Below are positions 1-64,000 of a stretch of DNA of 64,000 bases, one piece after another. Position numbers and translations under genes: made by a program. Source of the stretch: Winogradskyella sp. GTDB lineage: Bacteria > Bacteroidota > Bacteroidia > Flavobacteriales > Flavobacteriaceae. The stretch spans positions 160,650-224,649 of the forward strand of contig NZ_JANQOM010000013.1 in the NCBI RefSeq assembly GCF_028289625.1, in the 5' to 3' direction. The notes below the pieces were generated by a model. The model saw nothing but the letters and a program-made list of their open reading frames with translations. It had not been told where the DNA came from and made no database searches. Each line of letters opens with the position of its first letter. Within the stretch, counting starts at the first letter, position 1.

Positions 1-1
1 C

Positions 2-334
2 TTATTTGCCATAACCAATTTACCGATAAGTCGATTCTTAGATTATTTAATTGCTTCAGAAAACTATGAAGATTACATGTATCAATTAGTTGAGGCTTAT
101 AATCCTACAGCCGTTGCCAATGTGATGTGCACCAATACTCTTTCTGTAAGCTGGGATGGGTATTTATATGATTGTGATTTTAACCAGATGCTAGAATTAC
201 CAGTAAATAGTAAAGTAAAACACATTTCGGAATACAACGAAGAACTGCTGGAAGGTAGAAACATCGTGATATCGCAACACTGCTATGGTTGTACAGCAGG
301 TGCTGGTAGTAGTTGCCAAGGAACGGTTACTTAA
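2..334 (+). CDS. arsS: Arsenosugar biosynthesis radical SAM protein ArsS, C-terminal fragment
   Basis: The reading frame is open from base 2 into the ORF listed at 77, so this is the 3' end of a gene that starts before the window. The ATG at 77 is internal. The visible part has the ArsS-type C-terminal region: a short NLPISRF stretch, then MCTNTLSVSWDG, YDCDFNQ and a terminal Cys cluster (HCYGC, SSCQG). In ArsS the radical SAM enzyme joins a 5'-deoxyadenosyl group to dimethylarsenite, giving the nucleoside precursor of arsenosugars. The neighbours (ArsM, DUF2064 and TIGR04283 glycosyltransferases, nucleoside phosphorylase) fit that pathway closely. The N-terminal CxxxCxxC radical SAM motif lies outside the window and cannot be checked here. 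Confidence 0.88.
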   Translation, partial: LFAITNLPISRFLDYLIASENYEDYMYQLVEAYNPTAVANVMCTNTLSVSWDGYLYDCDFNQMLELPVNSKVKHISEYNEELLEGRNIVISQHCYGCTAGAGSSCQGTVT

Positions 335-351
335 CTTTAAAATTGTAGACA

Positions 352-855
352 ATGGACTTCATTAAACAAATTCTTTTTGGTGTTGCTTTAGTAATTTCAG
401 CTTTTGGATCTTCTCAAGATTCTGTCTCTGAGTTATTAAAAAAATATAATACCGAAAATATTCCATATATCACGGTGCAAGAATTAGCCTTACCTAATGA
501 AGATGCCATTCTTTTAGATGCTAGAGAAGCCAAGGAATATAATACGAGTCATCTAGAGAATGCCGTTCATGTTGGCTATGACTTCTTTGACATTAATTTG
601 GTAACGAAGAACATCACAGACAAGTCCGCCAAGATTGTGGTCTACTGTTCTTTGGGAATTCGTTCTGAGGATGTCGCCGAACAATTAAAAAAAGAAGGTT
701 ATACCAATGTTTACAATTTATTTGGTGGTATTTTTGAATGGAAAAATAATGACTTTACGGTTTACGACAATAATAATGAACCTACAGACGATGTACACAC
801 GTTTTCTGAAGAATGGAGCCAATGGCTTTTAAAAGGCAATAAAATATATGACTGA
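352..855 (+). CDS. Secreted rhodanese-like domain protein
   Basis: A 167-aa protein with a hydrophobic N-terminal segment (about residues 4-18) that could be a signal peptide, followed by one rhodanese domain (about 35-135). The active-site loop reads VVYCSLGIRSE with Cys99 at the catalytic position, so sulfur transfer or thiol chemistry is possible. It starts 17 bp after arsS, and its 3' end overlaps the next gene by 8 bp, so it is probably translated with the arsenosugar genes. Rhodanese proteins recur in such clusters, but a specific arsenic or thioarsenic role is inference. The acidic C-terminal tail (about 140-167) has no recognised domain. Confidence 0.8.
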   Translation: MDFIKQILFGVALVISAFGSSQDSVSELLKKYNTENIPYITVQELALPNEDAILLDAREAKEYNTSHLENAVHVGYDFFDINLVTKNITDKSAKIVVYCSLGIRSEDVAEQLKKEGYTNVYNLFGGIFEWKNNDFTVYDNNNEPTDDVHTFSEEWSQWLLKGNKIYD

Positions 856-1477
856 TGCACTTGTAATTGTATTTGTTAAAAATATAAAATTAGGCACTGT
901 AAAGACGAGGCTAGCAAAAACTATAGGCGATTATGGTGCTTTCGAAGTCTATTCCGAATTGGTAAAAATTACAGAAAAAGCGACTTCGAAATTAAATGTA
1001 GATAAACGCATTTATTTCTCTAATGCGATTATCGATTCAAAATGGGAAAACAATTACAAAGCGGTTCAGAAGGGGCTAGATTTAGGGGAACGCATGTTCA
1101 ACGCCTTTAAAGACGGTTTTGAATCAGGTTACAAAAAGATTGTCTTAATTGGTTCTGACCTTCCAGAAATTAGCGAAACCCATATTGAAAAAGGTATTAA
1201 AGCCTTAGATAAAAACGAAGTTGTTTTTGGGCCTGCAGAAGATGGAGGCTATTATCTTATAGGCTTAACGCGATTAATTCCTAAAATCTTCGAAAACAAA
1301 CCATGGAGTCAAAGCCATCTTCTCAAAGTAACGTTACAAGAGTTACAGAATCTTGACCTAACAGTTAGTACTTTAGACACCTTAAACGATATAGACACCT
1401 ATGAAGATTTAATCGCTTCGAATTTTTATAAAAACAACCAAAAATTACAAGAAAAAATACAGCAGCTTAATGATTAA
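848..1477 (+). CDS. DUF2064 / TIGR04282-type arsenosugar glycosyltransferase
   Basis: A 209-aa protein with the GT-A nucleotide-binding start VFVKNIKLGTVKTRLA, a GSDLPEIS segment at about 98-105, and a GPAEDGGYYLIGL segment typical of the DUF2064/TIGR04282 family. Members are cofactor-dependent glycosyltransferases that recur beside ArsS and ArsM, where they are thought to act on the arsenoribose product. The start overlaps the rhodanese gene by 8 bp and the end overlaps the phosphorylase gene by 8 bp, indicating translational coupling. The length is normal for the family. Sugar donor and acceptor cannot be deduced from sequence. Confidence 0.86.
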   Translation: MTDALVIVFVKNIKLGTVKTRLAKTIGDYGAFEVYSELVKITEKATSKLNVDKRIYFSNAIIDSKWENNYKAVQKGLDLGERMFNAFKDGFESGYKKIVLIGSDLPEISETHIEKGIKALDKNEVVFGPAEDGGYYLIGLTRLIPKIFENKPWSQSHLLKVTLQELQNLDLTVSTLDTLNDIDTYEDLIASNFYKNNQKLQEKIQQLND

Positions 1478-2282
1478 ATTTATCGAAGAAAGCACAAAAT
1501 ACTTAATAAAAAAGGGGTTTGATAATCCAGAAGCGGGCATTATACTTGGCACTGGATTAGGACAATTAATCAGCGAAATTGAAATTATCGCTGAGGCCAG
1601 TTATAATCACATTCCTAATTTTCCTACGGCTACTGTAGAGTTTCACAAAGGCAAGCTGATTTACGGAAATTTTGAAGGCAAAAAAGTAGTAGTGATGCAA
1701 GGACGTTTTCACGTATATGAAGGGTATACACTTCAAGATGTGACTTTTCCCGTGAGAATTATGGAAAATTTGGGTATCAAAACGCTTTTGGTCTCCAATG
1801 CTGCAGGTGCTGTAAACTTAAACTTTAAAAAAGGTGAGTTAATGCTTATTGATGATCACATCAATCTACAAGGAAGCTCACCTTTGGCATTTAAAGGTGT
1901 AGAACAATTAGGAGAGCGATTTACTGACATGAGTGCTCCTTACGATGCTGAGATAAATTCTAAAATTGAAACTATCGCCAAAGACAATGGCATAAAACTT
2001 CATAAAGGAGTATATGCCAGTGTGGTTGGACCTCAATTAGAGACCAGAGCTGAGTATAGAATGCTCAAGATTATCGGTGCAGATGCTATTGGCATGAGTA
2101 CCGTTCCTGAAATTATTGTGGCCAATCATTTAAAATTAAAAGCGGCAGCAGTGTCAGTATTGACCGATGAATGCGACCCAGATAACTTAGAGCCTGTAGA
2201 TATCGCAGAAATCATAGCTATGGCTGCAAAGGCAGAACCAAACATGATTACCTTATTTAAAGAATTGATAAAAACCATTTAA
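1470..2282 (+). CDS. punA: Purine nucleoside phosphorylase (type I, trimeric PNP family)
   Basis: A 270-aa trimeric-PNP family member: phosphate-binding GTGLG near residue 28, the QGRFHVYEGY loop, NAAGAVN, and the GPQLETRAEYR...GADAIGMS purine/ribose segment. The residue that contacts N1/O6 of 6-oxopurines in mammalian PNP (Asn in SLITN) is Asp here (SVLTD, Asp233), a change known in human PNP to permit adenosine. In this operon the likely job is phosphorolysis of the adenine from the ArsS product 5'-deoxy-5'-dimethylarsinoyl-adenosine, freeing the arsenoribose for glycosyl transfer. That link is inferred from context; general purine salvage is the alternative. It overlaps the upstream glycosyltransferase by 8 bp. 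Confidence 0.88.
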   Translation: MIKFIEESTKYLIKKGFDNPEAGIILGTGLGQLISEIEIIAEASYNHIPNFPTATVEFHKGKLIYGNFEGKKVVVMQGRFHVYEGYTLQDVTFPVRIMENLGIKTLLVSNAAGAVNLNFKKGELMLIDDHINLQGSSPLAFKGVEQLGERFTDMSAPYDAEINSKIETIAKDNGIKLHKGVYASVVGPQLETRAEYRMLKIIGADAIGMSTVPEIIVANHLKLKAAAVSVLTDECDPDNLEPVDIAEIIAMAAKAEPNMITLFKELIKTI

Positions 2283-2350
2283 CGTTATTCCGAACGAAGT
2301 GAAGGAATCTATATATGAGATTGCAACGTCACTTTGTTCCTCGCAATGAT
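2283..2350. repeat. Palindromic interspersed repeat between punA and arsM
   Basis: The 83-bp gap between punA and arsM is almost filled by an imperfect inverted repeat. The left arm attccgaacgaagtga pairs imperfectly with the right arm tcactttgttcctcgcaat, and the core aatctatatatgagatt has a short stem. Sequences of this form (ATTCCGAACGAAGTGAAGGAATCT...ATTGC..CGTCACTTCGTTCCTCGCAATG) are a familiar short interspersed repeat type in flavobacterial genomes. It could form an RNA hairpin inside the operon transcript and alter arsM expression relative to the upstream genes. Confidence 0.65.
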
Positions 2351-2365
2351 AAATAAAACAAACAT

Positions 2366-3334
2366 ATGAGTTACTTAGAAGCTACGCACGATTTATATAA
2401 AGAAGCGGCCTTAACACCAGATGTTGGGCTATGCTGTACTACCAATCCTGTTTGGGAATTGCCAGGACTGAAGATTCCAAAGATTATGCAAGAAATGAAT
2501 TATGGCTGTGGCTCTACCGTACATGCGCGAGATTTAACCAATAACCCAAAAATGCTATATGTTGGTGTTGGAGGTGGTATGGAATTATTGCAATTTTCAT
2601 ATTTCAATCGTCAAAAAGGAGGAGTCATTGGTGTAGATGTTGTAGATGAAATGTTACAAGCTTCCCGAAAAAACTTTAAAGAAGCAGAGGTATTAAATCC
2701 ATGGTTTAAAAGTGAGTTTGTAGAACTTAAAAAAGGAGATGCCATGAATCTTCCTGTTGAAGATAATAGTATTGATGTAGCCGCTCAGAATTGCTTATTC
2801 AATATTTTTAAAGCAGACGATCTTAAGAAAGCGATTGCTGAAATGTATCGCGTACTAAAGCCTCATGGTAGGTTGGTTATGAGCGATCCTACTTGCGAAC
2901 AACCTATGAATGACGAATTGCGAAACGACGACAGATTACGTGCGCTGTGTTTAAGTGGAAGCTTACCCATAGCTGAATATGTTAAGATGTTAACTGATGC
3001 TGGTTTTGGCACCATAGAGATTAGAGCGCGCAAGCCATATAGAATACTAGACCCTAAACACTATAATACGGATGAACTTATATACATTGAATCTATCGAA
3101 GTCGCGGCCATCAAGGATCCGATGCCTGCCGATGGACCATGTATTTTTACGGGTAAAGCAGCTATCTATTTTGGTGATGAAGACTATATTGATGATAACG
3201 CAGGTCATATTTTATTAAAGAATCAACCGTTGGCTATTTGTGATAAAACTGCTGCTGCTTTAGCGAGTTTAGGCAGAGATGATATCTTTATTAGCGAATC
3301 AACATGGCACTATGATGGTGGTGGCTGTTGTTAG
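2366..3334 (+). CDS. arsM: Arsenosugar biosynthesis arsenite methyltransferase ArsM
   Basis: A 322-aa SAM-dependent methyltransferase. The Rossmann motif VGVGGGMELL (about 66-75) binds SAM. Arsenic-coordinating cysteines are plausible at Cys23/Cys24 (GLCC), Cys48 (NYGCGS), Cys176 and Cys195, and the protein ends in GGGCC. ArsM methylates trivalent arsenite with thiol reductant; dimethylarsenite is the substrate for ArsS upstream. The N-terminal sequence with TPDVGLCCTTNPVW is that of the arsenosugar-cluster ArsM family. The ATG lies just after the palindromic repeat, so this gene may be read through from the upstream operon or have its own promoter. Confidence 0.93.
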   Translation: MSYLEATHDLYKEAALTPDVGLCCTTNPVWELPGLKIPKIMQEMNYGCGSTVHARDLTNNPKMLYVGVGGGMELLQFSYFNRQKGGVIGVDVVDEMLQASRKNFKEAEVLNPWFKSEFVELKKGDAMNLPVEDNSIDVAAQNCLFNIFKADDLKKAIAEMYRVLKPHGRLVMSDPTCEQPMNDELRNDDRLRALCLSGSLPIAEYVKMLTDAGFGTIEIRARKPYRILDPKHYNTDELIYIESIEVAAIKDPMPADGPCIFTGKAAIYFGDEDYIDDNAGHILLKNQPLAICDKTAAALASLGRDDIFISESTWHYDGGGCC

Positions 3335-3366
3335 GTCATAATATACGTAATGACTATATTGCATTA

Positions 3367-4884
3367 ATGAGATTATCATTTGTAGTTATTATAGTTTTCT
3401 TCATTTCTTCTTTAGGATTTTGTCAGGAAATAGATAAAGGTGACGTTGTTAAGGACCGTCAATTCCTTATAGATAAGGGCGAACTTACAGCAGGAGATTC
3501 TCAGGGTAATTTCGTAGCCATAAGACCTCATATGGTTAATGGCTCATTGAGAAATTATTACGTAGAGTTCTATGAAAATCTCAATTATCAAGAACGTATT
3601 GAGATTACTACTAAAGATGGTACTGATATCTTAAAGGTTTTTTTATTTAATGGTAAATGTTATGTTTTCCAAAAGGAAAAAGCGGGTAAAACTATGTCTT
3701 TGGTACTTAATGGTATTGATTTAAAAACAAAGGAAACATCACAAAACGTAATATATTCAGTAAACAAAGACGATAACCCATACATCTTCAAAGCTTTAAA
3801 AAATGATTATTTTATTAAATTAGAAACAGCATCTAATATCGCTCTAAGTTTCCCCGTTTTAGAAAACAAAACTACCTATGTTATGGTCAGTGTCTTTTCA
3901 AAAGATATACAGCCCATAAAAACATTCAAGATTATTCCCGATAAATCCGAATTATTCGAGAATATTAATTTTCTAAATACCCAACAAGCAAATGATAAAT
4001 TCTATGCGCTTTTTCAGCTTAACAATTCTGCTACAGATAATTTTTACGAATTGATAGAAACGGATGGAAGCAAAACACACTCCTTAAAAATAAAAATCCC
4101 TGATAATAGTTACGAACTTATCAATTCTAGAATAAAGAATAATAATTTGATTATAAGTGGTATTTATTCTAATGTGAAAAAGGGTGGTTACAGAGGCTTT
4201 ACCCACTATAGAATCGATTTAAATAATCTTAAGGTAATATCTTCTAAGCAAAGCCCTTTTTACAACGAAAATGCCGAAGCATACTTTTCAGGATTCTTCA
4301 AAGAAAACAGAAGTATAGATATTAAAGATATTTTTATAAATGACGATTTAGAAACGTATATCATAGGACAATTCTACATAAAACGGAGAGCCACATTACC
4401 TATTGGACTGCCTATTGCCGCATTTTCATTTTCTGGATTTGCTGGGTATATAACCATAAATCCCATAAGCTCAAGCTATAAAGTTTTTGATGACATCTTA
4501 GTCGGAAAAATTGATAAAGACGGACATTTGAAATGGGATAGTATTTTACGCTTACGACGCACTGAAAAGATTACATCTAAGTCCAATAAACGAGACTCAT
4601 CGACCTTTACATTTTTTGCTAATAACGAAATCAATATTCTTATCAATGCTTTAATTGATGATAAAAAAGGAAAATTAGTTGTAAAACAAGATAGACGGCC
4701 TAACAAAACCAATTTTTATAATATTACCGTAAACCCACATGGTGGAATTACACCGAATATTATATTTCCCAATGCCAATTCGGAAACCATATTTAGAGCT
4801 GAAAAAGCCATTAAATCAGAGAATATTATATATATTTTAGGTCAAGGCAATATGAGAAAACAACTATTGAAGTTAAAGTTTTAA
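3367..4884 (+). CDS. Secreted protein of unknown function in the arsenosugar cluster
   Basis: The ORF track begins at 3328, but the ATG at 3367 (codon 14) immediately precedes a good signal peptide (MRLSFVVIIVFFISSLGFCQ) and avoids the arsM overlap, so I place the start there (505 aa). The mature part shows repeated short beta-strand-like segments and could be a propeller-like fold; I recognise no Pfam family. There is no lipobox beyond the FCQ signal end. It is followed after 3 bp by the sterol-desaturase-like gene, so it is probably in the same transcript. A role in arsenic metabolism is only suggested by position. Confidence 0.6.
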   Translation: MRLSFVVIIVFFISSLGFCQEIDKGDVVKDRQFLIDKGELTAGDSQGNFVAIRPHMVNGSLRNYYVEFYENLNYQERIEITTKDGTDILKVFLFNGKCYVFQKEKAGKTMSLVLNGIDLKTKETSQNVIYSVNKDDNPYIFKALKNDYFIKLETASNIALSFPVLENKTTYVMVSVFSKDIQPIKTFKIIPDKSELFENINFLNTQQANDKFYALFQLNNSATDNFYELIETDGSKTHSLKIKIPDNSYELINSRIKNNNLIISGIYSNVKKGGYRGFTHYRIDLNNLKVISSKQSPFYNENAEAYFSGFFKENRSIDIKDIFINDDLETYIIGQFYIKRRATLPIGLPIAAFSFSGFAGYITINPISSSYKVFDDILVGKIDKDGHLKWDSILRLRRTEKITSKSNKRDSSTFTFFANNEINILINALIDDKKGKLVVKQDRRPNKTNFYNITVNPHGGITPNIIFPNANSETIFRAEKAIKSENIIYILGQGNMRKQLLKLKF

Positions 4885-4887
4885 TTT

Positions 4888-5769
4888 TTGGAAAAGTACA
4901 TAGACATTATAAAGAATTCCTATTCTGGGTATTGGAATTATCTTAAATACGAACTCATTGACCTTAATCATTGGGATAATTATTTTTATGGACTTATTAT
5001 AATTTCGATTGCTGTTTGGCTACTTGAAATTGCTTTCCCTTGGCGCAAAGGACAAGCACTTTTTAGAAAAGATTTCTGGCTAGACACCTTCTATATGTTT
5101 TTCAATTTCTTTGTATTGAATCTCATAGTACTTATTGCATTGTCTAATACAGTCGCTGAGTTATTAAATGATGGTTTAAGTGCTATAGGCTTGTCCTTAT
5201 CGAGTTTTCAGTTATTTGATTCAACCGATTTACCAAAATGGCTTGGTTTACTTGTTTTCTTTTTAGTCAATGATTTTGTACAATGGAATACGCATCGTCT
5301 TTTGCACAGAGTACCCTTTTTATGGAATTTCCATAAAGTACATCACTCGGTAAAAGAAATGGGATTCGCGGCTCATCTGCGCTATCATTGGATGGAGCCT
5401 GTGGTTTATAATTCTATACGATACATTCCACTGGCAATTATTGCAAATTACAGTTCTCAAGATGTAGCAATAATATACTTCTTTTCGATTGCTATAGGTC
5501 ATTTAAACCATGCTAATTTGGGTTGGGATTATGGTGTTTTAAAATACATTTTCAATAATCCCAAAATGCACATTTGGCATCACGCTAAAGATTTACCAAA
5601 ACATGTAAGGTACGGCGTTAATTTCGGACTAACACTGAGTCTTTGGGACTACCTTTTTAAAACCAATTATATACCGCATGATGGTAGAGATATTGAGCTT
5701 GGTTTTGAAGGTGACGAAGATTTTCCAAAGGATTTTGTGAGTCAGGAATTATACCCAATAAAAAAATGA
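4888..5769 (+). CDS. Sterol desaturase / fatty acid hydroxylase family membrane protein
   Basis: A 293-aa integral membrane protein with several hydrophobic segments and the histidine clusters of the di-iron fatty-acid hydroxylase superfamily: NTHRLLHR, HKVHHS, HLRYHW, HLNHA and HIWHH. These bind two irons for hydroxylation or desaturation of a lipid or hydrocarbon. The start is TTG at 4888, 3 bp after the preceding stop; no in-frame ATG exists before the first membrane segment. The last 4 bases overlap the DUF547 gene (ATGA type). Within an arsenosugar cluster the substrate might be an arsenolipid, but that is inference. Ordinary membrane lipid modification is as likely. Confidence 0.85.
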   Translation: MEKYIDIIKNSYSGYWNYLKYELIDLNHWDNYFYGLIIISIAVWLLEIAFPWRKGQALFRKDFWLDTFYMFFNFFVLNLIVLIALSNTVAELLNDGLSAIGLSLSSFQLFDSTDLPKWLGLLVFFLVNDFVQWNTHRLLHRVPFLWNFHKVHHSVKEMGFAAHLRYHWMEPVVYNSIRYIPLAIIANYSSQDVAIIYFFSIAIGHLNHANLGWDYGVLKYIFNNPKMHIWHHAKDLPKHVRYGVNFGLTLSLWDYLFKTNYIPHDGRDIELGFEGDEDFPKDFVSQELYPIKK

Positions 5770-6692
5770 AAATTATCTACATATGTTTTTTAGTGATTTT
5801 AATTACCTCATGTAGTGGCACAAAAAGAGCCATTGAAAGTGTACCTGACAAGACAAAAGAGGTTGAAATTACAACGGAGAAGCCTGATAAAGTTGCGACT
5901 ACTGAACCCAAAAGCGTTAATGAAATCAAAGATAATAATACTGCCGCTGAAGTAACTACTGAAGAGGATACCAAAGAACTTAATAAAAAGCAAGGCGATT
6001 CAATTAGCGACAACGTCTCTCTTAAACAAGATATTTCTAAAAGCGAGGGATATTTGCATGATTTATTTGATAGCCTTTTGCAAAAACATGTGTCCAGTGA
6101 TGGAAAAGTTAGCTATAAAGGGTTTAAAAACTCGCATAAAGAGTTACTAGATTATATTGATGTTCTTACCATGCTTTATCCAGAACTTAGTAAGCTTTCA
6201 AGAGAAGACAAACTAGCTTATTGGATTAATGCCTACAACTCCTTAACTATAGATTTAATACTACGTAACTACCCTTTAAAAAGCATTAAAGACATCAAAG
6301 ACCCTTGGGATCAACGTCTTTGGAAGTTTGGAGATAAGTGGTTAAACCTTAACGATATTGAACATAAGATTTTGCGCAAAATGAACGAGCCTCGTATTCA
6401 TTTTGCCATTGTTTGCGCATCGGAATCGTGTCCTAAACTGCTTAACGAAGCATTTACGGCTGATAACTTGGAGTTACAGTTAACGAGCGTTACAAAAGTA
6501 TTTCTATCTGATACTTCAAAAAATGAGATTTCAGAAGATAATATAAAGTTATCCAAGATTTTTAAATGGTTTGCTAAGGACTTTAAAAATAATGGAAGTT
6601 TAATTGATTTTTTAAATCAATATACCGAAGTAACCATTTCAAATAAAGCCAAGAAAAGTTTTAAAGATTATGACTGGAGCTTGAATAATTAA
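5766..6692 (+). CDS. DUF547 domain lipoprotein
   Basis: A 308-aa protein with a lipoprotein signal (LVILITSCSG, lipidated Cys at 17), a charged Thr/Glu/Lys-rich linker (about 20-90), then a DUF547 domain (about 95-300). The domain carries the family landmarks YWINAYNSLTI, LNDIEHKILR and IVCASESCPKL. DUF547 has no established biochemical function that I can name. The protein is probably tethered at the outer membrane by its lipid. It overlaps the preceding gene by 4 bp. A second DUF547 gene without the linker is at 15775-16488. DUF547 genes recur in arsenosugar loci, so the context is probably functional. Confidence 0.85.
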   Translation: MKIIYICFLVILITSCSGTKRAIESVPDKTKEVEITTEKPDKVATTEPKSVNEIKDNNTAAEVTTEEDTKELNKKQGDSISDNVSLKQDISKSEGYLHDLFDSLLQKHVSSDGKVSYKGFKNSHKELLDYIDVLTMLYPELSKLSREDKLAYWINAYNSLTIDLILRNYPLKSIKDIKDPWDQRLWKFGDKWLNLNDIEHKILRKMNEPRIHFAIVCASESCPKLLNEAFTADNLELQLTSVTKVFLSDTSKNEISEDNIKLSKIFKWFAKDFKNNGSLIDFLNQYTEVTISNKAKKSFKDYDWSLNN

Positions 6693-6723
6693 ATTCAACT
6701 AGCATCAAACCAAAAGATTAACC

Positions 6724-7593
6724 ATGATAAGTATAGTAATTCCTGTTTTAAACGAAGCCGATATGATTGGCGATTTACTGAAGCACTTATCAAAAAATTC
6801 AACCCAGAAAAATATATCAGATATTATTGTTGTGGATGGTGGCAGTACTGATAGTACGCAAGAAATCGTCTCTGGTTTTGTAACCTCTAGTAATTCTGAA
6901 TTTGATGAGGAATTCTACTTCAATAGTACTAATAAGAACTATAAAAAAGCGGATGCATTAGTTTTCGATACGTCACGCTCTCAAAGGGACGCTCCAACTG
7001 ATGTAAAATTAGATTCTGCCTCGATGACAAATCCTGAAATAAGTTCAGGATTGGCGGCTCAATCAAAAATACTTTTGCTTGATTCGCCAAAAGGACGTGC
7101 TAAACAAATGAACCTAGGTGCCAAACATGCTAAAGGAAGTATTCTCTACTTTTTACATGCAGATGCATTTCCTCCTAAAGACTTTGATCAACTTATCATT
7201 AATGAGGTTAAAAGAGGTAATGATGCTGGTTGTTTTAGAATGCAATTTAATAGTAGGCATTGGTGGTTACGTCTTGCGAGTTGGCTAACACAATTTTCTT
7301 GGCGTGCTTGCAGAGGTGGTGACCAAAGTCAGTTTATTACCAAAGCGTTGTTTGATGAAATTGGAGGCTATGATGAGCGCTATGTTATTTATGAAGACAA
7401 TATCTTAATCAACGAACTCTATAGGCGTAGAGAATTCGTTGTTATCAATAAAAAGATAAGAACCTCTGCCCGACTCTACAAAAAGGTCGGTATTTGGAAA
7501 TTGCAATATCATTTCTGGGCGATTTATGTTAAACGCTGGTTTGGTGCTTCGGCTGAGGAGATGTTGGCATATTACAGAAAGCATATCTATTGA
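6724..7593 (+). CDS. TIGR04283-type arsenosugar glycosyltransferase (GT2) with an internal insertion
   Basis: A GT2 glycosyltransferase: VIPVLNEA at the N-terminus, VVDGGSTDST (about 37-46), PKGRAKQMN (122-130), and FLHADAFPP with the metal/nucleotide-binding acidic segment. These mark the TIGR04283 arsenosugar family, usually about 225-235 aa. This protein is 289 aa because roughly 60 residues (about 51-113) are inserted between the DGGST and SPKGRA motifs. The inserted DNA includes a perfect palindrome typical of interspersed repeats. The frame is kept, so the enzyme may still fold if the insertion loops out. It is the last gene of the arsenosugar run. Confidence 0.87.
   Translation: MISIVIPVLNEADMIGDLLKHLSKNSTQKNISDIIVVDGGSTDSTQEIVSGFVTSSNSEFDEEFYFNSTNKNYKKADALVFDTSRSQRDAPTDVKLDSASMTNPEISSGLAAQSKILLLDSPKGRAKQMNLGAKHAKGSILYFLHADAFPPKDFDQLIINEVKRGNDAGCFRMQFNSRHWWLRLASWLTQFSWRACRGGDQSQFITKALFDEIGGYDERYVIYEDNILINELYRRREFVVINKKIRTSARLYKKVGIWKLQYHFWAIYVKRWFGASAEEMLAYYRKHIY
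6874..7062 (+). repeat. Repeat-derived in-frame insertion inside the glycosyltransferase gene
   Basis: This stretch has no counterpart in the expected TIGR04283 fold and reads as low-information protein (SQRDAPTDVK, NPEISSGLAA). It contains an exact 8-bp inverted repeat, atcctgaa / ttcaggat, with a 5-base loop ataag at 7031-7051. The same layout occurs as atctcgaa-acaag-ttcgggat in the intergenic region at 10319. I infer that one or more short interspersed repeats inserted and were kept in frame. Boundaries are approximate because they rest on motif spacing. Confidence 0.65.
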
Positions 7594-7757
7594 ATTTTCT
7601 TCCTTTTATTGTTGTCCTAAAATCAAATATTCCATAATTTACAATGGCACCCAATCCATCTTATAGATAGCGTTAACATTATTATGCAGTTAAGCTAAAC
7701 TGGAACAATTGTTGATGTAATCTAAAATGACAGATTAATTCTTTAAAATTATGGATA

Positions 7758-9365
7758 ATGAGAGTTTTGATTTTTTTTACCCTAATTGAATTATTTTTCT
7801 TTCAATTAACCTTTGCTCAGAACTTAGATCAAGTTTTAGTTAAAGTAATAGACTCTAAGACTTTAGAGCCAATTCCCTTCGCCACGGTAAGAATAAAAGA
7901 TTCAAGTTTAGGAGTTATTGCGGACTATAATGGAGAATTTAGAATGCCTTTAAGATATAAAGACGATCTTATTATTATATCCTGTATCGGATATAAAGCT
8001 AAAGAGGTTCCTCTAAATCAATTAAATTTTAATGAGTTAAATACCATAAAAATTAGCCCTCAAGTTGAGGCACTTAATCCTGTTTTTATTAGTTCTAGGA
8101 CTAAAATTAATGGTATTAACTTCAATGCTAAAAGCTTGGTTAAGGCAAGTAGAAAATTATCCGCTAAAGAGATAGTGCTTAGGGCTATAAATAGGATTCC
8201 TAATAACCTTAGTGACAAACCACATTCCTATATTGGTTATTACAGAGACTATCAGTTGGTTGATAATAAATTTCACAATCTAAACGAAGCCATCTTAGAA
8301 ACTTTTGATAATGGTATAAACACGAGTTTTTTAGAAGAAAATACAGTTTCTACCGCAATTTATAGTTTTAATCAAAATCAAAATTTTATTATAGACTCCT
8401 CATTAACAAAAGCTTATAATGGAGTAACAAAGTATATAAAAAATGCTCAAATTTTACCAAGAGGCGGTAATGAACATACGCTATTGAATATTCACAATCC
8501 AATTAGAAACTATAATTTTAGTACCTTTTCTTATGTTTATAAATTTGAAAGTGACTTTCCTAGATTACATGAGTTTCGAAAAGACGACATTGTATTTTTA
8601 AACAACGAGCCTTTGATATTGATTAATTTTAAAAAAGCTAATCCTCATGATTTTAGTGTTTATGGCCTAAAAACTGCAATTAATAAAGATGAATATGTGC
8701 GAGGGTCAATATATATATCGCTTGTTGATTATTCGATTCATAGATTTAATTATAAAGTCTATATGCCAGGATCGAAGAAGGCATTATTTAACGTTAGTCT
8801 AGAATATGCAAGACAAGACAATAAAATGTACCTTAATTATATAACGTTCAATAATTCTTTTGCGATGGGTGAGGATTTTAATCTTAGAGAAGAAAAAGTA
8901 CAATTTGATAAATCAGAACAGGCCTTTTATATCACCTTTAATAACACAAAAGATTATCTTGACTTCAATACTATGAGTACAAAAAACTTCAAATTCAAAT
9001 TAGGGAAAAAAAATCTGAAGACAATTGCTGTAGATAAAGTAACAGAAAGAGTAATTAAAGTTACGGTAGAAAATTTCGATGGGTCATTGGTAGATATAAA
9101 TGCTAACAATGTAAATGATTTAACCTATAAGCTTAGACGAATACGTGATGTAACAGGGAGGGAAATTTATGGAGAAAATACAATTGAAGGTGATCAATTT
9201 AGAGAATTTTTTGTTCAAAAAGTTAATGTTAATAAGCCTATGCCCTCTGAACTAGATCTCATGGATAAAAATTCACTTATCAATGAGTCTGCCTTGAATG
9301 ATTTTGAAGAAGCCAATCAGTATTGGATCAACACTCCGCTTATGAATGAGAAAGGCCAAAATTAA
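7758..9365 (+). CDS. Secreted CarboxypepD_reg-like domain protein
   Basis: A 535-aa protein with a signal peptide ending in FAQ (about residue 21), then a carboxypeptidase-regulatory-like beta-sandwich (about 25-105, with PIPFATVRIKD, NGEFRMP and IISCIGYK). The long remainder resembles the C-terminal part of flavobacterial carboxypeptidase-like regulatory proteins with no TonB plug or barrel, so I do not call it a receptor. It is probably periplasmic or outer-membrane associated. It stands alone, 164 bp after the arsenosugar run; that gap shows no clear promoter or RNA. Function unknown. Confidence 0.7.
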   Translation: MRVLIFFTLIELFFFQLTFAQNLDQVLVKVIDSKTLEPIPFATVRIKDSSLGVIADYNGEFRMPLRYKDDLIIISCIGYKAKEVPLNQLNFNELNTIKISPQVEALNPVFISSRTKINGINFNAKSLVKASRKLSAKEIVLRAINRIPNNLSDKPHSYIGYYRDYQLVDNKFHNLNEAILETFDNGINTSFLEENTVSTAIYSFNQNQNFIIDSSLTKAYNGVTKYIKNAQILPRGGNEHTLLNIHNPIRNYNFSTFSYVYKFESDFPRLHEFRKDDIVFLNNEPLILINFKKANPHDFSVYGLKTAINKDEYVRGSIYISLVDYSIHRFNYKVYMPGSKKALFNVSLEYARQDNKMYLNYITFNNSFAMGEDFNLREEKVQFDKSEQAFYITFNNTKDYLDFNTMSTKNFKFKLGKKNLKTIAVDKVTERVIKVTVENFDGSLVDINANNVNDLTYKLRRIRDVTGREIYGENTIEGDQFREFFVQKVNVNKPMPSELDLMDKNSLINESALNDFEEANQYWINTPLMNEKGQN

Positions 9366-9549
9366 AATAGCGGAATCATACCCTAAGGTTATGATCAATT
9401 ACATTTAATGGTGATTTGGAGAAGCTTCATTTATATTGAGTAGGTCTTGATATTAAATGACCATATTAATATGATGTAAAATTCAACTCGCCCAGCTTTT
9501 CAAAAAATCGGACAAGTTTAATCTATAAGGTGTGTTAAAAATAGAGTGT

Positions 9550-10278
9550 TCATTTGTTCCTACCCATTTCATAGGGATACAAATGCATTAATGTATCACT
9601 TTGAAATACTTTCTTGGTATCAATGTCAATAGCCGATAATTTTCCAGTAAATGCTGCACCTGTATCTATATTCCACACATTTATAGCCTTCATTGGCTCG
9701 TACTTATGATAATTGAGTGTTGGTGTATGACCAATATAAATTTCACTGTAATGTTTTAAACGATTGGGATACAATTCTGAATTCTTGGCGATGCGCTTAT
9801 CCATAATTAACGCCATTTCCCAAAGCGTTCTGTCGTAATAAAACGTTTCTGTACGAACTTCTCTTTCTACACCATGCATAGATGTAAAACCTGCATGGAT
9901 AAAAAGTCTTTTTTCATCATCTAAATAATATAAAGGCATTGCTTCAAAGAAATTAAGATGCTCTCTTTTTTGGTCTTCATTGAAGCCCTCATAACTGGCG
10001 ATTGTTTCTTTACCTCCATGCAGATACCAAACATCATTTATCGTTCCATCCGCTAGCCAATGTTCGCACCATACATCGTGATTACCTTTAATAAAGATAC
10101 ATGTGTTAGTTTTAGACAATTCAATTAAACGCTCAATAACCTGAGCCGATTCGCTCCAGCCATCTACGTAATCACCTAAAAAAATGAGGGTATCTGCTGC
10201 TGTAACCTCAGCACGTTCTAATATCTGGTTTAACGCTTTTAGTCCACCATGAATATCGCCTATGGCTAGTGTTCGCAT
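9550..10278 (-). CDS. Metallophosphoesterase (Ser/Thr phosphatase / ApaH-like)
   Basis: A 242-aa calcineurin-like phosphoesterase. The metal-binding signatures appear in order: GDIHG (7-11), GDYVDG, GNHD, and later HAG and GHTP. The compact length and the GDIHGGLKAL start fit the PPP-type bacterial phosphatases that act on phosphoproteins or diadenosine tetraphosphate; the sequence does not decide between them. A TAATTTTG -7-like box lies 16 nt upstream of the ATG on the minus strand, so it probably has its own promoter. It converges with the gene ending at 9365. Confidence 0.87.
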   Translation of the reverse strand: MRTLAIGDIHGGLKALNQILERAEVTAADTLIFLGDYVDGWSESAQVIERLIELSKTNTCIFIKGNHDVWCEHWLADGTINDVWYLHGGKETIASYEGFNEDQKREHLNFFEAMPLYYLDDEKRLFIHAGFTSMHGVEREVRTETFYYDRTLWEMALIMDKRIAKNSELYPNRLKHYSEIYIGHTPTLNYHKYEPMKAINVWNIDTGAAFTGKLSAIDIDTKKVFQSDTLMHLYPYEMGRNK

Positions 10279-10318
10279 TTAATTCAATTTTTAACAAAAT
10301 TAAGTTATTAATCTAACG

Positions 10319-10407
10319 ATCTCGAAACAAGTTCGGGATTAGTTCACTCAGTAAAACAAAGGATATTTCTAAATCAGAGATCTGGATGATACCGAAATAA
10401 ATTTGGC
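10319..10407. repeat. Two short palindromic repeats in the gap between a phosphatase gene and an Omp85-like gene
   Basis: The first is atctcgaa-acaag-ttcgggat (10319-10339), with one mismatch in the 8-bp stem. The second is ccgaa-ataaa-tttgg (10392-10406), with one mismatch. Both match the layout of the palindrome inside the glycosyltransferase at 7031-7051 (stem about 8, 5-base A-rich loop). They are probably copies or remnants of one interspersed repeat family. They lie upstream of the phosphatase gene and downstream of the Omp85-like gene at 10465. Confidence 0.55.
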
Positions 10408-10464
10408 ACTAATTTTACCAACACTATTTTCTAGGAGCAAAGCTTCTGAAAATATCGGGTGTCA

Positions 10465-11739
10465 TTAGAAATACTGGCCAATCCCAAACACAAAACCTTG
10501 GGTAGAATCTTGTGTAACACCCACTCCATAATCAATTCTAAAAATAGCATTGAAGATTTTTTTATGAATAAAACGCAATCCTAAACCTGGATATACCCTT
10601 AAGTTTTGGGTATCTGCAAAATCACCAAAGTCACCACCTGGATTTCGCCAACTACCTGCATCAATGAAGGCATTGCCTTGCAATGCAAACCAATCCTTTT
10701 CATAAAGGGTATAGCGATACTCCGTATTGAGAACTATGGCCGCAGTACCACGATCAATTAAATTTCCAACGCCTCTGATGTTTAGATTATTATCAACCGC
10801 AAAAGGAGCAAACGGTGTATCTTCATTCGATGCTACCCCAAATCGCAAACGATTGGCCCAATTACCTCGTTTACCAAAACGTTTAAAATACTGAAAATCA
10901 TTCCAGCCAATCAAAAAATCGGGTAATGCTTCATCATTCCTAGAGTGAACATACTGAAAATTAAAAATACTTCTAAAGCCTTCAACATACTGATAATCGT
11001 AATTGAGATTATTGTACTCATAAATGAGCTTATAGAGTAATTTATCTACCACTAATTCTTGTGGCACATTAGGATTAGTGGCACCAAATAAATACTCATA
11101 ATCCTCTGTAAAAAAGTTAACTCCTAATTCTACCCGATTCGTAAAATTAAATTGGTAAAGCCCGAGTAACTCAATCGATTCATTATTATAGCGATAGTCT
11201 GCCGTAGTATTATCGAAAAATACAGGTTCTTGTGTTGTAAGATTTTGATAATTTATGGCTAAACCCAGTTGTCTAGAAAACAAAAATGGCGCTCTAAGGT
11301 TTATGGCATAAGAATCGAATATATCTTTTTGATAAAAGCCGCCAAGCGTAATATTTTGCCCAAACAAATTGAATTCATGCAACCCTAGTCGGTAAGCAAA
11401 TTCATCGTCATTGGTTGTATAGACATTGGCCGACGGAATGATGGTAAAATTCTCTTCAATATTATAAAACACATTATACTCATTAGGTTCTTCAGCAGGA
11501 AACACCTGATAGTAGGCATGGGCAATTGAAGGTAACCGTTTTAATAATTGGATATCTTGTTCTATAACCGAAGAATCCAGAACAACACCAGGTTTTATAA
11601 ACGCTATTTTTTTTACAAAAGAGGATTTGAGTTTCTTGTTGCCTTGCACCTTTAAATCATCAACTACATTTTGTTGTCCGAAGGAGACAAGAGTCATAAG
11701 AACACAAAATGTAAAAAGTAAGAATTGTATTTGGCGCAT
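10465..11739 (-). CDS. Small Omp85-like outer membrane protein (copy 2 of a tandem pair)
   Basis: A 424-aa protein with a signal peptide ending in SFGQ, one POTRA-like domain (about 25-100, VQGNKKLKSSFVKKIAFIKPG), then a C-terminal beta-barrel ending in FGIGQYF, a typical aromatic outer-membrane terminus. It belongs to the BamA/TamA (Omp85) superfamily but has a single POTRA, unlike BamA with five. It starts 10 bp after the stop of a close paralogue (11750-13018), and the two share long matching stretches (NIRGVGN, DRGTA, LQGNAF, GLRFIHK). Its cargo is unknown; a role in outer-membrane insertion or secretion is inferred from family. Confidence 0.83.
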   Translation of the reverse strand: MRQIQFLLFTFCVLMTLVSFGQQNVVDDLKVQGNKKLKSSFVKKIAFIKPGVVLDSSVIEQDIQLLKRLPSIAHAYYQVFPAEEPNEYNVFYNIEENFTIIPSANVYTTNDDEFAYRLGLHEFNLFGQNITLGGFYQKDIFDSYAINLRAPFLFSRQLGLAINYQNLTTQEPVFFDNTTADYRYNNESIELLGLYQFNFTNRVELGVNFFTEDYEYLFGATNPNVPQELVVDKLLYKLIYEYNNLNYDYQYVEGFRSIFNFQYVHSRNDEALPDFLIGWNDFQYFKRFGKRGNWANRLRFGVASNEDTPFAPFAVDNNLNIRGVGNLIDRGTAAIVLNTEYRYTLYEKDWFALQGNAFIDAGSWRNPGGDFGDFADTQNLRVYPGLGLRFIHKKIFNAIFRIDYGVGVTQDSTQGFVFGIGQYF

Positions 11740-11749
11740 TTTTAAGTGT

Positions 11750-13018
11750 TTAAAAATATTGACCTATTCCAAATACAATTCCGCTATCGGCCTTTTTCCC
11801 TAAACTGAGTCCATAGTCTATTCTAAAAACAGCATTGAAAATTCGCTTATGAATAAAACGTAAACCCAATCCTGAGAATAAACTGGCATTTGTTCCTTTA
11901 ACCAAGTCTGAGAATTCTCCACCTGGATCTTGCCATGTTCCTGCGTCAACAAAAGCATTTCCCTGTAAAGCAAACCAACCTTTTTCGTATAAGGTCTGTC
12001 TAAACTCTGTATTCAATACAACTGAAGCCGTCCCGCGATCAACCACATTTCCCACGCCTCTTATGTTTAATTGATTATCTAGAGCGAAAGGTGCAAAAGG
12101 TGAGCTTGTATTGGTCGCATAGCCTAGTCGCAAACGATTGGCCCAATTGCCACCTTTTCCGATGCGTTTAAAGTACTCAAAATCATTTCTGCCCACAAAA
12201 GAATTCTTTAAGAAATCAGTATCGCCATCTGCTGAAGCTGTTACATTAAAAGTGAATATACTCCTAAAACCTTCTACATATTGAAACTCGTTGGTAATAT
12301 TATTGTATTCATATTCTCCTACAATGGACAAGCGATTTAAACTGAGCTGCTCAGGAATATCTGAAGGTCGTTCACCATTCAGAAAATCGTAATCCTCCTC
12401 AGCTATATTGAGCCCTAGCTCAAACCGATTATTAAAATTGTGTTCGTAAAACACCCTGAATTCAAAAGCACGACTATCGAACTTATAATTCACATCACTA
12501 TCATCATCTAGAAATATAGGTTCTTGGAGCACATTATTCTGAAAATTGACGCCTATTCCCCATTTTCGGGTAATTAAATTTGGGGCTTCCCAGAAAAATC
12601 CATAGGAATCAAACACATTTCGACTGTAAAAGCCACCAATAATCTGGTTCTGTCCAAAAAGGTTAAAATCAAATAACGAAACTCTATATGCCAAATCGTC
12701 ATTAACGTCTTGAGATACATTTAATCCAGGAATAATGGCAAAATTCTCAACAACAGTATAGGTTATTTTATAATTGCCATCAGCTAGTTCTTCAATCTTA
12801 GAGGATGCACTCGCTACCGACGGTAAAAGTCGAAAACGTCTTTCATCTGATGCCACACGAACCGTATCTAAAACGCTGCCTTCCTTTACGAATGCCAATC
12901 GCTTAAGGAATTTTGTGCGCGTACGCTTGTTGCCTTCAATCTCAATTGTGGTAACCGTTTGAGCTAGGCCATATTGGCTACTAAGGATTAAAATGAGTAT
13001 GACTAAAAGTTTTTTCAT
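11750..13018 (-). CDS. Small Omp85-like outer membrane protein (copy 1 of a tandem pair)
   Basis: A 422-aa paralogue of the next gene downstream: signal peptide ending in GLAQ, single POTRA-like domain (about 20-100, IEGNKRTRTKFLKRLAFVKEG), and a C-terminal barrel ending in FGIGQYF. The ATG overlaps the stop of the upstream lipoprotein gene by 4 bp, so the three genes are probably co-translated. The arrangement suggests a local duplication of an Omp85-type gene. Which partner proteins these barrels handle is not shown by sequence; the co-encoded lipoprotein is one candidate. Confidence 0.83.
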   Translation of the reverse strand: MKKLLVILILILSSQYGLAQTVTTIEIEGNKRTRTKFLKRLAFVKEGSVLDTVRVASDERRFRLLPSVASASSKIEELADGNYKITYTVVENFAIIPGLNVSQDVNDDLAYRVSLFDFNLFGQNQIIGGFYSRNVFDSYGFFWEAPNLITRKWGIGVNFQNNVLQEPIFLDDDSDVNYKFDSRAFEFRVFYEHNFNNRFELGLNIAEEDYDFLNGERPSDIPEQLSLNRLSIVGEYEYNNITNEFQYVEGFRSIFTFNVTASADGDTDFLKNSFVGRNDFEYFKRIGKGGNWANRLRLGYATNTSSPFAPFALDNQLNIRGVGNVVDRGTASVVLNTEFRQTLYEKGWFALQGNAFVDAGTWQDPGGEFSDLVKGTNASLFSGLGLRFIHKRIFNAVFRIDYGLSLGKKADSGIVFGIGQYF

Positions 13019-13749
13019 TCTACTGTAAATTCAGAAATAAATAGTTGATTAACCCAATTATCCTCGCTCACATCCATAACTGTGAATTTATAAGTCTGTC
13101 CGAGAATTAAGTTTGGCGGTGTACCATCTGTAATGTTTAGCACAACATTCGATGTATTATAGTATTGGAATTGATTTTCGAACGTATAAGTACCAGAGAT
13201 TAAATCGTTATCAACAGTAGATACTACCTGAAAAAAAATAGCATTGTCAACTTCAGAATTTATAGCCCAACTAAACATTGGCATTTGTGATTGCTCTTGA
13301 TTAACGGTAATTAAATCAGAAAACAAGGTCGGTTGCATCAATTGTTTTATTCGGATTGGATTTGATAGTTTAATTTCATTATCAAGCTCATAAGACACTA
13401 TAATCCATCTTTCAGAATCGAAGAAGCCTACAAATTTCCTAAGAAATCCATTAAAAAAAGGCTCATCCGTAATCTCTAACTCATTATAATTAGTATAATT
13501 GTTTGGATCTAGATTACTTGAATTTGTCTGAAAGAGTTTAAAGTTATCTGAACCGCTTTCTGGAAAAAAATAAACCTCAACATTATTAGGATTAACAACA
13601 TCATTACCCGAACAAGCAATAACTGCTCCTGTTTCAAAAGTTTTACCCTCAATATATGATGATAATGAATTATCTGCTTCAGAATTGTCTGTATCATTAG
13701 ATGAACATGATGCTAATAACAGAGTAATTATAATTAAGGTTCGTTTCAT
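13015..13749 (-). CDS. Hypothetical lipoprotein preceding the Omp85-like pair
   Basis: A 244-aa protein with a lipoprotein signal (MKRTLIIITLLLASCSS, Cys15) and a Ser/Asp/Asn-rich tether. I recognise no domain; the C-terminal half looks like a beta-rich fold. It is followed with a 4-bp overlap by the first Omp85-like gene, so an outer-membrane partnership is plausible. The minus-strand ORF at 13509-13697 is an out-of-frame shadow of this gene. Confidence 0.62.
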   Translation of the reverse strand: MKRTLIIITLLLASCSSNDTDNSEADNSLSSYIEGKTFETGAVIACSGNDVVNPNNVEVYFFPESGSDNFKLFQTNSSNLDPNNYTNYNELEITDEPFFNGFLRKFVGFFDSERWIIVSYELDNEIKLSNPIRIKQLMQPTLFSDLITVNQEQSQMPMFSWAINSEVDNAIFFQVVSTVDNDLISGTYTFENQFQYYNTSNVVLNITDGTPPNLILGQTYKFTVMDVSEDNWVNQLFISEFTVE

Positions 13750-13810
13750 GAGATGGTTATTACTAACCTTTGTCGTTGCTCATAAATAACCTTACTAGAT
13801 TTTTTAAAAT

Positions 13811-14821
13811 TTATCCTTCAGACTTATAGTAAGCTCTAATAATTTCCTCAACAGGTTTATTTTGTGGTGTGAACATTGGGTTATCTTCCCCTCCAACTTT
13901 GTCATAGGCAATAAACCATTTCCAGATAAAACCGCCAGCAAACCAATCTTCGTTCCAAAAGGTTTCGTAAAGCGCTTTTGTGGTATTGACTTGGGCTTGA
14001 AGATTCACCTGATTCATGCTACGATCGGACACCCAAGGTTGTTTCCCTGCATAATTCACACTTCTATAGCCATACTCAGTAAAAAGAATTGGCTTTTCAT
14101 AATTTTCCGCCATTTTAGCAATGATAGGTTTATGGACTTTCCAACCTTCCATACATGTCTCAAAACTTGGTGTTAACTCATCACTAACTGGAAAATAAGC
14201 ATCAATGCCTATATAATCTAACTGATCCCAAAATGGCGTGCGCCTAAATTCATCCCAATTGGCTGCATAGGTCAATTTACCGTTATATTTATTTCTTATT
14301 TCTTTGATTAGGTTAGTCCAGTATTCTGGTCTATATTTTACAAATAGCTCGAGCTCAGTGCCTATGCAAAGGATTTCTGTTTTGGTTTCTTCTGCCAATT
14401 CCGCGTATTCAAGAATGAAGTTTGAGTAAGATGCTTCTAAAGTTTTCCAATCGGCTTCGGAAGTCATCATAATCTCACCTGTAAACTCACCTCGCCAAAC
14501 CCAAATCTGTGGTTTAAGCAAAATCTTAATGTTTTGCTTTTGCAACTCTTCGATATACTGTTTTGCGCCTGCTCTAGTCTCCCCAAACCATTGCCTATCT
14601 GTATTATAAATGATATTAGGATGTTTTAGATTTTTAATAAAGCCAAAAGGCATTACCGCAGCATAATTGGCATTGAGTTTTACTACTGGTGTGACGTGAG
14701 ATTGGTTAGCTTTATTTTGAGAGGCCACAAAACTCACTCCGTTGATTTTTTCTTCCTGCCCATTACAAGCTGATAAAGTAATCAGCCATACAGAAAAAAA
14801 CAGGCATTTAAAAGTTTGCAT
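13811..14821 (-). CDS. GH113-like glycoside hydrolase lipoprotein
   Basis: A 336-aa lipoprotein (LITLSACNG, Cys at about 19) with a TIM-barrel glycosidase body resembling glycoside hydrolase family 113. Visible landmarks are KPQIWVWRGEF, CIGTELELF (a candidate acid/base Glu), GIDAYFPVSD, and ILFTEYGYRS (a candidate nucleophile Glu near strand 7). GH113 includes beta-mannanases, but the substrate here is not certain. It is anchored facing the periplasm or cell surface and lies between a barrel protein and a lipoprotein gene on the same strand. No polysaccharide-utilisation SusC/D pair is near. Confidence 0.78.
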   Translation of the reverse strand: MQTFKCLFFSVWLITLSACNGQEEKINGVSFVASQNKANQSHVTPVVKLNANYAAVMPFGFIKNLKHPNIIYNTDRQWFGETRAGAKQYIEELQKQNIKILLKPQIWVWRGEFTGEIMMTSEADWKTLEASYSNFILEYAELAEETKTEILCIGTELELFVKYRPEYWTNLIKEIRNKYNGKLTYAANWDEFRRTPFWDQLDYIGIDAYFPVSDELTPSFETCMEGWKVHKPIIAKMAENYEKPILFTEYGYRSVNYAGKQPWVSDRSMNQVNLQAQVNTTKALYETFWNEDWFAGGFIWKWFIAYDKVGGEDNPMFTPQNKPVEEIIRAYYKSEG

Positions 14822-14856
14822 AAGTACAACATTATAAATGCCAATTTATGTAAATC

Positions 14857-15738
14857 CTAGAATAAAGCTCTTAAACCTATATTAAAAGTTTGCCCTAAAC
14901 CTGTATCGTTTCCTCTTACAAAATTTGAATATAAGAACTCAATATTAAGTTTGTCAGTCAATTGGTATTTAGCGCCACCGCCAAGTATAGTAGCATCTTG
15001 TTCAAATCCATTAGTTTCAAAGGAAATTAGCTGCAAATGCTGTACCAGTGCCAAAATAGTAAACTTAGAACTTGGGAAGTAACTTAAGAAAACTCCTGGT
15101 AATAAGCGTAGGCTGTTGTCTGCAAAGCTACCTTCTTTAGGTAAGTTATATTCAGTATTGAGTTCGGTAAACAATTGCCAATCGCCACCAGAAAAACTAT
15201 AATCATAGAAAAAACGGTTTTGAAAAATGAATCCATTCTGATCTAAAAATACACCCTGTTCGGTTTCTTGATCAACTAACGGAATATGAAATGCTGATTG
15301 AATCGTGAAATTTCCAACATTTTTAAAAGGATTAAACTTTATAGCTGGAGCAAAAGATGTAAAACCCGAACGTGCTGAACCAGCTTCGCCATCAAAGGAA
15401 AAAACGTCCAGTGCGTCTCGACCACCAATGACGTTAGAACGAAACTCTAATAATAGACCAATATTTACGCGTCTACTATCCGAAATCCCTGTAAAAATAT
15501 CTACCGTAGATGTAAAAAACGTATTTCTTGGGATGTTTTGTTCTTCTCCATTTGGTCCAAATAAGTCCTTGGTTTCAGTATACAGGTTATTAAACCATTT
15601 AATATCCCATTGCCCTTTTTTCAGCAATATTGAAGGTGTAAATTCTTGTATAACACTTCGTTGTGTAGCTTCATCTTCTTGAGAAAACCCTGAAAAGGAT
15701 AGCATCAAAATAATTAAAAGTATATTTAATTTTTTCAT
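14857..15738 (-). CDS. Predicted outer membrane beta-barrel protein, function unknown
   Basis: A 293-aa protein with a signal peptide ending in GFSQ, alternating-hydrophobicity strands and a C-terminal strand ending in GLRALF, all typical of a small outer-membrane barrel. It lacks a TonB plug. It follows the DUF547 gene by 36 bp and precedes the GH113-like gene by 35 bp, so the three are probably one transcript. I cannot name a substrate. Confidence 0.65.
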   Translation of the reverse strand: MKKLNILLIILMLSFSGFSQEDEATQRSVIQEFTPSILLKKGQWDIKWFNNLYTETKDLFGPNGEEQNIPRNTFFTSTVDIFTGISDSRRVNIGLLLEFRSNVIGGRDALDVFSFDGEAGSARSGFTSFAPAIKFNPFKNVGNFTIQSAFHIPLVDQETEQGVFLDQNGFIFQNRFFYDYSFSGGDWQLFTELNTEYNLPKEGSFADNSLRLLPGVFLSYFPSSKFTILALVQHLQLISFETNGFEQDATILGGGAKYQLTDKLNIEFLYSNFVRGNDTGLGQTFNIGLRALF

Positions 15739-15774
15739 TTTTCTTTGTATTTGGTTGTGTTTATTAGTTAGTCT

Positions 15775-16488
15775 TTATTGCTTGTTTAAATTCCAGTTAT
15801 AAGTGAAATAACTTAGTTTGTAGTTGTCTGGAATTTTTTCTGTTCTATATTGATTGATAAAGTCAATTTCACTAGAGCCGTCCATAGTAAAATCCTCTTT
15901 ATACCATTTCATGATTTCAGAGGCTTCAACTTTTTTCTTCTTGTTGTTTACTTTTAGAAAAGTTCCATTTAAAGCAATTTTAGTTTGGGTCTCTAACTGC
16001 TTATTTAAAGTATTAGGCATATAGGCTTCACTAATCAGTGGAGGACAGCCAACAGCCCCACAAACCAATACAAAATGGAATCTAGCATCGTTAAATTGGG
16101 CTCTGAGCAACTTATGCTCAATATCGTTGAGCGTAATATTTTTACCTGCTAAACTATAGGTGGTCTTATCAAAAAAACCTTTATGATCAAGTGGAGATTT
16201 TGTTGGGTAGTTATCAACAATACCTTTAATCACGGTAATGTTATAGGCATTAATCCAAAATGACTGATAGTTTTTAGCATCTGAAACCTCTACGGAAATT
16301 CCCTCTGCAATTTTTAAAAGTTCGTCTAAAGTAGATTGATCTTTATGAATCGCTTTATAGTCTACTTTCCCGTTTTTAATGTGGGTTTCTAAAAATAAAT
16401 TGGTTTTAGTGAAGAAGCTGTTTAAGTCTTGAGCGCTTCCTGTGAATATAAAAAGCAATGCTATTAAAAAAGTATGAAATTTCATCAT
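15775..16488 (-). CDS. DUF547 domain secreted protein
   Basis: A 237-aa protein with a signal peptide (ending near GSAQ) and a single DUF547 domain. Landmarks match the other copy at 5766: FWINAYNITVI, LNDIEHKLLR and LVCGAVGCPPL. It lacks the lipobox and the long linker seen there. The biochemical role of DUF547 is not established. It is first in the minus-strand envelope block, divergent from the flavoprotein gene at 16683. An ATG at the second codon is an equally possible start. Confidence 0.84.
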   Translation of the reverse strand: MMKFHTFLIALLFIFTGSAQDLNSFFTKTNLFLETHIKNGKVDYKAIHKDQSTLDELLKIAEGISVEVSDAKNYQSFWINAYNITVIKGIVDNYPTKSPLDHKGFFDKTTYSLAGKNITLNDIEHKLLRAQFNDARFHFVLVCGAVGCPPLISEAYMPNTLNKQLETQTKIALNGTFLKVNNKKKKVEASEIMKWYKEDFTMDGSSEIDFINQYRTEKIPDNYKLSYFTYNWNLNKQ

Positions 16489-16618
16489 TTATATTTTTGA
16501 TTAACGGCTCTTATGTCGAACATAAAATCATCGACTTACAAGAATTTTGAAAGAATTTTGGCGTCTTATTTTGTTTTAAAACCTTACAGACCAACTGTTA
16601 ATTTAAATTCTTTCTAAA

Positions 16619-16648
16619 TTGAAAGCGTCGATTAAGTTCTTACCTTTA
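16619..16648 (+). promoter_or_regulatory. Candidate sigma-A promoter of the flavoprotein/polyferredoxin/GT operon
   Basis: TTG at 16619-16621 and TACCTTTA at 16641-16648 are separated by 19 nt, matching the Bacteroidota pattern TTG-N19-TAnnTTTG except for the last base. The predicted transcription start is about 16653-16655, leaving a leader of about 30 nt before the ATG at 16683. Confidence 0.55.
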
Positions 16649-16682
16649 AGTGCGACAGACAACTAACTAACAATCAAATTTT

Positions 16683-17987
16683 ATGGAGCACATTGTCATC
16701 ATCGGTAATGGAATTTCTGGTGTTACCTTAGCTAGACATATCAGAAAGCTGTCCGATAAAAAAATCACTATTGTTTCCGCAGAAACCGAATATTTCTTCT
16801 CCCGTACAGCATTGATGTATGTGTATATGGGGCATATGAAGTTTGAACACACGCAACCTTATGAAAACTGGTTTTGGAAAAAAAATCGCATCGATCTTAA
16901 GCAAGGTTATGTAAAACATGTGGACACAAACTCTAAAGCACTTCATTTTTCAAATGGCGAAACTATGAGCTATGATAAACTGGTGATTGCTACAGGAAGC
17001 AAACCCAATAAGTTTGGGTGGCCAGGACAAGATTTAGATGGTGTTATGGGCATGTATCATAAACAAGACCTAGAAAATCTTGAAAAGCATGCACCTAATA
17101 AAGAGGTGTGCAAACGAGCCGTTATCGTAGGTGGCGGATTAATAGGTATAGAACTTGCCGAAATGTTGAATAGCCGAAGTATTCCCGTGACCTTCTTAGT
17201 GCGTGAGTCTAGTTTTTGGAATGGTGTATTGCCAGAAGGAGAAAGTGCTATGATTAATAGACATATTAGAAATCACCATATCGATTTGCGACTTTCAACA
17301 AACTTAAAAGAGATTAAATCTGATGGTAATGGAAAGGTTAAATCGGTAGTTATTGAAGAAACTGGTGAAGAAATTCCATGTGATGTAGTAGGATTAACCG
17401 CTGGCGTTTCGCCCAATATTGATTTTTTAAAAGACTCCAACATTGAAACTGGCCGTGGAGTAAAAGTTAACCGTTTTCTCGAAACCAATATCCTTGATGT
17501 ATATGCCATTGGAGATTGTGCAGAGCAACATGAAGCTATTGGCAATCGCAGACCGATTGAAGCCGTTTGGTATACAGGTCGTATGATGGGCGAAGCTTTG
17601 GCACAAACACTTTGTGGTAATCGTATACAATATAACCCAGGCCATTGGTTTAATTCGGCCAAGTTTATGGATATCGAATATCAAACTTATGGTTGGGTAT
17701 TCAGTGAACGCAGTAAAAAAGAAAATGAAGCCCATTTTCATTGGATACATAAAGACGATACAAAATGTATTACTGTAGCTTATGATAAAAACACCAATGA
17801 GTTTTTAGGTATCAACACCTTTGGTATTAGAATGCGCCATGAAACTTTTGATAAATGGTTGACCGAAAAACGCGATGTGGACTATGTCATAAACCATCTT
17901 GTAGAGGCCAATTTTGACCCTGAGTTCTACGGACGATTTGAAAAAGAGATTTTAACCGCTTACAATAACCAACTACAAACCGCATAA
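16683..17987 (+). CDS. FAD-dependent NAD(P)-linked oxidoreductase
   Basis: A 434-aa pyridine-nucleotide-disulfide-oxidoreductase-like flavoprotein. An N-terminal FAD-binding GNGISG (7-12) is followed by a central NAD(P)-binding VVGGGLIGIE motif (about 142-155) and an FAD-contacting ATGSKPN plus DVYAIGDCAE segment. No redox CxxxxC disulfide is seen near the FAD motif, so it resembles nitrite-reductase-like or ferredoxin-reductase-like flavoproteins rather than glutathione reductase. It is 2 bp upstream of a membrane polyferredoxin gene, so electron exchange with that protein is the natural inference. Confidence 0.83.
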   Translation: MEHIVIIGNGISGVTLARHIRKLSDKKITIVSAETEYFFSRTALMYVYMGHMKFEHTQPYENWFWKKNRIDLKQGYVKHVDTNSKALHFSNGETMSYDKLVIATGSKPNKFGWPGQDLDGVMGMYHKQDLENLEKHAPNKEVCKRAVIVGGGLIGIELAEMLNSRSIPVTFLVRESSFWNGVLPEGESAMINRHIRNHHIDLRLSTNLKEIKSDGNGKVKSVVIEETGEEIPCDVVGLTAGVSPNIDFLKDSNIETGRGVKVNRFLETNILDVYAIGDCAEQHEAIGNRRPIEAVWYTGRMMGEALAQTLCGNRIQYNPGHWFNSAKFMDIEYQTYGWVFSERSKKENEAHFHWIHKDDTKCITVAYDKNTNEFLGINTFGIRMRHETFDKWLTEKRDVDYVINHLVEANFDPEFYGRFEKEILTAYNNQLQTA

Positions 17988-17989
17988 CC

Positions 17990-19579
17990 ATGAGCAATAA
18001 ATTAAATCATAGCATGTCTTTAGCAAGACCTGATGCTTTAGATATTACTACTAAACAAAAAGTAGCCTTAGGTATAGGAATAGTTGGGTTATTCATATTG
18101 GCATTGGCACTTTTCAACACTAATTTTCCTAATCAAGGTTTATTCTTAACCTTGGCATTAGGTTTAATTGTTACAGGAACGGTCATTTATTCAAGGGATG
18201 CTTATTTAAATAAGCTAGAAGGTATAAAAAATGATGGACAATGGTTTAAATCCATATCCTCAAGAGGATTTTGGGGCTGGGCCACAGGTATTATTTTAAC
18301 GACATTTTATATTGTTTTATACTTCTACCCTCAATACCTAGGGTTAGGAAAAGATGGTGCGGAAAACACAGGATTAATAAGTCTATTCGATCCCTTAAGT
18401 CAATTATTAGCAGGCAGAAATGCCAGCCAATGGTTTGTTTACGGAACGCTTTACACCATTGCTATTTTAGCTTTTGGCTATAAGTTTATTTTGAAATACA
18501 GACATAACCGTTACCAACAAATAAGAACGGTTTCCGTGATGTTTTTTCAATTGGGTTTTGCTTTTTTGATTCCAGAATTCATGTATGTAATGAATAATGA
18601 TTTACCATACTATGATCTTAAAAGTATTTGGCCCCTGAATTATTACATTTTTGATGAATGGTCCGTGAAGGGATTTCTATCTAATGGCAATATTGGATTG
18701 GCTCTAATCGTATTTGGTATACTTTCCATATTCATCATTACGCCAATACTTACCTATAAATATGGCAAACGTTGGTACTGTTCTTGGGTTTGTGGCTGTG
18801 GTGGTCTTGCAGAAACTGCAGGAGACCCTTTTAGGCATTTATCATCCAAAAAACTATCAGCTTGGAAATTAGAACGCTGGTTAATTCACTTAGTTTTGGT
18901 GTTCTCTGTTGTAATGACAACAGCAATGGTTTATACCTACTTGGGTTATGATAGTAACGATTTTTGGTTAACAAGAGGGGTATTTATCTCCTTAGTTATT
19001 GCTTTACTTACTATAGTCTTCGCTAGTGTTATGTATTTTAAAAGACATGAGCTAGGAAAAGATGCCAAATATGGAGCCATAGGATTCTTTACTGTTATCG
19101 CACTTTTACTTATTATGCATTTTACTGGTACGACTAATCATCTTTTCTATGTTAAATCAGGTGCCTTAAGATCTGCTTATGGTATTTATATCGGCTCCAT
19201 TTTTTCTGGAGTTATTGGTACAGGCTTCTATCCTATTTTGGGAAGTAGAGCTTGGTGTCGTTTTGGTTGCCCAATGGCAGCAATTTTAGGGTTTCAGCAA
19301 CGTTTATTTTCAAAATTTAGAATAACCACTAATGGCGGACAGTGTATCTCTTGCGGCAACTGTTCTAACAGCTGTGAAATGGGAATTGATGTTAGACATT
19401 ATGCTCAAAAAGGTGAAAATATTGTACGTTCTAGCTGTGTTGGCTGTGGTATATGTGCGGCGGTTTGTCCTAGAGGAGTGTTAAAATTAGAGAATGATAG
19501 TATGAAAGGACGAATTAATCCGACAGAGGTTTTATTAGGTAACGATGTAGACCTAATGGAACTTGTAAATCAGAAGTAA
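17990..19579 (+). CDS. Membrane 4Fe-4S polyferredoxin (NapH/CcoG-like)
   Basis: A 529-aa integral membrane protein with several transmembrane helices and NapH/NosR-type cysteine motifs: WYCSWVCGCGG on one loop, WCRFGCPM later, then two ferredoxin clusters in the C-terminal domain, CISCGNCSNSC and CVGCGICAAVCP. It could carry electrons across or along the inner membrane. It is wedged between the flavoprotein and a YwqK-repeat gene in a tight operon. There is no nitrate or nitrous oxide reductase nearby, so the terminal acceptor is unknown. Confidence 0.85.
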   Translation: MSNKLNHSMSLARPDALDITTKQKVALGIGIVGLFILALALFNTNFPNQGLFLTLALGLIVTGTVIYSRDAYLNKLEGIKNDGQWFKSISSRGFWGWATGIILTTFYIVLYFYPQYLGLGKDGAENTGLISLFDPLSQLLAGRNASQWFVYGTLYTIAILAFGYKFILKYRHNRYQQIRTVSVMFFQLGFAFLIPEFMYVMNNDLPYYDLKSIWPLNYYIFDEWSVKGFLSNGNIGLALIVFGILSIFIITPILTYKYGKRWYCSWVCGCGGLAETAGDPFRHLSSKKLSAWKLERWLIHLVLVFSVVMTTAMVYTYLGYDSNDFWLTRGVFISLVIALLTIVFASVMYFKRHELGKDAKYGAIGFFTVIALLLIMHFTGTTNHLFYVKSGALRSAYGIYIGSIFSGVIGTGFYPILGSRAWCRFGCPMAAILGFQQRLFSKFRITTNGGQCISCGNCSNSCEMGIDVRHYAQKGENIVRSSCVGCGICAAVCPRGVLKLENDSMKGRINPTEVLLGNDVDLMELVNQK

Positions 19580-20481
19580 TGCGATTAATCATTCTTTTCC
19601 TTTTAGTTTCGGCTTTTGCTTTTGGGCAAAAGCACTACCAAAAAAATCCATTTACAAATGGTAGTTTAAATTCTGAAGGTTGGGTGGTCAACAGCCAAAA
19701 AACCGATTACTGGAAGTTCTATGATAAAAATGGACAACTTTCTAAAGAAGGTTATTTTAAAAATGACAAAAAAGTTGGCTATTGGAAATTTTATGACGCT
19801 AAAGGGTTTTTAATAAAAGAAGGGCATTTTTTTAACGACCAAAAATCTGATTATTGGAAAGTTTATAAGAATAATAGACTTGTTGAAGAAGGACATTACA
19901 AAAATGGCAAACGAAACAATCATTGGAAGTTCTATCATTCCAATGGACGATTAAAAGAAGAAGGGTTATATAAGGTTGATTATAAAATCGACTATTGGAT
20001 ATCCTTTCACCCTAATGGCAAATTAGCTAGTGAAGGCCATTACAACAACGGAAAAGCTTCAGAATTCTGGAAATTTTATCACACTAATGGTCAACTTGCC
20101 AAAGAAGGCCATTTCACCAATAACAAAGAAGATGGGTATTGGCAATTTTTCCATGACAATGGACAAATAGAAAAATATGGTGAATTTAAGTTAGGAAAAT
20201 TCACTAGCTATTGGCTATTTTACGGCTCAAATGGTAAAAAGACGTCCGAGGGCCATTTTGTAAATGGCAAAAAGCAAAATTGGTGGCTATTTTATGATGA
20301 AAACGAAAAGATTAACCATAAATGTCAGTTGAGCGATAATCAAAAAAATGGGTATTGCCTTAAGTATAAAAACGAACAATTATACTCTGCCATAAAATAC
20401 GAAAACGGAAAACGCATCAAAGAGTGGACGGATTTAAAGTCATTTAAAAAAGAAAACAAGTTATCAGATCTAAGAAGTTAA
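19579..20481 (+). CDS. Secreted YwqK/MORN-type repeat protein
   Basis: A 300-aa protein with a signal peptide ending in AFGQ, then about ten repeats of 23-24 residues with the pattern YWKFYxxNGxLxxEGxFxNxKK. These are MORN/YwqK-type beta-hairpin repeats. Databases often label this family an antitoxin, but no toxin gene is adjacent and the protein is exported, so I reject that role here. Its start overlaps the stop of the polyferredoxin gene (TAATG), and its stop overlaps the next GT2 start, so it is translationally coupled to both. Such repeats may bind surface or membrane components; the ligand is unknown. Confidence 0.8.
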   Translation: MRLIILFLLVSAFAFGQKHYQKNPFTNGSLNSEGWVVNSQKTDYWKFYDKNGQLSKEGYFKNDKKVGYWKFYDAKGFLIKEGHFFNDQKSDYWKVYKNNRLVEEGHYKNGKRNNHWKFYHSNGRLKEEGLYKVDYKIDYWISFHPNGKLASEGHYNNGKASEFWKFYHTNGQLAKEGHFTNNKEDGYWQFFHDNGQIEKYGEFKLGKFTSYWLFYGSNGKKTSEGHFVNGKKQNWWLFYDENEKINHKCQLSDNQKNGYCLKYKNEQLYSAIKYENGKRIKEWTDLKSFKKENKLSDLRS

Positions 20482-21170
20482 TGACGAAAATCGTAGTCAT
20501 CATTCCTGCCTTTAATGAGGAGGATTCCATTGCATTAGTTATTAATGATATTCCAGAAATAGTAGATGAAATTATTGTTGTAAGCAATAACTCAACTGAT
20601 AATACAGAATGTAATGCGCAAAAAGCCGGAGCTACTGTACTAAAAGAACCAAGAAAAGGTTACGGCTATGCCTGCTTAAAGGGTATGGATTATATTGCCC
20701 AACAAGACAACAAGCCAGACATTGTTGTATTCTTGGATGGCGATTATAGCGATTATCCTGAAGAATTAACCAAAATTGTTCAACCCATTATAGAAGATGA
20801 TATTGACCTTGTTATTGGAGCTCGGGTAGCAGCATTACGCGAAAATGGTTCAATGACTGGCCCTCAGATATTTGGCAATTGGCTAGCAACCAGTTTAATG
20901 AAACTATTTTTTAGGTCGAAGTTTACGGATTTAGGGCCTTTTAGAGCTATTAAATACAACAAGCTCTTAGAGCTGAAAATGGAAGACAAAACCTATGGCT
21001 GGACGGTAGAAATGCAGTTGAAAGCCCTCAAGCAAAAAATGAGTTGCAGGGAAATTCCTGTAAAATACAGGAACAGAATAGGTATCTCAAAAGTTTCAGG
21101 AACGATAAAAGGTGCTATATTTGCAGGCGTAAAAATCCTCACATGGATATTTAAATACAGTTTTAAGTGA
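20481..21170 (+). CDS. GT2 glycosyltransferase (dolichyl-phosphate-mannose-synthase-like)
   Basis: A 229-aa GT-A enzyme: VVIIPAFNEED, the DGD metal/donor motif in VFLDGDYSDYP, and a DLGPFRAI segment typical of polyprenyl-phosphate glycosyl transferases. No transmembrane tail is present, unlike many ArnC/DPM relatives. It probably makes a polyprenyl-phosphate sugar used by a membrane transferase. It overlaps the next gene (GTG at 21167 overlaps the TGA) and follows the YwqK gene, so it is in the same operon. The donor sugar is unknown. Confidence 0.82.
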   Translation: MTKIVVIIPAFNEEDSIALVINDIPEIVDEIIVVSNNSTDNTECNAQKAGATVLKEPRKGYGYACLKGMDYIAQQDNKPDIVVFLDGDYSDYPEELTKIVQPIIEDDIDLVIGARVAALRENGSMTGPQIFGNWLATSLMKLFFRSKFTDLGPFRAIKYNKLLELKMEDKTYGWTVEMQLKALKQKMSCREIPVKYRNRIGISKVSGTIKGAIFAGVKILTWIFKYSFK

Positions 21171-22660
21171 TTTATTTACAGTATTTAGTCATTATTATTT
21201 ACACCATCGCCATTGTGCTGATCTTTATGTATGCTTTGGCGCAATTAAATTTGTTATACAATTACCTGTCTTCAAAAAAAACAAGGGATAAATGTGACAC
21301 GTTTGACTTAAGTAATCCTGATGAAGTACCATTGGTAACGGTTCAGCTTCCTGTATTTAATGAAATGTATGTTATGGAACGCTTGTTAGATAACATTGCG
21401 CTTTTGGATTACCCGAAGGAAAAGTTAGAAATTCAGGTATTAGATGATTCTACAGACGAAACTTTACATACAACTAAGGCTCATGTAGAACAATTAGCGG
21501 CTACTGGTTTAGATATAAAACATATTACCAGAGAGAATCGGATTGGATTTAAAGCTGGAGCCTTAAAAGAAGGCTTAAAAATTGCCAAAGGAGAGTTTAT
21601 TGCCATTTTTGATGCGGACTTCTTACCACAACCTAATTGGCTAAAGCGCACCGTTCCCTATTTTAAAAATGAGGATATTGGTGTTGTACAAACGCGTTGG
21701 GGACACATCAACAGAAATTATTCACTATTGACCAGAATTCAGGCATTTGCCTTGGATGCCCATTTTACGTTAGAGCAAGTGGGAAGAAATAGTAAAGGCC
21801 ATTTTATTAATTTTAATGGTACGGCTGGTGTGTGGCGAAAGGAATGTATCATTGATGCTGGCAATTGGGAAGGCGACACACTAACGGAAGACTTAGATTT
21901 AAGCTACAGAGCACAGTTAAAAAACTGGAAATTTAAATACCTCGAGGATGTTGAAACTCCCGCTGAATTGCCTATCGTGATAAGTGCTGCAAGATCACAA
22001 CAATTCCGTTGGAATAAAGGTGGAGCTGAAAACTTTAGAAAAATGCTTTGGCGTGTCATTAAGTCGAAAAATATTTCTGTTAAAACCAAGGTTCATGGTT
22101 TGCTTCATTTACTCAATAGCTCTATGTTTCTGAGCATTTTTGTAGTGGCAGTTTTAAGTATCCCAATGTTATATATAAAGAATGAGTATGCCCATTTAAG
22201 AGATTACTTTTATGTAATGAGCTTCTTTATAATGAGTACTATTATCTTCTTTGTATGTTACTGGTTTATGTATCGCAACATTTATGGGAGCGGCTTTAAA
22301 CGATTCTTTGGTTATATTGGTATGTTCTTTACCTTCTTTTCTATAGCTATGGGCTTCTCATTGCATAATTCCATTGCAGTTATTGAAGGCCATGTTGGCA
22401 AAAAAAGTGAGTTTGTAAGAACCCCAAAATTCAATATTCGAAAGTTTAAAGATAACTGGAGAAACAACAAATACCTCAGAAAAAAGCTGTCTTCAAATGT
22501 TATTATTGAAGGCCTATTGATGGTCTATTTCGGCTTTGGATTGTATAGTGCCTTTATAGTTGGTGACCAAGGAGGTGACTTTGGACTATTCCCTTTTCAC
22601 TTGATGCTTTGTATTGGTTTTGGCTATGTATTCTTTAAATCCATAGGGTCTAAAGTTTAA
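21167..22660 (+). CDS. Processive-type membrane GT2 glycosyltransferase (cellulose-synthase-like)
   Basis: A 497-aa protein with an N-terminal transmembrane segment, a GT2 domain (VTVQLPVFNE, then DDSTDET, then IFDADFLPQ), the acceptor-side TEDLD and QxxRW signature (QQFRW), and several C-terminal membrane helices. This is the CslA/cellulose-synthase-like layout that transfers sugars at the membrane, often processively. The start is GTG and overlaps the stop of the upstream GT2, indicating strong coupling. The glycan made, and the link to the redox genes upstream, are not known. Confidence 0.86.
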   Translation: MIYLQYLVIIIYTIAIVLIFMYALAQLNLLYNYLSSKKTRDKCDTFDLSNPDEVPLVTVQLPVFNEMYVMERLLDNIALLDYPKEKLEIQVLDDSTDETLHTTKAHVEQLAATGLDIKHITRENRIGFKAGALKEGLKIAKGEFIAIFDADFLPQPNWLKRTVPYFKNEDIGVVQTRWGHINRNYSLLTRIQAFALDAHFTLEQVGRNSKGHFINFNGTAGVWRKECIIDAGNWEGDTLTEDLDLSYRAQLKNWKFKYLEDVETPAELPIVISAARSQQFRWNKGGAENFRKMLWRVIKSKNISVKTKVHGLLHLLNSSMFLSIFVVAVLSIPMLYIKNEYAHLRDYFYVMSFFIMSTIIFFVCYWFMYRNIYGSGFKRFFGYIGMFFTFFSIAMGFSLHNSIAVIEGHVGKKSEFVRTPKFNIRKFKDNWRNNKYLRKKLSSNVIIEGLLMVYFGFGLYSAFIVGDQGGDFGLFPFHLMLCIGFGYVFFKSIGSKV

Positions 22661-22665
22661 CATAT

Positions 22666-23094
22666 TTATTCTCTTTCTTCAAAAGGGATGATTATCCCTT
22701 TTTCTAAATAATTCTTTAACCCATTCAACAGCATAGCCCAACAAAAGGATGAATGTTTGAAATGATTATTGCATTCTGGCCAATCTTTATGAAAAAATTT
22801 TAAATAAGTCCCATTGCTTTTCTCTTCTAAATCAAAGCCAAACATCGTTGGATTCCAATCGGCATCAGCTTTCGTCATTTTGTAATGGATATGCTCCTTA
22901 TGCTTAACACTATTTACTTCGGCATACCAATCGTACTTGTCCGTAAAGTTAAAATTATACACTTCTCCTTCCATTGGTATACCTGTACATTTTAAGGGCC
23001 ACCAATTCACAAGGTGCTTAGATTCTGATACCGCTTTATAAACACTTGCCTTATCACTTTTAATTAAAAGATTGAAATAAATAGCGTGACTCAT
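22666..23094 (-). CDS. SRPBCC (START-like/AHSA1) domain protein
   Basis: A 142-aa single-domain protein of the SRPBCC fold: an N-terminal strand and SVYKAVSESKHLVNWW helix, a central sheet, and a long C-terminal helix (LLNGLKNYLEKG). Family members bind hydrophobic ligands or act as Hsp90 co-chaperone-like proteins. It converges with the GT2 gene with only 5 bp between stops and diverges from the GT-C gene. Function cannot be narrowed further. Confidence 0.8.
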   Translation of the reverse strand: MSHAIYFNLLIKSDKASVYKAVSESKHLVNWWPLKCTGIPMEGEVYNFNFTDKYDWYAEVNSVKHKEHIHYKMTKADADWNPTMFGFDLEEKSNGTYLKFFHKDWPECNNHFKHSSFCWAMLLNGLKNYLEKGIIIPFEERE

Positions 23095-23165
23095 TTTAAA
23101 ATTTTCTTTCTTTAAAGTTATTATTCTTTTTTTAATACGACTATTTATCCGTTTTTAAATAATTC

Positions 23166-23173
23166 TATCTTTG
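23166..23173 (+). promoter_or_regulatory. -7 box TATCTTTG 5 nt upstream of the GT-C start codon
   Basis: TATCTTTG fits the Bacteroidota -7 consensus TAnnTTTG exactly and ends 5 nt before the ATG at 23179. The -33 position has TTT rather than TTG. The expected transcription start would fall at or next to the ATG, suggesting a leaderless mRNA. Confidence 0.55.
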
Positions 23174-23178
23174 AATTT

Positions 23179-24549
23179 ATGCTCGGATTAGCCAACGTTT
23201 TCAAATACAAAAAATTAACCATAGCTTACATCTTAATCAGTTGCATTTTATATCTATGGTTTGCTTATGCTCTAGAACGTACAGAAGCGCTTAAGCTCAT
23301 TTTCCTTTATGTTGCACTGTTCGTTTTTGCTTATCAGATTATTAAAACATCTGGGTTCTATTTTAGGGTTCTCGTTATTGCAGCGATTCTATTCCGATTA
23401 GTGTTTCTATTTGCTATTCCCAATCTATCCCAAGATTTTTTTCGCTTTGTATGGGATGGGAGAATGATTCTTGAAGGATTTAATCCTTATCTATACACCC
23501 CTGATTCGTTTGTTCTCAATGGAGAAATTCCTATTGCAGATGCTAAAGAGTTACACAGTGGTATGGGAGAATTAAGTGCTATGCATTTTACCAATTATCC
23601 ACCTTTAAATCAGTTGTGTTTTGTACTTGGAAACCTGTTTCCCGGCCAAAGTATATTGAGTTCGGTTATAGGTTTAAGATTAGTAATAATAGCTGCTGAT
23701 ATTGGTACTTTATATTTTGGAAAAAAACTCTTGGAGCGCTTAGGATTACCTTCAAATAGAATCTTCTGGTATATTCTCAATCCATTTATCATCATTGAGT
23801 TTACTGGAAACTTACATTTTGAAGGTGTTATGATATGCTTCTTAGTGTGGTCTTTATATCTATTACATTCCGGGCAATGGAAATGGGCAGCTGTTCTTTT
23901 GGCATGCTCCATATCCGTAAAATTGATTCCATTAATGTTTTTACCGCTTTTCTTTTGGTGGTTCGTAAAAAAAGAAAAACCTCTAAACGGACTAAAAAAA
24001 TTAATCCTCTTTTATAGCATTACTATTTTAACCGTATTACTAGTGTTTCTCCCTTTTTTCTCCATGGAATTTATTAATAATTATTCTAAAACGGTGGGAC
24101 TTTGGTTTGGAGATTTTGAGTTCAATGCTAGTATTTATTATATCGCTAGAGCTATTGGTTATTCAATAACTGGTTATAATGAAATTGCAATCATTGCTAA
24201 GATATTACCTATTATTTCCGTGTTGGTCATTTTAGGTTTTTCATTATTTAAGCAGAATAACAACATTCCAAGATTAACTGCTTCTATCTTAATTGCCTTT
24301 AGTTGCTATTTATTTTTGAGTACCACCGTACATCCATGGTATATTGGTACTTTGGTTTTGCTTTGCATGTTCACCAACTATAGGTATCCTTTGGTTTGGA
24401 GTATGGTCATCATATTGAGCTATCTGTCTTATCTAGGCATTGGAACTTCAGATAAATCCGAAAACTTATGGATTATAGGATTAGAATACCTTATTGTATT
24501 CTCGGTATTTATATGGGAAGTAATATTGAAAAAAACTATTAAAGTTTAA
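23179..24549 (+). CDS. GT-C polyprenol-phosphate-mannose-dependent mannosyltransferase-like membrane protein
   Basis: A 456-aa polytopic membrane protein with about ten hydrophobic segments. A periplasmic acidic motif SQDFFRFVWDG after the first helices resembles the Asp-containing loop of GT-C transferases that use polyprenyl-phosphate sugars. It most resembles GT87/mannosyltransferase families of Bacteroidota. It stands divergent from the SRPBCC gene and overlaps the convergent small gene by 4 bp. Together with the GT2 pair upstream it could supply extracytoplasmic glycosylation, but acceptor and sugar are unknown. Confidence 0.75.
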   Translation: MLGLANVFKYKKLTIAYILISCILYLWFAYALERTEALKLIFLYVALFVFAYQIIKTSGFYFRVLVIAAILFRLVFLFAIPNLSQDFFRFVWDGRMILEGFNPYLYTPDSFVLNGEIPIADAKELHSGMGELSAMHFTNYPPLNQLCFVLGNLFPGQSILSSVIGLRLVIIAADIGTLYFGKKLLERLGLPSNRIFWYILNPFIIIEFTGNLHFEGVMICFLVWSLYLLHSGQWKWAAVLLACSISVKLIPLMFLPLFFWWFVKKEKPLNGLKKLILFYSITILTVLLVFLPFFSMEFINNYSKTVGLWFGDFEFNASIYYIARAIGYSITGYNEIAIIAKILPIISVLVILGFSLFKQNNNIPRLTASILIAFSCYLFLSTTVHPWYIGTLVLLCMFTNYRYPLVWSMVIILSYLSYLGIGTSDKSENLWIIGLEYLIVFSVFIWEVILKKTIKV

Positions 24550-24842
24550 TCTTCCAAATCTTCCGGTGGTTGAACTGCTTCAGCATCATTTTCTTCTAAC
24601 GCTTCATAATCGTCTTCGTCATAATTTGCCATTGTTGCAGCCAACCTAGAGCTTACCTTAACTAGGTATTTAGTATCTTCTGTAGTGACTTCAACTGCGT
24701 CAATAACTTCATTCTTTGCATTTCTAAAAGTAATGATGTGGTCGTCGTCGTAGCCATCAGGATATTTATCCACAAGCATTGCTAGGATTTCTGGTGTCAA
24801 TTTTTTAAAGTCAACTATGACACGTTTTAAATTGTCTTTCAT
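24546..24842 (-). CDS. Small conserved hypothetical protein
   Basis: I take the ATG at 24842 (MKDNLKRVIVDFKKL) rather than the ORF-track start at 24866, giving 98 aa. It has an N-terminal helix-strand core (ILAMLVDKYPDGYDDDHIITF) and an acidic C-terminal tail (DEDDYEALEENDAEAV). I recognise it only as a flavobacterial-type hypothetical. A TTCCTTTG box lies upstream on the minus strand. Its stop overlaps the convergent GT-C gene by 4 bp. Confidence 0.6.
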   Translation of the reverse strand: MKDNLKRVIVDFKKLTPEILAMLVDKYPDGYDDDHIITFRNAKNEVIDAVEVTTEDTKYLVKVSSRLAATMANYDEDDYEALEENDAEAVQPPEDLED

Positions 24843-25044
24843 TTTATTTCGTAGGTTGATTAACACTAATATACAAAGGAATTCATTAGAAATATTAAGT
24901 CTATATTAATTTTCATTCATTTTCGTCCGAATATAAGACCCACTAAAACACACAGTTTACTAAATGAAACACTTAGATAACTCAAACCTATTTTATATCT
25001 TTAACCAAAGTCTTTAGTTTAGTGGTGAACAAAACTCAAATACT

Positions 25045-25449
25045 ATGAAAACACAAGAATTTACTGCAAAATCAATTTATAAAACCTTCGGTTTTATAGC
25101 TATTTTAATGATCGCCTTATTCACATTTAACACATCCCTTGGGCAAACCAATGAAAAAACTATTACTGGACTAATTGTCAATGAAGATGGACCTTTACCT
25201 GGCGTAAATATTACACTAAAAGGCGAAAGAGTCGGAACTTCAACAGATTTTAATGGTGAATTTACCTTCCCTAAAAAATTAAAAACAGGTGATGTTTTAA
25301 TCTTTAGTTACCTTGGCTACCTTACACAAAGGGTTACCATTAATTCTGAAAATAGCTTTATCAAATTAGAGTTAGAGCTAGATATGGTAGAAATGATGGG
25401 GGATTTAGACACCAATACTCCTTATAAAACCAAGCGTAAAAAGAATTAA
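25045..25449 (+). CDS. Small secreted CarboxypepD_reg-like domain protein
   Basis: A 134-aa protein with an N-terminal signal-like hydrophobic segment (about 12-30, ending near LGQ) and one complete CarboxypepD_reg-like domain (TGLIVNEDGPLPGVNITLKG, TDFNGEFTF, FSYLGYLTQ). In TonB receptors this domain sits before the plug; here it stands alone as a free-standing protein. It is 9 bp upstream of the transglutaminase-like gene, so the two are probably co-transcribed. Function unknown. Confidence 0.75.
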   Translation: MKTQEFTAKSIYKTFGFIAILMIALFTFNTSLGQTNEKTITGLIVNEDGPLPGVNITLKGERVGTSTDFNGEFTFPKKLKTGDVLIFSYLGYLTQRVTINSENSFIKLELELDMVEMMGDLDTNTPYKTKRKKN

Positions 25450-25458
25450 CTGCAGATT

Positions 25459-26478
25459 TTGCAAAAAAAATCCATTCTTTACGTTTTCTGCTTTTTTGCA
25501 GGTTACTTAAATGCCCAAGTTTCTGACTTTGACCATATCGATTTTACAAAAGCGGATCGTATTGCTTTGTCTTACAATAAAGAACGTTTAACAAATCTAC
25601 CTGAACTAGCTTATAAACTCACTACAGATCTTACGACCGACGTAGAACGTTTTAGAGCACTTTATCGTTGGGTGTGTGCAAATATCGCTAATGACTATGG
25701 GCTCTATCTTAAAAACAATCGCAAACGGCAATATTTTAAGAACGATAGTTTAAAACTTAATGCATGGAATGATAAGTTTAGACGTCGACTCTTTAAAAAG
25801 CTACTTAAGAAAAAACAGACGATTTGTACGGGTTATGCCTATTTGGTAAAAGCGCTGGCTGATTTAGTAAACATAGAATGTGAAATCGTTCATGGTTATG
25901 GTCGTGTAAGTACCACAAATATTGAAACCTTGAATTTACCTAACCATTCGTGGAATGCTGTAAAACTAAACGGTAAATGGTATCTCTGCGATCCTACTTG
26001 GGCAAGTGGTATTCCTAATCCAAAAACCAAAAATTTTGTATTTCTGTATAATGATGGTTTTTTTCTGGCCAATCCCAAGCTATTTGCCGTAAATCATTTT
26101 CCTATTGATAATAGATGGTGGCTTTTGGAGGATAATATTCCTTCCTTTGAAGAATTTCTAGCTGCTCCCGTAATTTATGGTAATGCCTATAAAACACTCG
26201 AACTCCATAATGCACCTGAACAAATGCATCATAACATAAAGAAAAATGAAAAAGTGGCCTTTAATTACAAGCTTAAAAAATCCATTAAAGCCGAAAAGGT
26301 TAAATTGCTCTTAGATAATGGTGATGACACTTGGAGAGCAAACCCGACATCAATTTCTATTGACAATACATTCCTAAAATTAGAACATCAATTTAAAAGA
26401 AAAGGGTTCTATGATGTTCACCTCTATTTAAATGGTGATTTAATTTCCACCTACACTGTTGAAGTGAAAGCTCATTAG
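25459..26478 (+). CDS. Secreted transglutaminase-like cysteine protease-fold protein
   Basis: A 339-aa protein starting at TTG (25459), directly followed by a signal peptide ending in LNAQ. The transglutaminase-like core has a candidate catalytic Cys in QTICTGYAYLVKAL, a His in NHSWNAVKL and an Asp in LCDPTWASG, which is the Cys-His-Asp order of the superfamily. The enzyme could be a periplasmic protease or peptide crosslinking/cleaving enzyme. A C-terminal beta-rich domain (about 250-339) follows. A second transglutaminase-like protein with TPR repeats is at 59477-61030. Confidence 0.82.
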   Translation: MQKKSILYVFCFFAGYLNAQVSDFDHIDFTKADRIALSYNKERLTNLPELAYKLTTDLTTDVERFRALYRWVCANIANDYGLYLKNNRKRQYFKNDSLKLNAWNDKFRRRLFKKLLKKKQTICTGYAYLVKALADLVNIECEIVHGYGRVSTTNIETLNLPNHSWNAVKLNGKWYLCDPTWASGIPNPKTKNFVFLYNDGFFLANPKLFAVNHFPIDNRWWLLEDNIPSFEEFLAAPVIYGNAYKTLELHNAPEQMHHNIKKNEKVAFNYKLKKSIKAEKVKLLLDNGDDTWRANPTSISIDNTFLKLEHQFKRKGFYDVHLYLNGDLISTYTVEVKAH

Positions 26479-27281
26479 AGCATCTTTAAAGTATTAACTT
26501 CTTGTTGTGTTAAATGCTTCCAATACCCTCTGGGAATATCTTTTTTAGTCAAATGTGCAATGGCTACACAATCAATTTTTACCAAATCGTATTTAAGCGT
26601 TTCAAAAATAGTTCTTAGGATAGAATTCCCAGTATTCTTTATTTTAATTCCTATTTTGTTTTTTGACTCACCTTCGATATAGCTAATCTCTTCGACTGTA
26701 ATTAATTTTCCATCAACTTTAAAACCTTCCTGAATTTTCTTGAGGTCTTCAAATTTTAGGTTTCTATCTAAATCCACCTGAAATAAACGTACAACTCCTT
26801 GTTTTGAATTCGTGAATTTTTGCATTACTTTCTCATCATTGGTAAAGAGTAATAACCCTAAAGAATTTCGACCAAGCCGTCCAATCGGTTTTATATTAGC
26901 AGTAGTAGCATTAGCCACTAAATCCATAACTGTTCTACCTTTTCCTTCGGCAGTTGTTGTTGCAAAACCTTTGGGCTTGTTTAACAACACATAAACTTTA
27001 GGTTCTGGAGTAATACGCTGTCCATCAAAACGAACCTCGTCGGTAGGCTTTACTTTATAGCCCATCTCGGTAATTACCTTACCATTAACCGTTACAAGAC
27101 CTATAGCAATATTTTCATCAGCCTCTCTTCGGGAACATACACCAGAGTTAGCAATAAATTTATTCAATCGTATCTCGTCAGAATTTGCTGATTTACTTTT
27201 AGATTGGGATTGTTTTCTAACTGGAGCATTGCCTCTTCCTGAAAACCTTTTTTTACCTCTGCTACCTTGATGTCTGCTCAT
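26475..27281 (-). CDS. Divergent RsuA/RluB-type pseudouridine synthase, probable inactive paralogue
   Basis: A 268-aa protein with a basic N-terminal tail (1-35), an S4 RNA-binding domain (about 36-80, RLNKFIANSGVCSRREA) and an RsuA/RluB-type synthase domain. The catalytic motif is usually GRLDxxTxGLL; here it is GRLGRNSLGLLL, with Gly at residue 137 (codon 26871-26873) in place of the catalytic Asp. The downstream EGRNRQVRRMFE-type segment is also degenerate (NTGNSILRTIFE). I therefore expect loss of pseudouridylation but retained RNA binding. An alternative is that Asp is supplied differently in this lineage. TACCTTTG upstream on the minus strand is a good -7 box. Confidence 0.78.
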   Translation of the reverse strand: MSRHQGSRGKKRFSGRGNAPVRKQSQSKSKSANSDEIRLNKFIANSGVCSRREADENIAIGLVTVNGKVITEMGYKVKPTDEVRFDGQRITPEPKVYVLLNKPKGFATTTAEGKGRTVMDLVANATTANIKPIGRLGRNSLGLLLFTNDEKVMQKFTNSKQGVVRLFQVDLDRNLKFEDLKKIQEGFKVDGKLITVEEISYIEGESKNKIGIKIKNTGNSILRTIFETLKYDLVKIDCVAIAHLTKKDIPRGYWKHLTQQEVNTLKML

Positions 27282-27323
27282 ATCCTAAATTTTTTGCAAA
27301 GGTATAACAATAGTTAACATTAA

Positions 27324-28271
27324 CTATTTTATTTCCACAGTAGTTTGTCGTTCTCTATTGACTATAAGTTTAGTAACATCTGGCCTAGAATAATGACCCA
27401 CGGGATCAAAATTTTGGCGTTCTTCTAAAACCCGATTAAAATCTATGTCTTGGATTATTAATCCTTCCTTGTGTAAAACAGGCGCTACAATCCATTCGCC
27501 ATCCGGACCAGCGATACAACTTCCTCCATTAGTCAAAGTTTCAGGTGCATTTTTCAGAATAGCATCCAAGTGTGGTGTCTCTTTAGGAAAGTCGTTCTTA
27601 TTCATTAAACTTGAAACCGATACCACAAAAGAACGTGATTCCCTTGCAATAAAACGTGTAATGTCTTTAGTATTATGGTCACTTCCAGGCCATACGGCGA
27701 TATGTAAATTTTCACCTTGGCCATATAAGGCTGTTCTTGGTAACGGCATCCAGTTTTCCCAGCAATTGAGTCCACCAACGGTAAAAGCTTTTAAAGGATG
27801 TACTTGCAGACCATTGCCATCACCTGGCGCCCAAGTTAAACGCTCATCATACGTTGGCTGTAGCTTTCTATGCACGGATTTTACTTCACCTTTTTCATTA
27901 ATATAAACTAATGAAGCATAAATGCTGTGACCTCCCCTGTCTAAAGGCCGCTCCATAATACCCAAATAAATAGCTATACTATGTGCTTTTGCTAGTTCAC
28001 AAATGGAATCCAAATCACCTTTTTCTATGCAAATTGAATTATTGACATAATGTGCATATATTTCCTTATTTAAAGTAGTATTCCATTCTGCACCTCCAGT
28101 TAAAGCCAACCAAAATGGATAACCTGGCAACAAGGCTTCTCCAAAAACTATGAGTTCACATTGATTTTTTGCTGCTTCCTTTATGGAATTTTCAATTTTG
28201 TCTATGGTAGCTGTTTTGTCCAACCAAACTGGTGCCATTTGTGCCATGGCGATTTTTAGGGTAGTATTCAT
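27324..28271 (-). CDS. Nitrilase (carbon-nitrogen hydrolase family)
   Basis: A 315-aa nitrilase-superfamily enzyme with the Glu-Lys-Cys triad visible: Glu in VFGEALLPGYPFW, Lys in HRKLQPTYDERL, and Cys in GGLNCWENWMPL. The last motif, with CWEN followed by W/MPL, is typical of true nitrilases that convert nitriles to carboxylic acids and ammonia rather than amidases. It directly follows the UbiA prenyltransferase gene (no gap), so it may be co-transcribed with it. The substrate is unknown. Confidence 0.86.
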   Translation of the reverse strand: MNTTLKIAMAQMAPVWLDKTATIDKIENSIKEAAKNQCELIVFGEALLPGYPFWLALTGGAEWNTTLNKEIYAHYVNNSICIEKGDLDSICELAKAHSIAIYLGIMERPLDRGGHSIYASLVYINEKGEVKSVHRKLQPTYDERLTWAPGDGNGLQVHPLKAFTVGGLNCWENWMPLPRTALYGQGENLHIAVWPGSDHNTKDITRFIARESRSFVVSVSSLMNKNDFPKETPHLDAILKNAPETLTNGGSCIAGPDGEWIVAPVLHKEGLIIQDIDFNRVLEERQNFDPVGHYSRPDVTKLIVNRERQTTVEIK

Positions 28272-29174
28272 TTATAAGCGGTTTAATACAACGGATACAT
28301 CAATTAATAAAATGGAAAATACACCAGCCACTATAATAAACTTCAAGATATTATGAAGTAAAAGGTAGTGTATTTTCTTATTCGATTTCCAGACTATAAG
28401 TAGAAAAAGTACTAGTAACATTACACTTAGATAAAAGAAATAATACATATGTCCTATTTTAAAAAATAGAATCAAGACTATTCCCGATATAATAGTTAGT
28501 ATAGCTAGAACGGTAAGCATTAATTTAGAGGTTTTTTCACCATAAACTACGGGCACGGTCTTATAATCTAAAGCTAAGTCCCCTTTTATATTCTCTAAAT
28601 CTTTGGTTAATTCTCTCATTGATACTAATAAAAACAGGAAGATAGCATGTGCAAATATGACGAGTTCAAAATTTCGATAATAAATAAAAATGGCAAAAAA
28701 TGGAATAACCGTTAGAATTGCAGAAACTAAATTCCCTGTCATTGGTTGTTTTTTCAATCTATGCGAATACAACCATATAGCAAAAATATAAACCGCAAAA
28801 AATATAACGGCTTTAAAAGACACATAACTTGCAAAGACTATGGCTAAAAAATTAAGAACAAAATAGAATGATAATTTTGTGTTTTGGCTCACTAAACGAT
28901 CCAGCATTGTTTTTCTTGGTCTATTAATGAGATCTTTCTCAGAGTCATAAAAATTATTAATGATGTAGCCAGCAGCAATGGTGGCTGAGGACGCTAAAAC
29001 TAACATTAACAAATTAATATCAAAGAGTACTGCCCCTAAAGGTTTTTCTGGTGCAAAAATGTAAATAGAAGCTAAATACTGGGCAATAACAACAACAAGA
29101 ATATTATACCCACGAACTACCGAAAAGAGGCTGAAAAATTTAAGAAGAATATGTTTCTGCCGTCTTGAAAGCAT
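28272..29174 (-). CDS. UbiA-family prenyltransferase (geranylgeranylglycerol-phosphate type)
   Basis: A 300-aa integral membrane protein with about eight hydrophobic segments and the two Asp-rich motifs of UbiA transferases: NNFYDSEKD near the N-terminus and LTKDLENIKGD later. Close relatives in flavobacteria are annotated as geranylgeranylglycerol-phosphate geranylgeranyltransferase, and the position beside the mevalonate genes is consistent. The exact acceptor is inference. A terminator-like hairpin separates it from mvk upstream. Confidence 0.8.
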   Translation of the reverse strand: MLSRRQKHILLKFFSLFSVVRGYNILVVVIAQYLASIYIFAPEKPLGAVLFDINLLMLVLASSATIAAGYIINNFYDSEKDLINRPRKTMLDRLVSQNTKLSFYFVLNFLAIVFASYVSFKAVIFFAVYIFAIWLYSHRLKKQPMTGNLVSAILTVIPFFAIFIYYRNFELVIFAHAIFLFLLVSMRELTKDLENIKGDLALDYKTVPVVYGEKTSKLMLTVLAILTIISGIVLILFFKIGHMYYFFYLSVMLLVLFLLIVWKSNKKIHYLLLHNILKFIIVAGVFSILLIDVSVVLNRL

Positions 29175-29184
29175 ACGTAAGAAT

Positions 29185-29220
29185 TAAAAAAACCTCACAA
29201 GTTTCTAGAACCCGTGAGGT
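29185..29220 (-). terminator. Rho-independent terminator after mevalonate kinase
   Basis: On the minus strand acctcac (29220-29214) pairs with gtgaggt (29198-29192) across a 15-base loop containing the partly palindromic ttctagaa. A run of seven T follows (29191-29185 on the minus strand). This fits a terminator for mvk, just before the UbiA start at 29174, so UbiA and nitrilase may depend on read-through or a second promoter. Confidence 0.65.
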
Positions 29221-29242
29221 CTAAATATACTATTTTATAGAA

Positions 29243-30172
29243 TTAAAAGTTGTAAACAACCTCTAACTTGTGGCCTTTCAAAGCTTCCATAGCTCTATCT
29301 ATATCTTCGGTAAAACCTAGTATATAGCCTCCGCCACCAGAACCACATAGCTTCAGGTAATAGTCGTTAGTTTCAATACCCTTTTTCCAAAGCTCATGAA
29401 ACTGCTTTGGTATCATCGGCTTAAAGTTGTTAAATACTACTTTAGATAATTGCTTGGTATTTTTGAACAATGATTTTATATCGCCTTTTAGAAAATCATC
29501 AACACAGGCATCGGTATGCTTAATAAATTGCTCCTTCAACATACTTCTGAATCCTTCATTCTTCATATTTTCCATAAAAATGCTCACCATTGGTGCTGTT
29601 TCACCAACAATACCACTATCTAATAAAAATACGGCACCTTTTCCTTCGGTTTTTTGGGATGGAATCCCTGTAGCTTCTATATTATCTTTAGAATTGATTA
29701 AGATTGGAAGACTTAAGTAACTGTTTAAAGGGTCTAGACCAGAAGATTTACCGTGAAAAAACGATTCCATCTCGGCAAAAATAGCTTTTAACTTTAAAAG
29801 CTTTTCTCGTGTTAAATTTTCTAATACCGTTATTTTGTCTGAAGCATATTTATCATAAATAGCCGCTACTAAAGCACCACTACTGCCCACTCCATAACCT
29901 TGCGGTATTGAAGAATCGAAATACATGCCAGCATCAATATCAATTTGTAGCTTCTCAATGTCAAAAGACACCAAATTCTCATCCAGTTTTTCTAGATACA
30001 TTGCGAAACGCTTAAGACTCTCATTAGATGTTATAGCATCTTGTGATGGGTTCTCATCGACCTTTAAAGCACCATTATAGAAATTGTAAGGGATAGATAA
30101 TCCCTTAGAATCCTTAATGATTCCATATTCACCAAAGAGTAAAATTTTTGAATAAAAAAGTGGTCCTTTCAT
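29243..30172 (-). CDS. mvk: Mevalonate kinase (GHMP kinase)
   Basis: A GHMP kinase with the ATP-binding GYGVGSSGAL loop (GSSGA signature), an N-terminal KILLFGEYG segment and a C-terminal GSGGGGYILG motif. It phosphorylates mevalonate in isoprenoid synthesis. The ORF track starts at TTG 30199, but that TTG is the end of a TATATTTG -7 box (30204-30197); the ATG at 30172 (MKGPLFYSKILLFGEYG) gives 309 aa and a leader of about 20 nt. It follows the decarboxylase gene and precedes UbiA on the same strand. Confidence 0.86.
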   Translation of the reverse strand: MKGPLFYSKILLFGEYGIIKDSKGLSIPYNFYNGALKVDENPSQDAITSNESLKRFAMYLEKLDENLVSFDIEKLQIDIDAGMYFDSSIPQGYGVGSSGALVAAIYDKYASDKITVLENLTREKLLKLKAIFAEMESFFHGKSSGLDPLNSYLSLPILINSKDNIEATGIPSQKTEGKGAVFLLDSGIVGETAPMVSIFMENMKNEGFRSMLKEQFIKHTDACVDDFLKGDIKSLFKNTKQLSKVVFNNFKPMIPKQFHELWKKGIETNDYYLKLCGSGGGGYILGFTEDIDRAMEALKGHKLEVVYNF

Positions 30173-30196
30173 TTTGTGTTGGGCAAATTTCTTAAG

Positions 30197-30204
30197 CAAA
30201 TATA
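30197..30204 (-). promoter_or_regulatory. -7 box TATATTTG of mevalonate kinase
   Basis: TATATTTG on the minus strand matches TAnnTTTG. Its last bases form the TTG listed as the ORF start. No good TTG is seen at the -33 position. Confidence 0.45.
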
Positions 30205-30249
30205 AGGATTATAATCCTACACAGCTTATAATCAAAACCTAAGACGACG

Positions 30250-31362
30250 TTAATTTTTCATAAATTGTGCGCCTTTACCTACATAATCGGTAATATATTG
30301 TTTGTTTTGGCAATAGTCTGCTAATTCGTTTTTAATAAATCGCAATACACTTTCTTTTTCGTTTTCTGGATAAAGAACGTGCACATTTGCACCAGCATCT
30401 AGCGTAAAACAGACATGGGAATTATTAGTTTTTCTGTAGGTCCAAATTCTATTAATAATCTCGAGTGTATTGGGTTTCATGAGAATAAAATAAGGCATAC
30501 TAGTCATCATCATAGCATGCAACGTCAAGGCTTCACTTTCAACAATTTTTACAAAATTATCTAAATCGCCTGAAGCGAAAACCGCTTTTAGTTTTCCCAA
30601 ATTGTGATGCGCTTGTTTAAAACGCTCCTTCGCAAAAGGGTGTCCATGCATTAGTTGATGTCCAACCGTACTGCTCACTTGCTTTTCTCCTTTATCGACC
30701 AAAAGAATCGTATCTTGATATTTTTTGAAGTTGGAATGCACTTCGCCACTAAACCTTATCCCATATAAATCCGAACTTTCTGTACTTTCATTTTGCCCCC
30801 AAACCACAAGCTCACCTTCTATACTCCTACAAGCACTTCCCGAACCTAATCTGGCGAGAAAAGATGCTTTTTGGTTGAAATAGTTTTGAGATTTCTCGTC
30901 GCTTTGCTCTGTCGAAATGACATCTTCATAGGCCGTTAGCTTTTCTTCAATACTCATCATACATAATGCTAGTGCACTCATACCAGATGCTGATGAGGCA
31001 ATACCTGAACTATGAGGAAATGTGTTGGATGTTTCGATGGTAAAATGATAATCTCTTAGAAAAGGTACATAGGCCTCAACGCGCTCAAAAAACGTTTGAA
31101 TTTTTGGTTTAAAAGCTTCATTTTCCTTGCCTTCAAAAATGACATTAAAACTAAAATCGCCTGTTTTCTTCTTTGTATATGTTACTTCTGTAATGGTTTT
31201 ACAGTTTGAAAGGGTAAAGCTAATAGAAGGGTTTTCTGGAATTTGTTGTTCGCGTTTGCCCCAATACTTAATTAAGGCAATATTACTCGGCGACGACCAT
31301 TTTACTTTACCTTTTTCAATGTTTGAGTTATAAGATTCTAAAACAAAATCTTGTGCTGTCAT
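30250..31362 (-). CDS. mvaD: Diphosphomevalonate decarboxylase
   Basis: A GHMP-family decarboxylase: SNIALIKYWGKR near the N-terminus is the hallmark of mevalonate-5-diphosphate decarboxylase, followed by the SSGIASSASG phosphate loop. It converts mevalonate diphosphate to isopentenyl diphosphate. The ORF-track start at TTG 31383 lies inside a -7 box (TATTTTTG, 31388-31381); the ATG at 31362 (MTAQDFVLESYN) gives 370 aa and a short leader. With mvk it forms most of a visible mevalonate module; HMG-CoA reductase and phosphomevalonate kinase are not in this window. Confidence 0.9.
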   Translation of the reverse strand: MTAQDFVLESYNSNIEKGKVKWSSPSNIALIKYWGKREQQIPENPSISFTLSNCKTITEVTYTKKKTGDFSFNVIFEGKENEAFKPKIQTFFERVEAYVPFLRDYHFTIETSNTFPHSSGIASSASGMSALALCMMSIEEKLTAYEDVISTEQSDEKSQNYFNQKASFLARLGSGSACRSIEGELVVWGQNESTESSDLYGIRFSGEVHSNFKKYQDTILLVDKGEKQVSSTVGHQLMHGHPFAKERFKQAHHNLGKLKAVFASGDLDNFVKIVESEALTLHAMMMTSMPYFILMKPNTLEIINRIWTYRKTNNSHVCFTLDAGANVHVLYPENEKESVLRFIKNELADYCQNKQYITDYVGKGAQFMKN

Positions 31363-31380
31363 AAGTAGTATTTTCTGGTG

Positions 31381-31388
31381 CAAAAATA
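31381..31388 (-). promoter_or_regulatory. -7 box TATTTTTG of diphosphomevalonate decarboxylase
   Basis: TATTTTTG on the minus strand matches TAnnTTTG and lies 18 nt upstream of the ATG at 31362. Its TTG is the start proposed by the ORF track, which I reject. Confidence 0.45.
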
Positions 31389-31401
31389 ACGAAAATCAAA
31401 G

Positions 31402-31944
31402 CTAATTTTCGTTTTCTGAAGCCATGGTCAATAATTTTACCATGGTTTTGTAATTTCTTGAAGTTGCGTTGACTTTCAGCTTTTTTTCAAAATAATTTAA
31501 ACTGAATTTTGCATTACCATAACCATTGGTACAATAAAAGTATAAACCGTCATTGAGAATAGCATATTCTTCATTCTCATAGGTCTTCTCGTAAGCTTTT
31601 TTAACCAAATCTTTATCTGGAATATCTGATAGTATGGCAAAATAACTATTTTCTTTTTTTTCATTTGAAAAAGGACAATCCTCAAATAGTTTAAGCAATT
31701 GATTCCTGGTTCTAACCAATACAGAAATCTCAAAACCAAAATAATCTAAAATTGAATTCCTTATTTTTTCTTCTAAGATTTTTGAATCGTCCAATATAGA
31801 CTGAAAAATTACATTACCACTCTGAATATAGGTTTTTACGTTTGCTAGATCAGATTTGGATAGTAATTTCCTAAGTTCTGCCATCGGTACTTTTTTATGC
31901 CCACCAACATTAATACCTCTTAACAATGCGATATAAGTTGTCAT
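31402..31944 (-). CDS. DUF1697 family protein
   Basis: A 180-aa protein from the ATG at 31944 (MTTYIALLRGINVGGHKKVPM), which is the conserved DUF1697 N-terminus; the ORF-track start at 31986 adds 14 residues that do not fit. Further landmarks are KTYIQSGNVIF and the C-terminal NATSRNYKTMVKL. The DUF1697 fold is alpha/beta; I know of no assigned reaction. Its ATG overlaps the stop of the flavoprotein gene by 4 bp, so the two are co-translated. Confidence 0.86.
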   Translation of the reverse strand: MTTYIALLRGINVGGHKKVPMAELRKLLSKSDLANVKTYIQSGNVIFQSILDDSKILEEKIRNSILDYFGFEISVLVRTRNQLLKLFEDCPFSNEKKENSYFAILSDIPDKDLVKKAYEKTYENEEYAILNDGLYFYCTNGYGNAKFSLNYFEKKLKVNATSRNYKTMVKLLTMASENEN

Positions 31945-33158
31945 AATTCTAGAATTGATCGTGATACAATATATGCTCCTGTCCAAGCATTCTGAAAGTT
32001 AAAGCCACCCGTAACAGCATCGACATTAATGACTTCGCCAGCAAAATATAAATTTGGAATGATTTTACTTTCAAAAGTTCTGAAATTGATCTCTTTTAAG
32101 TCTACACCACCTGCTGTAACAAACTCTTCTTTAAAGGTACTCTTGCCTGTAACCTTGAACACTGCCACTGTTAATTGTTTTGATAGTTGGTTTAATTGTT
32201 CTTTGTTTATATCTGCCCATCGTTGGGTTTCCGTAATGTTTGAAGCTATAACTAGCTGTTTCCAAAGTCGTTTAGGCAAATCAAATTGAGCAGTCCCAAC
32301 AACCTGTTTCTTTGCCAACCTATGCTTTAAATCTCTAAGTATATCAGCACATGCTTGTGCTTCGTGTTTAATAAAGTTAATCTCTATATCAAAGTTATAA
32401 TCTCGTTTGGCCAACTCAATAGCACCAAATGCTGAGAGTTTTAAAATTGCTGGAGCACTCATACCAACGTGCGTAATTAGCAAAGGGCCTTCAGACACTA
32501 AATCTGTTCCTAAAACCTTTACCTCAACATCTTTTGCCACCACTCCTGGAATGTTCTTTATGCGCTTATCCTTGATATCGAAAGTAAAAAGTGACGATAC
32601 TGGCGGCACAATTGTGTGACCTAAATTCTTAAGTAAACTCCAAATTTTTGGATTGCTTCCTGTCGCCACTACAAGCTTATCACATTCCAAATTTCCTTTA
32701 GAAGTTTCTATAGAAAATCCTTTTTCTTCTGGGTTGATTGATTTTACAATATGGTTATACAGAACACTAACGTTATGGTTTTTTGCTTCGTGCAAAAAAC
32801 AGTCTATAATCGTTTGAGACGTGTTGGATACCGGAAACATTCTACCATCATCTTCAATTTTAAGTCTAACCCCACGTTCTTCAAACCAAGCCACAGTGTC
32901 GCCAGTCATAAAGGTGTGAAAAGGACCCAAAAGTTCTTTTTTGCCTCTAGGATAATTCTTAACCAGTTCTGTTGGCATAAACTCCGCGTGTGTGACATTA
33001 CAACGTCCTCCTCCAGAGATTTTTACTTTTTGAAGGCCTTCTTTACCACGTTCTAAAATAGCAACGGATAATTCGGGATGCTGTTCCGCAATGTTAATAG
33101 CCGCAAAAAAACCAGCAGCTCCACCACCAATAATTATGATATCTTTACGTTTACTCAA
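31941..33158 (-). CDS. HI0933-like NAD(P)/FAD-dependent oxidoreductase
   Basis: A flavoprotein starting at TTG 33158 (405 aa): DIIIIGGGAAGFFAAINIA binds FAD, KVKISGGGRCNVTH is the HI0933/aminoacetone-oxidase family signature, and a VATGSNPKIW and VTGGFNFQNAWTGAYI C-terminal part completes the family. The ORF-track extension to 33416 is unlikely: it overlaps the divergent secreted gene at 33187 and reads like coding sequence in another frame. The start is TTG because no ATG precedes the FAD motif. The substrate is unknown. Confidence 0.85.
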   Translation of the reverse strand: MSKRKDIIIIGGGAAGFFAAINIAEQHPELSVAILERGKEGLQKVKISGGGRCNVTHAEFMPTELVKNYPRGKKELLGPFHTFMTGDTVAWFEERGVRLKIEDDGRMFPVSNTSQTIIDCFLHEAKNHNVSVLYNHIVKSINPEEKGFSIETSKGNLECDKLVVATGSNPKIWSLLKNLGHTIVPPVSSLFTFDIKDKRIKNIPGVVAKDVEVKVLGTDLVSEGPLLITHVGMSAPAILKLSAFGAIELAKRDYNFDIEINFIKHEAQACADILRDLKHRLAKKQVVGTAQFDLPKRLWKQLVIASNITETQRWADINKEQLNQLSKQLTVAVFKVTGKSTFKEEFVTAGGVDLKEINFRTFESKIIPNLYFAGEVINVDAVTGGFNFQNAWTGAYIVSRSILEL

Positions 33159-33186
33159 TGTTTTGTATTGAAAAGCTAAAATTACT

Positions 33187-34038
33187 ATGATTAAGATAAA
33201 AAGTCTAGTGTTTCTATTATTTCTTACTAGCGGCTGCCAAACTGGAAATCTGGAAGTGATTGCTGATTTGCCTCTAAGTCTTAATGAAGTTTCTGGTATT
33301 GCCATTGATAAGTACAATAAAGTGATTTGGATGGTTAACGATAGTGGCAATAAACCGCTTCTTTTTGGTATTGATGGTTCTGGCAACATTGCTAAAACCA
33401 TAAAAGTAAAAGCCAAGAATAGGGACTGGGAGGATCTTACGATGGATCCAAGAGGTAATCTTTATATTGGGAATTTTGGGAATAACGATAATGATAGTAA
33501 AGGACTTTCCATATTAAAAATCGCTGCCGATTCTTTAAAAAATAACCCTGAAACGGTTATTCCGGAGGTTATACGCTTTAAATATCCTGAACAAAAGAAA
33601 TTTCCACCTAAGAAGAATAAACGCCATTTTGATTGTGAGGCTTTCTTCTTTTATAAGGATAGTCTATATTTATTTACCAAAAGTCGTTCTTCAAAACATA
33701 AAGGGAAAACCAACCTTTACTCATTACCAGCTAGTAAAGGTAGCTATGAAGCAAAATTCAAAGACACATTTAATACTTGCGAGGAATCTAAATGTTGGGT
33801 GACATCAGCCGACATAAATGCCAAAGGAGACAAAATGGCTGTTTTAACTGAGAACTCGGTATTTGTTTTTTCTAATCTTAACACTAATGCTTTTTTAAAA
33901 TCTGAATACAAACGGTATCCCTTCTCTTATGATTCTCAAAAGGAAAGTGTGACATTTAAAAATGACAGTACTTTGTATATTGCTGATGAATACCTTGGTG
34001 TTGATGGTGGAAACTTATATAGCTTTAAGATAGATTGA
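33187..34038 (+). CDS. SdiA-regulated-like lipoprotein with beta-propeller fold
   Basis: A 283-aa lipoprotein (LLFLTSGCQTG, Cys at about 17). Repeated strands of the type SGIAIDKYNKVIWMVND and LTMDPRGNLYIGNFGN suggest a six-bladed propeller resembling SdiA-regulated/NHL-like proteins. The family's role is unknown; the fold could bind a ligand or act as an esterase-like scaffold. The 3' end overlaps the convergent ppk1 stop by 14 bp. Confidence 0.68.
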   Translation: MIKIKSLVFLLFLTSGCQTGNLEVIADLPLSLNEVSGIAIDKYNKVIWMVNDSGNKPLLFGIDGSGNIAKTIKVKAKNRDWEDLTMDPRGNLYIGNFGNNDNDSKGLSILKIAADSLKNNPETVIPEVIRFKYPEQKKFPPKKNKRHFDCEAFFFYKDSLYLFTKSRSSKHKGKTNLYSLPASKGSYEAKFKDTFNTCEESKCWVTSADINAKGDKMAVLTENSVFVFSNLNTNAFLKSEYKRYPFSYDSQKESVTFKNDSTLYIADEYLGVDGGNLYSFKID

Positions 34039-36058
34039 GAGTTTCTTTTTCACTAAATTGTAATTCGCCAAGATATTCTTTAAAATCCAATTGAGAATTT
34101 AGTTTAGCTTTTTCGTCATTTTGATACGTATTGGTTTGATTCTCGTCAATGATTCTACCTTTGGTATTATCGTGCCACTGTAAATTGACACAAGTCTGTA
34201 TAATGGCTTTTAGCTTCTGATCTTTGACTGGCACCAAAACCTCAACCCGTCTGTCTAAATTACGCTCCATACAATCCGCAGACCCAATAAACATGTCGTT
34301 TGCTCCATTATTTCCAAACACATAGACTCTTGCATGCTCTAAATATTTACCAACTATACTAATCCCTGTAATATTTTCACTTAAACCTTCAACACTTGGC
34401 TTTAAGCAACAAATACCTCTTACTAATAATTGTACTTTAACGCCTACCCTAGACGCTTCATAGAGTTTATCAATAACCCCTCTATCCTCTAAGCTATTCA
34501 TCTTAAAGAACAAGAAACCATCACCTCCACCTTTTGCAATTGTAATTTCGTTATCAATCCTTTGATATAGTTGATTTCTTGTTGAGAAGGGCGACATCCA
34601 TATCGTCTTTGGCGAAGGTTTATAAGTCGTGTCCATTAAGAACTTAAAGACTTCATCTAAATCTTTGGTAATCGTTTGGTCTGCCGTAAGCAAGGCAAAA
34701 TCAGAGTATATCTTAGCACTTTTCTCATTGAAGTTACCTGTGCCGATATAGGCAATGTCTTTACGGGTAGTTTTAATTAGTAAAATTTTAGAATGCACTT
34801 TTAAATCGGGCATACTATAAAGTACTTTAGCACCCATCTGCTGTAGTTTTTCTCCCCAATCAATATTATTCTCCTCATCAAAACGTGCTTTGGCCTCAAT
34901 AAAAACAGTAACCTTTTTATTATTGGCCAAACACTTTAATAAGTTATGTGCTACGAGTGAAGTTTTAGATACTCTGTAGAGCGTTATAAATATGGATTCA
35001 ACATCCGCTCTTTGAGAAGCTTCTTCTATAAGCCGTATTACTGAATCGTACTTTTGATATGGAAATGACAACAGATGGTCTTCAATTAGGATACTATCTA
35101 TAACACTATTTGCTTTACTCAATACAGGATGAGAGAATTGATTATTATCCGTACCACCTATTCTCTGTTCTATATCAGGAAACTGAAAGAAATCACTAAA
35201 GTTATGGTATCTTCCACCAGGCATTAAATCTGTTTTCTTAAGGTTAAGAAGTGCTCTTAAACGCTTTATAAATTGCTTTGGCATTTTGCTATCGTACAGA
35301 ATACGTGTAGGTATGCCAAAATCCCTATTCTTGAGGCTTTTCTTTATAAGGTTAATAAGCTCGCCATCGTCCTCTTCATAATACAATTCCCCATCTCTAG
35401 TAATCTTAATGCTGTACAAATTCTTGGCATTGTAATCTGGTAATAGATACTTGATATTATCTCTAATTATTTCATCAATAAACGTGATATGTTGTTGCCC
35501 ATCTTTCTTCGGAAATTCTACAAATCGATTACAGGCATTTGTAGGTATTAAAATCAACAAAGCTCTGTTTTTGGTATTGGCAAAAAAGTAAAGGCTTTTA
35601 TCTTTTATAAAATCAAAGTTTGTTTCTTTTGTTAAATCATAAATTTTAACATGTGGTCTTATCTCTGAAAGAAAAATGTTCTTGGAGTAGACTTTTTCTT
35701 CAGTGTTATAATCAATAGCTTCAATTAAGGCTACTCCTTCTCCATTTAACTCTTTTAGAAGTTTATCTCTGTAAATATGTCCGAATCGTTCTTGAAGCTT
35801 ATCTACTTTTCCCTGTATGAGTTTAATGATTCGTTTTGGTTTTTCCTTGAATTGAATTGACGAGTCTTTTTGGAGTTTTCTGAACTCTCTTAATTTTGAA
35901 ACTCTTACTCTATAAAACTCATCTAAATTTGAAGAAAAAATAGCCAAGAAGTTAAGACGCTCATTGAGCGTATTGTTTTTGTCTTCGGCTTCTTGAAGCA
36001 CTCTCTCATTAAAAGAAAGCCAACTTAAATCCCTGTTGAAGTAATCTTTTTTTGCCAT
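34025..36058 (-). CDS. ppk1: Polyphosphate kinase 1
   Basis: A 677-aa PPK1: N-terminal FNRDLSWLSFNERVLQEA helix, a middle domain, then two catalytic domains. The autophosphorylated His is in the KVHSKILLI segment, followed by YIGTGNFNEKSA and, nearer the C-terminus, HARVYVFGN and GSADCMERNLDRR. It reversibly makes polyphosphate from ATP. The length is normal. A TATTTTTG box ends 5 nt before the ATG, so the transcript may be leaderless. The 3' end overlaps the convergent lipoprotein gene by 14 bp. Confidence 0.95.
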   Translation of the reverse strand: MAKKDYFNRDLSWLSFNERVLQEAEDKNNTLNERLNFLAIFSSNLDEFYRVRVSKLREFRKLQKDSSIQFKEKPKRIIKLIQGKVDKLQERFGHIYRDKLLKELNGEGVALIEAIDYNTEEKVYSKNIFLSEIRPHVKIYDLTKETNFDFIKDKSLYFFANTKNRALLILIPTNACNRFVEFPKKDGQQHITFIDEIIRDNIKYLLPDYNAKNLYSIKITRDGELYYEEDDGELINLIKKSLKNRDFGIPTRILYDSKMPKQFIKRLRALLNLKKTDLMPGGRYHNFSDFFQFPDIEQRIGGTDNNQFSHPVLSKANSVIDSILIEDHLLSFPYQKYDSVIRLIEEASQRADVESIFITLYRVSKTSLVAHNLLKCLANNKKVTVFIEAKARFDEENNIDWGEKLQQMGAKVLYSMPDLKVHSKILLIKTTRKDIAYIGTGNFNEKSAKIYSDFALLTADQTITKDLDEVFKFLMDTTYKPSPKTIWMSPFSTRNQLYQRIDNEITIAKGGGDGFLFFKMNSLEDRGVIDKLYEASRVGVKVQLLVRGICCLKPSVEGLSENITGISIVGKYLEHARVYVFGNNGANDMFIGSADCMERNLDRRVEVLVPVKDQKLKAIIQTCVNLQWHDNTKGRIIDENQTNTYQNDEKAKLNSQLDFKEYLGELQFSEKETLNLS

Positions 36059-36063
36059 AACAA

Positions 36064-36071
36064 CAAAAATA
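36064..36071 (-). promoter_or_regulatory. -7 box TATTTTTG 5 nt upstream of the ppk1 ATG
   Basis: The minus-strand sequence TATTTTTG-ttgtt-ATG puts the predicted transcription start at the start codon. A TTG lies 15 nt upstream of the box, shorter than the usual 19. Confidence 0.5.
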
Positions 36072-36140
36072 GATTTTCCCCTTAGCCAAGGTGTTAATCA
36101 AATATTATAGGTAAGTTAAGAATAAGCTATCCTGAAGCAT

Positions 36141-36968
36141 TTATTGAATCGTGTAGGTTGCCCTCACTACTTCACCTAACCTAAAATAACCTAGAACTTC
36201 TTCATTTGGATTATCCTCGTTGATGCAGTTACCTCTTAATTGTACTGGAGTGGTTTGAAATGGGCCATCATTTTCACTTGCCTGTTCAATGAGAATATCT
36301 ATGTAATTATAGTACGCTTCAGAAATACCATAAATACTTATGTCTACCGTTGCTTCAGGCACCAATTCTTCATTATCAAATTCTATAAAATTCTCATTAC
36401 CATCCGTAAATTGGTCACTTAAAGCTGATAATGTCAGAAGTGGATTTACAGATGAATTAAATTCACCTAAATAGTAATTTTCAATACCTACTGGATCATT
36501 AAAAAATACTTTAATCTGAATTTCTTCTTCGTCTCCACCGCCTTCAATGGTTTGTTCGATATCATTAATTTCTGTCACAGACATTAAAGTCTCAGTTGCT
36601 GTATAGGTTTGTCCATTATAAAGAATCTCTAGTGTATAGGATTGGTCAATTTCAGGCTCAAAATCGTTGGTCGTATAATCACCATTATTTTGGTCTTCGA
36701 ATACAAATTGCATTCCATCATCATCTTTGATTACAATTACCGAAGCACCAGTAACAGGAACGTCTGGATTATTGTCAAAGAAAGCTGTAGACGCACTCAA
36801 CTTAATGGTCTGCGTTTGTCCCGACGTGCCTTTTTCCCAGTTAATAGAAGCCTCAACCACTAATCTGGCACCACCATTCGGGACATCCACATCCACCGTG
36901 TCTGTGCACGAACTCAAAAAACCAATCAAAATTAAAACTAAGGCTATAGGTGTGTATGTTCTATTCAT
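36141..36968 (-). CDS. DUF4249 lipoprotein, partner of a TonB receptor
   Basis: A 275-aa lipoprotein (IGFLSSCTDTVD, Cys at about 21). The start of the mature protein (LVVEASINWEKG) and a beta-sandwich pattern fit DUF4249, a family usually encoded directly after a TonB-dependent receptor in Bacteroidota. It sits 4 bp downstream of such a receptor here. The pair probably takes up a ligand through the outer membrane, but it is not a SusC/SusD pair and the ligand is unknown. Confidence 0.8.
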   Translation of the reverse strand: MNRTYTPIALVLILIGFLSSCTDTVDVDVPNGGARLVVEASINWEKGTSGQTQTIKLSASTAFFDNNPDVPVTGASVIVIKDDDGMQFVFEDQNNGDYTTNDFEPEIDQSYTLEILYNGQTYTATETLMSVTEINDIEQTIEGGGDEEEIQIKVFFNDPVGIENYYLGEFNSSVNPLLTLSALSDQFTDGNENFIEFDNEELVPEATVDISIYGISEAYYNYIDILIEQASENDGPFQTTPVQLRGNCINEDNPNEEVLGYFRLGEVVRATYTIQ

Positions 36969-36972
36969 TGTA

Positions 36973-39345
36973 CTAAAATTTAAAGTTGTAAGAAATTGAA
37001 GGAATTATTCCGAAAATAGCAGTGCGCGTAGCTTCGTTTACACCAGTGTCCACATTCTGACCAAATGTTATAGAAGCTGCATTTCTGCGATTGTAGATAT
37101 TATAAATACCAAATACCCATTCGCCTTGCCATTTTCGGTTTTTATTTTTCCAAGGTGTGAGCGTTGCCGAAATATCCAACCTATGGTATGCGGGCAATCG
37201 GTCTGCATTACGCTCGGAAAAAGTTGGAATAGACAAGCCATTGTACTGAAATTGTCCATTGGGATACGTTACTGGTCGTCCTGTTTGAAAGACGAAATTG
37301 CTACCAAAACGCCACTTATCATTGAATTTATAAGTTCCAGTAAAGGATAAATCATAGGTTCTATCCCAAGGTGTACTGTACCAGTTGCCATTATTAATAC
37401 CAAGACCTCCGGCTGCACCTCCAGGTGTTCGTTGTTCGGACTTTGAAAGTGTATAGGCCAACCATCCTGTAAATTTGCCCTTGTTTTTACGAAGTAATAA
37501 TTCCAATCCATAGGCTCTAGATTCGCCTATGAGAATTTCAGTCTCAATGGTATTTTGAGCAATAAGGTCCGCACCATCAATATAGTCGACACGATTATCA
37601 ATGGTTTTGTAATACGCTTCGGCTTCTATTGAAAACATATTGTCTCTAAAATTCCTAAAATAGCCCACGGCTAATTGATCAGCAATCTGAGGCTCTAGAA
37701 ACTTCCCACTTGGCGCCCACACATCTAATGGTGTTGCTGAAGTGGTATTAGATATTAAGTGCAGATATTGCGCTATACGATTGTAACTTGCTTTGATTGA
37801 TGATTTTTTATTCAACTGATACGACAATGCTAATCGCGGTTCCAAATTCCCAAAGTCTGCAATGCTTTTTCCACTACCAAATTCAGTCTCACCAATTGGG
37901 TCGGCACGTTCGTAAATATCCAATTGTTCGTTATAAACCACTGGCAAATCATTGGCAGAATCATTTAGAGTTTGTTTCCCTAAACGGTTAAAATAACTGT
38001 AACGCAAACCATATTGTGCTGTAAGCTTATCTGAAATTTTATGCTCCAGACCTACATAAACACCAGCTTCTAAAGCAAATTTATCGTCTAATTTTAATGG
38101 GTTAATTCCAGAGGTTTCATCGAGTGGATTTAATTCCCCTGGATTAAAATTATAGTAAATGCCACTGGCACCAAAATCAAATTTCAATTTATCATTCAAG
38201 TAATACTCTAAATCATACTTTAGATTATAATTATCAATATCTGACGTCCAATCAATACCTTGAGAATTGATTTCTAGCGCATAGTTGTAACGGCTATAGA
38301 TTAACGATAGGTTAGAAAAGAGTTTATCATTGAAAATATGATTCCAACGTAAGTTCCCTGATAAGTTTCCGTAAGAATTGGTGAAGAAATTAGATAATTT
38401 AAAGTTATCATTTCCGAAGTAACCTGAAAGATAGAGCTTGTTTTTCTCGTTAAGCTCATAGTTTGTTTTTAAGTTAAGGTCGTAAAAGCCAGCACGGTTT
38501 TCATTTCCTGCCAAAGCCAGGAATATATTAGCATACGAGGCACGTCCAGCCAATAGAAAAGACCCTTTATTATTAAACATCGGACCTTCAGCAGCTAACC
38601 TACTGGAAATAGCACCAATACCGCCAGATAATTTAAAATCTTTACTATTCCCATCCTTTTGTCTAATATCTAACACCGATGACGCTCGCCCACCAAAACG
38701 CGAAGGAATACCACCTTTATAGAGTTTAACATCCTTTATAGCGTCCGTGTTAAATACTGAAAAGAAACCAAACAAATGCGAGGCATTATATATAATGGCT
38801 TCATCCAACAGTACCAAATTTTGGTCTTCGGCGCCACCACGAACATTAAAACCTGAAGCACCTTCACCAGCATTTGAAACGCCAGGTAAAAGTTGCAGAG
38901 ATTTAATTACATCGACTTCGCCCAAAACTGTAGGGATTTGTTTAATCGTTTGGCTCGATAGTTTTGCCACACTCATTTGAGGTGAACGCAAATTGACTTT
39001 TTTAGACTCTTCAGAATTAATAATTACCTCATCCAAAAGGCCTGTATCTTCTTCTAATTCTATATTAAACTTTATGTCTTTGTCTAAAATAATTGGTGTT
39101 TCAATAGTCTTAAAACCAAGATAGGAGATGATTAATATATAATCACCCTCAGATGCCGTAAGCGAGTAGAAACCGTATTCATTCGTCGTTGTGCCTATTG
39201 TAGTACCTTTCAGTAAGATAGTAGCGCCTAATAAGGTTTCTCCGTTGGTTTTATTCTTAAGCGTACCGCTGATAGTATATTTTTCTTGCGCAAAGCCGAG
39301 CCAAGATATTATTAGTAAGGTTAAAAAAGCAGCCGTTTTATTCAT
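36973..39345 (-). CDS. TonB-dependent receptor with CarboxypepD_reg-like domain
   Basis: A 790-aa outer-membrane receptor: signal peptide ending in GFAQ, CarboxypepD_reg-like domain (about 24-110), plug domain with IKSLQLLPGVSNAGEGASGFNVRGG (about 145-170), and a C-terminal barrel ending in ISYNFKF. Imports a ligand using TonB energy. The length is shorter than SusC proteins, and the partner is a DUF4249 lipoprotein, not SusD. No promoter box was recognised directly upstream. Confidence 0.92.
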   Translation of the reverse strand: MNKTAAFLTLLIISWLGFAQEKYTISGTLKNKTNGETLLGATILLKGTTIGTTTNEYGFYSLTASEGDYILIISYLGFKTIETPIILDKDIKFNIELEEDTGLLDEVIINSEESKKVNLRSPQMSVAKLSSQTIKQIPTVLGEVDVIKSLQLLPGVSNAGEGASGFNVRGGAEDQNLVLLDEAIIYNASHLFGFFSVFNTDAIKDVKLYKGGIPSRFGGRASSVLDIRQKDGNSKDFKLSGGIGAISSRLAAEGPMFNNKGSFLLAGRASYANIFLALAGNENRAGFYDLNLKTNYELNEKNKLYLSGYFGNDNFKLSNFFTNSYGNLSGNLRWNHIFNDKLFSNLSLIYSRYNYALEINSQGIDWTSDIDNYNLKYDLEYYLNDKLKFDFGASGIYYNFNPGELNPLDETSGINPLKLDDKFALEAGVYVGLEHKISDKLTAQYGLRYSYFNRLGKQTLNDSANDLPVVYNEQLDIYERADPIGETEFGSGKSIADFGNLEPRLALSYQLNKKSSIKASYNRIAQYLHLISNTTSATPLDVWAPSGKFLEPQIADQLAVGYFRNFRDNMFSIEAEAYYKTIDNRVDYIDGADLIAQNTIETEILIGESRAYGLELLLRKNKGKFTGWLAYTLSKSEQRTPGGAAGGLGINNGNWYSTPWDRTYDLSFTGTYKFNDKWRFGSNFVFQTGRPVTYPNGQFQYNGLSIPTFSERNADRLPAYHRLDISATLTPWKNKNRKWQGEWVFGIYNIYNRRNAASITFGQNVDTGVNEATRTAIFGIIPSISYNFKF

Positions 39346-39403
39346 ATATAAATTATTGATTAATTATGTTTTAAAAAGTGAACTATTTAGTAGGTTATGA
39401 GCT

Positions 39404-40156
39404 TCATCGATTTGGTTCATTTAGCATATTCTTCTTCTTCATTATTTTTAAAACAAAGTAGATAATCGTTGCTGTAATCGCGCCATATAACCAAAACCTG
39501 GCGTCGGATTCAAAAGGTTCTTTTTGACAAAGCCTGCAAACCACATCAAACATCCAAAAGAGTAAAAAGACAGCGCAAAGGCCATTTTTTTCTTTTTTCA
39601 GTACTTTTTTAATACTGAATGGATATTTGGGTTTTTTGTAGTTTTTAAATGTTGGAATAATTGCTGGTACTGTTTCTGCCCAATCTGTATAAATTTGGCC
39701 AAATTTTGAACGAAGAAAACTCTCTTCCACATACATAATACGTACATAGTAAGAGATATAAAACAATACAAAAGCAATTATAAACCAAAAATTCTCAGTA
39801 AGCATTGCTACACCCAGCCACATAAAAAAGTTCCCTAGATATAAGGGGTGACGAACAATTGAATACATACCTGTTGTATTGATTTCGTCTGCTATTTGGC
39901 CGTCTTTCGTATTTCTACCAGATGTGTTTTTAGGTGTGTGACCAACCGTTATAATTCTGATTATTAAACCTAATAAGCTTATAAAGAGTGATAAAAATTC
40001 GAAACTTTCGGCAAGCCAAGTATTAGGTTTTTCAATTTCATTGTATTCTTTATGGATAAAAACCAAAAGTCCTATCCCTAAAACTATTAATGGCAAATAA
40101 CTCCTATTCTTAAATAGAAAATTGCCTTGTGTCTTTAGTTCTTCTTGTAATGCCAT
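39404..40156 (-). CDS. ICMT/PEMT-like membrane methyltransferase
   Basis: A 250-aa membrane protein with about five hydrophobic segments and the isoprenylcysteine/phospholipid methyltransferase signature: RHPLYLGNFFMWLG followed by a YYVRIMYVEESFLRSKFG region. The family methylates small lipids or isoprenoid thiols with SAM at the membrane. It lies 5 bp downstream of the PAP2 gene in the same transcript direction. Lipid substrate unknown. Confidence 0.75.
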   Translation of the reverse strand: MALQEELKTQGNFLFKNRSYLPLIVLGIGLLVFIHKEYNEIEKPNTWLAESFEFLSLFISLLGLIIRIITVGHTPKNTSGRNTKDGQIADEINTTGMYSIVRHPLYLGNFFMWLGVAMLTENFWFIIAFVLFYISYYVRIMYVEESFLRSKFGQIYTDWAETVPAIIPTFKNYKKPKYPFSIKKVLKKEKNGLCAVFLLFWMFDVVCRLCQKEPFESDARFWLYGAITATIIYFVLKIMKKKNMLNEPNR

Positions 40157-40160
40157 AATT

Positions 40161-40715
40161 TTAAAATTTATATGTGAAACCGAGCGTTGGCGTATTTTCT
40201 ACAAACCCAGAAACCATCTGAAATTTTTTGTCTTTATTAAAGGGTTTTGTAAATAAATAACTCATCCCAGTACCAATAACTGCACCTGCAAGTACATCCC
40301 AACCATCGTGTTTATTAGCCTTTATTCTTGTATAACCAACATATCCTGCTATGGCATAGGCTGGGATTCCGTATTCCCATCCGTAGCGTTTTTGTAAAAA
40401 TCCTGCGCTAGCAAATGCCACTGAAGTATGTGCAGATGGAAAACTGTAATTATTTTCACCATTTGGTCGCTCTTTATTTATAGTAAATTTTAGTGCATAA
40501 GAAAGCGCTACTGTAGTAGCCAAAACCTTTGTAAACTGATAGGCCCCTTTTTGCCCATCTCCCCAAATAAATGTAGAGCTTAGCGTTAGCGTCGGCAATG
40601 CTACGACCAAAATATCACCTGCAATTTTATGGCGCTGATTACTAATTGTTAAAGGCTCTTGTGCGTTTACACAAAAACTTATTAAAGTCGCTTGGATGAT
40701 AATAAACTTTTTCAT
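40161..40715 (-). CDS. PAP2-family phosphatase
   Basis: A 184-aa protein with a signal-like N-terminus (VNAQ) and the three PAP2 motifs: a KFTINKERPNG basic motif, FPSAHTSVAF with the SAH core, and GYTRIKANKHDGWDVL with the nucleophile/phosphate residues. Acts on lipid or prenyl phosphates. It is 6 bp from the di-haem peroxidase gene and followed by the ICMT-like gene, so lipid phosphate turnover and methylation may be linked. Confidence 0.85.
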   Translation of the reverse strand: MKKFIIIQATLISFCVNAQEPLTISNQRHKIAGDILVVALPTLTLSSTFIWGDGQKGAYQFTKVLATTVALSYALKFTINKERPNGENNYSFPSAHTSVAFASAGFLQKRYGWEYGIPAYAIAGYVGYTRIKANKHDGWDVLAGAVIGTGMSYLFTKPFNKDKKFQMVSGFVENTPTLGFTYKF

Positions 40716-40721
40716 GCTACT

Positions 40722-41915
40722 TTAATTATTAATATGTCCGCCAACGAGTAAACCACTTGGTACATTTGTTGGAATTGTTCTGTTAAAATTTGGGTCATTA
40801 AGCGCTTTCATAAAAGCAATGATCGCATCTGTAACATCATCATCCATATCTAAATCTCTTGCTAACGGATCAATATTATTTATACTTAGGTGAGTATTAA
40901 TCATATCAGCATCTCCTTCTGAAATTTCCTCATAAAAATCCATGACTTCTTCGAGTGACGTATGCATACCATTGTGCATGTAAGGAGCGGTTAACGACAA
41001 ATTCCGCAATGTTGGTGTTCTAAAGGCATACGTACCTGTACCAGCATCGGTTTCTGGTAATTTAGGATTATCTGGTACCCCTAAAGTATGCAATTGAAAA
41101 TCTGAAAACATCGGTCCACCATGGCATTCTGCACAGCCAACATTGATAAAAGCATTCATGCCATTAACTTGTTGGTCAGTCATTGCAGATGCATCACCTC
41201 GCATATACCTATCAAAAGGGCTATTCGTTGCTATAAGTGTTCTTTCAAAAGAGGCTATGGCCTTAGCAATTTTATCTGTTGTTATCTCTTCTGTTCCAAA
41301 AGCATCTTGAAATGCCGCTTTATATTGTGGAATAGCCTCCAAACGATTTATAATGATATCGTATACTTGATTTTCTTCTATAGTTACACCTCTCATTTCT
41401 TCTTTAGAAAGCAATGGAAGTAGTGCTTGCGCTTCCAAGCTCATTGTTCTATTATCCCAAAACATTGGTGCATCCAATGGGTTTACTTGATTGTTAATTG
41501 TAATACCGTTAAATGCGGTATTAACTACTGTATGCGCATTTCTACCTGCAATAATATTACCTATGCGCTGCTCACCAAGCCCAATGCCACCAACACCTAT
41601 AGATAAATCCAAAGCATCTGCATACCCTTTGTCTGGGTGATGGCAAGTTGCACAAGCCACATCTTTACTACCTGATAAAATAGGATCCCAAAACAATTGC
41701 CGACCCAAATCTATTTTTTCGGCTGACATTTCATTAGAGTCAGGCACTGGTGAATATTCTGGAAGCGGTGAGATGATATTTTCTATTTCAGTTACAGAAT
41801 CAAAAAAACCTTCCTCTTCATCAACTACACAGCTAAAAAGAAAAAAGAGAATGATTAAAATGATGTTGAAAATCAATAGATTTCTTGGTGTAATGTATGA
41901 CTTGATTTTATCCAT
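40722..41915 (-). CDS. Di-haem cytochrome c peroxidase / MauG-like protein
   Basis: A 397-aa protein from the ATG at 41915 (MDKIKSYITPRNLL). The N-terminus is a lipoprotein signal (FFLFSCVVD). Two CxxCH haem motifs are present: CATCH (about residue 100) and CAECH (about 280), plus a GVGGIG linker region typical of bacterial cytochrome c peroxidases. It reduces hydrogen peroxide or performs MauG-like oxidation in the periplasm. The ORF-track TTG start at 41942 falls in the predicted leader. A TTG-N18-TACTTTTG promoter and AraC-like direct repeats lie immediately upstream. Confidence 0.88.
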   Translation of the reverse strand: MDKIKSYITPRNLLIFNIILIILFFLFSCVVDEEEGFFDSVTEIENIISPLPEYSPVPDSNEMSAEKIDLGRQLFWDPILSGSKDVACATCHHPDKGYADALDLSIGVGGIGLGEQRIGNIIAGRNAHTVVNTAFNGITINNQVNPLDAPMFWDNRTMSLEAQALLPLLSKEEMRGVTIEENQVYDIIINRLEAIPQYKAAFQDAFGTEEITTDKIAKAIASFERTLIATNSPFDRYMRGDASAMTDQQVNGMNAFINVGCAECHGGPMFSDFQLHTLGVPDNPKLPETDAGTGTYAFRTPTLRNLSLTAPYMHNGMHTSLEEVMDFYEEISEGDADMINTHLSINNIDPLARDLDMDDDVTDAIIAFMKALNDPNFNRTIPTNVPSGLLVGGHINN

Positions 41916-41944
41916 TTTAATTGGTTCGAAATTCAATTTCAAGT

Positions 41945-41973
41945 CAAAAGTAAGTGGGTAGGTAATTCTTCAA
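41945..41973 (-). promoter_or_regulatory. Promoter of the di-haem peroxidase operon
   Basis: On the minus strand TTG (41973-41971) is followed after 18 nt by TACTTTTG (41952-41945), matching the Bacteroidota promoter pattern. The expected transcription start is near 41939, giving a leader of about 24 nt to the ATG at 41915. A direct repeat at 41985-42006 starts 12 bp upstream of the -33 element. Confidence 0.6.
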
Positions 41974-41984
41974 AAATGAGAGTG

Positions 41985-42102
41985 GTTCAGAATACGCATG
42001 CTGTACACTTTATCAAAAAACAATACTTTATAAATTGATTATCAGCATCTTAACAGAAATCTTAAATCAAGATTCAAAACGTTCAGAATTCGTATTTTGT
42101 AC
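41985..42102. promoter_or_regulatory. Two 22-bp direct repeats upstream of the peroxidase promoter, candidate AraC operator
   Basis: Repeat 1 (41985-42006) begins gttcagaatacgcatgctgt and ends in ac. Repeat 2 (42081-42102) begins gttcagaattcgtattttgt and ends in ac. They are identical at 18 of 22 positions and 96 bp apart start to start. Repeat 1 lies 12 bp upstream of the -33 box, a typical activator site. The adjacent gene at 42158 encodes an AraC-type regulator, the obvious candidate to bind here. Confidence 0.6.
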
Positions 42103-42157
42103 GTTTTAAGCTTATTTTTAGGAAAAATGGAGAATTTTTAAACTCTAAAATGTATGC

Positions 42158-43171
42158 CTAAACCAACTGTTTTTTATACTGGCTTGGTGTTACTCCTGTT
42201 AACTTTTTAAAAGTGGTATTGAAGGAAGATTTTGAACTAAAACCAACTTCATTGGCGATGCCCAAAAGGGTGTAGTTTTTGTAGGTCTCGTTTTTTAAAC
42301 ACTCTATAAACTCTTCAACCCTATATTGATTCAATAAATCTTGAAATCCAATCTTCAAATGAACATTTAAAATCTCTGATAAATGTTGTCTAGGAATATT
42401 CATTTGACTTGCGACTTCATTTACTGTAATCTTATTGTTTTTAAAAAGTTTCTCTTCCTCCATCAAACGGAATAAATGAGCTTTATACCTCTCAATATTA
42501 TTTCCATTTAAACTAGACGTTTTATATTTAGAATCATTGGATTTTGGGAGTACATCTTTAGGTGTAATAATAAGTTTATAGAGCACATAGTAAAATAAGA
42601 AAACCGCCGCTAATATAGTTCCATAGCTATCCAAGAAGTAAGGTGACTCCGTTGAATTAGTTATTAAAAAAGCCAATTCATCTATGGTGAAAATTATAGT
42701 CAATGGAATAATAAATGCTAACAGCCATTTTTCCTTTTTCCTTGTTATGATATCATATATTGCATAGCCAAGCATGGCTAAAAAGACAAGCTCTGTAATT
42801 ACATGAGCAATTTTAAAAAGAAGTCCTTTTTCGATAGTATAGAAGCTGTCTAAGGTTTTGTAAACAACTGTTATAATATAGGGTATAAAAAACCATAAAT
42901 CCTTATTATTAAACTCGTCTTTACCAGATTTATAATAACGAACAAACAAAAAGAAGAACGTGATGATCAAAGTATCATGAAATAAGAACCAGTCAGTATT
43001 TTGCATGAATAAGTTATAGTCGTCATCACCAACCGCATAGAATACTACAGATATAATGCATCCTAATAATAACCAAAAGTTTACCTTTTTATATTCCTGT
43101 CTCCGCTGAATAAGGATAAACAATAAAAAGACACCCTGCAATAAGGCAATTATTTGAATAGTTCTTAACAT
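42158..43171 (-). CDS. Membrane-anchored AraC-family transcriptional regulator
   Basis: A 337-aa protein with an N-terminal membrane region of several hydrophobic segments (about residues 5-205), followed by a C-terminal AraC HTH domain with VNEVASQMNIPRQHLSEIL and IANEVGFSSKSSFNTTFKKLTGVTPSQYK. The AraC DNA-binding domain is standard; the membrane part presumably senses a membrane or extracytoplasmic cue. It lies directly upstream of the peroxidase operon on the same strand, with the direct repeats in between. TACATTTG ends exactly 5 nt before its ATG, so its mRNA may be leaderless. Confidence 0.87.
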   Translation of the reverse strand: MLRTIQIIALLQGVFLLFILIQRRQEYKKVNFWLLLGCIISVVFYAVGDDDYNLFMQNTDWFLFHDTLIITFFFLFVRYYKSGKDEFNNKDLWFFIPYIITVVYKTLDSFYTIEKGLLFKIAHVITELVFLAMLGYAIYDIITRKKEKWLLAFIIPLTIIFTIDELAFLITNSTESPYFLDSYGTILAAVFLFYYVLYKLIITPKDVLPKSNDSKYKTSSLNGNNIERYKAHLFRLMEEEKLFKNNKITVNEVASQMNIPRQHLSEILNVHLKIGFQDLLNQYRVEEFIECLKNETYKNYTLLGIANEVGFSSKSSFNTTFKKLTGVTPSQYKKQLV

Positions 43172-43176
43172 GAAAA

Positions 43177-43184
43177 CAAATGTA
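43177..43184 (-). promoter_or_regulatory. -7 box TACATTTG 5 nt upstream of the AraC regulator ATG
   Basis: The minus-strand sequence TACATTTG-ttttc-ATG is the third case in this window with 5 nt between the -7 box and the ATG. The -33 region is weak. Confidence 0.45.
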
Positions 43185-43261
43185 GAAAAATGATATTAAC
43201 GCAGAATAAGAGCTTTGTATTGCATAACATTTCTATTGTTTTATTCTATAACGCACAAAAG

Positions 43262-46200
43262 TTAAAACCCAAAACCTAACTGAAATGCTATACGCAAGTC
43301 ATCGCTACTACTAAATGCCGAAATATGAGCGGTCATCATCTGTGCCATATTAACAAAGAAGCCACCACCAACAGAGTTGTTCCACTTGTCTGAATTGTCA
43401 TTTTCTAACCAAACGCGTCCATAATCTACACCTCCAAAAACACCAATATGGATTGGTAATAGCCCAGTTTTTAAACGTCCAAAATTCCAACGAACATCTG
43501 TAGATTGCGAAAAAGCAGATTTACCCGTAAAACGTTGGAATCTGTAGCCCCTAAGTCCTGTTCTTGCCCCCAAGGTTGCCCCTTGGTAAAATTCAAAACC
43601 ATCACCCAAATTGACATGACCTCTCAAATTTGTTGCCAAAACCAATTGCCCACTTGGCACCAACCTATAATCAAAGCCCAATTCAGGTATGATATAACCA
43701 AAGCCTTTCGTAGTATCAACGTTGTTTCTGTATCCAAGATGTAATGATGTTTGGAATCCAAGTGTTGGAAATGCATCATCGTCTTTATTGACGTATTGAT
43801 ACTTGGCGTCTACGCCATAGAAATCCTGCATATCAAATACGGCATCATCTGCTGGTAAGCTTTCTATAAATCGTCCTGCTGTTCGCTCAACCTCATTACT
43901 TTCGTAAGTAATACCAAACTTTAGAACACCGCCCATTTTTCCACGCCAAATTAAGGATGGAGTAAATCTTAATGTTCTTATTTTTACCCTGTTAAAATCT
44001 CTATCCACATCTAAGCCATCATTTTCATCAGCTTCTGGGTTGGGTGTTTCATTACCAAAACCAAAAAAGTTAACCGCAAAGTTAGGGCTGTTAAAGTGTG
44101 CTTCCACACCAAAATTGACATTTGGTAAGATATTGGCAAATTCTCCATTATAATTCAAATCAAAACCACTTGTTGCGAAATAATAGGACGCAGTTACTTG
44201 ATGTTGTGACGTAAAAGGATTACGCTCAAATCCATAGTTGGTCCATACTGCATTAACACCAATTCTTAATCCATCGTCAGGATTGGCCCCTAAACTGGGT
44301 AATATTTGGGTGGTGTTATTTTTTAATTTTTTGTAATCATAAACGTTGGTCATGTAGTTGTCCGAAAACTTCTCGTGCCCCTTGTTTGTTACTACTGTGC
44401 TCTTTTTTGATTTATAGTCATAATACGTTACACGTTTTCCGTTTTTGATGTTGTAGGTGTCATTATTTTGCCCACCAACCAATCGCACTTTTATTAATTG
44501 GTTACCATCGCCAAAAACTTCAAGTACATCATCGTCATCCAAGGCATAAATCCAGATTTCCTTGGTGTCCTCGTGATTATAAGTTCGTTCATGGAAGATG
44601 TCTTTTTTCTCACCTCCTTTGATTCTATACGCCGTCACTTTCGTTTTACCATTTGGTAAGCGTTCTACATCAAACCAATCATCTTTATTAGTTCCTTTTA
44701 TGACAGCATATTTATTTATGAGTTCAAAATAACGATCAGAGATTTTCTGAAGGTTTGCACGTCTGGCTTTTAAGGTTCTTTTTATTTCCTCGATAGTTTC
44801 ATCCCTTATTTCTTCGGGTATATTTAGAAATACCTTTTCAATGATATCGTCAGTAACATTGTCTTGTATATGTTTTACTTCTGCATCCCAAACTGTTTTT
44901 TCGGATTGTGCAATGATTTCCATATCTAATGGATACGGTTCTACATTGACACCTTTTACATCTTCGAGGTCATCAGAGTATTTACGCAGTAAACGGGCCG
45001 TTGGAATCAACTTTACTGCGGCTCCTAATAAAAAGCCGTCAGACATTCTAGAAAATGCCTGATCGCGGTCTCTAGGCATCGGCCGATATACTTTTTTACC
45101 ATTCTCTTTAAACTCTATCCATCTCCACTGATCTTGATGCCTATCCCAATCTCCAATGAGCATATCGAATAATCTAGCTTTGATGTAGGCGGCCTCATCA
45201 ACAACGATGTCTTCATCCTTATGGATTTTTGCCATCATATCGTTGGTACTTATCAATTCGTCTTGATAGCCGAAACTAGCCTGGTCGCTATGACCCTCCG
45301 ACGTATGCTCTTCAATCATATAAAGCTCGTCACCAAAGTCGTCGTTATACTTACCTAAGGTTTCTTGCTTAGGTATGTAATAAAGTACAGGGTTGGTATG
45401 ATATACGCCAATAGCATCAGCTAAACCCCCAACGACAAATGGCGCATAAGGATGTGCGCCTGTGAACACATCTAAAATAAGGTCTTCGGTTTCTGTATCA
45501 TCAAACTGACCTTCGATGTATTGATCTTTAAAAACTACGGCCTGTAAATACTGCAAAGCCTGCTTTCTAAGGGCTCGCATTACATACTGCGCGCCATTTT
45601 TGTCTTCGAGACGTAATGATTTTGACTGATTTCCGCCTCCTTTTCTAACCACCTTTAAACCTCCAAACAAAGTATCTAGCATTACATTTGGTGCCTTTAC
45701 TGGAGTGCTGTAATACTTTCTAAAACGGTCTCCCCATAAAAATTTTCCAAAACCACTTATATCCGTTTCTTCTTCAGAGTATATGGATGCTGATGTATGC
45801 TCTGGCAGATTGGTTTTAAAATCTCTTTTGGTGTCTTCTTTGTATTCTGAAAATACTGTAGATTGAAATACGTCTTTCTCTTCTTCAGCTGAATAAAACG
45901 ATACATGAGATGAACCATCTTTATACACTATTAACTTGGCATAACCTACTGTACCATAACCAAACTTTCCATTTCCAGTATTTCTTACGGCCGAAATTTT
46001 CGAACCAGAGCCTGATACGATTTGGTGCAAGTTATCTTCTACAATGTATTGTAAATTATGATCATGCCCAGAGACAAACACTACTTTATCATTGGCTTGA
46101 GCCAGAGTTACCAGATGTCTCTTAAAGTCATTATATCTTGGATTTTGAAGATCTACATTGGCAACACCACTGGTTTTTCTAATTATATTTTTTAGTGTCC

Positions 46201-46939
46201 CTAATATGGGTAAAGGTTTCATATGACTGCCAAATGAGTATTGACCTCCATGTGAACCATTGGTATACATTGGATGGTGAATAGCAACTACTGTTGTTTT
46301 ACCTCTTGCTTTTTTAATGAGGCTGTCAAATTCATCTAAAAAATCGGCTCTAGTTTTAATATCACAATCGTCATTAATGGTGGGATGTTTGTCCCAATTG
46401 GTAATATACCAATGGGAATCAACAAGTATTAATTCTATGTCATCGGCAATATGTATCTTATCAATAGGACAACCATTTTCGGGTAAAAACGTATTCTTTC
46501 CCAAAGCCTCTTCTACAAGCTTCTCTTGCCTCTTTAAACTTCCTACACCAGAATACCAATCGTGATTACCAGGAATGAAAATAGTTTCACCTTTAAAGTC
46601 TTTTACCGCATCTATTTGTACTTGTAACCTGTGCTTAGCCAATTCATATTCGCTTGATGATTTTTTTGGCAGACCCTTTTCGTAGATATTATCGCCCAAA
46701 AAAATTGCTGTACTGTTTTCTGAAGCTTTTTTAAGTTCTTTACCAAATGCTAGTATAGCTTTATCTATTTGTCCAAGTTGAGAGTTTCCTGCATCACCGA
46801 TAAGATAAAATGTATGTTTAACTTCTTTCTGTGGTGGTGCTTGTTGTGCATGTTCTCCATCATATTGTGCTTTATAGGTTGCGCAAGAATTAATTAAAAA
46901 AACGGATACAATAAATGAGAGGGAGTGTTTAAACTTCAT
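43262..46939 (-). CDS. Lipoprotein fusion: calcineurin-like phosphoesterase, kinase-like domain and outer-membrane barrel
   Basis: I use the ATG at 46939 (1225 aa), which gives a lipoprotein signal (FLINSCATYK). Residue numbers below follow the 1241-aa ORF. Residues 56-320 are a metallophosphoesterase (GDAG, GDNIYEKG, GNHDWYSG, HHP, GHDHN). Residues about 440-650 look like a HipA/Fam20-type kinase fold: a Gly-rich GGGNQSKSLRLED with a following VMRALRK Lys, then LFDMLIGDWDRHQDQ, then PRDRDQAFSR, which mimic the catalytic loop and metal-binding Asp. Residues about 880-1241 form an Omp85-type barrel (TGLRGYRF, ending FQLGFGF). The N-terminal phosphoesterase and C-terminal barrel are confident; the kinase reading is my inference. 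Its stop is 90 bp from the AraC gene start. Confidence 0.8.
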   Translation of the reverse strand: MKFKHSLSFIVSVFLINSCATYKAQYDGEHAQQAPPQKEVKHTFYLIGDAGNSQLGQIDKAILAFGKELKKASENSTAIFLGDNIYEKGLPKKSSSEYELAKHRLQVQIDAVKDFKGETIFIPGNHDWYSGVGSLKRQEKLVEEALGKNTFLPENGCPIDKIHIADDIELILVDSHWYITNWDKHPTINDDCDIKTRADFLDEFDSLIKKARGKTTVVAIHHPMYTNGSHGGQYSFGSHMKPLPILGTLKNIIRKTSGVANVDLQNPRYNDFKRHLVTLAQANDKVVFVSGHDHNLQYIVEDNLHQIVSGSGSKISAVRNTGNGKFGYGTVGYAKLIVYKDGSSHVSFYSAEEEKDVFQSTVFSEYKEDTKRDFKTNLPEHTSASIYSEEETDISGFGKFLWGDRFRKYYSTPVKAPNVMLDTLFGGLKVVRKGGGNQSKSLRLEDKNGAQYVMRALRKQALQYLQAVVFKDQYIEGQFDDTETEDLILDVFTGAHPYAPFVVGGLADAIGVYHTNPVLYYIPKQETLGKYNDDFGDELYMIEEHTSEGHSDQASFGYQDELISTNDMMAKIHKDEDIVVDEAAYIKARLFDMLIGDWDRHQDQWRWIEFKENGKKVYRPMPRDRDQAFSRMSDGFLLGAAVKLIPTARLLRKYSDDLEDVKGVNVEPYPLDMEIIAQSEKTVWDAEVKHIQDNVTDDIIEKVFLNIPEEIRDETIEEIKRTLKARRANLQKISDRYFELINKYAVIKGTNKDDWFDVERLPNGKTKVTAYRIKGGEKKDIFHERTYNHEDTKEIWIYALDDDDVLEVFGDGNQLIKVRLVGGQNNDTYNIKNGKRVTYYDYKSKKSTVVTNKGHEKFSDNYMTNVYDYKKLKNNTTQILPSLGANPDDGLRIGVNAVWTNYGFERNPFTSQHQVTASYYFATSGFDLNYNGEFANILPNVNFGVEAHFNSPNFAVNFFGFGNETPNPEADENDGLDVDRDFNRVKIRTLRFTPSLIWRGKMGGVLKFGITYESNEVERTAGRFIESLPADDAVFDMQDFYGVDAKYQYVNKDDDAFPTLGFQTSLHLGYRNNVDTTKGFGYIIPELGFDYRLVPSGQLVLATNLRGHVNLGDGFEFYQGATLGARTGLRGYRFQRFTGKSAFSQSTDVRWNFGRLKTGLLPIHIGVFGGVDYGRVWLENDNSDKWNNSVGGGFFVNMAQMMTAHISAFSSSDDLRIAFQLGFGF

Positions 46940-46997
46940 TTGTCTGTTAGTTAAAGAATAAATAAAGTTACAGTTTTTTTCTAACACAAAAAATGTT

Positions 46998-48128
46998 CTA
47001 CCACCAAACGGTATGCTTCATATTTGGACTAGCAATATTAATGGGTTCACCAATCATTGGGGTCGTCAATGGCATTTGTAATTCTTTAGCTTTTTTTTGC
47101 ACACGTTCTATTGGATCAGTCCACGAATGCAGTGCTAACTTAAATGCTCCCCAATGAATAGGCATCATAGCTCTAGCTTGCACATCCACTCCTGCTTGTG
47201 CTGTCTCCTCTGGGAACATGTGTATGTCTGGCCACATCTTATTGTATTGACCACATTCCATCATAGCAAAATCAAAAGGCCCATACTTATCGCCAATTTG
47301 TTTAAAATGCGGCCCATAACCACTATCGCCACTAAAAAACAAACTTGTACTATCTGACTTAATTACCCAAGAACCCCATAAGGTACTCTGCCGATTACTA
47401 AACTTTCTACCTGAAAAATGCTGTGCAGGTGTACAAACTAACTGAATGCCCTTAAAAGTAGTTTCTTGCCACCAATCCATTTCTGATATTTTGTTACTAT
47501 CAATATCCCAAGATTCCAAATGTATTCCGACACCTAAGGGTACATAAAAGGCCTCAACTTTATGCCTTAACTTTTTAATAGATTCATAGTCCAAATGATC
47601 GTAATGGTCATGCGAGATGACGACTGCATCAATTTTTGGAAGTTTTTCAATTTCAATGGGTAATTCCTTACTAAAGCGCTTCCCACCAAGCAAAGGGTGA
47701 GGCGCTGGCACATCGCTAAGCATTGGGTCTATAAGAATATTTTTATCATCTATTTGTAAAAGAAATGACGAATGCCCAAACCAAATGAGACGTGCTCCTT
47801 CAGCATAGTTAGAGACTGCTGCAGAATCTACTTTTTGAACTTTTAAGTCGGTATTAGGTCTTCCTGCCTCAACTTTCTCAAAAAAGAATTTCCTAGATAT
47901 TTTTAGGATTTCTGAAAAGCTCGGATCTTTAGGTACATCTTTTTCATTTACAAAAACACCATCCTTAAACTGTCTTGAAGAACTGTAACGTTCTTGCCTC
48001 TGCTCAGAGATATCACCTCCAAAAGATGGATAAAAATTAACGAATAACATAAAAGCTATCACCAATAAAGCAATTATCCCTAAAATTGATACTAACATAC
48101 GTTTTAATAATTTCTTTATTCTTTTCAT
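46998..48128 (-). CDS. Membrane-anchored MBL-fold metallo-hydrolase (UlaG/NAPE-PLD-like)
   Basis: A 376-aa protein with one N-terminal membrane segment (about 10-31) and a metallo-beta-lactamase fold: HSSFLLQID, the metal-binding SHDHYDHLDY, a GDSGYGPHF strand, and MPIHWGAF near the C-terminus. The family includes NAPE-PLD-like and UlaG-like phosphodiesterases or lactonases. It is probably periplasmic-facing. It overlaps the NmrA-like gene by 4 bp at its start, placing it last in the SDR-AraC-NmrA-MBL operon. Confidence 0.83.
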   Translation of the reverse strand: MKRIKKLLKRMLVSILGIIALLVIAFMLFVNFYPSFGGDISEQRQERYSSSRQFKDGVFVNEKDVPKDPSFSEILKISRKFFFEKVEAGRPNTDLKVQKVDSAAVSNYAEGARLIWFGHSSFLLQIDDKNILIDPMLSDVPAPHPLLGGKRFSKELPIEIEKLPKIDAVVISHDHYDHLDYESIKKLRHKVEAFYVPLGVGIHLESWDIDSNKISEMDWWQETTFKGIQLVCTPAQHFSGRKFSNRQSTLWGSWVIKSDSTSLFFSGDSGYGPHFKQIGDKYGPFDFAMMECGQYNKMWPDIHMFPEETAQAGVDVQARAMMPIHWGAFKLALHSWTDPIERVQKKAKELQMPLTTPMIGEPINIASPNMKHTVWW

Positions 48129-48778
48129 TTAATTAGCTTTAGAATATCTTTATTCTCTAAAAATGATTTCTCGGCACCTGTCAACCCTACTTGAAACATT
48201 GCCTTTGCTAATTCTGTAGATTTAATAGATGCATTTTTTCCGAAAAGCTTAATAATAGGGTATAAGCTACGACTTATAGTATACATTAAATTGGGTTCTT
48301 TTCGTTTTTTAACTGGGAAAATATAGGCAGGTCGAAAACTATAGAATTCTAACCCAGAATTGGCCATAAAATTTTCTGCCATTCCTTTATAACGTGCAAA
48401 GGACGTACGACTCTTTTCTGTACAATCCGCTCCAGCTCCACTTAAAAAACACAACCTTGCTTTTGGGCTTTCCCTTTTTAGCATGTTAACAAAAGTCTTG
48501 GTGTAATCAACTGTAATTTCCTTAAACTTAACATCTGGAACAGCACCAGTATAAACTCCAATACAGAAATAAGCAATATCTATGTCCTTGAACTGGTCTT
48601 TGATATTTTCATAATTTAAAAAGTCTTTATGAATGACCTCAATTAACTTTTCATCTTTAATGTTTGTTTCTCTGCGTGTAATTGAAATTACCTTTTCTAT
48701 TTGATTATTTTTCAAACAATGCTGAAGCACAATACTTCCAACCATTCCTGTAGCACCAGTAATAATAACCTTTTTCAT
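48125..48778 (-). CDS. NmrA-like / atypical SDR NAD(P)-binding protein
   Basis: A 217-aa Rossmann protein with the nucleotide-binding GATGMVGS motif (7-14) and an atypical SDR/NmrA pattern (LCFLSGAGAD, YKGMAENF). No conventional SDR catalytic Tyr-Lys (YxxxK) is clear, so it may bind NAD(P) as a sensor or reductase. It lies 4 bp after the AraC gene and overlaps the MBL gene by 4 bp. Function unknown. Confidence 0.8.
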   Translation of the reverse strand: MKKVIITGATGMVGSIVLQHCLKNNQIEKVISITRRETNIKDEKLIEVIHKDFLNYENIKDQFKDIDIAYFCIGVYTGAVPDVKFKEITVDYTKTFVNMLKRESPKARLCFLSGAGADCTEKSRTSFARYKGMAENFMANSGLEFYSFRPAYIFPVKKRKEPNLMYTISRSLYPIIKLFGKNASIKSTELAKAMFQVGLTGAEKSFLENKDILKLIK

Positions 48779-48782
48779 AAAG

Positions 48783-49694
48783 CTAATTTTGAATTCGATA
48801 TTTCACCGGACTCATGCCTGTTTGCCTTTTAAAGAGTTTACTAAAGTGTTGTGGGTATTCAAAACCTAGGCCATAGGCAATCTCACTAATCGATACTGTA
48901 CTACCTAACAATTTATTCTTAGCGCTATTTACGATAAAGGCATAAATATGATCCTTGGCACTTTTGCCAGTTTCTTTCTTTAATAAATCGCTCAAATAAT
49001 TAGACGACATATTAAGTTGCTCACCACAATACTTTACGGAGGGCACACCTAATTCTGTAGGTTTTTCTGAGTTAAAATAATCTTTTAAGAAGTGTTCAAA
49101 TTCAGCAACATGGTCTTGATGCAAATTAGTTCTTACGTAAAACTGTCGGTCGTAAAAGCGATTGCAGTAATCTAAAATTAGTTCGATGGTAGAAATTATT
49201 AATTTTTGACTATGCTTATCAATATTCTGATTAATCTCTGTTACAATCTTTCTCACCAAATCAGTCAGAGTTGCTTTTTCATCTTCGGAAATGTGTAGGG
49301 CTTCATGAACTTCGTAATCAAAGAAATTATATTGGTTTATTGTTTTTCCTAATACCGATTTACGAATCAAATCTGGGTGAAAGGCCAACATCCAACCTTT
49401 GGCATCTGCCGAGATAGTTTTTTCTTCTACAGATAACACCTGATTAGGCTTAGAAAATACCATTGTCCCATCTGTAAAATCATAACTGTTGCGACCATAT
49501 CCCATTGACCCTTCTATACCGTCCTTTAATGAAATGGCAAACAATTCCGTATTGTATTTCACCCCTAGATACTGATTAAAATCTGGCATGTCTTTAGCCC
49601 AAACTACGTCCACCAATGGATGTTTAGGTGTAGGAAAACCAAAAGCTCTGCAGGCTTCGCCTATCGATTTTATTTGAATAATTTCGCTCATCAA
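48783..49694 (-). CDS. AraC-family transcriptional regulator
   Basis: A 303-aa soluble AraC regulator with an N-terminal cupin-like ligand domain (about 1-170) and a C-terminal two-HTH domain, including MSSNYLSDLLKKETGKSAKDH and ISEIAYGLGFEYPQHFSKLFKRQTGMSPVKYR. It is encoded directly after an SDR gene that carries 21-bp-spaced direct repeats upstream of its promoter, so this protein probably controls that operon and itself. The inducer is unknown. An ATG at the second codon is an equally possible start. Confidence 0.88.
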   Translation of the reverse strand: MMSEIIQIKSIGEACRAFGFPTPKHPLVDVVWAKDMPDFNQYLGVKYNTELFAISLKDGIEGSMGYGRNSYDFTDGTMVFSKPNQVLSVEEKTISADAKGWMLAFHPDLIRKSVLGKTINQYNFFDYEVHEALHISEDEKATLTDLVRKIVTEINQNIDKHSQKLIISTIELILDYCNRFYDRQFYVRTNLHQDHVAEFEHFLKDYFNSEKPTELGVPSVKYCGEQLNMSSNYLSDLLKKETGKSAKDHIYAFIVNSAKNKLLGSTVSISEIAYGLGFEYPQHFSKLFKRQTGMSPVKYRIQN

Positions 49695-49757
49695 ATCCTT
49701 TTTTTCAAAACAAAACAGGCAAAAGATGACCTATTGCCCGCCTTGGTAATAACCCAA

Positions 49758-50570
49758 TTAATTCAAACTAAAACGTTCTTTCGTCATTTGTAGATATTCG
49801 CTATCAGAAAGGGTGTTTCTGGCTTGCATCATTTGCTCGGCATCTTCACCTACTAGGTAACGTAACTTATCACCATGAATGGCTTCGTCTATAACTTCTG
49901 CGACTTTCGACGCTGGACTTGCATTTCCTACCATTTCTGGCATGGCGCTCATTAAAGCATTAACGACACCTTGGTACTCTGTAAGGCTTTCATCATTGTT
50001 AAAGTCTAACGAACGTCCGGCAAAATCCGTTGCAATAGCACCAGGCTCAACGATTTTCATTTTAATACCGATGGGTTCTAATTCATATTGTAAACTTTCA
50101 GTCATACCCTCTACGGCCCACTTTGTACCATGATACATGCTAAACATAGGCATTGCTATTCTGCCTCCTATTGAAGATATATTGACAATTGTCCCTGATT
50201 TTTGCTTACGCATAATTGGTAATACGGCTTGCGTGGTTGCTAGAAGCCCAAAAACGTTGACTTCAAATTGCCTTCTTATTCTGTCCATAGGAATAGCTTC
50301 AAATGGACCGCCTGCACCATAGCCAGCGTTGTTAACCAACACATCTATGGTTCCAAATTTATCAATAGTCGCATTTATAGCGCTATCAATAGAGGCATCA
50401 TCAGTAACATCTAAACGCGTTACTAATACATTATCTAATTGTGATAAATCAGACCCATCCTCTATATTTCTCATTGTCGCTACAACATTCCATCCTTTTT
50501 GCTGAAAATGTTCGGCAGTGGCTTTTCCAATTCCCGAACTTGCTCCTGTAATTAAAATTGTTTTGCTCAT
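49758..50570 (-). CDS. Short-chain dehydrogenase/reductase
   Basis: A 270-aa classical SDR: TGASSGIG (8-15) for cofactor, NNAG (about 85-88), catalytic Ser in NISSIGG and YHGTKWA (YxxxK). The substrate is unknown. It is the first gene of the SDR-AraC-NmrA-MBL operon. The TAATTTTG -7 box and the direct repeats lie upstream, so the neighbouring AraC protein likely controls it. Confidence 0.9.
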   Translation of the reverse strand: MSKTILITGASSGIGKATAEHFQQKGWNVVATMRNIEDGSDLSQLDNVLVTRLDVTDDASIDSAINATIDKFGTIDVLVNNAGYGAGGPFEAIPMDRIRRQFEVNVFGLLATTQAVLPIMRKQKSGTIVNISSIGGRIAMPMFSMYHGTKWAVEGMTESLQYELEPIGIKMKIVEPGAIATDFAGRSLDFNNDESLTEYQGVVNALMSAMPEMVGNASPASKVAEVIDEAIHGDKLRYLVGEDAEQMMQARNTLSDSEYLQMTKERFSLN

Positions 50571-50621
50571 TGTTTATATTTTATAGATTATTAATTTAAT
50601 GAATTTTTCTTTTGAACACTA

Positions 50622-50629
50622 CAAAATTA
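50622..50629 (-). promoter_or_regulatory. -7 box TAATTTTG of the SDR operon
   Basis: TAATTTTG on the minus strand matches TAnnTTTG and lies 51 nt upstream of the SDR ATG. The -33 region has only TTC, weak, consistent with an activator-dependent promoter, since direct repeats abut this position. Confidence 0.5.
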
Positions 50630-50650
50630 CTTCGGTCACTGTTTTTTGAA

Positions 50651-50686
50651 GTATACATTTCACAGAAGCTTGTATATATTTTACAG
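50651..50686. promoter_or_regulatory. Two 15-bp direct repeats, 21-bp period, candidate AraC operator of the SDR operon
   Basis: Repeats gtatacatttcacag (50651-50665) and gtatatattttacag (50672-50686) are identical at 13 of 15 positions and start 21 bp apart, two helical turns, as expected for an AraC dimer or a two-HTH protein. They lie directly upstream of the weak -33 element of the SDR promoter. The AraC gene is the second gene of that operon, giving a plausible autoregulatory circuit. Confidence 0.6.
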
Positions 50687-50820
50687 CATTCCAAAAATTA
50701 TATAAATACATAACGTCATTTATGGACTGGCTGGACATGAAACCATACAATTTAACCTACAGATAATATACATCATCATTAAAGCATTTAAATTTAGGGG
50801 CTATTTATTTGCGTACACCA

Positions 50821-52647
50821 ATGACAAAAAACAATATCAAAAAAATCGATTCAATCATCACCCAGCTTACTGCCATTTTGGAAGCCATGACGTACGAGAG
50901 AGTGCATTTTGAAAATAATTTGGGTGCAATCCATCCCGATTATCAAAAAAGCGCAAGGAATCTAGTACACTACCAGACCTTTAGAAAGTATGACTTAAGA
51001 AGTACACAGAAGAAGTTACGCAATCTAGGAATTACGCGTTTTGGTAATGCCGAAGCACATATAAAAGCTAGTTTACTAAAGGCTCTGAAACTACTTTATA
51101 GTTTAAAAAAAGAAGAACCAAATGCTTTGGGCAAATCAGGACTTTCCATGAAAAACGGAAAACGCTTACTCAATAAACACACTAAAGAACTACTCGGCTA
51201 TCGCTCTAAAGGAAGACGTGTGCGCATTATGGTCACTTTGCCAACTCAAGCTGCTTTTGATTATGAGATGGTATATAACATGGTTAAGGAAGGTATGAAT
51301 TGTGCCCGAATCAACTGTGCTCACGATGACACCTACATCTGGGAAAACATAATCAGAAATGTAAGAAAGGCTTCTAAGCAGCAGTCAAAAAAAGTGAAAA
51401 TCGCCATGGATCTTGCCGGACCTAAGATTAGAACTGGCGCCATTACTCCTGGCCCACAAGTACGTAAGTTTAGTCCCGAGCGTGATGATATTGGCAATAT
51501 TATACAACCTGCTAAAATAGTTTTAGTAGATGTTCTTAATGAGGATTCTGAAAATGATTGCTTGCCTATATCGAAACAAAGTCTAGATAGCTTAGAGGTT
51601 GGGGAACAATACAATTTTATAGATACTCGTAATAAATCCCGAAGCTTAAAGATTATTGAACTATTAAAGGATAGTGCTATTGCCTATTGTTACGAAACAT
51701 CTTATTTGGCAACGGGAATGGTTTTGACCACTTCTAATAATGAGGAAAAATCATTAATAGTTGGGGAATTACCCAATGTAGAACAGGCCTTAATTTTAAA
51801 GGAAAATGATAGTCTCATCATCACTAAAGAACCGCATTTGGGCGTTCCTTCTACCTATAATGAAGATGGAAATCTCGTTGAGCCAGCTCGGGTTTCTTGT
51901 CAACTCCCAAAACTATTTGACTATATAAAAAAGGACGATCGGGTTTTGTTTGACGACGGAAAAATTGAAGGTAGAATTACATCTGTAAATGTCGATTTGT
52001 TCGAGGTATGTATTACACGTGCCAAACCTCAAGGTTCTAAATTAAAGGCCGAAAAAGGTATGAATTTTCCTGACACGCAATTAGGAATACATGGATTGAC
52101 CGACAAGGATAAAATTGACCTTCAATTTGTAGCTCAACATGCAGATATTGTGAATTTTTCATTTGTCAATTCTCCTGAAGACGTCGAAGAATTACTCAAC
52201 GAACTAGAGCAGCTTAACGTTATCAATAAATTGAGTATTATTCTAAAAATTGAAACACGTACTGCCTTTCATAATTTGCCAAATATTTTATTGAGCGCTA
52301 TGAAAGTAAAACACGTAGGTGTGATGATTGCACGTGGGGATTTAGCGGTAGAAACTGGGTGGAATAGTATCGGAAAGATTCAGGAAGAAATTTTATCCAT
52401 TTGCGCAGCAGCACATATTCCTGTGGTTTGGGCGACCCAAGTACTTGAAAATTTTGCCAAAAAAGGGATTCCTTCCCGTTCGGAAATTACAGATGCCACC
52501 AACTCCATTAAGGCAGAAAGCGTCATGTTGAATAAAGGCCCTTATATCTTAGAAGTACTCAAATTGTTGAATGTGATTCTCAGCGATATGGAATCGCTTC
52601 ACGAAAAAAATGAAACCATGCTGCCTAAGCTTCAGAATTCCAACTAA
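50821..52647 (+). CDS. Atypical pyruvate kinase with an N-terminal extension
   Basis: I use the ATG at 50821 (608 aa); the TTG at 50809 is in a -7-like stretch. Residues about 1-125 are a helical extension. The barrel then shows pyruvate kinase motifs: MNCARINCAHDD (usually MNVARLNFSHG), MDLAGPKIRTG, IILKIETR with the catalytic Lys, MIARGDLAVE with the metal-binding Asp, and ATQVLENF plus PSRSEITDATNSI. The B-domain region is enlarged, and the usual C-terminal allosteric domain is missing, since the chain ends soon after the MLNKGPY segment. Catalysis may be retained; the classic TIGPKT motif is replaced by VTLPTQA. A standard pyruvate kinase is probably elsewhere in the genome. Confidence 0.8.
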   Translation: MTKNNIKKIDSIITQLTAILEAMTYERVHFENNLGAIHPDYQKSARNLVHYQTFRKYDLRSTQKKLRNLGITRFGNAEAHIKASLLKALKLLYSLKKEEPNALGKSGLSMKNGKRLLNKHTKELLGYRSKGRRVRIMVTLPTQAAFDYEMVYNMVKEGMNCARINCAHDDTYIWENIIRNVRKASKQQSKKVKIAMDLAGPKIRTGAITPGPQVRKFSPERDDIGNIIQPAKIVLVDVLNEDSENDCLPISKQSLDSLEVGEQYNFIDTRNKSRSLKIIELLKDSAIAYCYETSYLATGMVLTTSNNEEKSLIVGELPNVEQALILKENDSLIITKEPHLGVPSTYNEDGNLVEPARVSCQLPKLFDYIKKDDRVLFDDGKIEGRITSVNVDLFEVCITRAKPQGSKLKAEKGMNFPDTQLGIHGLTDKDKIDLQFVAQHADIVNFSFVNSPEDVEELLNELEQLNVINKLSIILKIETRTAFHNLPNILLSAMKVKHVGVMIARGDLAVETGWNSIGKIQEEILSICAAAHIPVVWATQVLENFAKKGIPSRSEITDATNSIKAESVMLNKGPYILEVLKLLNVILSDMESLHEKNETMLPKLQNSN

Positions 52648-52665
52648 TCTAGAATATTAGAAATT

Positions 52666-52820
52666 TTTTCGTCAGTTTGAGTCTCCTGACAGTAAACGTC
52701 AGGATGTGCTTCGACAGGCTCAGCAGAGCTATCGAGAAGTAGTTTATTAGCAAACATTTTCTTGTTTTCGATACAAATTTTACCCATTTCATTGGTAAAA
52801 TCCACTCAAACTGACGAAAA
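52666..52820. repeat. Interspersed palindromic element between convergent genes
   Basis: A perfect 17-bp terminal inverted repeat, ttttcgtcagtttgagt (52666-52682) with actcaaactgacgaaaa (52804-52820). Inside are two smaller inverted repeats, cctgac/gtcagg and attttacc/ggtaaaat, and the flavobacterial repeat phrase cttcgacaggctcagca. It fills the gap between the pyruvate kinase gene and egtD, so it may act as a bidirectional terminator. It has no coding capacity and looks like a MITE or REP-type element. Confidence 0.7.
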
Positions 52821-52839
52821 TGCGTTATCTCAATTCAAA

Positions 52840-53781
52840 TTATACTTTCACCCAAAGGCTATCGGTAAAATAATGTTTACAATCCAAAAAATTATTTACC
52901 GTTTTATAATTTGATGCTAATGCCAAATCATTGATTTCCTGTAAACTGTATTTTTTAGAAAGCTCTGTCCAGATCAATTCATTATAATCAAAATGGATGG
53001 AGGTAACTAACTTTTTTAATAGAACTTCTTGCTGTCTTAAACTAACTATATAACTTCTTACTTCTCCTGTTAGCGGACTGTAATGACAATAAAAATCGAA
53101 ATCGTCAATTTTAAAGTCAGCATCTAACTCTCTATTTATTCTTAACAGCAAATTTAAATTAAAGCGTTTTGTAATGCCATGTTTATCGTAATAGGCATTA
53201 TGAATGGTTATAGGATTCTTCTTTAAATCGAAGCCTACAAGTAGCTTATCACCTTGCTTCATGTTTTCATTAAAAAGCTTTAGTAGTTCTATGGCTTTAT
53301 CTTCTTGGTAGTTGCCTATATTACTCCCTAAAAACAAGAGCAGGCTCGGATAATCACTTTTTTTATTTTGCTTTAAGATTTTAAAATAATCACCGACTTT
53401 TGGTTTTATATGAATACTTGGTAAACGTTCTTTAAGTCGCTTTGTTAAAGCGTCTATAGCCTCTTTTGAGATATCTATGGGCACATAGTTGAAATCAACA
53501 TGGTTATTGGTAAGATACTCTAACAACTTAAATGTCTTAAAGCCGTCTCCTGCTCCAAGTTCTACAATATTGAATGGTTGGGAAAAATGTAAGGCTTCGA
53601 CAATTTGTTTGGACTGCATGGACAAGATCTCAAACTCTGCATCTGTAAGATAATACTCAGGCATATTCATAATCTCCTGAAAGATGCGACTTCCATTATC
53701 GTCATAAAAATATTTTGAGGATAAGTATTTATTCTCGGCCGATAAGCCTTGAAGTACATCTTGTGCAAATGTATCTATCAT
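52840..53781 (-). CDS. egtD: L-histidine N-alpha-methyltransferase EgtD
   Basis: A 313-aa SAM methyltransferase of the EgtD family (DUF2260-like): YFYDDNGSRIFQEIMNMPEYYLTDAE at the N-terminus, then the SAM-binding IVELGAGDGFKT. It trimethylates histidine to hercynine in ergothioneine synthesis. It is 1 bp downstream of egtB. EgtC and EgtE are not nearby. Confidence 0.9.
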   Translation of the reverse strand: MIDTFAQDVLQGLSAENKYLSSKYFYDDNGSRIFQEIMNMPEYYLTDAEFEILSMQSKQIVEALHFSQPFNIVELGAGDGFKTFKLLEYLTNNHVDFNYVPIDISKEAIDALTKRLKERLPSIHIKPKVGDYFKILKQNKKSDYPSLLLFLGSNIGNYQEDKAIELLKLFNENMKQGDKLLVGFDLKKNPITIHNAYYDKHGITKRFNLNLLLRINRELDADFKIDDFDFYCHYSPLTGEVRSYIVSLRQQEVLLKKLVTSIHFDYNELIWTELSKKYSLQEINDLALASNYKTVNNFLDCKHYFTDSLWVKV

Positions 53782-53782
53782 A

Positions 53783-54949
53783 CTATTTTGCGAGTCTTAT
53801 TCCTGAAAATTGCCATCTGTTCTCTGGCGCAAAAAAGTTTCTGTAAGTAGGTCTGCAATGCCCTTTAGGCGATGCCACAGAAGCACCTCGCATCACCATA
53901 GTATTCACCATAAATTTGCCATTATACTCGCCAATGGCACCTTCGGCCTTAGTATAATTAGGATAGGGCAGATAGGCACTATTAGTCCATTCCCAAAGTT
54001 GACCGTAATCCAAATATTGAGAAGCAATTTCCCATTCAAATTCTGTAGGTAAACGCATACCCTTCCATTGCGAATAAGCAAATGCTTCATAAAACGACAT
54101 GTGACTCACAGGAAGATGAGCATCAACTTCTTTAAAACCGCTTAGGGTATAATGCATCCATTTGTCATTCACTTTATGCCAATACATGGGTGCATTTATG
54201 CTATCACTCTTTACCCAATCCCAACCATCGGCATGCCATAAGTTGAAGTCCTCATAACCACCAGCTTCAATGAATTCTATAAATTCTGAATTGGTAACTA
54301 ATCTGTTTGAAATTTCAAAATCGTGAAGGTACACCTTGTGGTGGCCTAATTCATTATCCCAACAAAAGCAATTCTCTTTATGACCAATTTCATAAACGCT
54401 TTCATCTATTTTAACGAACTCTTGGTGTTGATTTTCGAGAGTGAGTTTTACTTCAAAATCCAAAGTAGGGAATGTAACTTGATGGCCAAGAATGTATTTA
54501 ATATCATAAATCAATAATTCTTGATGCTGCTGTTCGTGCTGCAAGCCAATTTCAATGATATTACTAATCTCATTATCAACTTCACCTTCAAGAAATTTAG
54601 CCATGTTGTTGTTAACATGAGCTCTGTAATCTATAACATCTTCAAACGTTGGTCTGGTCATTAATCCACGATTGGCTCTTAATACACGTTCGCCAACATT
54701 GTTGTAATAGCTATTAAAATAATAGGCAAAATCTTTATTAAAACGTTTGTAACTTGATTTATGTTTGGATAAAATAAATTCTTCAAAAAACCAAGTGGTA
54801 TGTGCCAAATGCCATTTAGGAGGTGACACAAAATCTACAGGTTGCACGGATACGTCCTCTGGTAGTAAGGATTGACAAATTTGTTCGGTACGATTTCTAA
54901 TATTCAGAAACCGTTCTCTTGTGATTGGGTTAGCTACGGCAATTTGCAC
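53783..54949 (-). CDS. egtB: Ergothioneine sulfoxide synthase EgtB
   Basis: A 388-aa EgtB: an N-terminal DinB_2-like domain with the iron-binding HxxxHxE motif (IGLQHEQQHQE) and an earlier HTTWFFEEF, then a C-terminal FGE-sulfatase domain (MRLPTEFEWEIAS, GASVASPKGHCRPTYRN). It joins hercynine to a thiol using oxygen. EgtB types differ in the thiol donor (gamma-glutamylcysteine or cysteine); the sequence does not let me decide. It lies between the hydrolase-OsmC and egtD genes in one transcript. Confidence 0.9.
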   Translation of the reverse strand: MQIAVANPITRERFLNIRNRTEQICQSLLPEDVSVQPVDFVSPPKWHLAHTTWFFEEFILSKHKSSYKRFNKDFAYYFNSYYNNVGERVLRANRGLMTRPTFEDVIDYRAHVNNNMAKFLEGEVDNEISNIIEIGLQHEQQHQELLIYDIKYILGHQVTFPTLDFEVKLTLENQHQEFVKIDESVYEIGHKENCFCWDNELGHHKVYLHDFEISNRLVTNSEFIEFIEAGGYEDFNLWHADGWDWVKSDSINAPMYWHKVNDKWMHYTLSGFKEVDAHLPVSHMSFYEAFAYSQWKGMRLPTEFEWEIASQYLDYGQLWEWTNSAYLPYPNYTKAEGAIGEYNGKFMVNTMVMRGASVASPKGHCRPTYRNFFAPENRWQFSGIRLAK

Positions 54950-54951
54950 TA

Positions 54952-56175
54952 CTATTCTTGTATTATTTGTGTTTCAAAAATAACCTCACTCTCTATTGTT
55001 CTATGTACTGGACATCGTGACGCTATTTCCTTTAGTTTTTCTTTTTGAGCAGCATCTAAGTTACCAACAAATTTTAGCTTTTTGCTAATATGATCTAAGT
55101 ATTTTGGCTTATCTACATCTATTTGTAAATCATCACTGTGCTTTCGGGAGTGTGAAATATATACAAACACCTCCCTTAAATCCCATTGTTTGCGTTCTGC
55201 ATACATCTTTAAGGTCATTACAGTACATGCGGCTAAGGCTGCATTGAGATATTCGTATGGCGAAGGTCCAAAATCACTGCCTCCTATGTCTATGGGTTCG
55301 TCGGCAATGAATGTATGATTCTTTGTTTGAATGGAGGTGGTAAAATTATCTTCAATAATATTTAAATGGCCAACCAACTGCTCACCTTCGGTACTCAGCA
55401 TTTTATTTTCACCTTTTGGAAAATAACGCTTTGCCCAAGTCCCAATAACTTCACCCACATATTGACTATCTTTTTCCTCTGTGAGTAAATGATCCGCATT
55501 ATCTAAAGTTATAAAGCTCTTTGGATGAAACGCCGTTTTGTACAATTGTTCTGCATTTTCAATACCAACGATTTTATCGAATGGCGAATGCATAATAAGC
55601 AATGGCTTTCTTAAGCTTTTTACTATTGCTAGTAGGTCCGTTTTATCAAACTCTGCGACAAAATCCCTGTTGATTTTAAAAGGTCGGCCACCTATATTTA
55701 CTTCAGCTTCACCCTTTTCCTTAATCTCATCTATGCTATGGGAAAATAAGTGTTTCACATGCGTTACTGTTGCAGGAGCACCAACTGTGGCCACCGCTTT
55801 TACGGCATCTAGTTTTGATGCTACTACAAGCACCGCAGCACCACCCAAGGAATGGCCTACTAACAGGCTCGGTGCCTCATAATGTTCCGCGATATAGGCA
55901 TGTACATCTAACAAATCATCGATGTTTGCAGAAAAGTGACTGTCTGCAAATTCGCCTTCACTTCGTCCCAATCCCGTAAAGTCGAATCGTACCACAGCAA
56001 AACCGTCTTGTGTTAATGATCTACTGACATGTCTTACTGCACTTAAGCTGCTGCTACATGTAAAACAATGGGCAAAAATCGCATAGTAGTTGGGTTTTTG
56101 ATTAGCAGGTAATTCGAGTTGGGCATTAAGAGTTAGCCCTTTTCGATTGGCTATTTTTAGTTTTTGAGATTTCAT
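54952..56175 (-). CDS. Bifunctional alpha/beta hydrolase / OsmC family protein
   Basis: A 407-aa fusion. Residues about 1-255 form an alpha/beta hydrolase with the nucleophile elbow GHSLGG (around 108), and residues about 270-407 an OsmC domain, including [15 protein letters not shown] and the conserved SRCPVHRT near the C-terminus (OsmC Cys residues). OsmC domains are often thiol-dependent peroxidases, so the pair fits an oxidative-stress role. It lies 2 bp upstream of egtB, supporting a redox link with ergothioneine. Confidence 0.85.
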
Positions 56176-56202
56176 GTTCTGCTTACTACCTTCTTTATTA
56201 AT

Positions 56203-56484
56203 CTAATTGTCAACTTGTACTCCACGCCAAAAAGCGACATAATTTTTAATGCCTTTGGCCAGTTCTGACGCTTCGGGATAATACCAAGCAGCATCGGTAT
56301 TCTCTTTACCATCAACTTCAATAGTGTAGTAGGATGCTGTGCCCTTCCATGGGCAAACCGAATGCGTTTCACTTGGTTTAAAAAACTCTTTTTTTATGCT
56401 TTCATGAGGGAAATAGTGGTTTCCCTCAACAACAACCGTATCATTACTTTCTGCAATGACTTTATTGTTCCAAATTGCCTTCAT
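56203..56484 (-). CDS. DUF427 domain protein
   Basis: A 93-aa protein matching DUF427: MKAIWNNKVIAES, VEGNHYFPHES and CPWKGTASYYTIEVDGK. The family is a small beta-fold of unknown function. It lies between the SelO gene and the hydrolase-OsmC gene, in line with a redox-associated operon. The minus ORF at 56172-56372 is another frame of this gene. Confidence 0.86.
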   Translation of the reverse strand: MKAIWNNKVIAESNDTVVVEGNHYFPHESIKKEFFKPSETHSVCPWKGTASYYTIEVDGKENTDAAWYYPEASELAKGIKNYVAFWRGVQVDN

Positions 56485-56500
56485 ATATAATATTTTAATG

Positions 56501-58063
56501 TTAAGAACTACAAGATAACATTGAGCAACCTACTTTATACCTAGCCCATTCTGGTCGCTTTGCAAACCACTTTTGGTTCTCGGGTTGCTCATCGTAAGGC
56601 TTCTTGAGTAAATTGAACAATTCGTCAATTAAATTATAATCACCTTTATCTGCTTCGTCAATTGCCAATTGTGCCATATAATTTCTGAGCACATATTTTG
56701 GGTTGACCAAATTCATATGAGCTTTTCGTTCTTGGTCTGTTAGTTGTTCTTTTTGTAATCTTTGGTCGTAAGATTTGAACCAAACTTTCCATTGTTCTGC
56801 TATAGCATCAGAAATCTTGGTTGGGTTATAAAATGCCTGTTCTACCATTTTTAGTCCTGCTTCCTCATTACCTTTCTTATAATGGGACAATAACCTAAAA
56901 AATATAGTCATGTCTGTTTCTGAAAGCAACAAGCAATCCTCTAAGTCAGTGATTAGATGGATATCATTGTTATCTGCAATCCTAAGCCCTAACTTAGACC
57001 TCATCATCTGTAATGACTTTGATTCAAAATCAGTTTGATATTGCTTCAAGACAGTTTCAAAAGGTTCCGCCTCCTCAACCAATGGATAAAGCGCATTGGC
57101 GAGTTGCAACAAATTCCAAAGTCCTATATTAGGCTGATTACCATAACGATAACGCTTGTTTTGTCTATCGGTTGTATTTGGTGTCCAGCCGAAATCGAAT
57201 CCTTCGAGCCAACCGTAAGGTCCATAGTCAATAGTCAATCCTAAAATGGACATGTTATCGGTATTCATTACGCCATGTACAAAGCCTACGCGCTGCCAGT
57301 GAATAATCATCTCTAAGGTTCTACGAGCAACTTCTTGAAAAAGCTTTACATAAGTGTCTTTTGAAGGCTCACCCAATTCTGGGTAAAAATACTTTAAGGT
57401 ATAATCCGTAAGTAGCTTAAGGTTCTTATAATCCTGCCTTGCCGCAAATAACTCAAAGTTTCCAAAACGAATAAATGTCGGTGAAACACGGCAAACAATA
57501 GCACCTTTCTCATAAGCGGCATTACCATCATAGAGCATATCTCTTAAAACCTCATCGCCTGAGGTCATTAAACTTAGAGCTCTTGTTGTTGGAACGTTTA
57601 AATGAAACATAGCTTCGCTACATAGGTACTCTCGAACAGAAGATCTTAAAACTGCCAAACCGTCCCCTTGCCTAGAATATGGTGTTTCGCCTGCGCCTTT
57701 TAACTGTAATGCCCAACGTTTTTGGTTATGCTCAATTTCAAACAGGTTTATGGCTCTACCATCTCCTAATTGCCCTGCCCAATTTCCGAATTGGTGACCA
57801 GCATAAGCCATAGCATAAGGATTTGTATGAGGATAAATTTTTGTTCCTGAAAAAACCTCCAAAAAGTCTTGCGAATCGATGTCTTTTTTATCTAAACCAA
57901 GCACCTTGGTCATTTCTGAAGACACATGTATCAATTTTGGATTTGATGGGATTTTTGGAGCCACAAAGGAATACATGGCCTCAAAAACTTTTCGTCTTGA
58001 GTTATCAGTATTTGGGTCTGAGGCTAGTTGGCTATTAAATGTATCACTAATATTTAGTTTCAT
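56501..58063 (-). CDS. selO: SelO protein adenylyltransferase (YdiU family)
   Basis: A 520-aa SelO pseudokinase. It has the HTNPYAMAYAGHQFGNWAGQLGDG segment, the nucleotide loop GAGETPYSRQGDG, and the HGVMNTDNMSILG active-site region with the metal-binding Asn/Asp. SelO transfers AMP to proteins and responds to oxidative stress. The C-terminus ends CSMLSCSS with Cys where eukaryotic forms have selenocysteine. It leads the SelO-DUF427-hydrolase/OsmC-EgtB-EgtD run. Confidence 0.92.
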   Translation of the reverse strand: MKLNISDTFNSQLASDPNTDNSRRKVFEAMYSFVAPKIPSNPKLIHVSSEMTKVLGLDKKDIDSQDFLEVFSGTKIYPHTNPYAMAYAGHQFGNWAGQLGDGRAINLFEIEHNQKRWALQLKGAGETPYSRQGDGLAVLRSSVREYLCSEAMFHLNVPTTRALSLMTSGDEVLRDMLYDGNAAYEKGAIVCRVSPTFIRFGNFELFAARQDYKNLKLLTDYTLKYFYPELGEPSKDTYVKLFQEVARRTLEMIIHWQRVGFVHGVMNTDNMSILGLTIDYGPYGWLEGFDFGWTPNTTDRQNKRYRYGNQPNIGLWNLLQLANALYPLVEEAEPFETVLKQYQTDFESKSLQMMRSKLGLRIADNNDIHLITDLEDCLLLSETDMTIFFRLLSHYKKGNEEAGLKMVEQAFYNPTKISDAIAEQWKVWFKSYDQRLQKEQLTDQERKAHMNLVNPKYVLRNYMAQLAIDEADKGDYNLIDELFNLLKKPYDEQPENQKWFAKRPEWARYKVGCSMLSCSS

Positions 58064-58236
58064 GTAAGTGTCCTCTGCGCTTTATAAAAGGTAATTAAAT
58101 GATGTTTCCTACGTCTAAGTATTAAGTCGAAAAATAGACCATAACCTTGCTAACTCTTGTTATTGGCTAAGTTACCAATTTAGGAATTGAAAAAGGTTAT
58201 AAATTATTCTTAAATTACACTCAGATTTTTTAGTAT

Positions 58237-59472
58237 ATGGAAAATATCATCCTTGAAGCAGAGAAATATATTACGTCCTATTTAAATGAAAATTTAGACT
58301 CCTCCTTTGTTTATCATAACCTAGCTCATACACAACGCGTTGTAAATAAAATTAAAGAACTTACTGAAGGTAGCGATATTGGCGAAACCGAAAAACAACA
58401 ACTCATCTTGGCGGCCTGGTTTCATGATTCTGGATTTACCAAAACCATTGATGGTCATGAAAAAGAGGGGGCAGCTATTGCTTCGAATTTTTTAAAGTCC
58501 CATAATGTTTCAGAGGAAAATATAAAGGCTATAACTCATCTTATTTTAGCTACTGAAATGAGCTACAAGCCAAAAACAGAAATTGAGGGCCTCATAAGGG
58601 ATGCTGATTGCGCCCACTTATCAAGTAAAAATTATGGTGATTATGCGGCTCTTTTAAGAAAAGAATGGGAATTAACACTAGGTAAAAAGGTTTCTAAAGC
58701 CGATTGGTTAAAAGAAAATATTTCATTTTTAACCAATCACACGTTCAATACCGATTTGGCTACCAGTAAATGGGAAGGTCGAAAAAGTAAAAACTTAGCT
58801 AACCTATTACAAAGTCAGAGTAAAATAAAAGGTGATACTGAAAAATTAAAACAGAAAAAGGCTGAGCTAAAGTTTAAACAAGAAAAACTAGACTTACCTG
58901 ATCGCGGTATCGAGACGATGTTTAGAGTTGCACTGAGAAATCATATTACACTTAGTGACATTGCAGATACTAAAGCCAATATTCTGCTGTCTGTTAATGC
59001 TATTATTATTTCTTTGGTACTCTCTAACTTGGTGTCTAAGCTAGATAATCCTTCTAATTACTACCTTATATGGCCGACAGCTATTTTTGCTATTTCTACT
59101 GTAGTTTCCATAATTTTATCTGTATTGGCCACAAGACCAAATGTAACGAGTGGAAAATTTACCAAAGAGGATGTTGCCAATAAAAAGGTAAACCTTTTAT
59201 TTTTTGGGAATTTTCATAAAATGAGTCTTCCTGAATTTGAATGGGCCATGCAAGAAATGATGAAGGACAAAGAATACCTTTATGGATCCCTTACCAAAGA
59301 CCTGTACTTTTTAGGATTGGTACTCAATAGAAAGTATAGCTTACTTCGATTAACTTATACGGTTTTTGCGATAGGTATAATAATTAGCGTTATTGCCTTT
59401 GGAATAGCCTTTCAGTTTTCTGGTACGGAAACGGTAATTACTGATATTATCGATACTACAGGGCAGCAATAG
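58237..59472 (+). CDS. HD phosphohydrolase fused to a PycTM (Pycsar effector-like) transmembrane domain
   Basis: A 411-aa protein. Residues about 20-150 are an HD domain with candidate metal ligands H27/H31, H63-D64 and D122 (WFHDSGF, RDADCAH). A coiled-coil-like linker (about 190-222) follows. Residues about 227-393 form the Pycsar effector TM domain, with FRVALRNHITLSDIADTKANILL and three hydrophobic segments (about 248-266, 277-296, 373-393). In Pycsar, the effector is activated by cCMP or cUMP made by a dedicated cyclase. No cyclase is next to this gene, so it may be self-contained, with the HD domain perhaps degrading a cyclic nucleotide. The cell-wide role is inference. Confidence 0.85.
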   Translation: MENIILEAEKYITSYLNENLDSSFVYHNLAHTQRVVNKIKELTEGSDIGETEKQQLILAAWFHDSGFTKTIDGHEKEGAAIASNFLKSHNVSEENIKAITHLILATEMSYKPKTEIEGLIRDADCAHLSSKNYGDYAALLRKEWELTLGKKVSKADWLKENISFLTNHTFNTDLATSKWEGRKSKNLANLLQSQSKIKGDTEKLKQKKAELKFKQEKLDLPDRGIETMFRVALRNHITLSDIADTKANILLSVNAIIISLVLSNLVSKLDNPSNYYLIWPTAIFAISTVVSIILSVLATRPNVTSGKFTKEDVANKKVNLLFFGNFHKMSLPEFEWAMQEMMKDKEYLYGSLTKDLYFLGLVLNRKYSLLRLTYTVFAIGIIISVIAFGIAFQFSGTETVITDIIDTTGQQ

Positions 59473-59476
59473 TATT

Positions 59477-61030
59477 CTAATTCATTTCTTCAATAGTCCA
59501 GTTGAGATGCTTTTTCAAATCTTTATTGTCTGGAGAGAATTCTAATCCTTTACTCAAATAATGTTTCGCCTTTGGGTATATGTTATGTCTGTAATAATAG
59601 CGACCAGAAACGAGATAAGCATAGGCAATCATTTCGGAATTAACCATTAAAGTTTTATCTGTAGAATTGATAATTAATTCTAAATCATCGATATACTTTT
59701 CCCCGAGTGTAATCTTCTTTGATATATACGCTTCTTCTATCAGTTTTAATATTGTAAACGCTCTAAATGATTTTATTCTAATATTATCTTTTAAAAAAGG
59801 AAACTCTTCTTCCTTTTTTTCTATCTCTTTGATAGATTGTTCCGATAGAGGTAATGTAATCAGAGTATTTGTAACAGCATAGGTTATGCCATCCTTTGCC
59901 ATTCTACTGTTTGGATTATTTTTGAGTAATCGTTTTCCATAGAATATACATTTATCCAAGTCATCTTGTTTCAGATACTTTCTGAGTATATCTTCAAGCA
60001 AAAACAGTTCGCAATGTGACCTTACAGTTTCATCACTAAATTGACTAAGGACATTTAAACTTGACTCTAAAAATTCAATATCATTAGCATCGTTATCAAC
60101 AATTTTATAGAGGTAATAGTTTAAATCATGTTTATCAAAATCTTCTTCATATTTGAGTTCAGAAAAAATGTCTAAAAAATTCTCCACAGTCTCGATATTG
60201 TCAAATTCTGAATCATACAAAATCAAAAACGAAAGATTCTTCTTCATATATTCTGAAGGTGCATAAGGGTAATAAATCAAAGATTTGTCTATAAACTTCA
60301 AGGCCGATTCATAATCTTCCTCAACATATAATTCTATTGCCTTATTATAATACTGCATACCAATAAGTCCTTTTTTATCGATATCACCATCTCCAAAGAA
60401 ATATTCCATGTAAATTTCCTGATAGCCTTTTTGCTCAATTTCTTCTTTGCTTACGAGCTTCATTTTAGAAAGCTGATCCACAACTTTTTTTATTTCTGAA
60501 TCACTCATACTGAGAAAACCGTACTCCACAGGAGCTGTAGTTTCTAATTGAATATTATAGGTGTTAGGGTAAGCGATTAAATACACATGTCCTGGACTCT
60601 CTTTTACATGATATGGCACTTGTATTTGATCAAAAATGTAAGCGTAAACAGCTGTGGCTGTAACACAATTATATATCCCTTCATTGAAAATCTGTGGAAA
60701 GTAAGCAATATCCTCATATTTGGTAAATAGAGCATCATGCACCAAATCATAAATCTTTTTGATACGTTTTGTCTCCCTCTTCTTTGAATTCCCTTTCTCA
60801 GGTAAGTCTTTTATGAGATTATTAAGTCGTGATTTATAAATTTTGACATCTCCTTTTGTAACCGAAGTATCTATAACACTAAGATTTGCGATAAAGTCAT
60901 AGTTTAAAGTGTCACTCCTATAATTCTGAATAATTTCTGATTGATATAACACTTGTTGCTCTTGAGCCATCAAATTACAGGCGAATAACGGAAAGAGATA
61001 AAAGAAATATTTGAATTTGGATGATTTCAT
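59477..61030 (-). CDS. Secreted transglutaminase-like protein with TPR repeats
   Basis: A 517-aa protein with a signal peptide ending in MAQ, a transglutaminase-like region (about 105-200) with the Cys in NCVTATAVYAY and His in GHVYLIAYP, and a C-terminal TPR array (about 225-515, e.g. SALKFIDKSLIYYPYAP and AKHYLSKGLEFSPDNK). Compare the simpler transglutaminase-like protein at 25459. Exported, probably binding protein partners through the TPRs. It converges with the HD-PycTM gene (4-bp gap). Confidence 0.78.
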   Translation of the reverse strand: MKSSKFKYFFYLFPLFACNLMAQEQQVLYQSEIIQNYRSDTLNYDFIANLSVIDTSVTKGDVKIYKSRLNNLIKDLPEKGNSKKRETKRIKKIYDLVHDALFTKYEDIAYFPQIFNEGIYNCVTATAVYAYIFDQIQVPYHVKESPGHVYLIAYPNTYNIQLETTAPVEYGFLSMSDSEIKKVVDQLSKMKLVSKEEIEQKGYQEIYMEYFFGDGDIDKKGLIGMQYYNKAIELYVEEDYESALKFIDKSLIYYPYAPSEYMKKNLSFLILYDSEFDNIETVENFLDIFSELKYEEDFDKHDLNYYLYKIVDNDANDIEFLESSLNVLSQFSDETVRSHCELFLLEDILRKYLKQDDLDKCIFYGKRLLKNNPNSRMAKDGITYAVTNTLITLPLSEQSIKEIEKKEEEFPFLKDNIRIKSFRAFTILKLIEEAYISKKITLGEKYIDDLELIINSTDKTLMVNSEMIAYAYLVSGRYYYRHNIYPKAKHYLSKGLEFSPDNKDLKKHLNWTIEEMN

Positions 61031-61182
61031 TGAGACAAATTAAGACAGATTGTGGTTAGGTGCAAAGTAATATTAAATTCTCTAAAACAAAATTTTGATT
61101 CTTAGAGCCTAAATTATTTAGTTCCTAGAGACAAAACAGTTATGAGATTTGAGCTAAAATCGTATGCATTCACTGCAAATAA

Positions 61183-61213
61183 AAAAGGTTAGATTCCAGT
61201 AATCTAACCTTTT
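61183..61213 (-). terminator. Terminator after the GAF protein gene
   Basis: A 13-bp perfect stem, aaaaggttagatt (61183-61195) with aatctaacctttt (61201-61213), loop ccagt. Read on the minus strand it is followed by a T-rich run. It lies 29 bp downstream of the GAF gene stop and so probably ends that transcript. Confidence 0.75.
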
Positions 61214-61241
61214 ATTTATAACTCGTGCTTTTAGTTACTAT

Positions 61242-63614
61242 CTAAGCTTTAATTTCTTTCATTAAATCATCATAAGTATAAAATGCTTTATCATCTTTAT
61301 CTTTATGGTAAAGTACACTTACCCTTATAGCTTTTAAACCAGTTACAGCCTGTAGATCTTCTAGTTCAACAATTTCAACATCATCATCTAGGTACTTTTT
61401 GGATTGTAAAAATTTAATATACCTCAAATACTCTCTTTCGTCTTCTTTTTGAGAATAGACAATACTAATTTTACCTTTTTGCGTTATGCGTTCATTGGTT
61501 CCTTTTATGTAAGCTTTATCAACACGTTTTTTAACAATTTCGTATCTCGCATTATAGGTACCGTCAACATCAAAGTGCTTTTCATCCATTCTAAAGCTGA
61601 TTGATAACGGTTGATTAAAAACCAATATCATGGAGGCAACATCTAAAGCCACAGGAAATTGCGATTGCATTTGATAGTACGAATTTTCCATCTCCACCAT
61701 GACCTGTAACTGCCAAAGTCTAAGATTATATAAGTAAATAGGATTAAAGCTATCTTCTTTTGTAATAGACTCGCCAATATACATATTGTGCTCTACACCA
61801 TCGGTCTTAAAGCGTTCAAAATAATGAGGATACATGGCCTGAGCGTCCACCTGTTTTTGGTCTAAAAGTGTCGCCATTTCTCTATTAATCAATGCTATAG
61901 TATCATCGTATTGTTTTCTATGATGATACAAAACATCTAACTCATCATTAATACTCGCATAGTACTTCTCAATCGAAGGTTTTAAGTCTGCATTTTTAAT
62001 CAAATGCCCAAACAGAGATTCAATCTCCTCTTTAAAAAAGGAGGAAATTTGATGTTCACTATCAACTTGGAACGAATTCTTAAGTCCAGTTAAATATTCA
62101 TTAATTTGAAAAATATACTGATCATAAATCGGAAGTGTTTCTTCTTGAGCTGCGCTATTTAAAATACGCTTCACAGAATTTAACTGCATGGTTAAGTCCT
62201 CTTTAGTAGCCCAATTTCTGGCTTCAGAGGATCCCTTTATGTCTATTTGCCCATAAAGTGGATAAATATTTTCAAATGCTATTTTATTAAAGTTTGGTTC
62301 TTTACCATTCATCTGATCCTTAATAAAATTTCTTGCTTCTAATGCAAACCGCCAATGCACACTAGGATGAATTGATGTACACTCTTTCTGAATAATTGCT
62401 TCTATCAGGTTTTCTTCATCATTTTTTGAACGTTCAACCGCAGATACGATATATGGCAGTACATCTACCAACTTGTTGGCATTAATACTATTTAATACCT
62501 TTGGTTCTTTTGACACAATCTCGAGAATTCCCATGAGTTCATTGTCATTGGCGATTGGCGCAAAAATGGCACTTTTATAACCTTGTTCGTATAAGACCTT
62601 AACATGAGGAGACTTCCCTTTAGATAGTTTGTATAACCTATCGACATCTGATACCGAAAAATAGGCCTTTTCACTAATTAGTCTATTATAAGACCACTCA
62701 CAAAGTGCGTTGTCACAAGATAGGATATCCTCTTTATTGAGAAGGAAACTATTCATTCCTACACCATAAACACGTTCGAAGGTGCTGTCTTCTTCGTTAT
62801 AAATTGAAAAACCAACTTCTAAATTCTTAAACCCAAACAGTGAGCGGAAAATTTCATAAAAACCTTCCATGAATCCTTCATCTTGTCTCTTATCTTCTCC
62901 GATTAAAGACGATTTTATATTTGAAATAGATTGATCGTCTGTGACATCGAAAATATTGGATATGATAAACCCCTTAAACTCGTAAGAATCTGGCGGAAAT
63001 TTTTCTTGCCAAAGCTCAATATTTTCAAAATTATCCAAGAGCTCATCAAAATCTTCTTGTGTTATTGGTTTAGCACCTTTTCTAGCATTGATTTCCATAA
63101 AATCTGCATTGTACAGAATTTTATAATAGCGCATTATTCCATTAGCATCGGGAATTTCATAAAAGAAAGGTCGCTTAAAATTAAGATCATACCCATAACA
63201 TGCTTTGAGTATAATAGCACAGGCAATAATGTAAGACTGATCGTAAGGCATGTTCTTTACCTTTAGCTCAAAGTCTGAACTTACATTTTTTAAAATAGCA
63301 TCGAATCGTTCCGAAGTTTTAAATATATGATTTTGAAAAGGTACAGTTGCTACTTTAATCTCATTATGAGTTAGTAGTGGGTTGAACGAATCATGTAATA
63401 TATTATTAATCTCAGTCTTAAGGGTTTCTAGTAAAGTTAAATCACTAAAACCTTCTCTTAATACAGGGTTCTCTTCGGCAATTTTTAATACCCTATTGGC
63501 ATTAGAAACCACATGATCACTATCCGAAGACTTAAGTTTTTCGTATTCATTAAATAGTTTATTAAAACTTACTTTAATGATAAAAGGAGATTCTATTTGG
63601 TCGTTAATATCCAT
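61242..63614 (-). CDS. GAF domain protein, large, function unknown
   Basis: A 790-aa soluble protein. I place a GAF-like domain at about residues 240-400 (GVGMNSFLLNKEDI... SAIFAPIANDNELMGILEIVS), with a helical N-terminal region and a long helical and alpha/beta C-terminal region (about 400-790). No kinase, cyclase or HTH domain is seen. Related large GAF proteins occur in flavobacteria without assigned function. It lies near the HD-PycTM gene, but separate strands and a terminator argue against direct coupling. Confidence 0.65.
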   Translation of the reverse strand: MDINDQIESPFIIKVSFNKLFNEYEKLKSSDSDHVVSNANRVLKIAEENPVLREGFSDLTLLETLKTEINNILHDSFNPLLTHNEIKVATVPFQNHIFKTSERFDAILKNVSSDFELKVKNMPYDQSYIIACAIILKACYGYDLNFKRPFFYEIPDANGIMRYYKILYNADFMEINARKGAKPITQEDFDELLDNFENIELWQEKFPPDSYEFKGFIISNIFDVTDDQSISNIKSSLIGEDKRQDEGFMEGFYEIFRSLFGFKNLEVGFSIYNEEDSTFERVYGVGMNSFLLNKEDILSCDNALCEWSYNRLISEKAYFSVSDVDRLYKLSKGKSPHVKVLYEQGYKSAIFAPIANDNELMGILEIVSKEPKVLNSINANKLVDVLPYIVSAVERSKNDEENLIEAIIQKECTSIHPSVHWRFALEARNFIKDQMNGKEPNFNKIAFENIYPLYGQIDIKGSSEARNWATKEDLTMQLNSVKRILNSAAQEETLPIYDQYIFQINEYLTGLKNSFQVDSEHQISSFFKEEIESLFGHLIKNADLKPSIEKYYASINDELDVLYHHRKQYDDTIALINREMATLLDQKQVDAQAMYPHYFERFKTDGVEHNMYIGESITKEDSFNPIYLYNLRLWQLQVMVEMENSYYQMQSQFPVALDVASMILVFNQPLSISFRMDEKHFDVDGTYNARYEIVKKRVDKAYIKGTNERITQKGKISIVYSQKEDEREYLRYIKFLQSKKYLDDDVEIVELEDLQAVTGLKAIRVSVLYHKDKDDKAFYTYDDLMKEIKA

Positions 63615-63713
63615 AATATAAAGCGCTTACTTATGTAAAGTTACGAATATTTAGAATAGTCGTTTCAGATTAGACTACCTTACAACGATTTTGTTACGTC
63701 AATACTGTTAAAA

Positions 63714-64000
63714 TTATAGCTTTTTTAGGCTTATGGCAAAGCCACCTCCCTCAGCTAGTTCAATTGAAAGTTTAGAGTTTTTATTTAGCTCTATTTTTTC
63801 AATATCAATATCCAACGGATTATCGTCCCAATGGGCATTTTTGCCATCTTTGTATATCCTGACTTCATACTTTTGGTCAGCATCGAGAAAGTCGAAACTC
63901 ACTTTGATAGTTCTCGAGTTTTCATCTGTGATCCCACCAACAAACCAATTCCCAGTTTCGCGCTCTTTGCGAGCTATGGTTACATAATCTCCGACTTGTC
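63714..64000 (-). CDS. Glycoside hydrolase family 97, C-terminal fragment
   Basis: The minus-strand frame is open from the end of the window to the TAA at 63714, so the gene begins outside the window. The visible 95 residues (VTIARKERETGNWFVGGITDENSR, then YEVRIYKDGKNAHWDDNP, ending in FAISLKKL) match the C-terminal beta-domain of GH97 alpha-glucosidases/galactosidases. The catalytic domain is not visible, so the specificity cannot be given. Confidence 0.82.
   Translation of the reverse strand, partial: QVGDYVTIARKERETGNWFVGGITDENSRTIKVSFDFLDADQKYEVRIYKDGKNAHWDDNPLDIDIEKIELNKNSKLSIELAEGGGFAISLKKL

Follow-up and report, generated by a model that had tools for sequence, protein, structure and literature searches.

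The window analyzed here, a stretch of 64,000 nucleotides from a Winogradskyella sp. contig, contains an ORF on its minus strand (43262-46987) that encodes 1241 amino acids when counted from a GTG codon, the numbering used for all residues below. The ATG at 46939 (M17) was preferred as the probable start because the signal peptide fits better from there. This signal peptide and its lipobox (INSC, Cys35; 46883-46939, minus strand) were recognized from the sequence together with a CATYK/CATLK motif common to relatives, and a crude pattern finds a lipobox-like sequence in 92 of 136 full-length relatives. The ORF encodes a large outer-membrane protein in which Metallophos is the only curated domain match above cut-off, so that it would usually be recognized as nothing more than a phosphatase. 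The sequence motifs quoted in a first-pass annotation of this DNA are all present in the ORF; the residue numbers given there were one off, the correct ones being D615, R616, H617, D640, and D642.

The N-terminal part of the protein (residues ∼56-379; 45851-46822, minus strand) is a metallophosphoesterase domain of the type-5 acid phosphatase-like kind, which bears out the earlier proposal of a phosphoesterase in this polypeptide (Metallophos E = 6.5e-8, above the Pfam cut-off). The metal ligands of a purple acid phosphatase are kept in a pattern (D65, D99, Y102, N141, H237/H238, H308, and H310) that includes GDxxY, and all 39 full-length relatives compared have these motifs unchanged. Human tartrate-resistant acid phosphatase (TRAP) matches the domain (E = 2e-3), with GHDHNLQY common to both, and a fold search with the full-length model returned GAP50, a relative of the TRAP superfamily, as the top match (2.5e-10). 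Unlike the type-5 enzymes with which it has GHDHNLQY and the GDxxY-containing metal-ligand pattern in common, the window domain shares its polypeptide with a kinase-fold domain and an outer-membrane barrel, and it is missing from many relatives of the protein. A metallophosphoesterase of Riemerella was considered as a possible match for the window protein but was not equated with it, being listed as an effector of the type IX secretion system.

The C terminus (43265-44314, minus strand) is predicted to form a 16-strand barrel of the Omp85 type. It matches NCBIfam Omp85_fam with E = 1.3e-13, under the curated cut-off, and the outer-membrane barrel proposed in the first-pass annotation is further backed by the full-length model (pLDDT 82.6), which has 16 barrel strands, and by the fold search with this model, in which the BamA and TamA barrels came next after GAP50. 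Loop L6 carries LRGY, an instance of the (V/L)RG(F/Y) motif, and the same form of the motif has been reported for Flavobacterium johnsoniae BamA (PMC12611786); the lipoprotein N terminus is a feature also of TamL (PMC12045153). In contrast to BamA, TamA, and TamL, the window protein has enzyme domains and a beta-rich linker module (44363-44710, minus strand; from the secondary structure of the full model), and no POTRA pattern was found in the predicted secondary structure between the kinase-fold domain and the barrel. Identity with a subunit of the BAM complex was rejected as far as the subunit descriptions go, F. johnsoniae BamG, BamH, BamM, and BamP being otherwise described (PMC12611786). 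By analogy with other members of the Omp85 superfamily, both enzyme domains of the window protein would by default be located in the periplasm and not on the surface, because Omp85 barrels normally keep their N-terminal domains in the periplasm.

Between the phosphatase and the linker lies a domain (residues ∼412-760; 44708-45754, minus strand) that has no curated match in Pfam or NCBIfam, and for which a search of the PDB with the single sequence gave no match. When a profile of 19 sequences was used instead, the Helicobacter HipA-like kinase CtkA was matched with E = 2.5e-4, with GDWDRHQDQW aligned to GNFDRHNGNW. An AlphaFold2 model of residues 406-815, built from 81 sequences, had a pLDDT of 86.9 and a pTM of 0.88. 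The first-pass annotation had proposed a structure search with such a model, and when this was done with Foldseek against the PDB, kinase-like folds were returned throughout the best 50 matches. CtkA was the top match (2.3e-6), and 7vkb (a bacterial kinase complex, 2.0e-4), Fam20C (3.7e-4), PI4KII (6e-4), CotH (2.4e-3), Rio2, and ADCK3 were also matched; the TM-scores were modest (0.37-0.55 for CtkA), and identity was 10-14%. On the strength of the model and these comparisons, the middle domain almost certainly has a protein-kinase fold, and the HipA/Fam20 resemblance noted earlier is upheld at the level of fold. The interval formerly assigned to it, 44710-45670, does fall inside this region (residues 439-759), although the domain proper extends over residues ∼412-760.

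Membership of the known families is a separate matter. The gathering score of HipA_C (PF07804) was not reached (4 of the 19 members matched, none better than E = 0.047; profile-profile E = 0.05), and CotH (PF08757) gave no match in the family search and a profile-profile E of 0.0029 at a probability of 11%, so that both assignments fell short by both methods and were rejected. Family searches likewise gave no match to Fam20C (PF06702), with which the likeness is one of fold alone, or to the SelO family.

Conservation within the kinase-fold domain was counted over 56 diverse, non-redundant relatives. The Gly-rich loop GGGNQSK (residues 450-456; 45620-45640, minus strand) lies between beta-1 and beta-2 according to the strands of the AlphaFold2 model and the alignment. 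The segment YVMRALRK (residues 468-475) follows, in which, according to the modeled strand 467-472 and the alignment, the third strand has R471 where a lysine usually stands (R471 and K475; 45563-45577, minus strand; 50/56 and 51/56). An AxK-type beta-3 lysine is thus not found in the domain, R471 standing in its place and K475 four residues further on. The equivalent of the catalytic loop, DWDRHQDQWRW (613-623; 45119-45151, minus strand), lies within GDWDRHQDQWRW (residues 612-623); in the alignment D615 corresponds to CtkA D155 and Q620 to CtkA N160, so the usual metal-ligand Asn is replaced by Gln. The metal-binding, DFG-equivalent motif D640-R-D642 (45062-45070, minus strand), part of PRDRDQAF (residues 638-645), was located from the CtkA profile, conservation, and profile-profile comparison.

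The kinase-superfamily hallmarks of a Gly loop, a catalytic Asp, and a metal-binding Asp are conserved among the 56 relatives. R605, G651, and R742 are invariant, and G450-452, Q454, R471, K475, E559, D613, D615, R616, H617, Q620, D640, and D642 are each present in 48-55 of them; D615, R616, Q620, D640, D642, R471, and K475 are retained in 50-53, and H617 in 48. Overall, the glycine loop, the beta-3 basic residues, the DWDRHxxQW loop, and the DRD motif are kept in ∼90% of the relatives, and this conservation indicates that the motifs do not occur by chance. Judging from the alignment to CtkA, the catalytic, metal-binding, and beta-3 basic residues would cluster in one pocket.

The kinase-fold domain occurs in at least four architectures: the phosphatase-kinase-barrel form (∼1240 amino acids), a kinase-barrel form (∼860-930 amino acids), a lipoprotein-like kinase followed by a beta-module (∼500-590 amino acids), and a 430-amino acid protein with an N-terminal membrane segment before the domain. 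It follows that the kinase-fold domain is the constant part, and since many relatives are of the kinase-barrel form without a phosphatase, the phosphoesterase is an optional partner and not half of a fixed machine such as the putative one for phosphotransfer to surface glycans, lipids, or proteins suggested in the first-pass annotation. The domain is found in 112 of 297 genomes and 61 of 140 genera of a phylum-wide sample of Bacteroidota. One relative, from Parabacteroides distasonis, is annotated as "hypothetical protein." The gene is single-copy in the genome of the window; at three other loci, one with three copies, kinase-domain paralogues are in tandem or clustered. At seven loci that encode the stand-alone, membrane-anchored protein of ∼430 amino acids, a C-terminal CFxC end is conserved.

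The strongest co-occurring partner of the kinase gene, identified from Pfam matches, is a gene for an HD-PycTM protein (58237-59472, plus strand), which joins an HD phosphohydrolase-like domain to the transmembrane domain of Pycsar effectors. Such a gene is present at 69 of 80 relatives' loci, often just upstream and pointing away, and at one of the loci with a stand-alone membrane-anchored relative it lies directly upstream. In the 297 genomes, a strong PycTM match was found in 94 of the 112 with the kinase gene, compared with 3 of the 185 without it, and in 77 of these 94 the two genes are at most 12 kb apart. A Mantel-Haenszel test stratified by family gave a p value of about 8e-22, from a table compiled by hand in which the count for one large family is approximate. 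The HD-PycTM genes form a chromosomal subfamily whose presence follows that of the outer-membrane kinase throughout the phylum. Among the matches listed, the Pycsar-type genes that match PycTM less strongly seem to be distinct from those linked to the kinase gene, and next to the window's own HD-PycTM gene there is no pyrimidine cyclase of the Pycsar arrangement.

Other recurrent neighbors are a propeller-like protein, the polyphosphate kinase PPK1, a SixA-like phosphatase, PAP2, and a cyclase-TPR protein, joined in one family by CotH and an outer-membrane porin-like gene; at loci other than the window, several of the names were assigned by eye from sequence. The cyclase-TPR gene, itself named from sequence, is near the kinase gene in 6 of 20 wider loci. 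A PPK1 gene lies within 10 kb of the kinase gene in 19 of 79 genomes examined, from 11 families, against a chance expectation of ∼1 by a rough estimate based on genome size. The window carries HD-PycTM, PAP2, a PPK1 paralogue assigned with Pfam (34025-36058, minus strand; 9.4 kb from the kinase domain), the propeller gene (33187-34038, plus strand; a weak phytase-like/SdiA-regulated match), and, beside the HD-PycTM gene and ∼9.5 kb from the kinase gene, a gene for SelO, which is also a kinase-fold protein (56501-58063, minus strand; E = 1.6e-124). Immediately upstream of the kinase gene is a metallo-beta-lactamase-fold gene (Lactamase_B_2; 46998-48128, minus strand); a conserved operon of these two genes was rejected, the pairing being present only at the window locus among the relatives searched. 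At four loci of one family, a CotH gene, an outer-membrane porin-like gene, and PAP2 are clustered with a kinase-barrel gene. The HD-PycTM, PPK1, SixA, and PAP2 neighbors suggest an envelope module linked to phosphate or polyphosphate.

In the reading that we favor and consider probable, the protein is a kinase-superfamily phosphotransferase that acts outside the cytoplasm, anchored in the outer membrane and encoded in a phosphate-linked gene module. The N-terminal lipid and the C-terminal Omp85-type barrel would keep the exported kinase-like domain at the inner face of the outer membrane. The central domain is likely to be an active phosphotransferase. From the positions of the motifs, donor phosphates would be bound by the Gly-rich loop and R471/K475, and metal by Q620 and D640, with D615 as the catalytic base. 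The fold (as predicted and compared), the conservation, the architectures, and the gene linkage come from the analyses above; the rest of this picture, from the side of export to catalysis, donor, and acceptor, is inference. Because a purple-acid-phosphatase-like domain is fused to it in the window protein, one polypeptide could both add and remove phosphate. The main difficulty for this reading is to account for the phosphate donor, since the periplasm is generally considered free of ATP. On the linkage to PPK1, polyphosphate is at most a candidate donor, and that this link is present in only about a quarter of genomes also counts against the reading.

The Arg in place of the AxK lysine and the Gln in place of the metal-ligand Asn could mean altered chemistry, or that the domain is a pseudokinase. 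In the latter case, our main rival explanation, the domain would have kept its fold for binding or regulation: it would sense a nucleotide, phosphate, or polyphosphate and govern the barrel or the phosphatase but transfer no phosphate itself, as an extracytoplasmic location without ATP might also lead one to expect. We consider this unlikely: D615, Q620, D640, and D642 are found in 50-52 of the 56 diverse relatives, a degree of retention that inactive enzymes do not usually show, and Fam20C likewise departs from Asn at the metal-ligand position. Some proteins with kinase-like folds catalyze other reactions, and with a SelO gene nearby, the domain might instead transfer something other than phosphate, such as AMP as in SelO. 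The domain lacks a SelO-family match, however, and the genes associated with it (PPK1, SixA, PAP2, and phosphatase) speak for phosphate chemistry, making such a transferase distinctly improbable. The absence of any curated match above cut-off besides Metallophos would suit an ordinary outer-membrane phosphatase with a linker and chance motifs in its middle, but this portion is strongly conserved, has a predicted kinase fold, and is found in kinase-barrel, lipoprotein-kinase, and membrane-anchored proteins that have no phosphatase domain, so this explanation is already contradicted and has almost no likelihood left.

An exported phosphotransferase of this kind would differ from the kinases that it most resembles. 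CtkA and the HipA-like kinases (PDB 3akj-3akl) are nearest by both sequence profile and fold, whereas the window domain would be exported, is fused to a barrel, has the Gln and Arg substitutions, and scores under the HipA_C threshold. Fam20C and CotH are of the same fold class and work outside the cytoplasm, and CotH has the P-x-D-x-D-x-x-F arrangement in common with the window domain; however, the window domain belongs to neither Pfam family, to our knowledge no barrel or phosphatase occurs in those families, and CotH is a separate neighboring gene in some genomes that encode the kinase-fold domain. No paper describing the domain was found in the open-access literature searched. We regard the fold as known and the family and the architecture as new. 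Extracytoplasmic kinases are known in animals and spore coats, and we know of none that is built into a bacterial outer-membrane barrel.

A broader scheme, which we offer as a conjecture and think quite unlikely, is one of extracytoplasmic phosphorylation in Bacteroidota: a kinase-fold enzyme anchored in the outer membrane would modify envelope proteins or lipids with phosphate that comes not from cytoplasmic ATP but from another donor, possibly polyphosphate made by the linked PPK1 paralogue, the fused phosphatase would reverse the modification, and HD-PycTM would couple the system to the inner membrane. The kinase-fold domain is a concrete candidate for an enzyme with which Bacteroidota might phosphorylate components of their envelope, and the uncharacterized chromosomal HD-PycTM gene, being tightly linked to it, gains a possible context. 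With related proteins encoded across the phylum next to genes that handle phosphate, Bacteroidota may possess a system for phosphorylation beyond the inner membrane that has not been described before.

Follow-up and report, generated by a model that had tools for sequence, protein, structure and literature searches.

Direct repeats ahead of a Winogradskyella SDR-AraC operon: very probably an operator bound by the operon's own AraC-type protein

The DNA analysed here, a stretch of 64,000 nucleotides from Winogradskyella sp. (hereafter "the window"), carries on its minus strand a short-chain dehydrogenase/reductase (SDR) gene followed, 63 bp further on and on the same strand, by a gene for an AraC-type regulator and then by genes for an NmrA-like protein and a metallo-beta-lactamase-fold hydrolase (MBL). 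A metallophosphoesterase gene behind them is possibly the last gene of the operon by read-through; it is missing behind the same cassette in one related genome (G048, see below). Two direct repeats and a promoter box stand ahead of the SDR gene. The features are, in the order of transcription:

50672..50686, minus strand: promoter-distal operator half-site CTGTAAAATATATAC, at about -69 to -55
50666..50671, minus strand: spacer between the half-sites, 6 bp, AAGCTT
50651..50665, minus strand: promoter-proximal operator half-site CTGTGAAATGTATAC (repeat 2), at about -48 to -34, in the position of the -33 element
50630..50650, minus strand: gap between operator and box, 21 bp, fixed in length and unconserved in sequence (0.16 bits per column)
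50622..50629, minus strand: -7 box TAATTTTG, which fits the TAnnTTTG of the Bacteroidota housekeeping sigma factor; its offset is conserved across loci
49758..50570, minus strand: SDR, first gene of the operon
48783..49694, minus strand: AraC/XylS-family regulator (P0001), with an AraC/RhaR-like regulatory domain and two helix-turn-helix (HTH) motifs; the true start is probably the ATG at 49691
48125..48778, minus strand: NmrA-like/NAD(P)H-binding protein, separated from the AraC gene by 4 bp and overlapping the MBL gene by 4 bp
46998..48128, minus strand: MBL (Lactamase_B_2)
43262..46987, minus strand: metallophosphoesterase with an Omp85-like C-terminus, following the MBL gene after 10 bp

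The regulator has both parts expected of the AraC/XylS family, a C-terminal domain with two HTH motifs (Pfam HTH_18, 1.8e-19; HTH_AraC, 5.9e-14), which resembles the DNA-binding domain structures of MarA, SoxS and AraC, and an N-terminal AraC-type regulatory/dimerisation domain. In the AlphaFold model of the protein (mean pLDDT 88) the latter matches the regulatory domain of RhaR (TM-score 0.74 by target length), which is consistent with a small-molecule inducer.

On the plus strand the repeats read GTATACATTTCACAG (50651-50665) and GTATATATTTTACAG (50672-50686); they are identical at 13 of 15 positions and start 21 bp apart. On the minus strand the layout becomes CTGTnAAATnTATAC-6 bp-CTGTnAAATnTATAC-21 bp-TAATTTTG, or, read exactly, CTGTAAAATATATAC-aagctt-CTGTGAAATGTATAC-(21 bp)-TAATTTTG, the last element being a Bacteroidota -7 box. 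Since the TAnnTTTG box of the flavobacterial housekeeping sigma factor occupies positions -12 to -5 (PMC9723704), transcription is predicted to start near 50617, and the operator would then extend from about -69 to -34. A TTG -33 element is absent from the SDR promoter. The preliminary description of this DNA had noted the 13/15 repeats with their 21-bp period, the position of the AraC gene as second in the operon and a weak -33 region abutted by the repeats; the first two points are borne out by the sequence, and the third is right in substance, as repeat 2 ends at about -34 of the predicted start and no TTG is found there. The arrangement is that of a class II operator, with head-to-tail direct repeats of about 21 bp period, a proximal repeat that abuts the -33 region and a fixed distance to the box.

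A repeat in intergenic DNA of 25% GC might of course be due to chance, or be the relic of a duplication, and a 13/15 repeat at some spacing between 15 and 59 bp does turn up in about 10% of simulated regions. The requirement for the proper spacing makes it rare: among first-order sequences simulated to match the 238-bp upstream region with its 25% GC, 0.6% contain such a pair at 20-22 bp and 0.2% one at exactly 21 bp, and a scan of the whole window finds no other two 15-mers, 20-22 bp apart, that agree at 13 or more of their 15 positions. Furthermore, repeat sequence, spacing and offset of the -7 box are kept in dozens of loci (see below) despite diverged flanks. Together, conservation across loci and rarity in simulation rule out a chance repeat, and we give chance or a duplication relic a negligible probability. 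In the 3.65-Mb genome that contains the window, the tandem pattern with at most 3 mismatches occurs once; a genome-wide regulon search found no second full site, and a half-site combined with a -7 box gave only weak matches (2-3 mismatches), about as many as the reversed control.

The site follows the regulator. Among 61 genomes of the genus, searched with at most 3 mismatches, tandem sites are present in exactly four, the window genome, G017, G057 and G048, and the last three are also the only further genomes with an AraC at least 80% identical to ours, which the sites adjoin; the other 57 genomes have none, and the reversed-pattern control gave none. The genes behind the site are SDR-AraC-NmrA-MBL in the window and in G048, SDR2-SDR-AraC in G017 and SDR2-AraC-MBL in G057, i.e. 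the site is constant while the genes of the operon are exchanged. G017 has, in addition, a site ahead of MBL and NmrA genes that have moved as a group and lie next to a paralogue of the AraC gene. Absence of the repeats where the AraC-SDR pair is conserved had been named in advance as the result that would refute the proposed AraC operator; the repeats were found before the cassette in all three relatives. At larger distance, in 400 genomes of the family, there are 9 sites in 8 genomes (reversed control, 0), and an AraC orthologue, never less than 57% identical, lies within a few kb of every one. The full pattern of operator and box was found in 2 of the 298 genomes sampled from the order (control, 0), and the one that is not the window genome has two copies, one before an SDR gene, the other before an a/b-hydrolase gene and an SRPBCC gene.

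The site sits between two divergent genes, the SDR gene and, on the plus strand (50809-52647), a pyruvate kinase gene of PRK14725 type whose product (612 aa) is longer than the usual enzyme. One could thus imagine that another regulator, for instance of the kinase, binds the repeats and that their link with the AraC gene is one of neighbourhood only. We think this very improbable, because the site tracks the AraC subfamily over families and phyla and changes in sequence along with its second HTH (HTH2). The kinase itself is ruled out as the target by G048, which has a different flank without any pyruvate kinase gene and still has the site before SDR-AraC.

We then considered 79 named loci with AraC homologues of 52-90% identity. 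A scan of spacings that makes no use of the motif gave 37 direct-repeat pairs at 21 bp, in 32 loci (a minority of these pairs fall within coding sequence), and mostly 1-7 at other spacings. Sites picked by repeat sequence alone number 49, in 41 loci, and TAnnTTTG follows at an offset of 21 in 31 of them and of 22 in 2, and at no other offset within 60 bp; no TTG was found 18-23 bp ahead of the box at these sites. It is on them that the unbiased claim of a fixed offset rests, since the box is part of the iterated model, which accepted 98 sites in 76 of 87 loci. Over 38 non-redundant sites, a column holds on average 1.13 bits of information in each repeat, 1.12 in the box and 0.51 in the 6-bp spacer, against 0.16 in the 21-bp gap and 0.10 in the upstream flank. 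Close relatives may owe part of this conservation simply to common ancestry, but the unconserved flanks speak against this, and conserved repeats and box in unconserved DNA point to selection beyond mere descent. Some AraC homologues near 53-55% identity lack the standard motif; several of these have a weaker, diverged version at the same distances, and one (L151, near 55%) has no site, not even a diverged one. One and the same site, at an identical distance from the promoter, heads the gene clusters of this AraC throughout the phylum, and also those of a handful of marine bacteria of other descent that appear to have taken up the regulator.

Some labels among the loci call for comment. Two MAG contigs, L136 (labelled Thalassovita) and L174 (labelled Methanosarcinaceae), have Bacteroidota-like AraC genes and a Bacteroidota-type -7 box, the AraC of L174 being close to a Bacteroidetes sequence; they are probably mis-binned Bacteroidota DNA. 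L133 contains at 10533-10650 a short tandem array with units of about 21 bp (CATTTGTATAAAACT...) that is not related to the operator.

Operator and protein also change together. In a supported clade of 12 AraCs the usual half-site is missing and all 12 loci have instead CnGtAAAATCATTTA twice, 21 bp apart, the second copy being mostly followed 21 bp on by [TGC]AnnTTTG. The 5' half of this half-site is unaltered and the 3' half has changed from GTATAC to CATTTA. In the protein, the residues of the first HTH (HTH1, 234-241) are largely unchanged, as is the 5' box, and residue 286, part of the second recognition helix, is N in 11 members of the clade and S in the twelfth; K stands there in 66 of the 68 remaining Bacteroidota sequences and in 6 of 6 gammaproteobacterial ones. 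K286 aligns without gaps with residue 96 of MarA. In MarA the N-terminal HTH reads the A box and the key residue for the B box is reported as Arg90 (PMC8279559), which we infer to be residue 96 under a shifted numbering. A coupled change of HTH2 and operator is thus suggested, without amounting to statistical proof, as a single clade represents one evolutionary event. A paralogous SDR-AraC pair (about 40% identity) has the half-site CATAGATTTGGACAA, twice, and the box CAACTTTG, in the layout 15-6-15-21-box in 9 of 9 genomes; one copy is in the window genome itself (L052, G000:C54, about 25.0-27.0 kb), the others being L045, L047-L051, L053 and L054.

The genomic evidence makes it very probable that the repeats are bound by the AraC-type protein whose gene follows shortly behind them. 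The suggestion of AraC-type repeats in the preliminary description is supported by a site that tracks the AraC orthologues and alters with their second recognition helix; the likely autoregulation that it proposed gains support too, because the AraC gene belongs to the controlled operon in almost all loci. As a whole, we consider it highly probable that the repeats are the operator of the cassette AraC, acting by class II activation in an inducible and positively autoregulated operon. Two subunits would bind directly, head to tail, one on each 15-bp half-site, with HTH1 reading the 5' part (CTGTnAAA, the "A box") and HTH2 the 3' part (GTATAC, the "B box"), by analogy with XylS and MarA. As repeat 2 ends at about -34, the bound protein would stand in for the missing -33 element and contact RNA polymerase at the TAnnTTTG box. 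An inducer, perhaps a reactive carbonyl compound, sensed by the AraC/RhaR-like N-terminal domain, would then raise transcription of SDR-AraC-NmrA-MBL, and with it that of the AraC gene.

Repressors also act at operators that abut the core promoter, and the same protein might bind the repeats mainly to repress, its occupancy from -34 to -69 blocking RNA polymerase until the inducer frees it. We regard this as unlikely. These promoters have no -33 element; the distance from operator to box varies by no more than about 1 bp, as would be needed for activation by contact but not for occlusion; and XylS/AraC proteins of this layout usually work by class II activation (PMC5481539). Activation by the cassette AraC thus remains our preferred reading.

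Six gammaproteobacterial AraCs form one supported clade; they come from isolates of Marinibactrum halimedae, Photobacterium sp. and Endozoicomonas sp. and from MAGs assigned to Oceanospirillaceae, Marinagarivorans and Gynuella. Tandem half-sites are recognisable in 5 of the 6 loci (the weaker pair of Endozoicomonas was found by eye), and in all six repeat 2 is followed by a TATAAT-like hexamer (TATACT three times, TATAAT, TATATT and TATTCT) at a distance of 21 bp, or 22 in Photobacterium; TAnnTTT occurs at none of the six sites. The geometry is thus retained with a promoter element of host type. An AraC homologue was present in 2 of 369 genomes sampled from the gammaproteobacteria, both already known, and this rarity fits horizontal transfer, the direction of which is only inferred, since the tree is unrooted.

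The operons behind the sites contain SDR genes in 63 loci, NmrA-like genes in 24, MBL-fold genes in 23, a/b-hydrolases in 10, HchA/Hsp31-like genes in 6, SRPBCC genes in 5, other DJ-1 proteins in 3 and a YqhD-like iron alcohol dehydrogenase in 2. HchA is glyoxalase III, and YqhD is an aldehyde reductase activated by the AraC-family protein YqhC upon aldehyde stress (PMC5297802). Judged by this gene content, the operons may be guessed to protect against reactive carbonyls, though we think such a role rather less likely than not. The likeness to E. coli YqhC-yqhD lies in an AraC-family gene beside an oxidoreductase gene, and in the two operons with a YqhD-like protein and the several with an HchA- or DJ-1-like one; unlike yqhC, which is divergent from its target, the regulator gene here lies within an operon that consists, in Winogradskyella, of SDR, NmrA-like and MBL genes.

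The half-site geometry and the AraC-like regulatory domain recall E. coli AraC at araI1-I2, where head-to-tail half-sites about 21 bp apart end at the -35 region, although genes and half-site differ. The layout is close to that of XylS at Pm of the TOL plasmid, where two direct repeats of 15 bp, 6 bp apart, each contain an A box (5') and a B box (3') and overlap the RNA polymerase site (PMC5481539). Repeat length, boxes, spacer and family of regulator are the same here; the box sequences differ, the regulator gene is within the controlled operon and the promoter, which lacks a -33 element, has the -7 box of Bacteroidota. The hybrid two-component systems (HTCS) of Bacteroides also bind DNA through a domain of AraC type, and direct repeats spaced by about 21 bp have been predicted for them (PMC3878776), but they are membrane sensor kinases for polysaccharide use, whereas ours is soluble, of the one-component type, and belongs to an oxidoreductase operon. 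Given these XylS/AraC class II operators and HTCS repeats, the kind of operator is already known. Our literature search on autoregulated Bacteroidota AraC-SDR operons found nothing relevant, and the AraC subfamily, its operator and its regulon appear to be undescribed. This operator stands out by how widely it is conserved, by its constant distance from the -7 box, by the exchange of the promoter element in bacteria of another phylum and by a residue of its regulator that is a candidate for setting specificity.

One may go further and see here a phylum-wide AraC subfamily with a single ruler (15-6-15-21-box) and exchangeable genes for reactive-carbonyl detoxification, which entered gammaproteobacteria as a unit of operator and regulator, its -10 box turning to the TATAAT type at unchanged distances, and in which residue 286 of HTH2 sets the B-box specificity; we propose this combination tentatively, with somewhat less than even confidence. 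Few studies have dealt with the one-component activators of Bacteroidota, for which predicted operators are scarce too, and a fixed ruler from operator to box, which the CATAGATTTGGACAA paralogues follow as well, would allow operators and targets of many unannotated AraC proteins to be predicted from sequence. In the gammaproteobacterial copies nature has, as it were, swapped the promoter, combining the same activator geometry with a different -10 element, and the K286N clade with its altered B box is a candidate specificity switch. The cassette is compact and, if our reading is true, inducible, and could become an expression tool for marine flavobacteria.

Finally, two neighbours of the cassette deserve mention. 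A second AraC-type HTH protein (337 aa) is encoded farther downstream on the same strand (42158-43171, minus). On the other side, at 52840-58063 (minus), genes for an EgtD-like histidine methyltransferase, an EgtB-like FGE/DinB protein, an a/b-hydrolase-OsmC fusion, a DUF427 protein and SelO lie in series, an apparent redox/thiol group adjoining the cassette.
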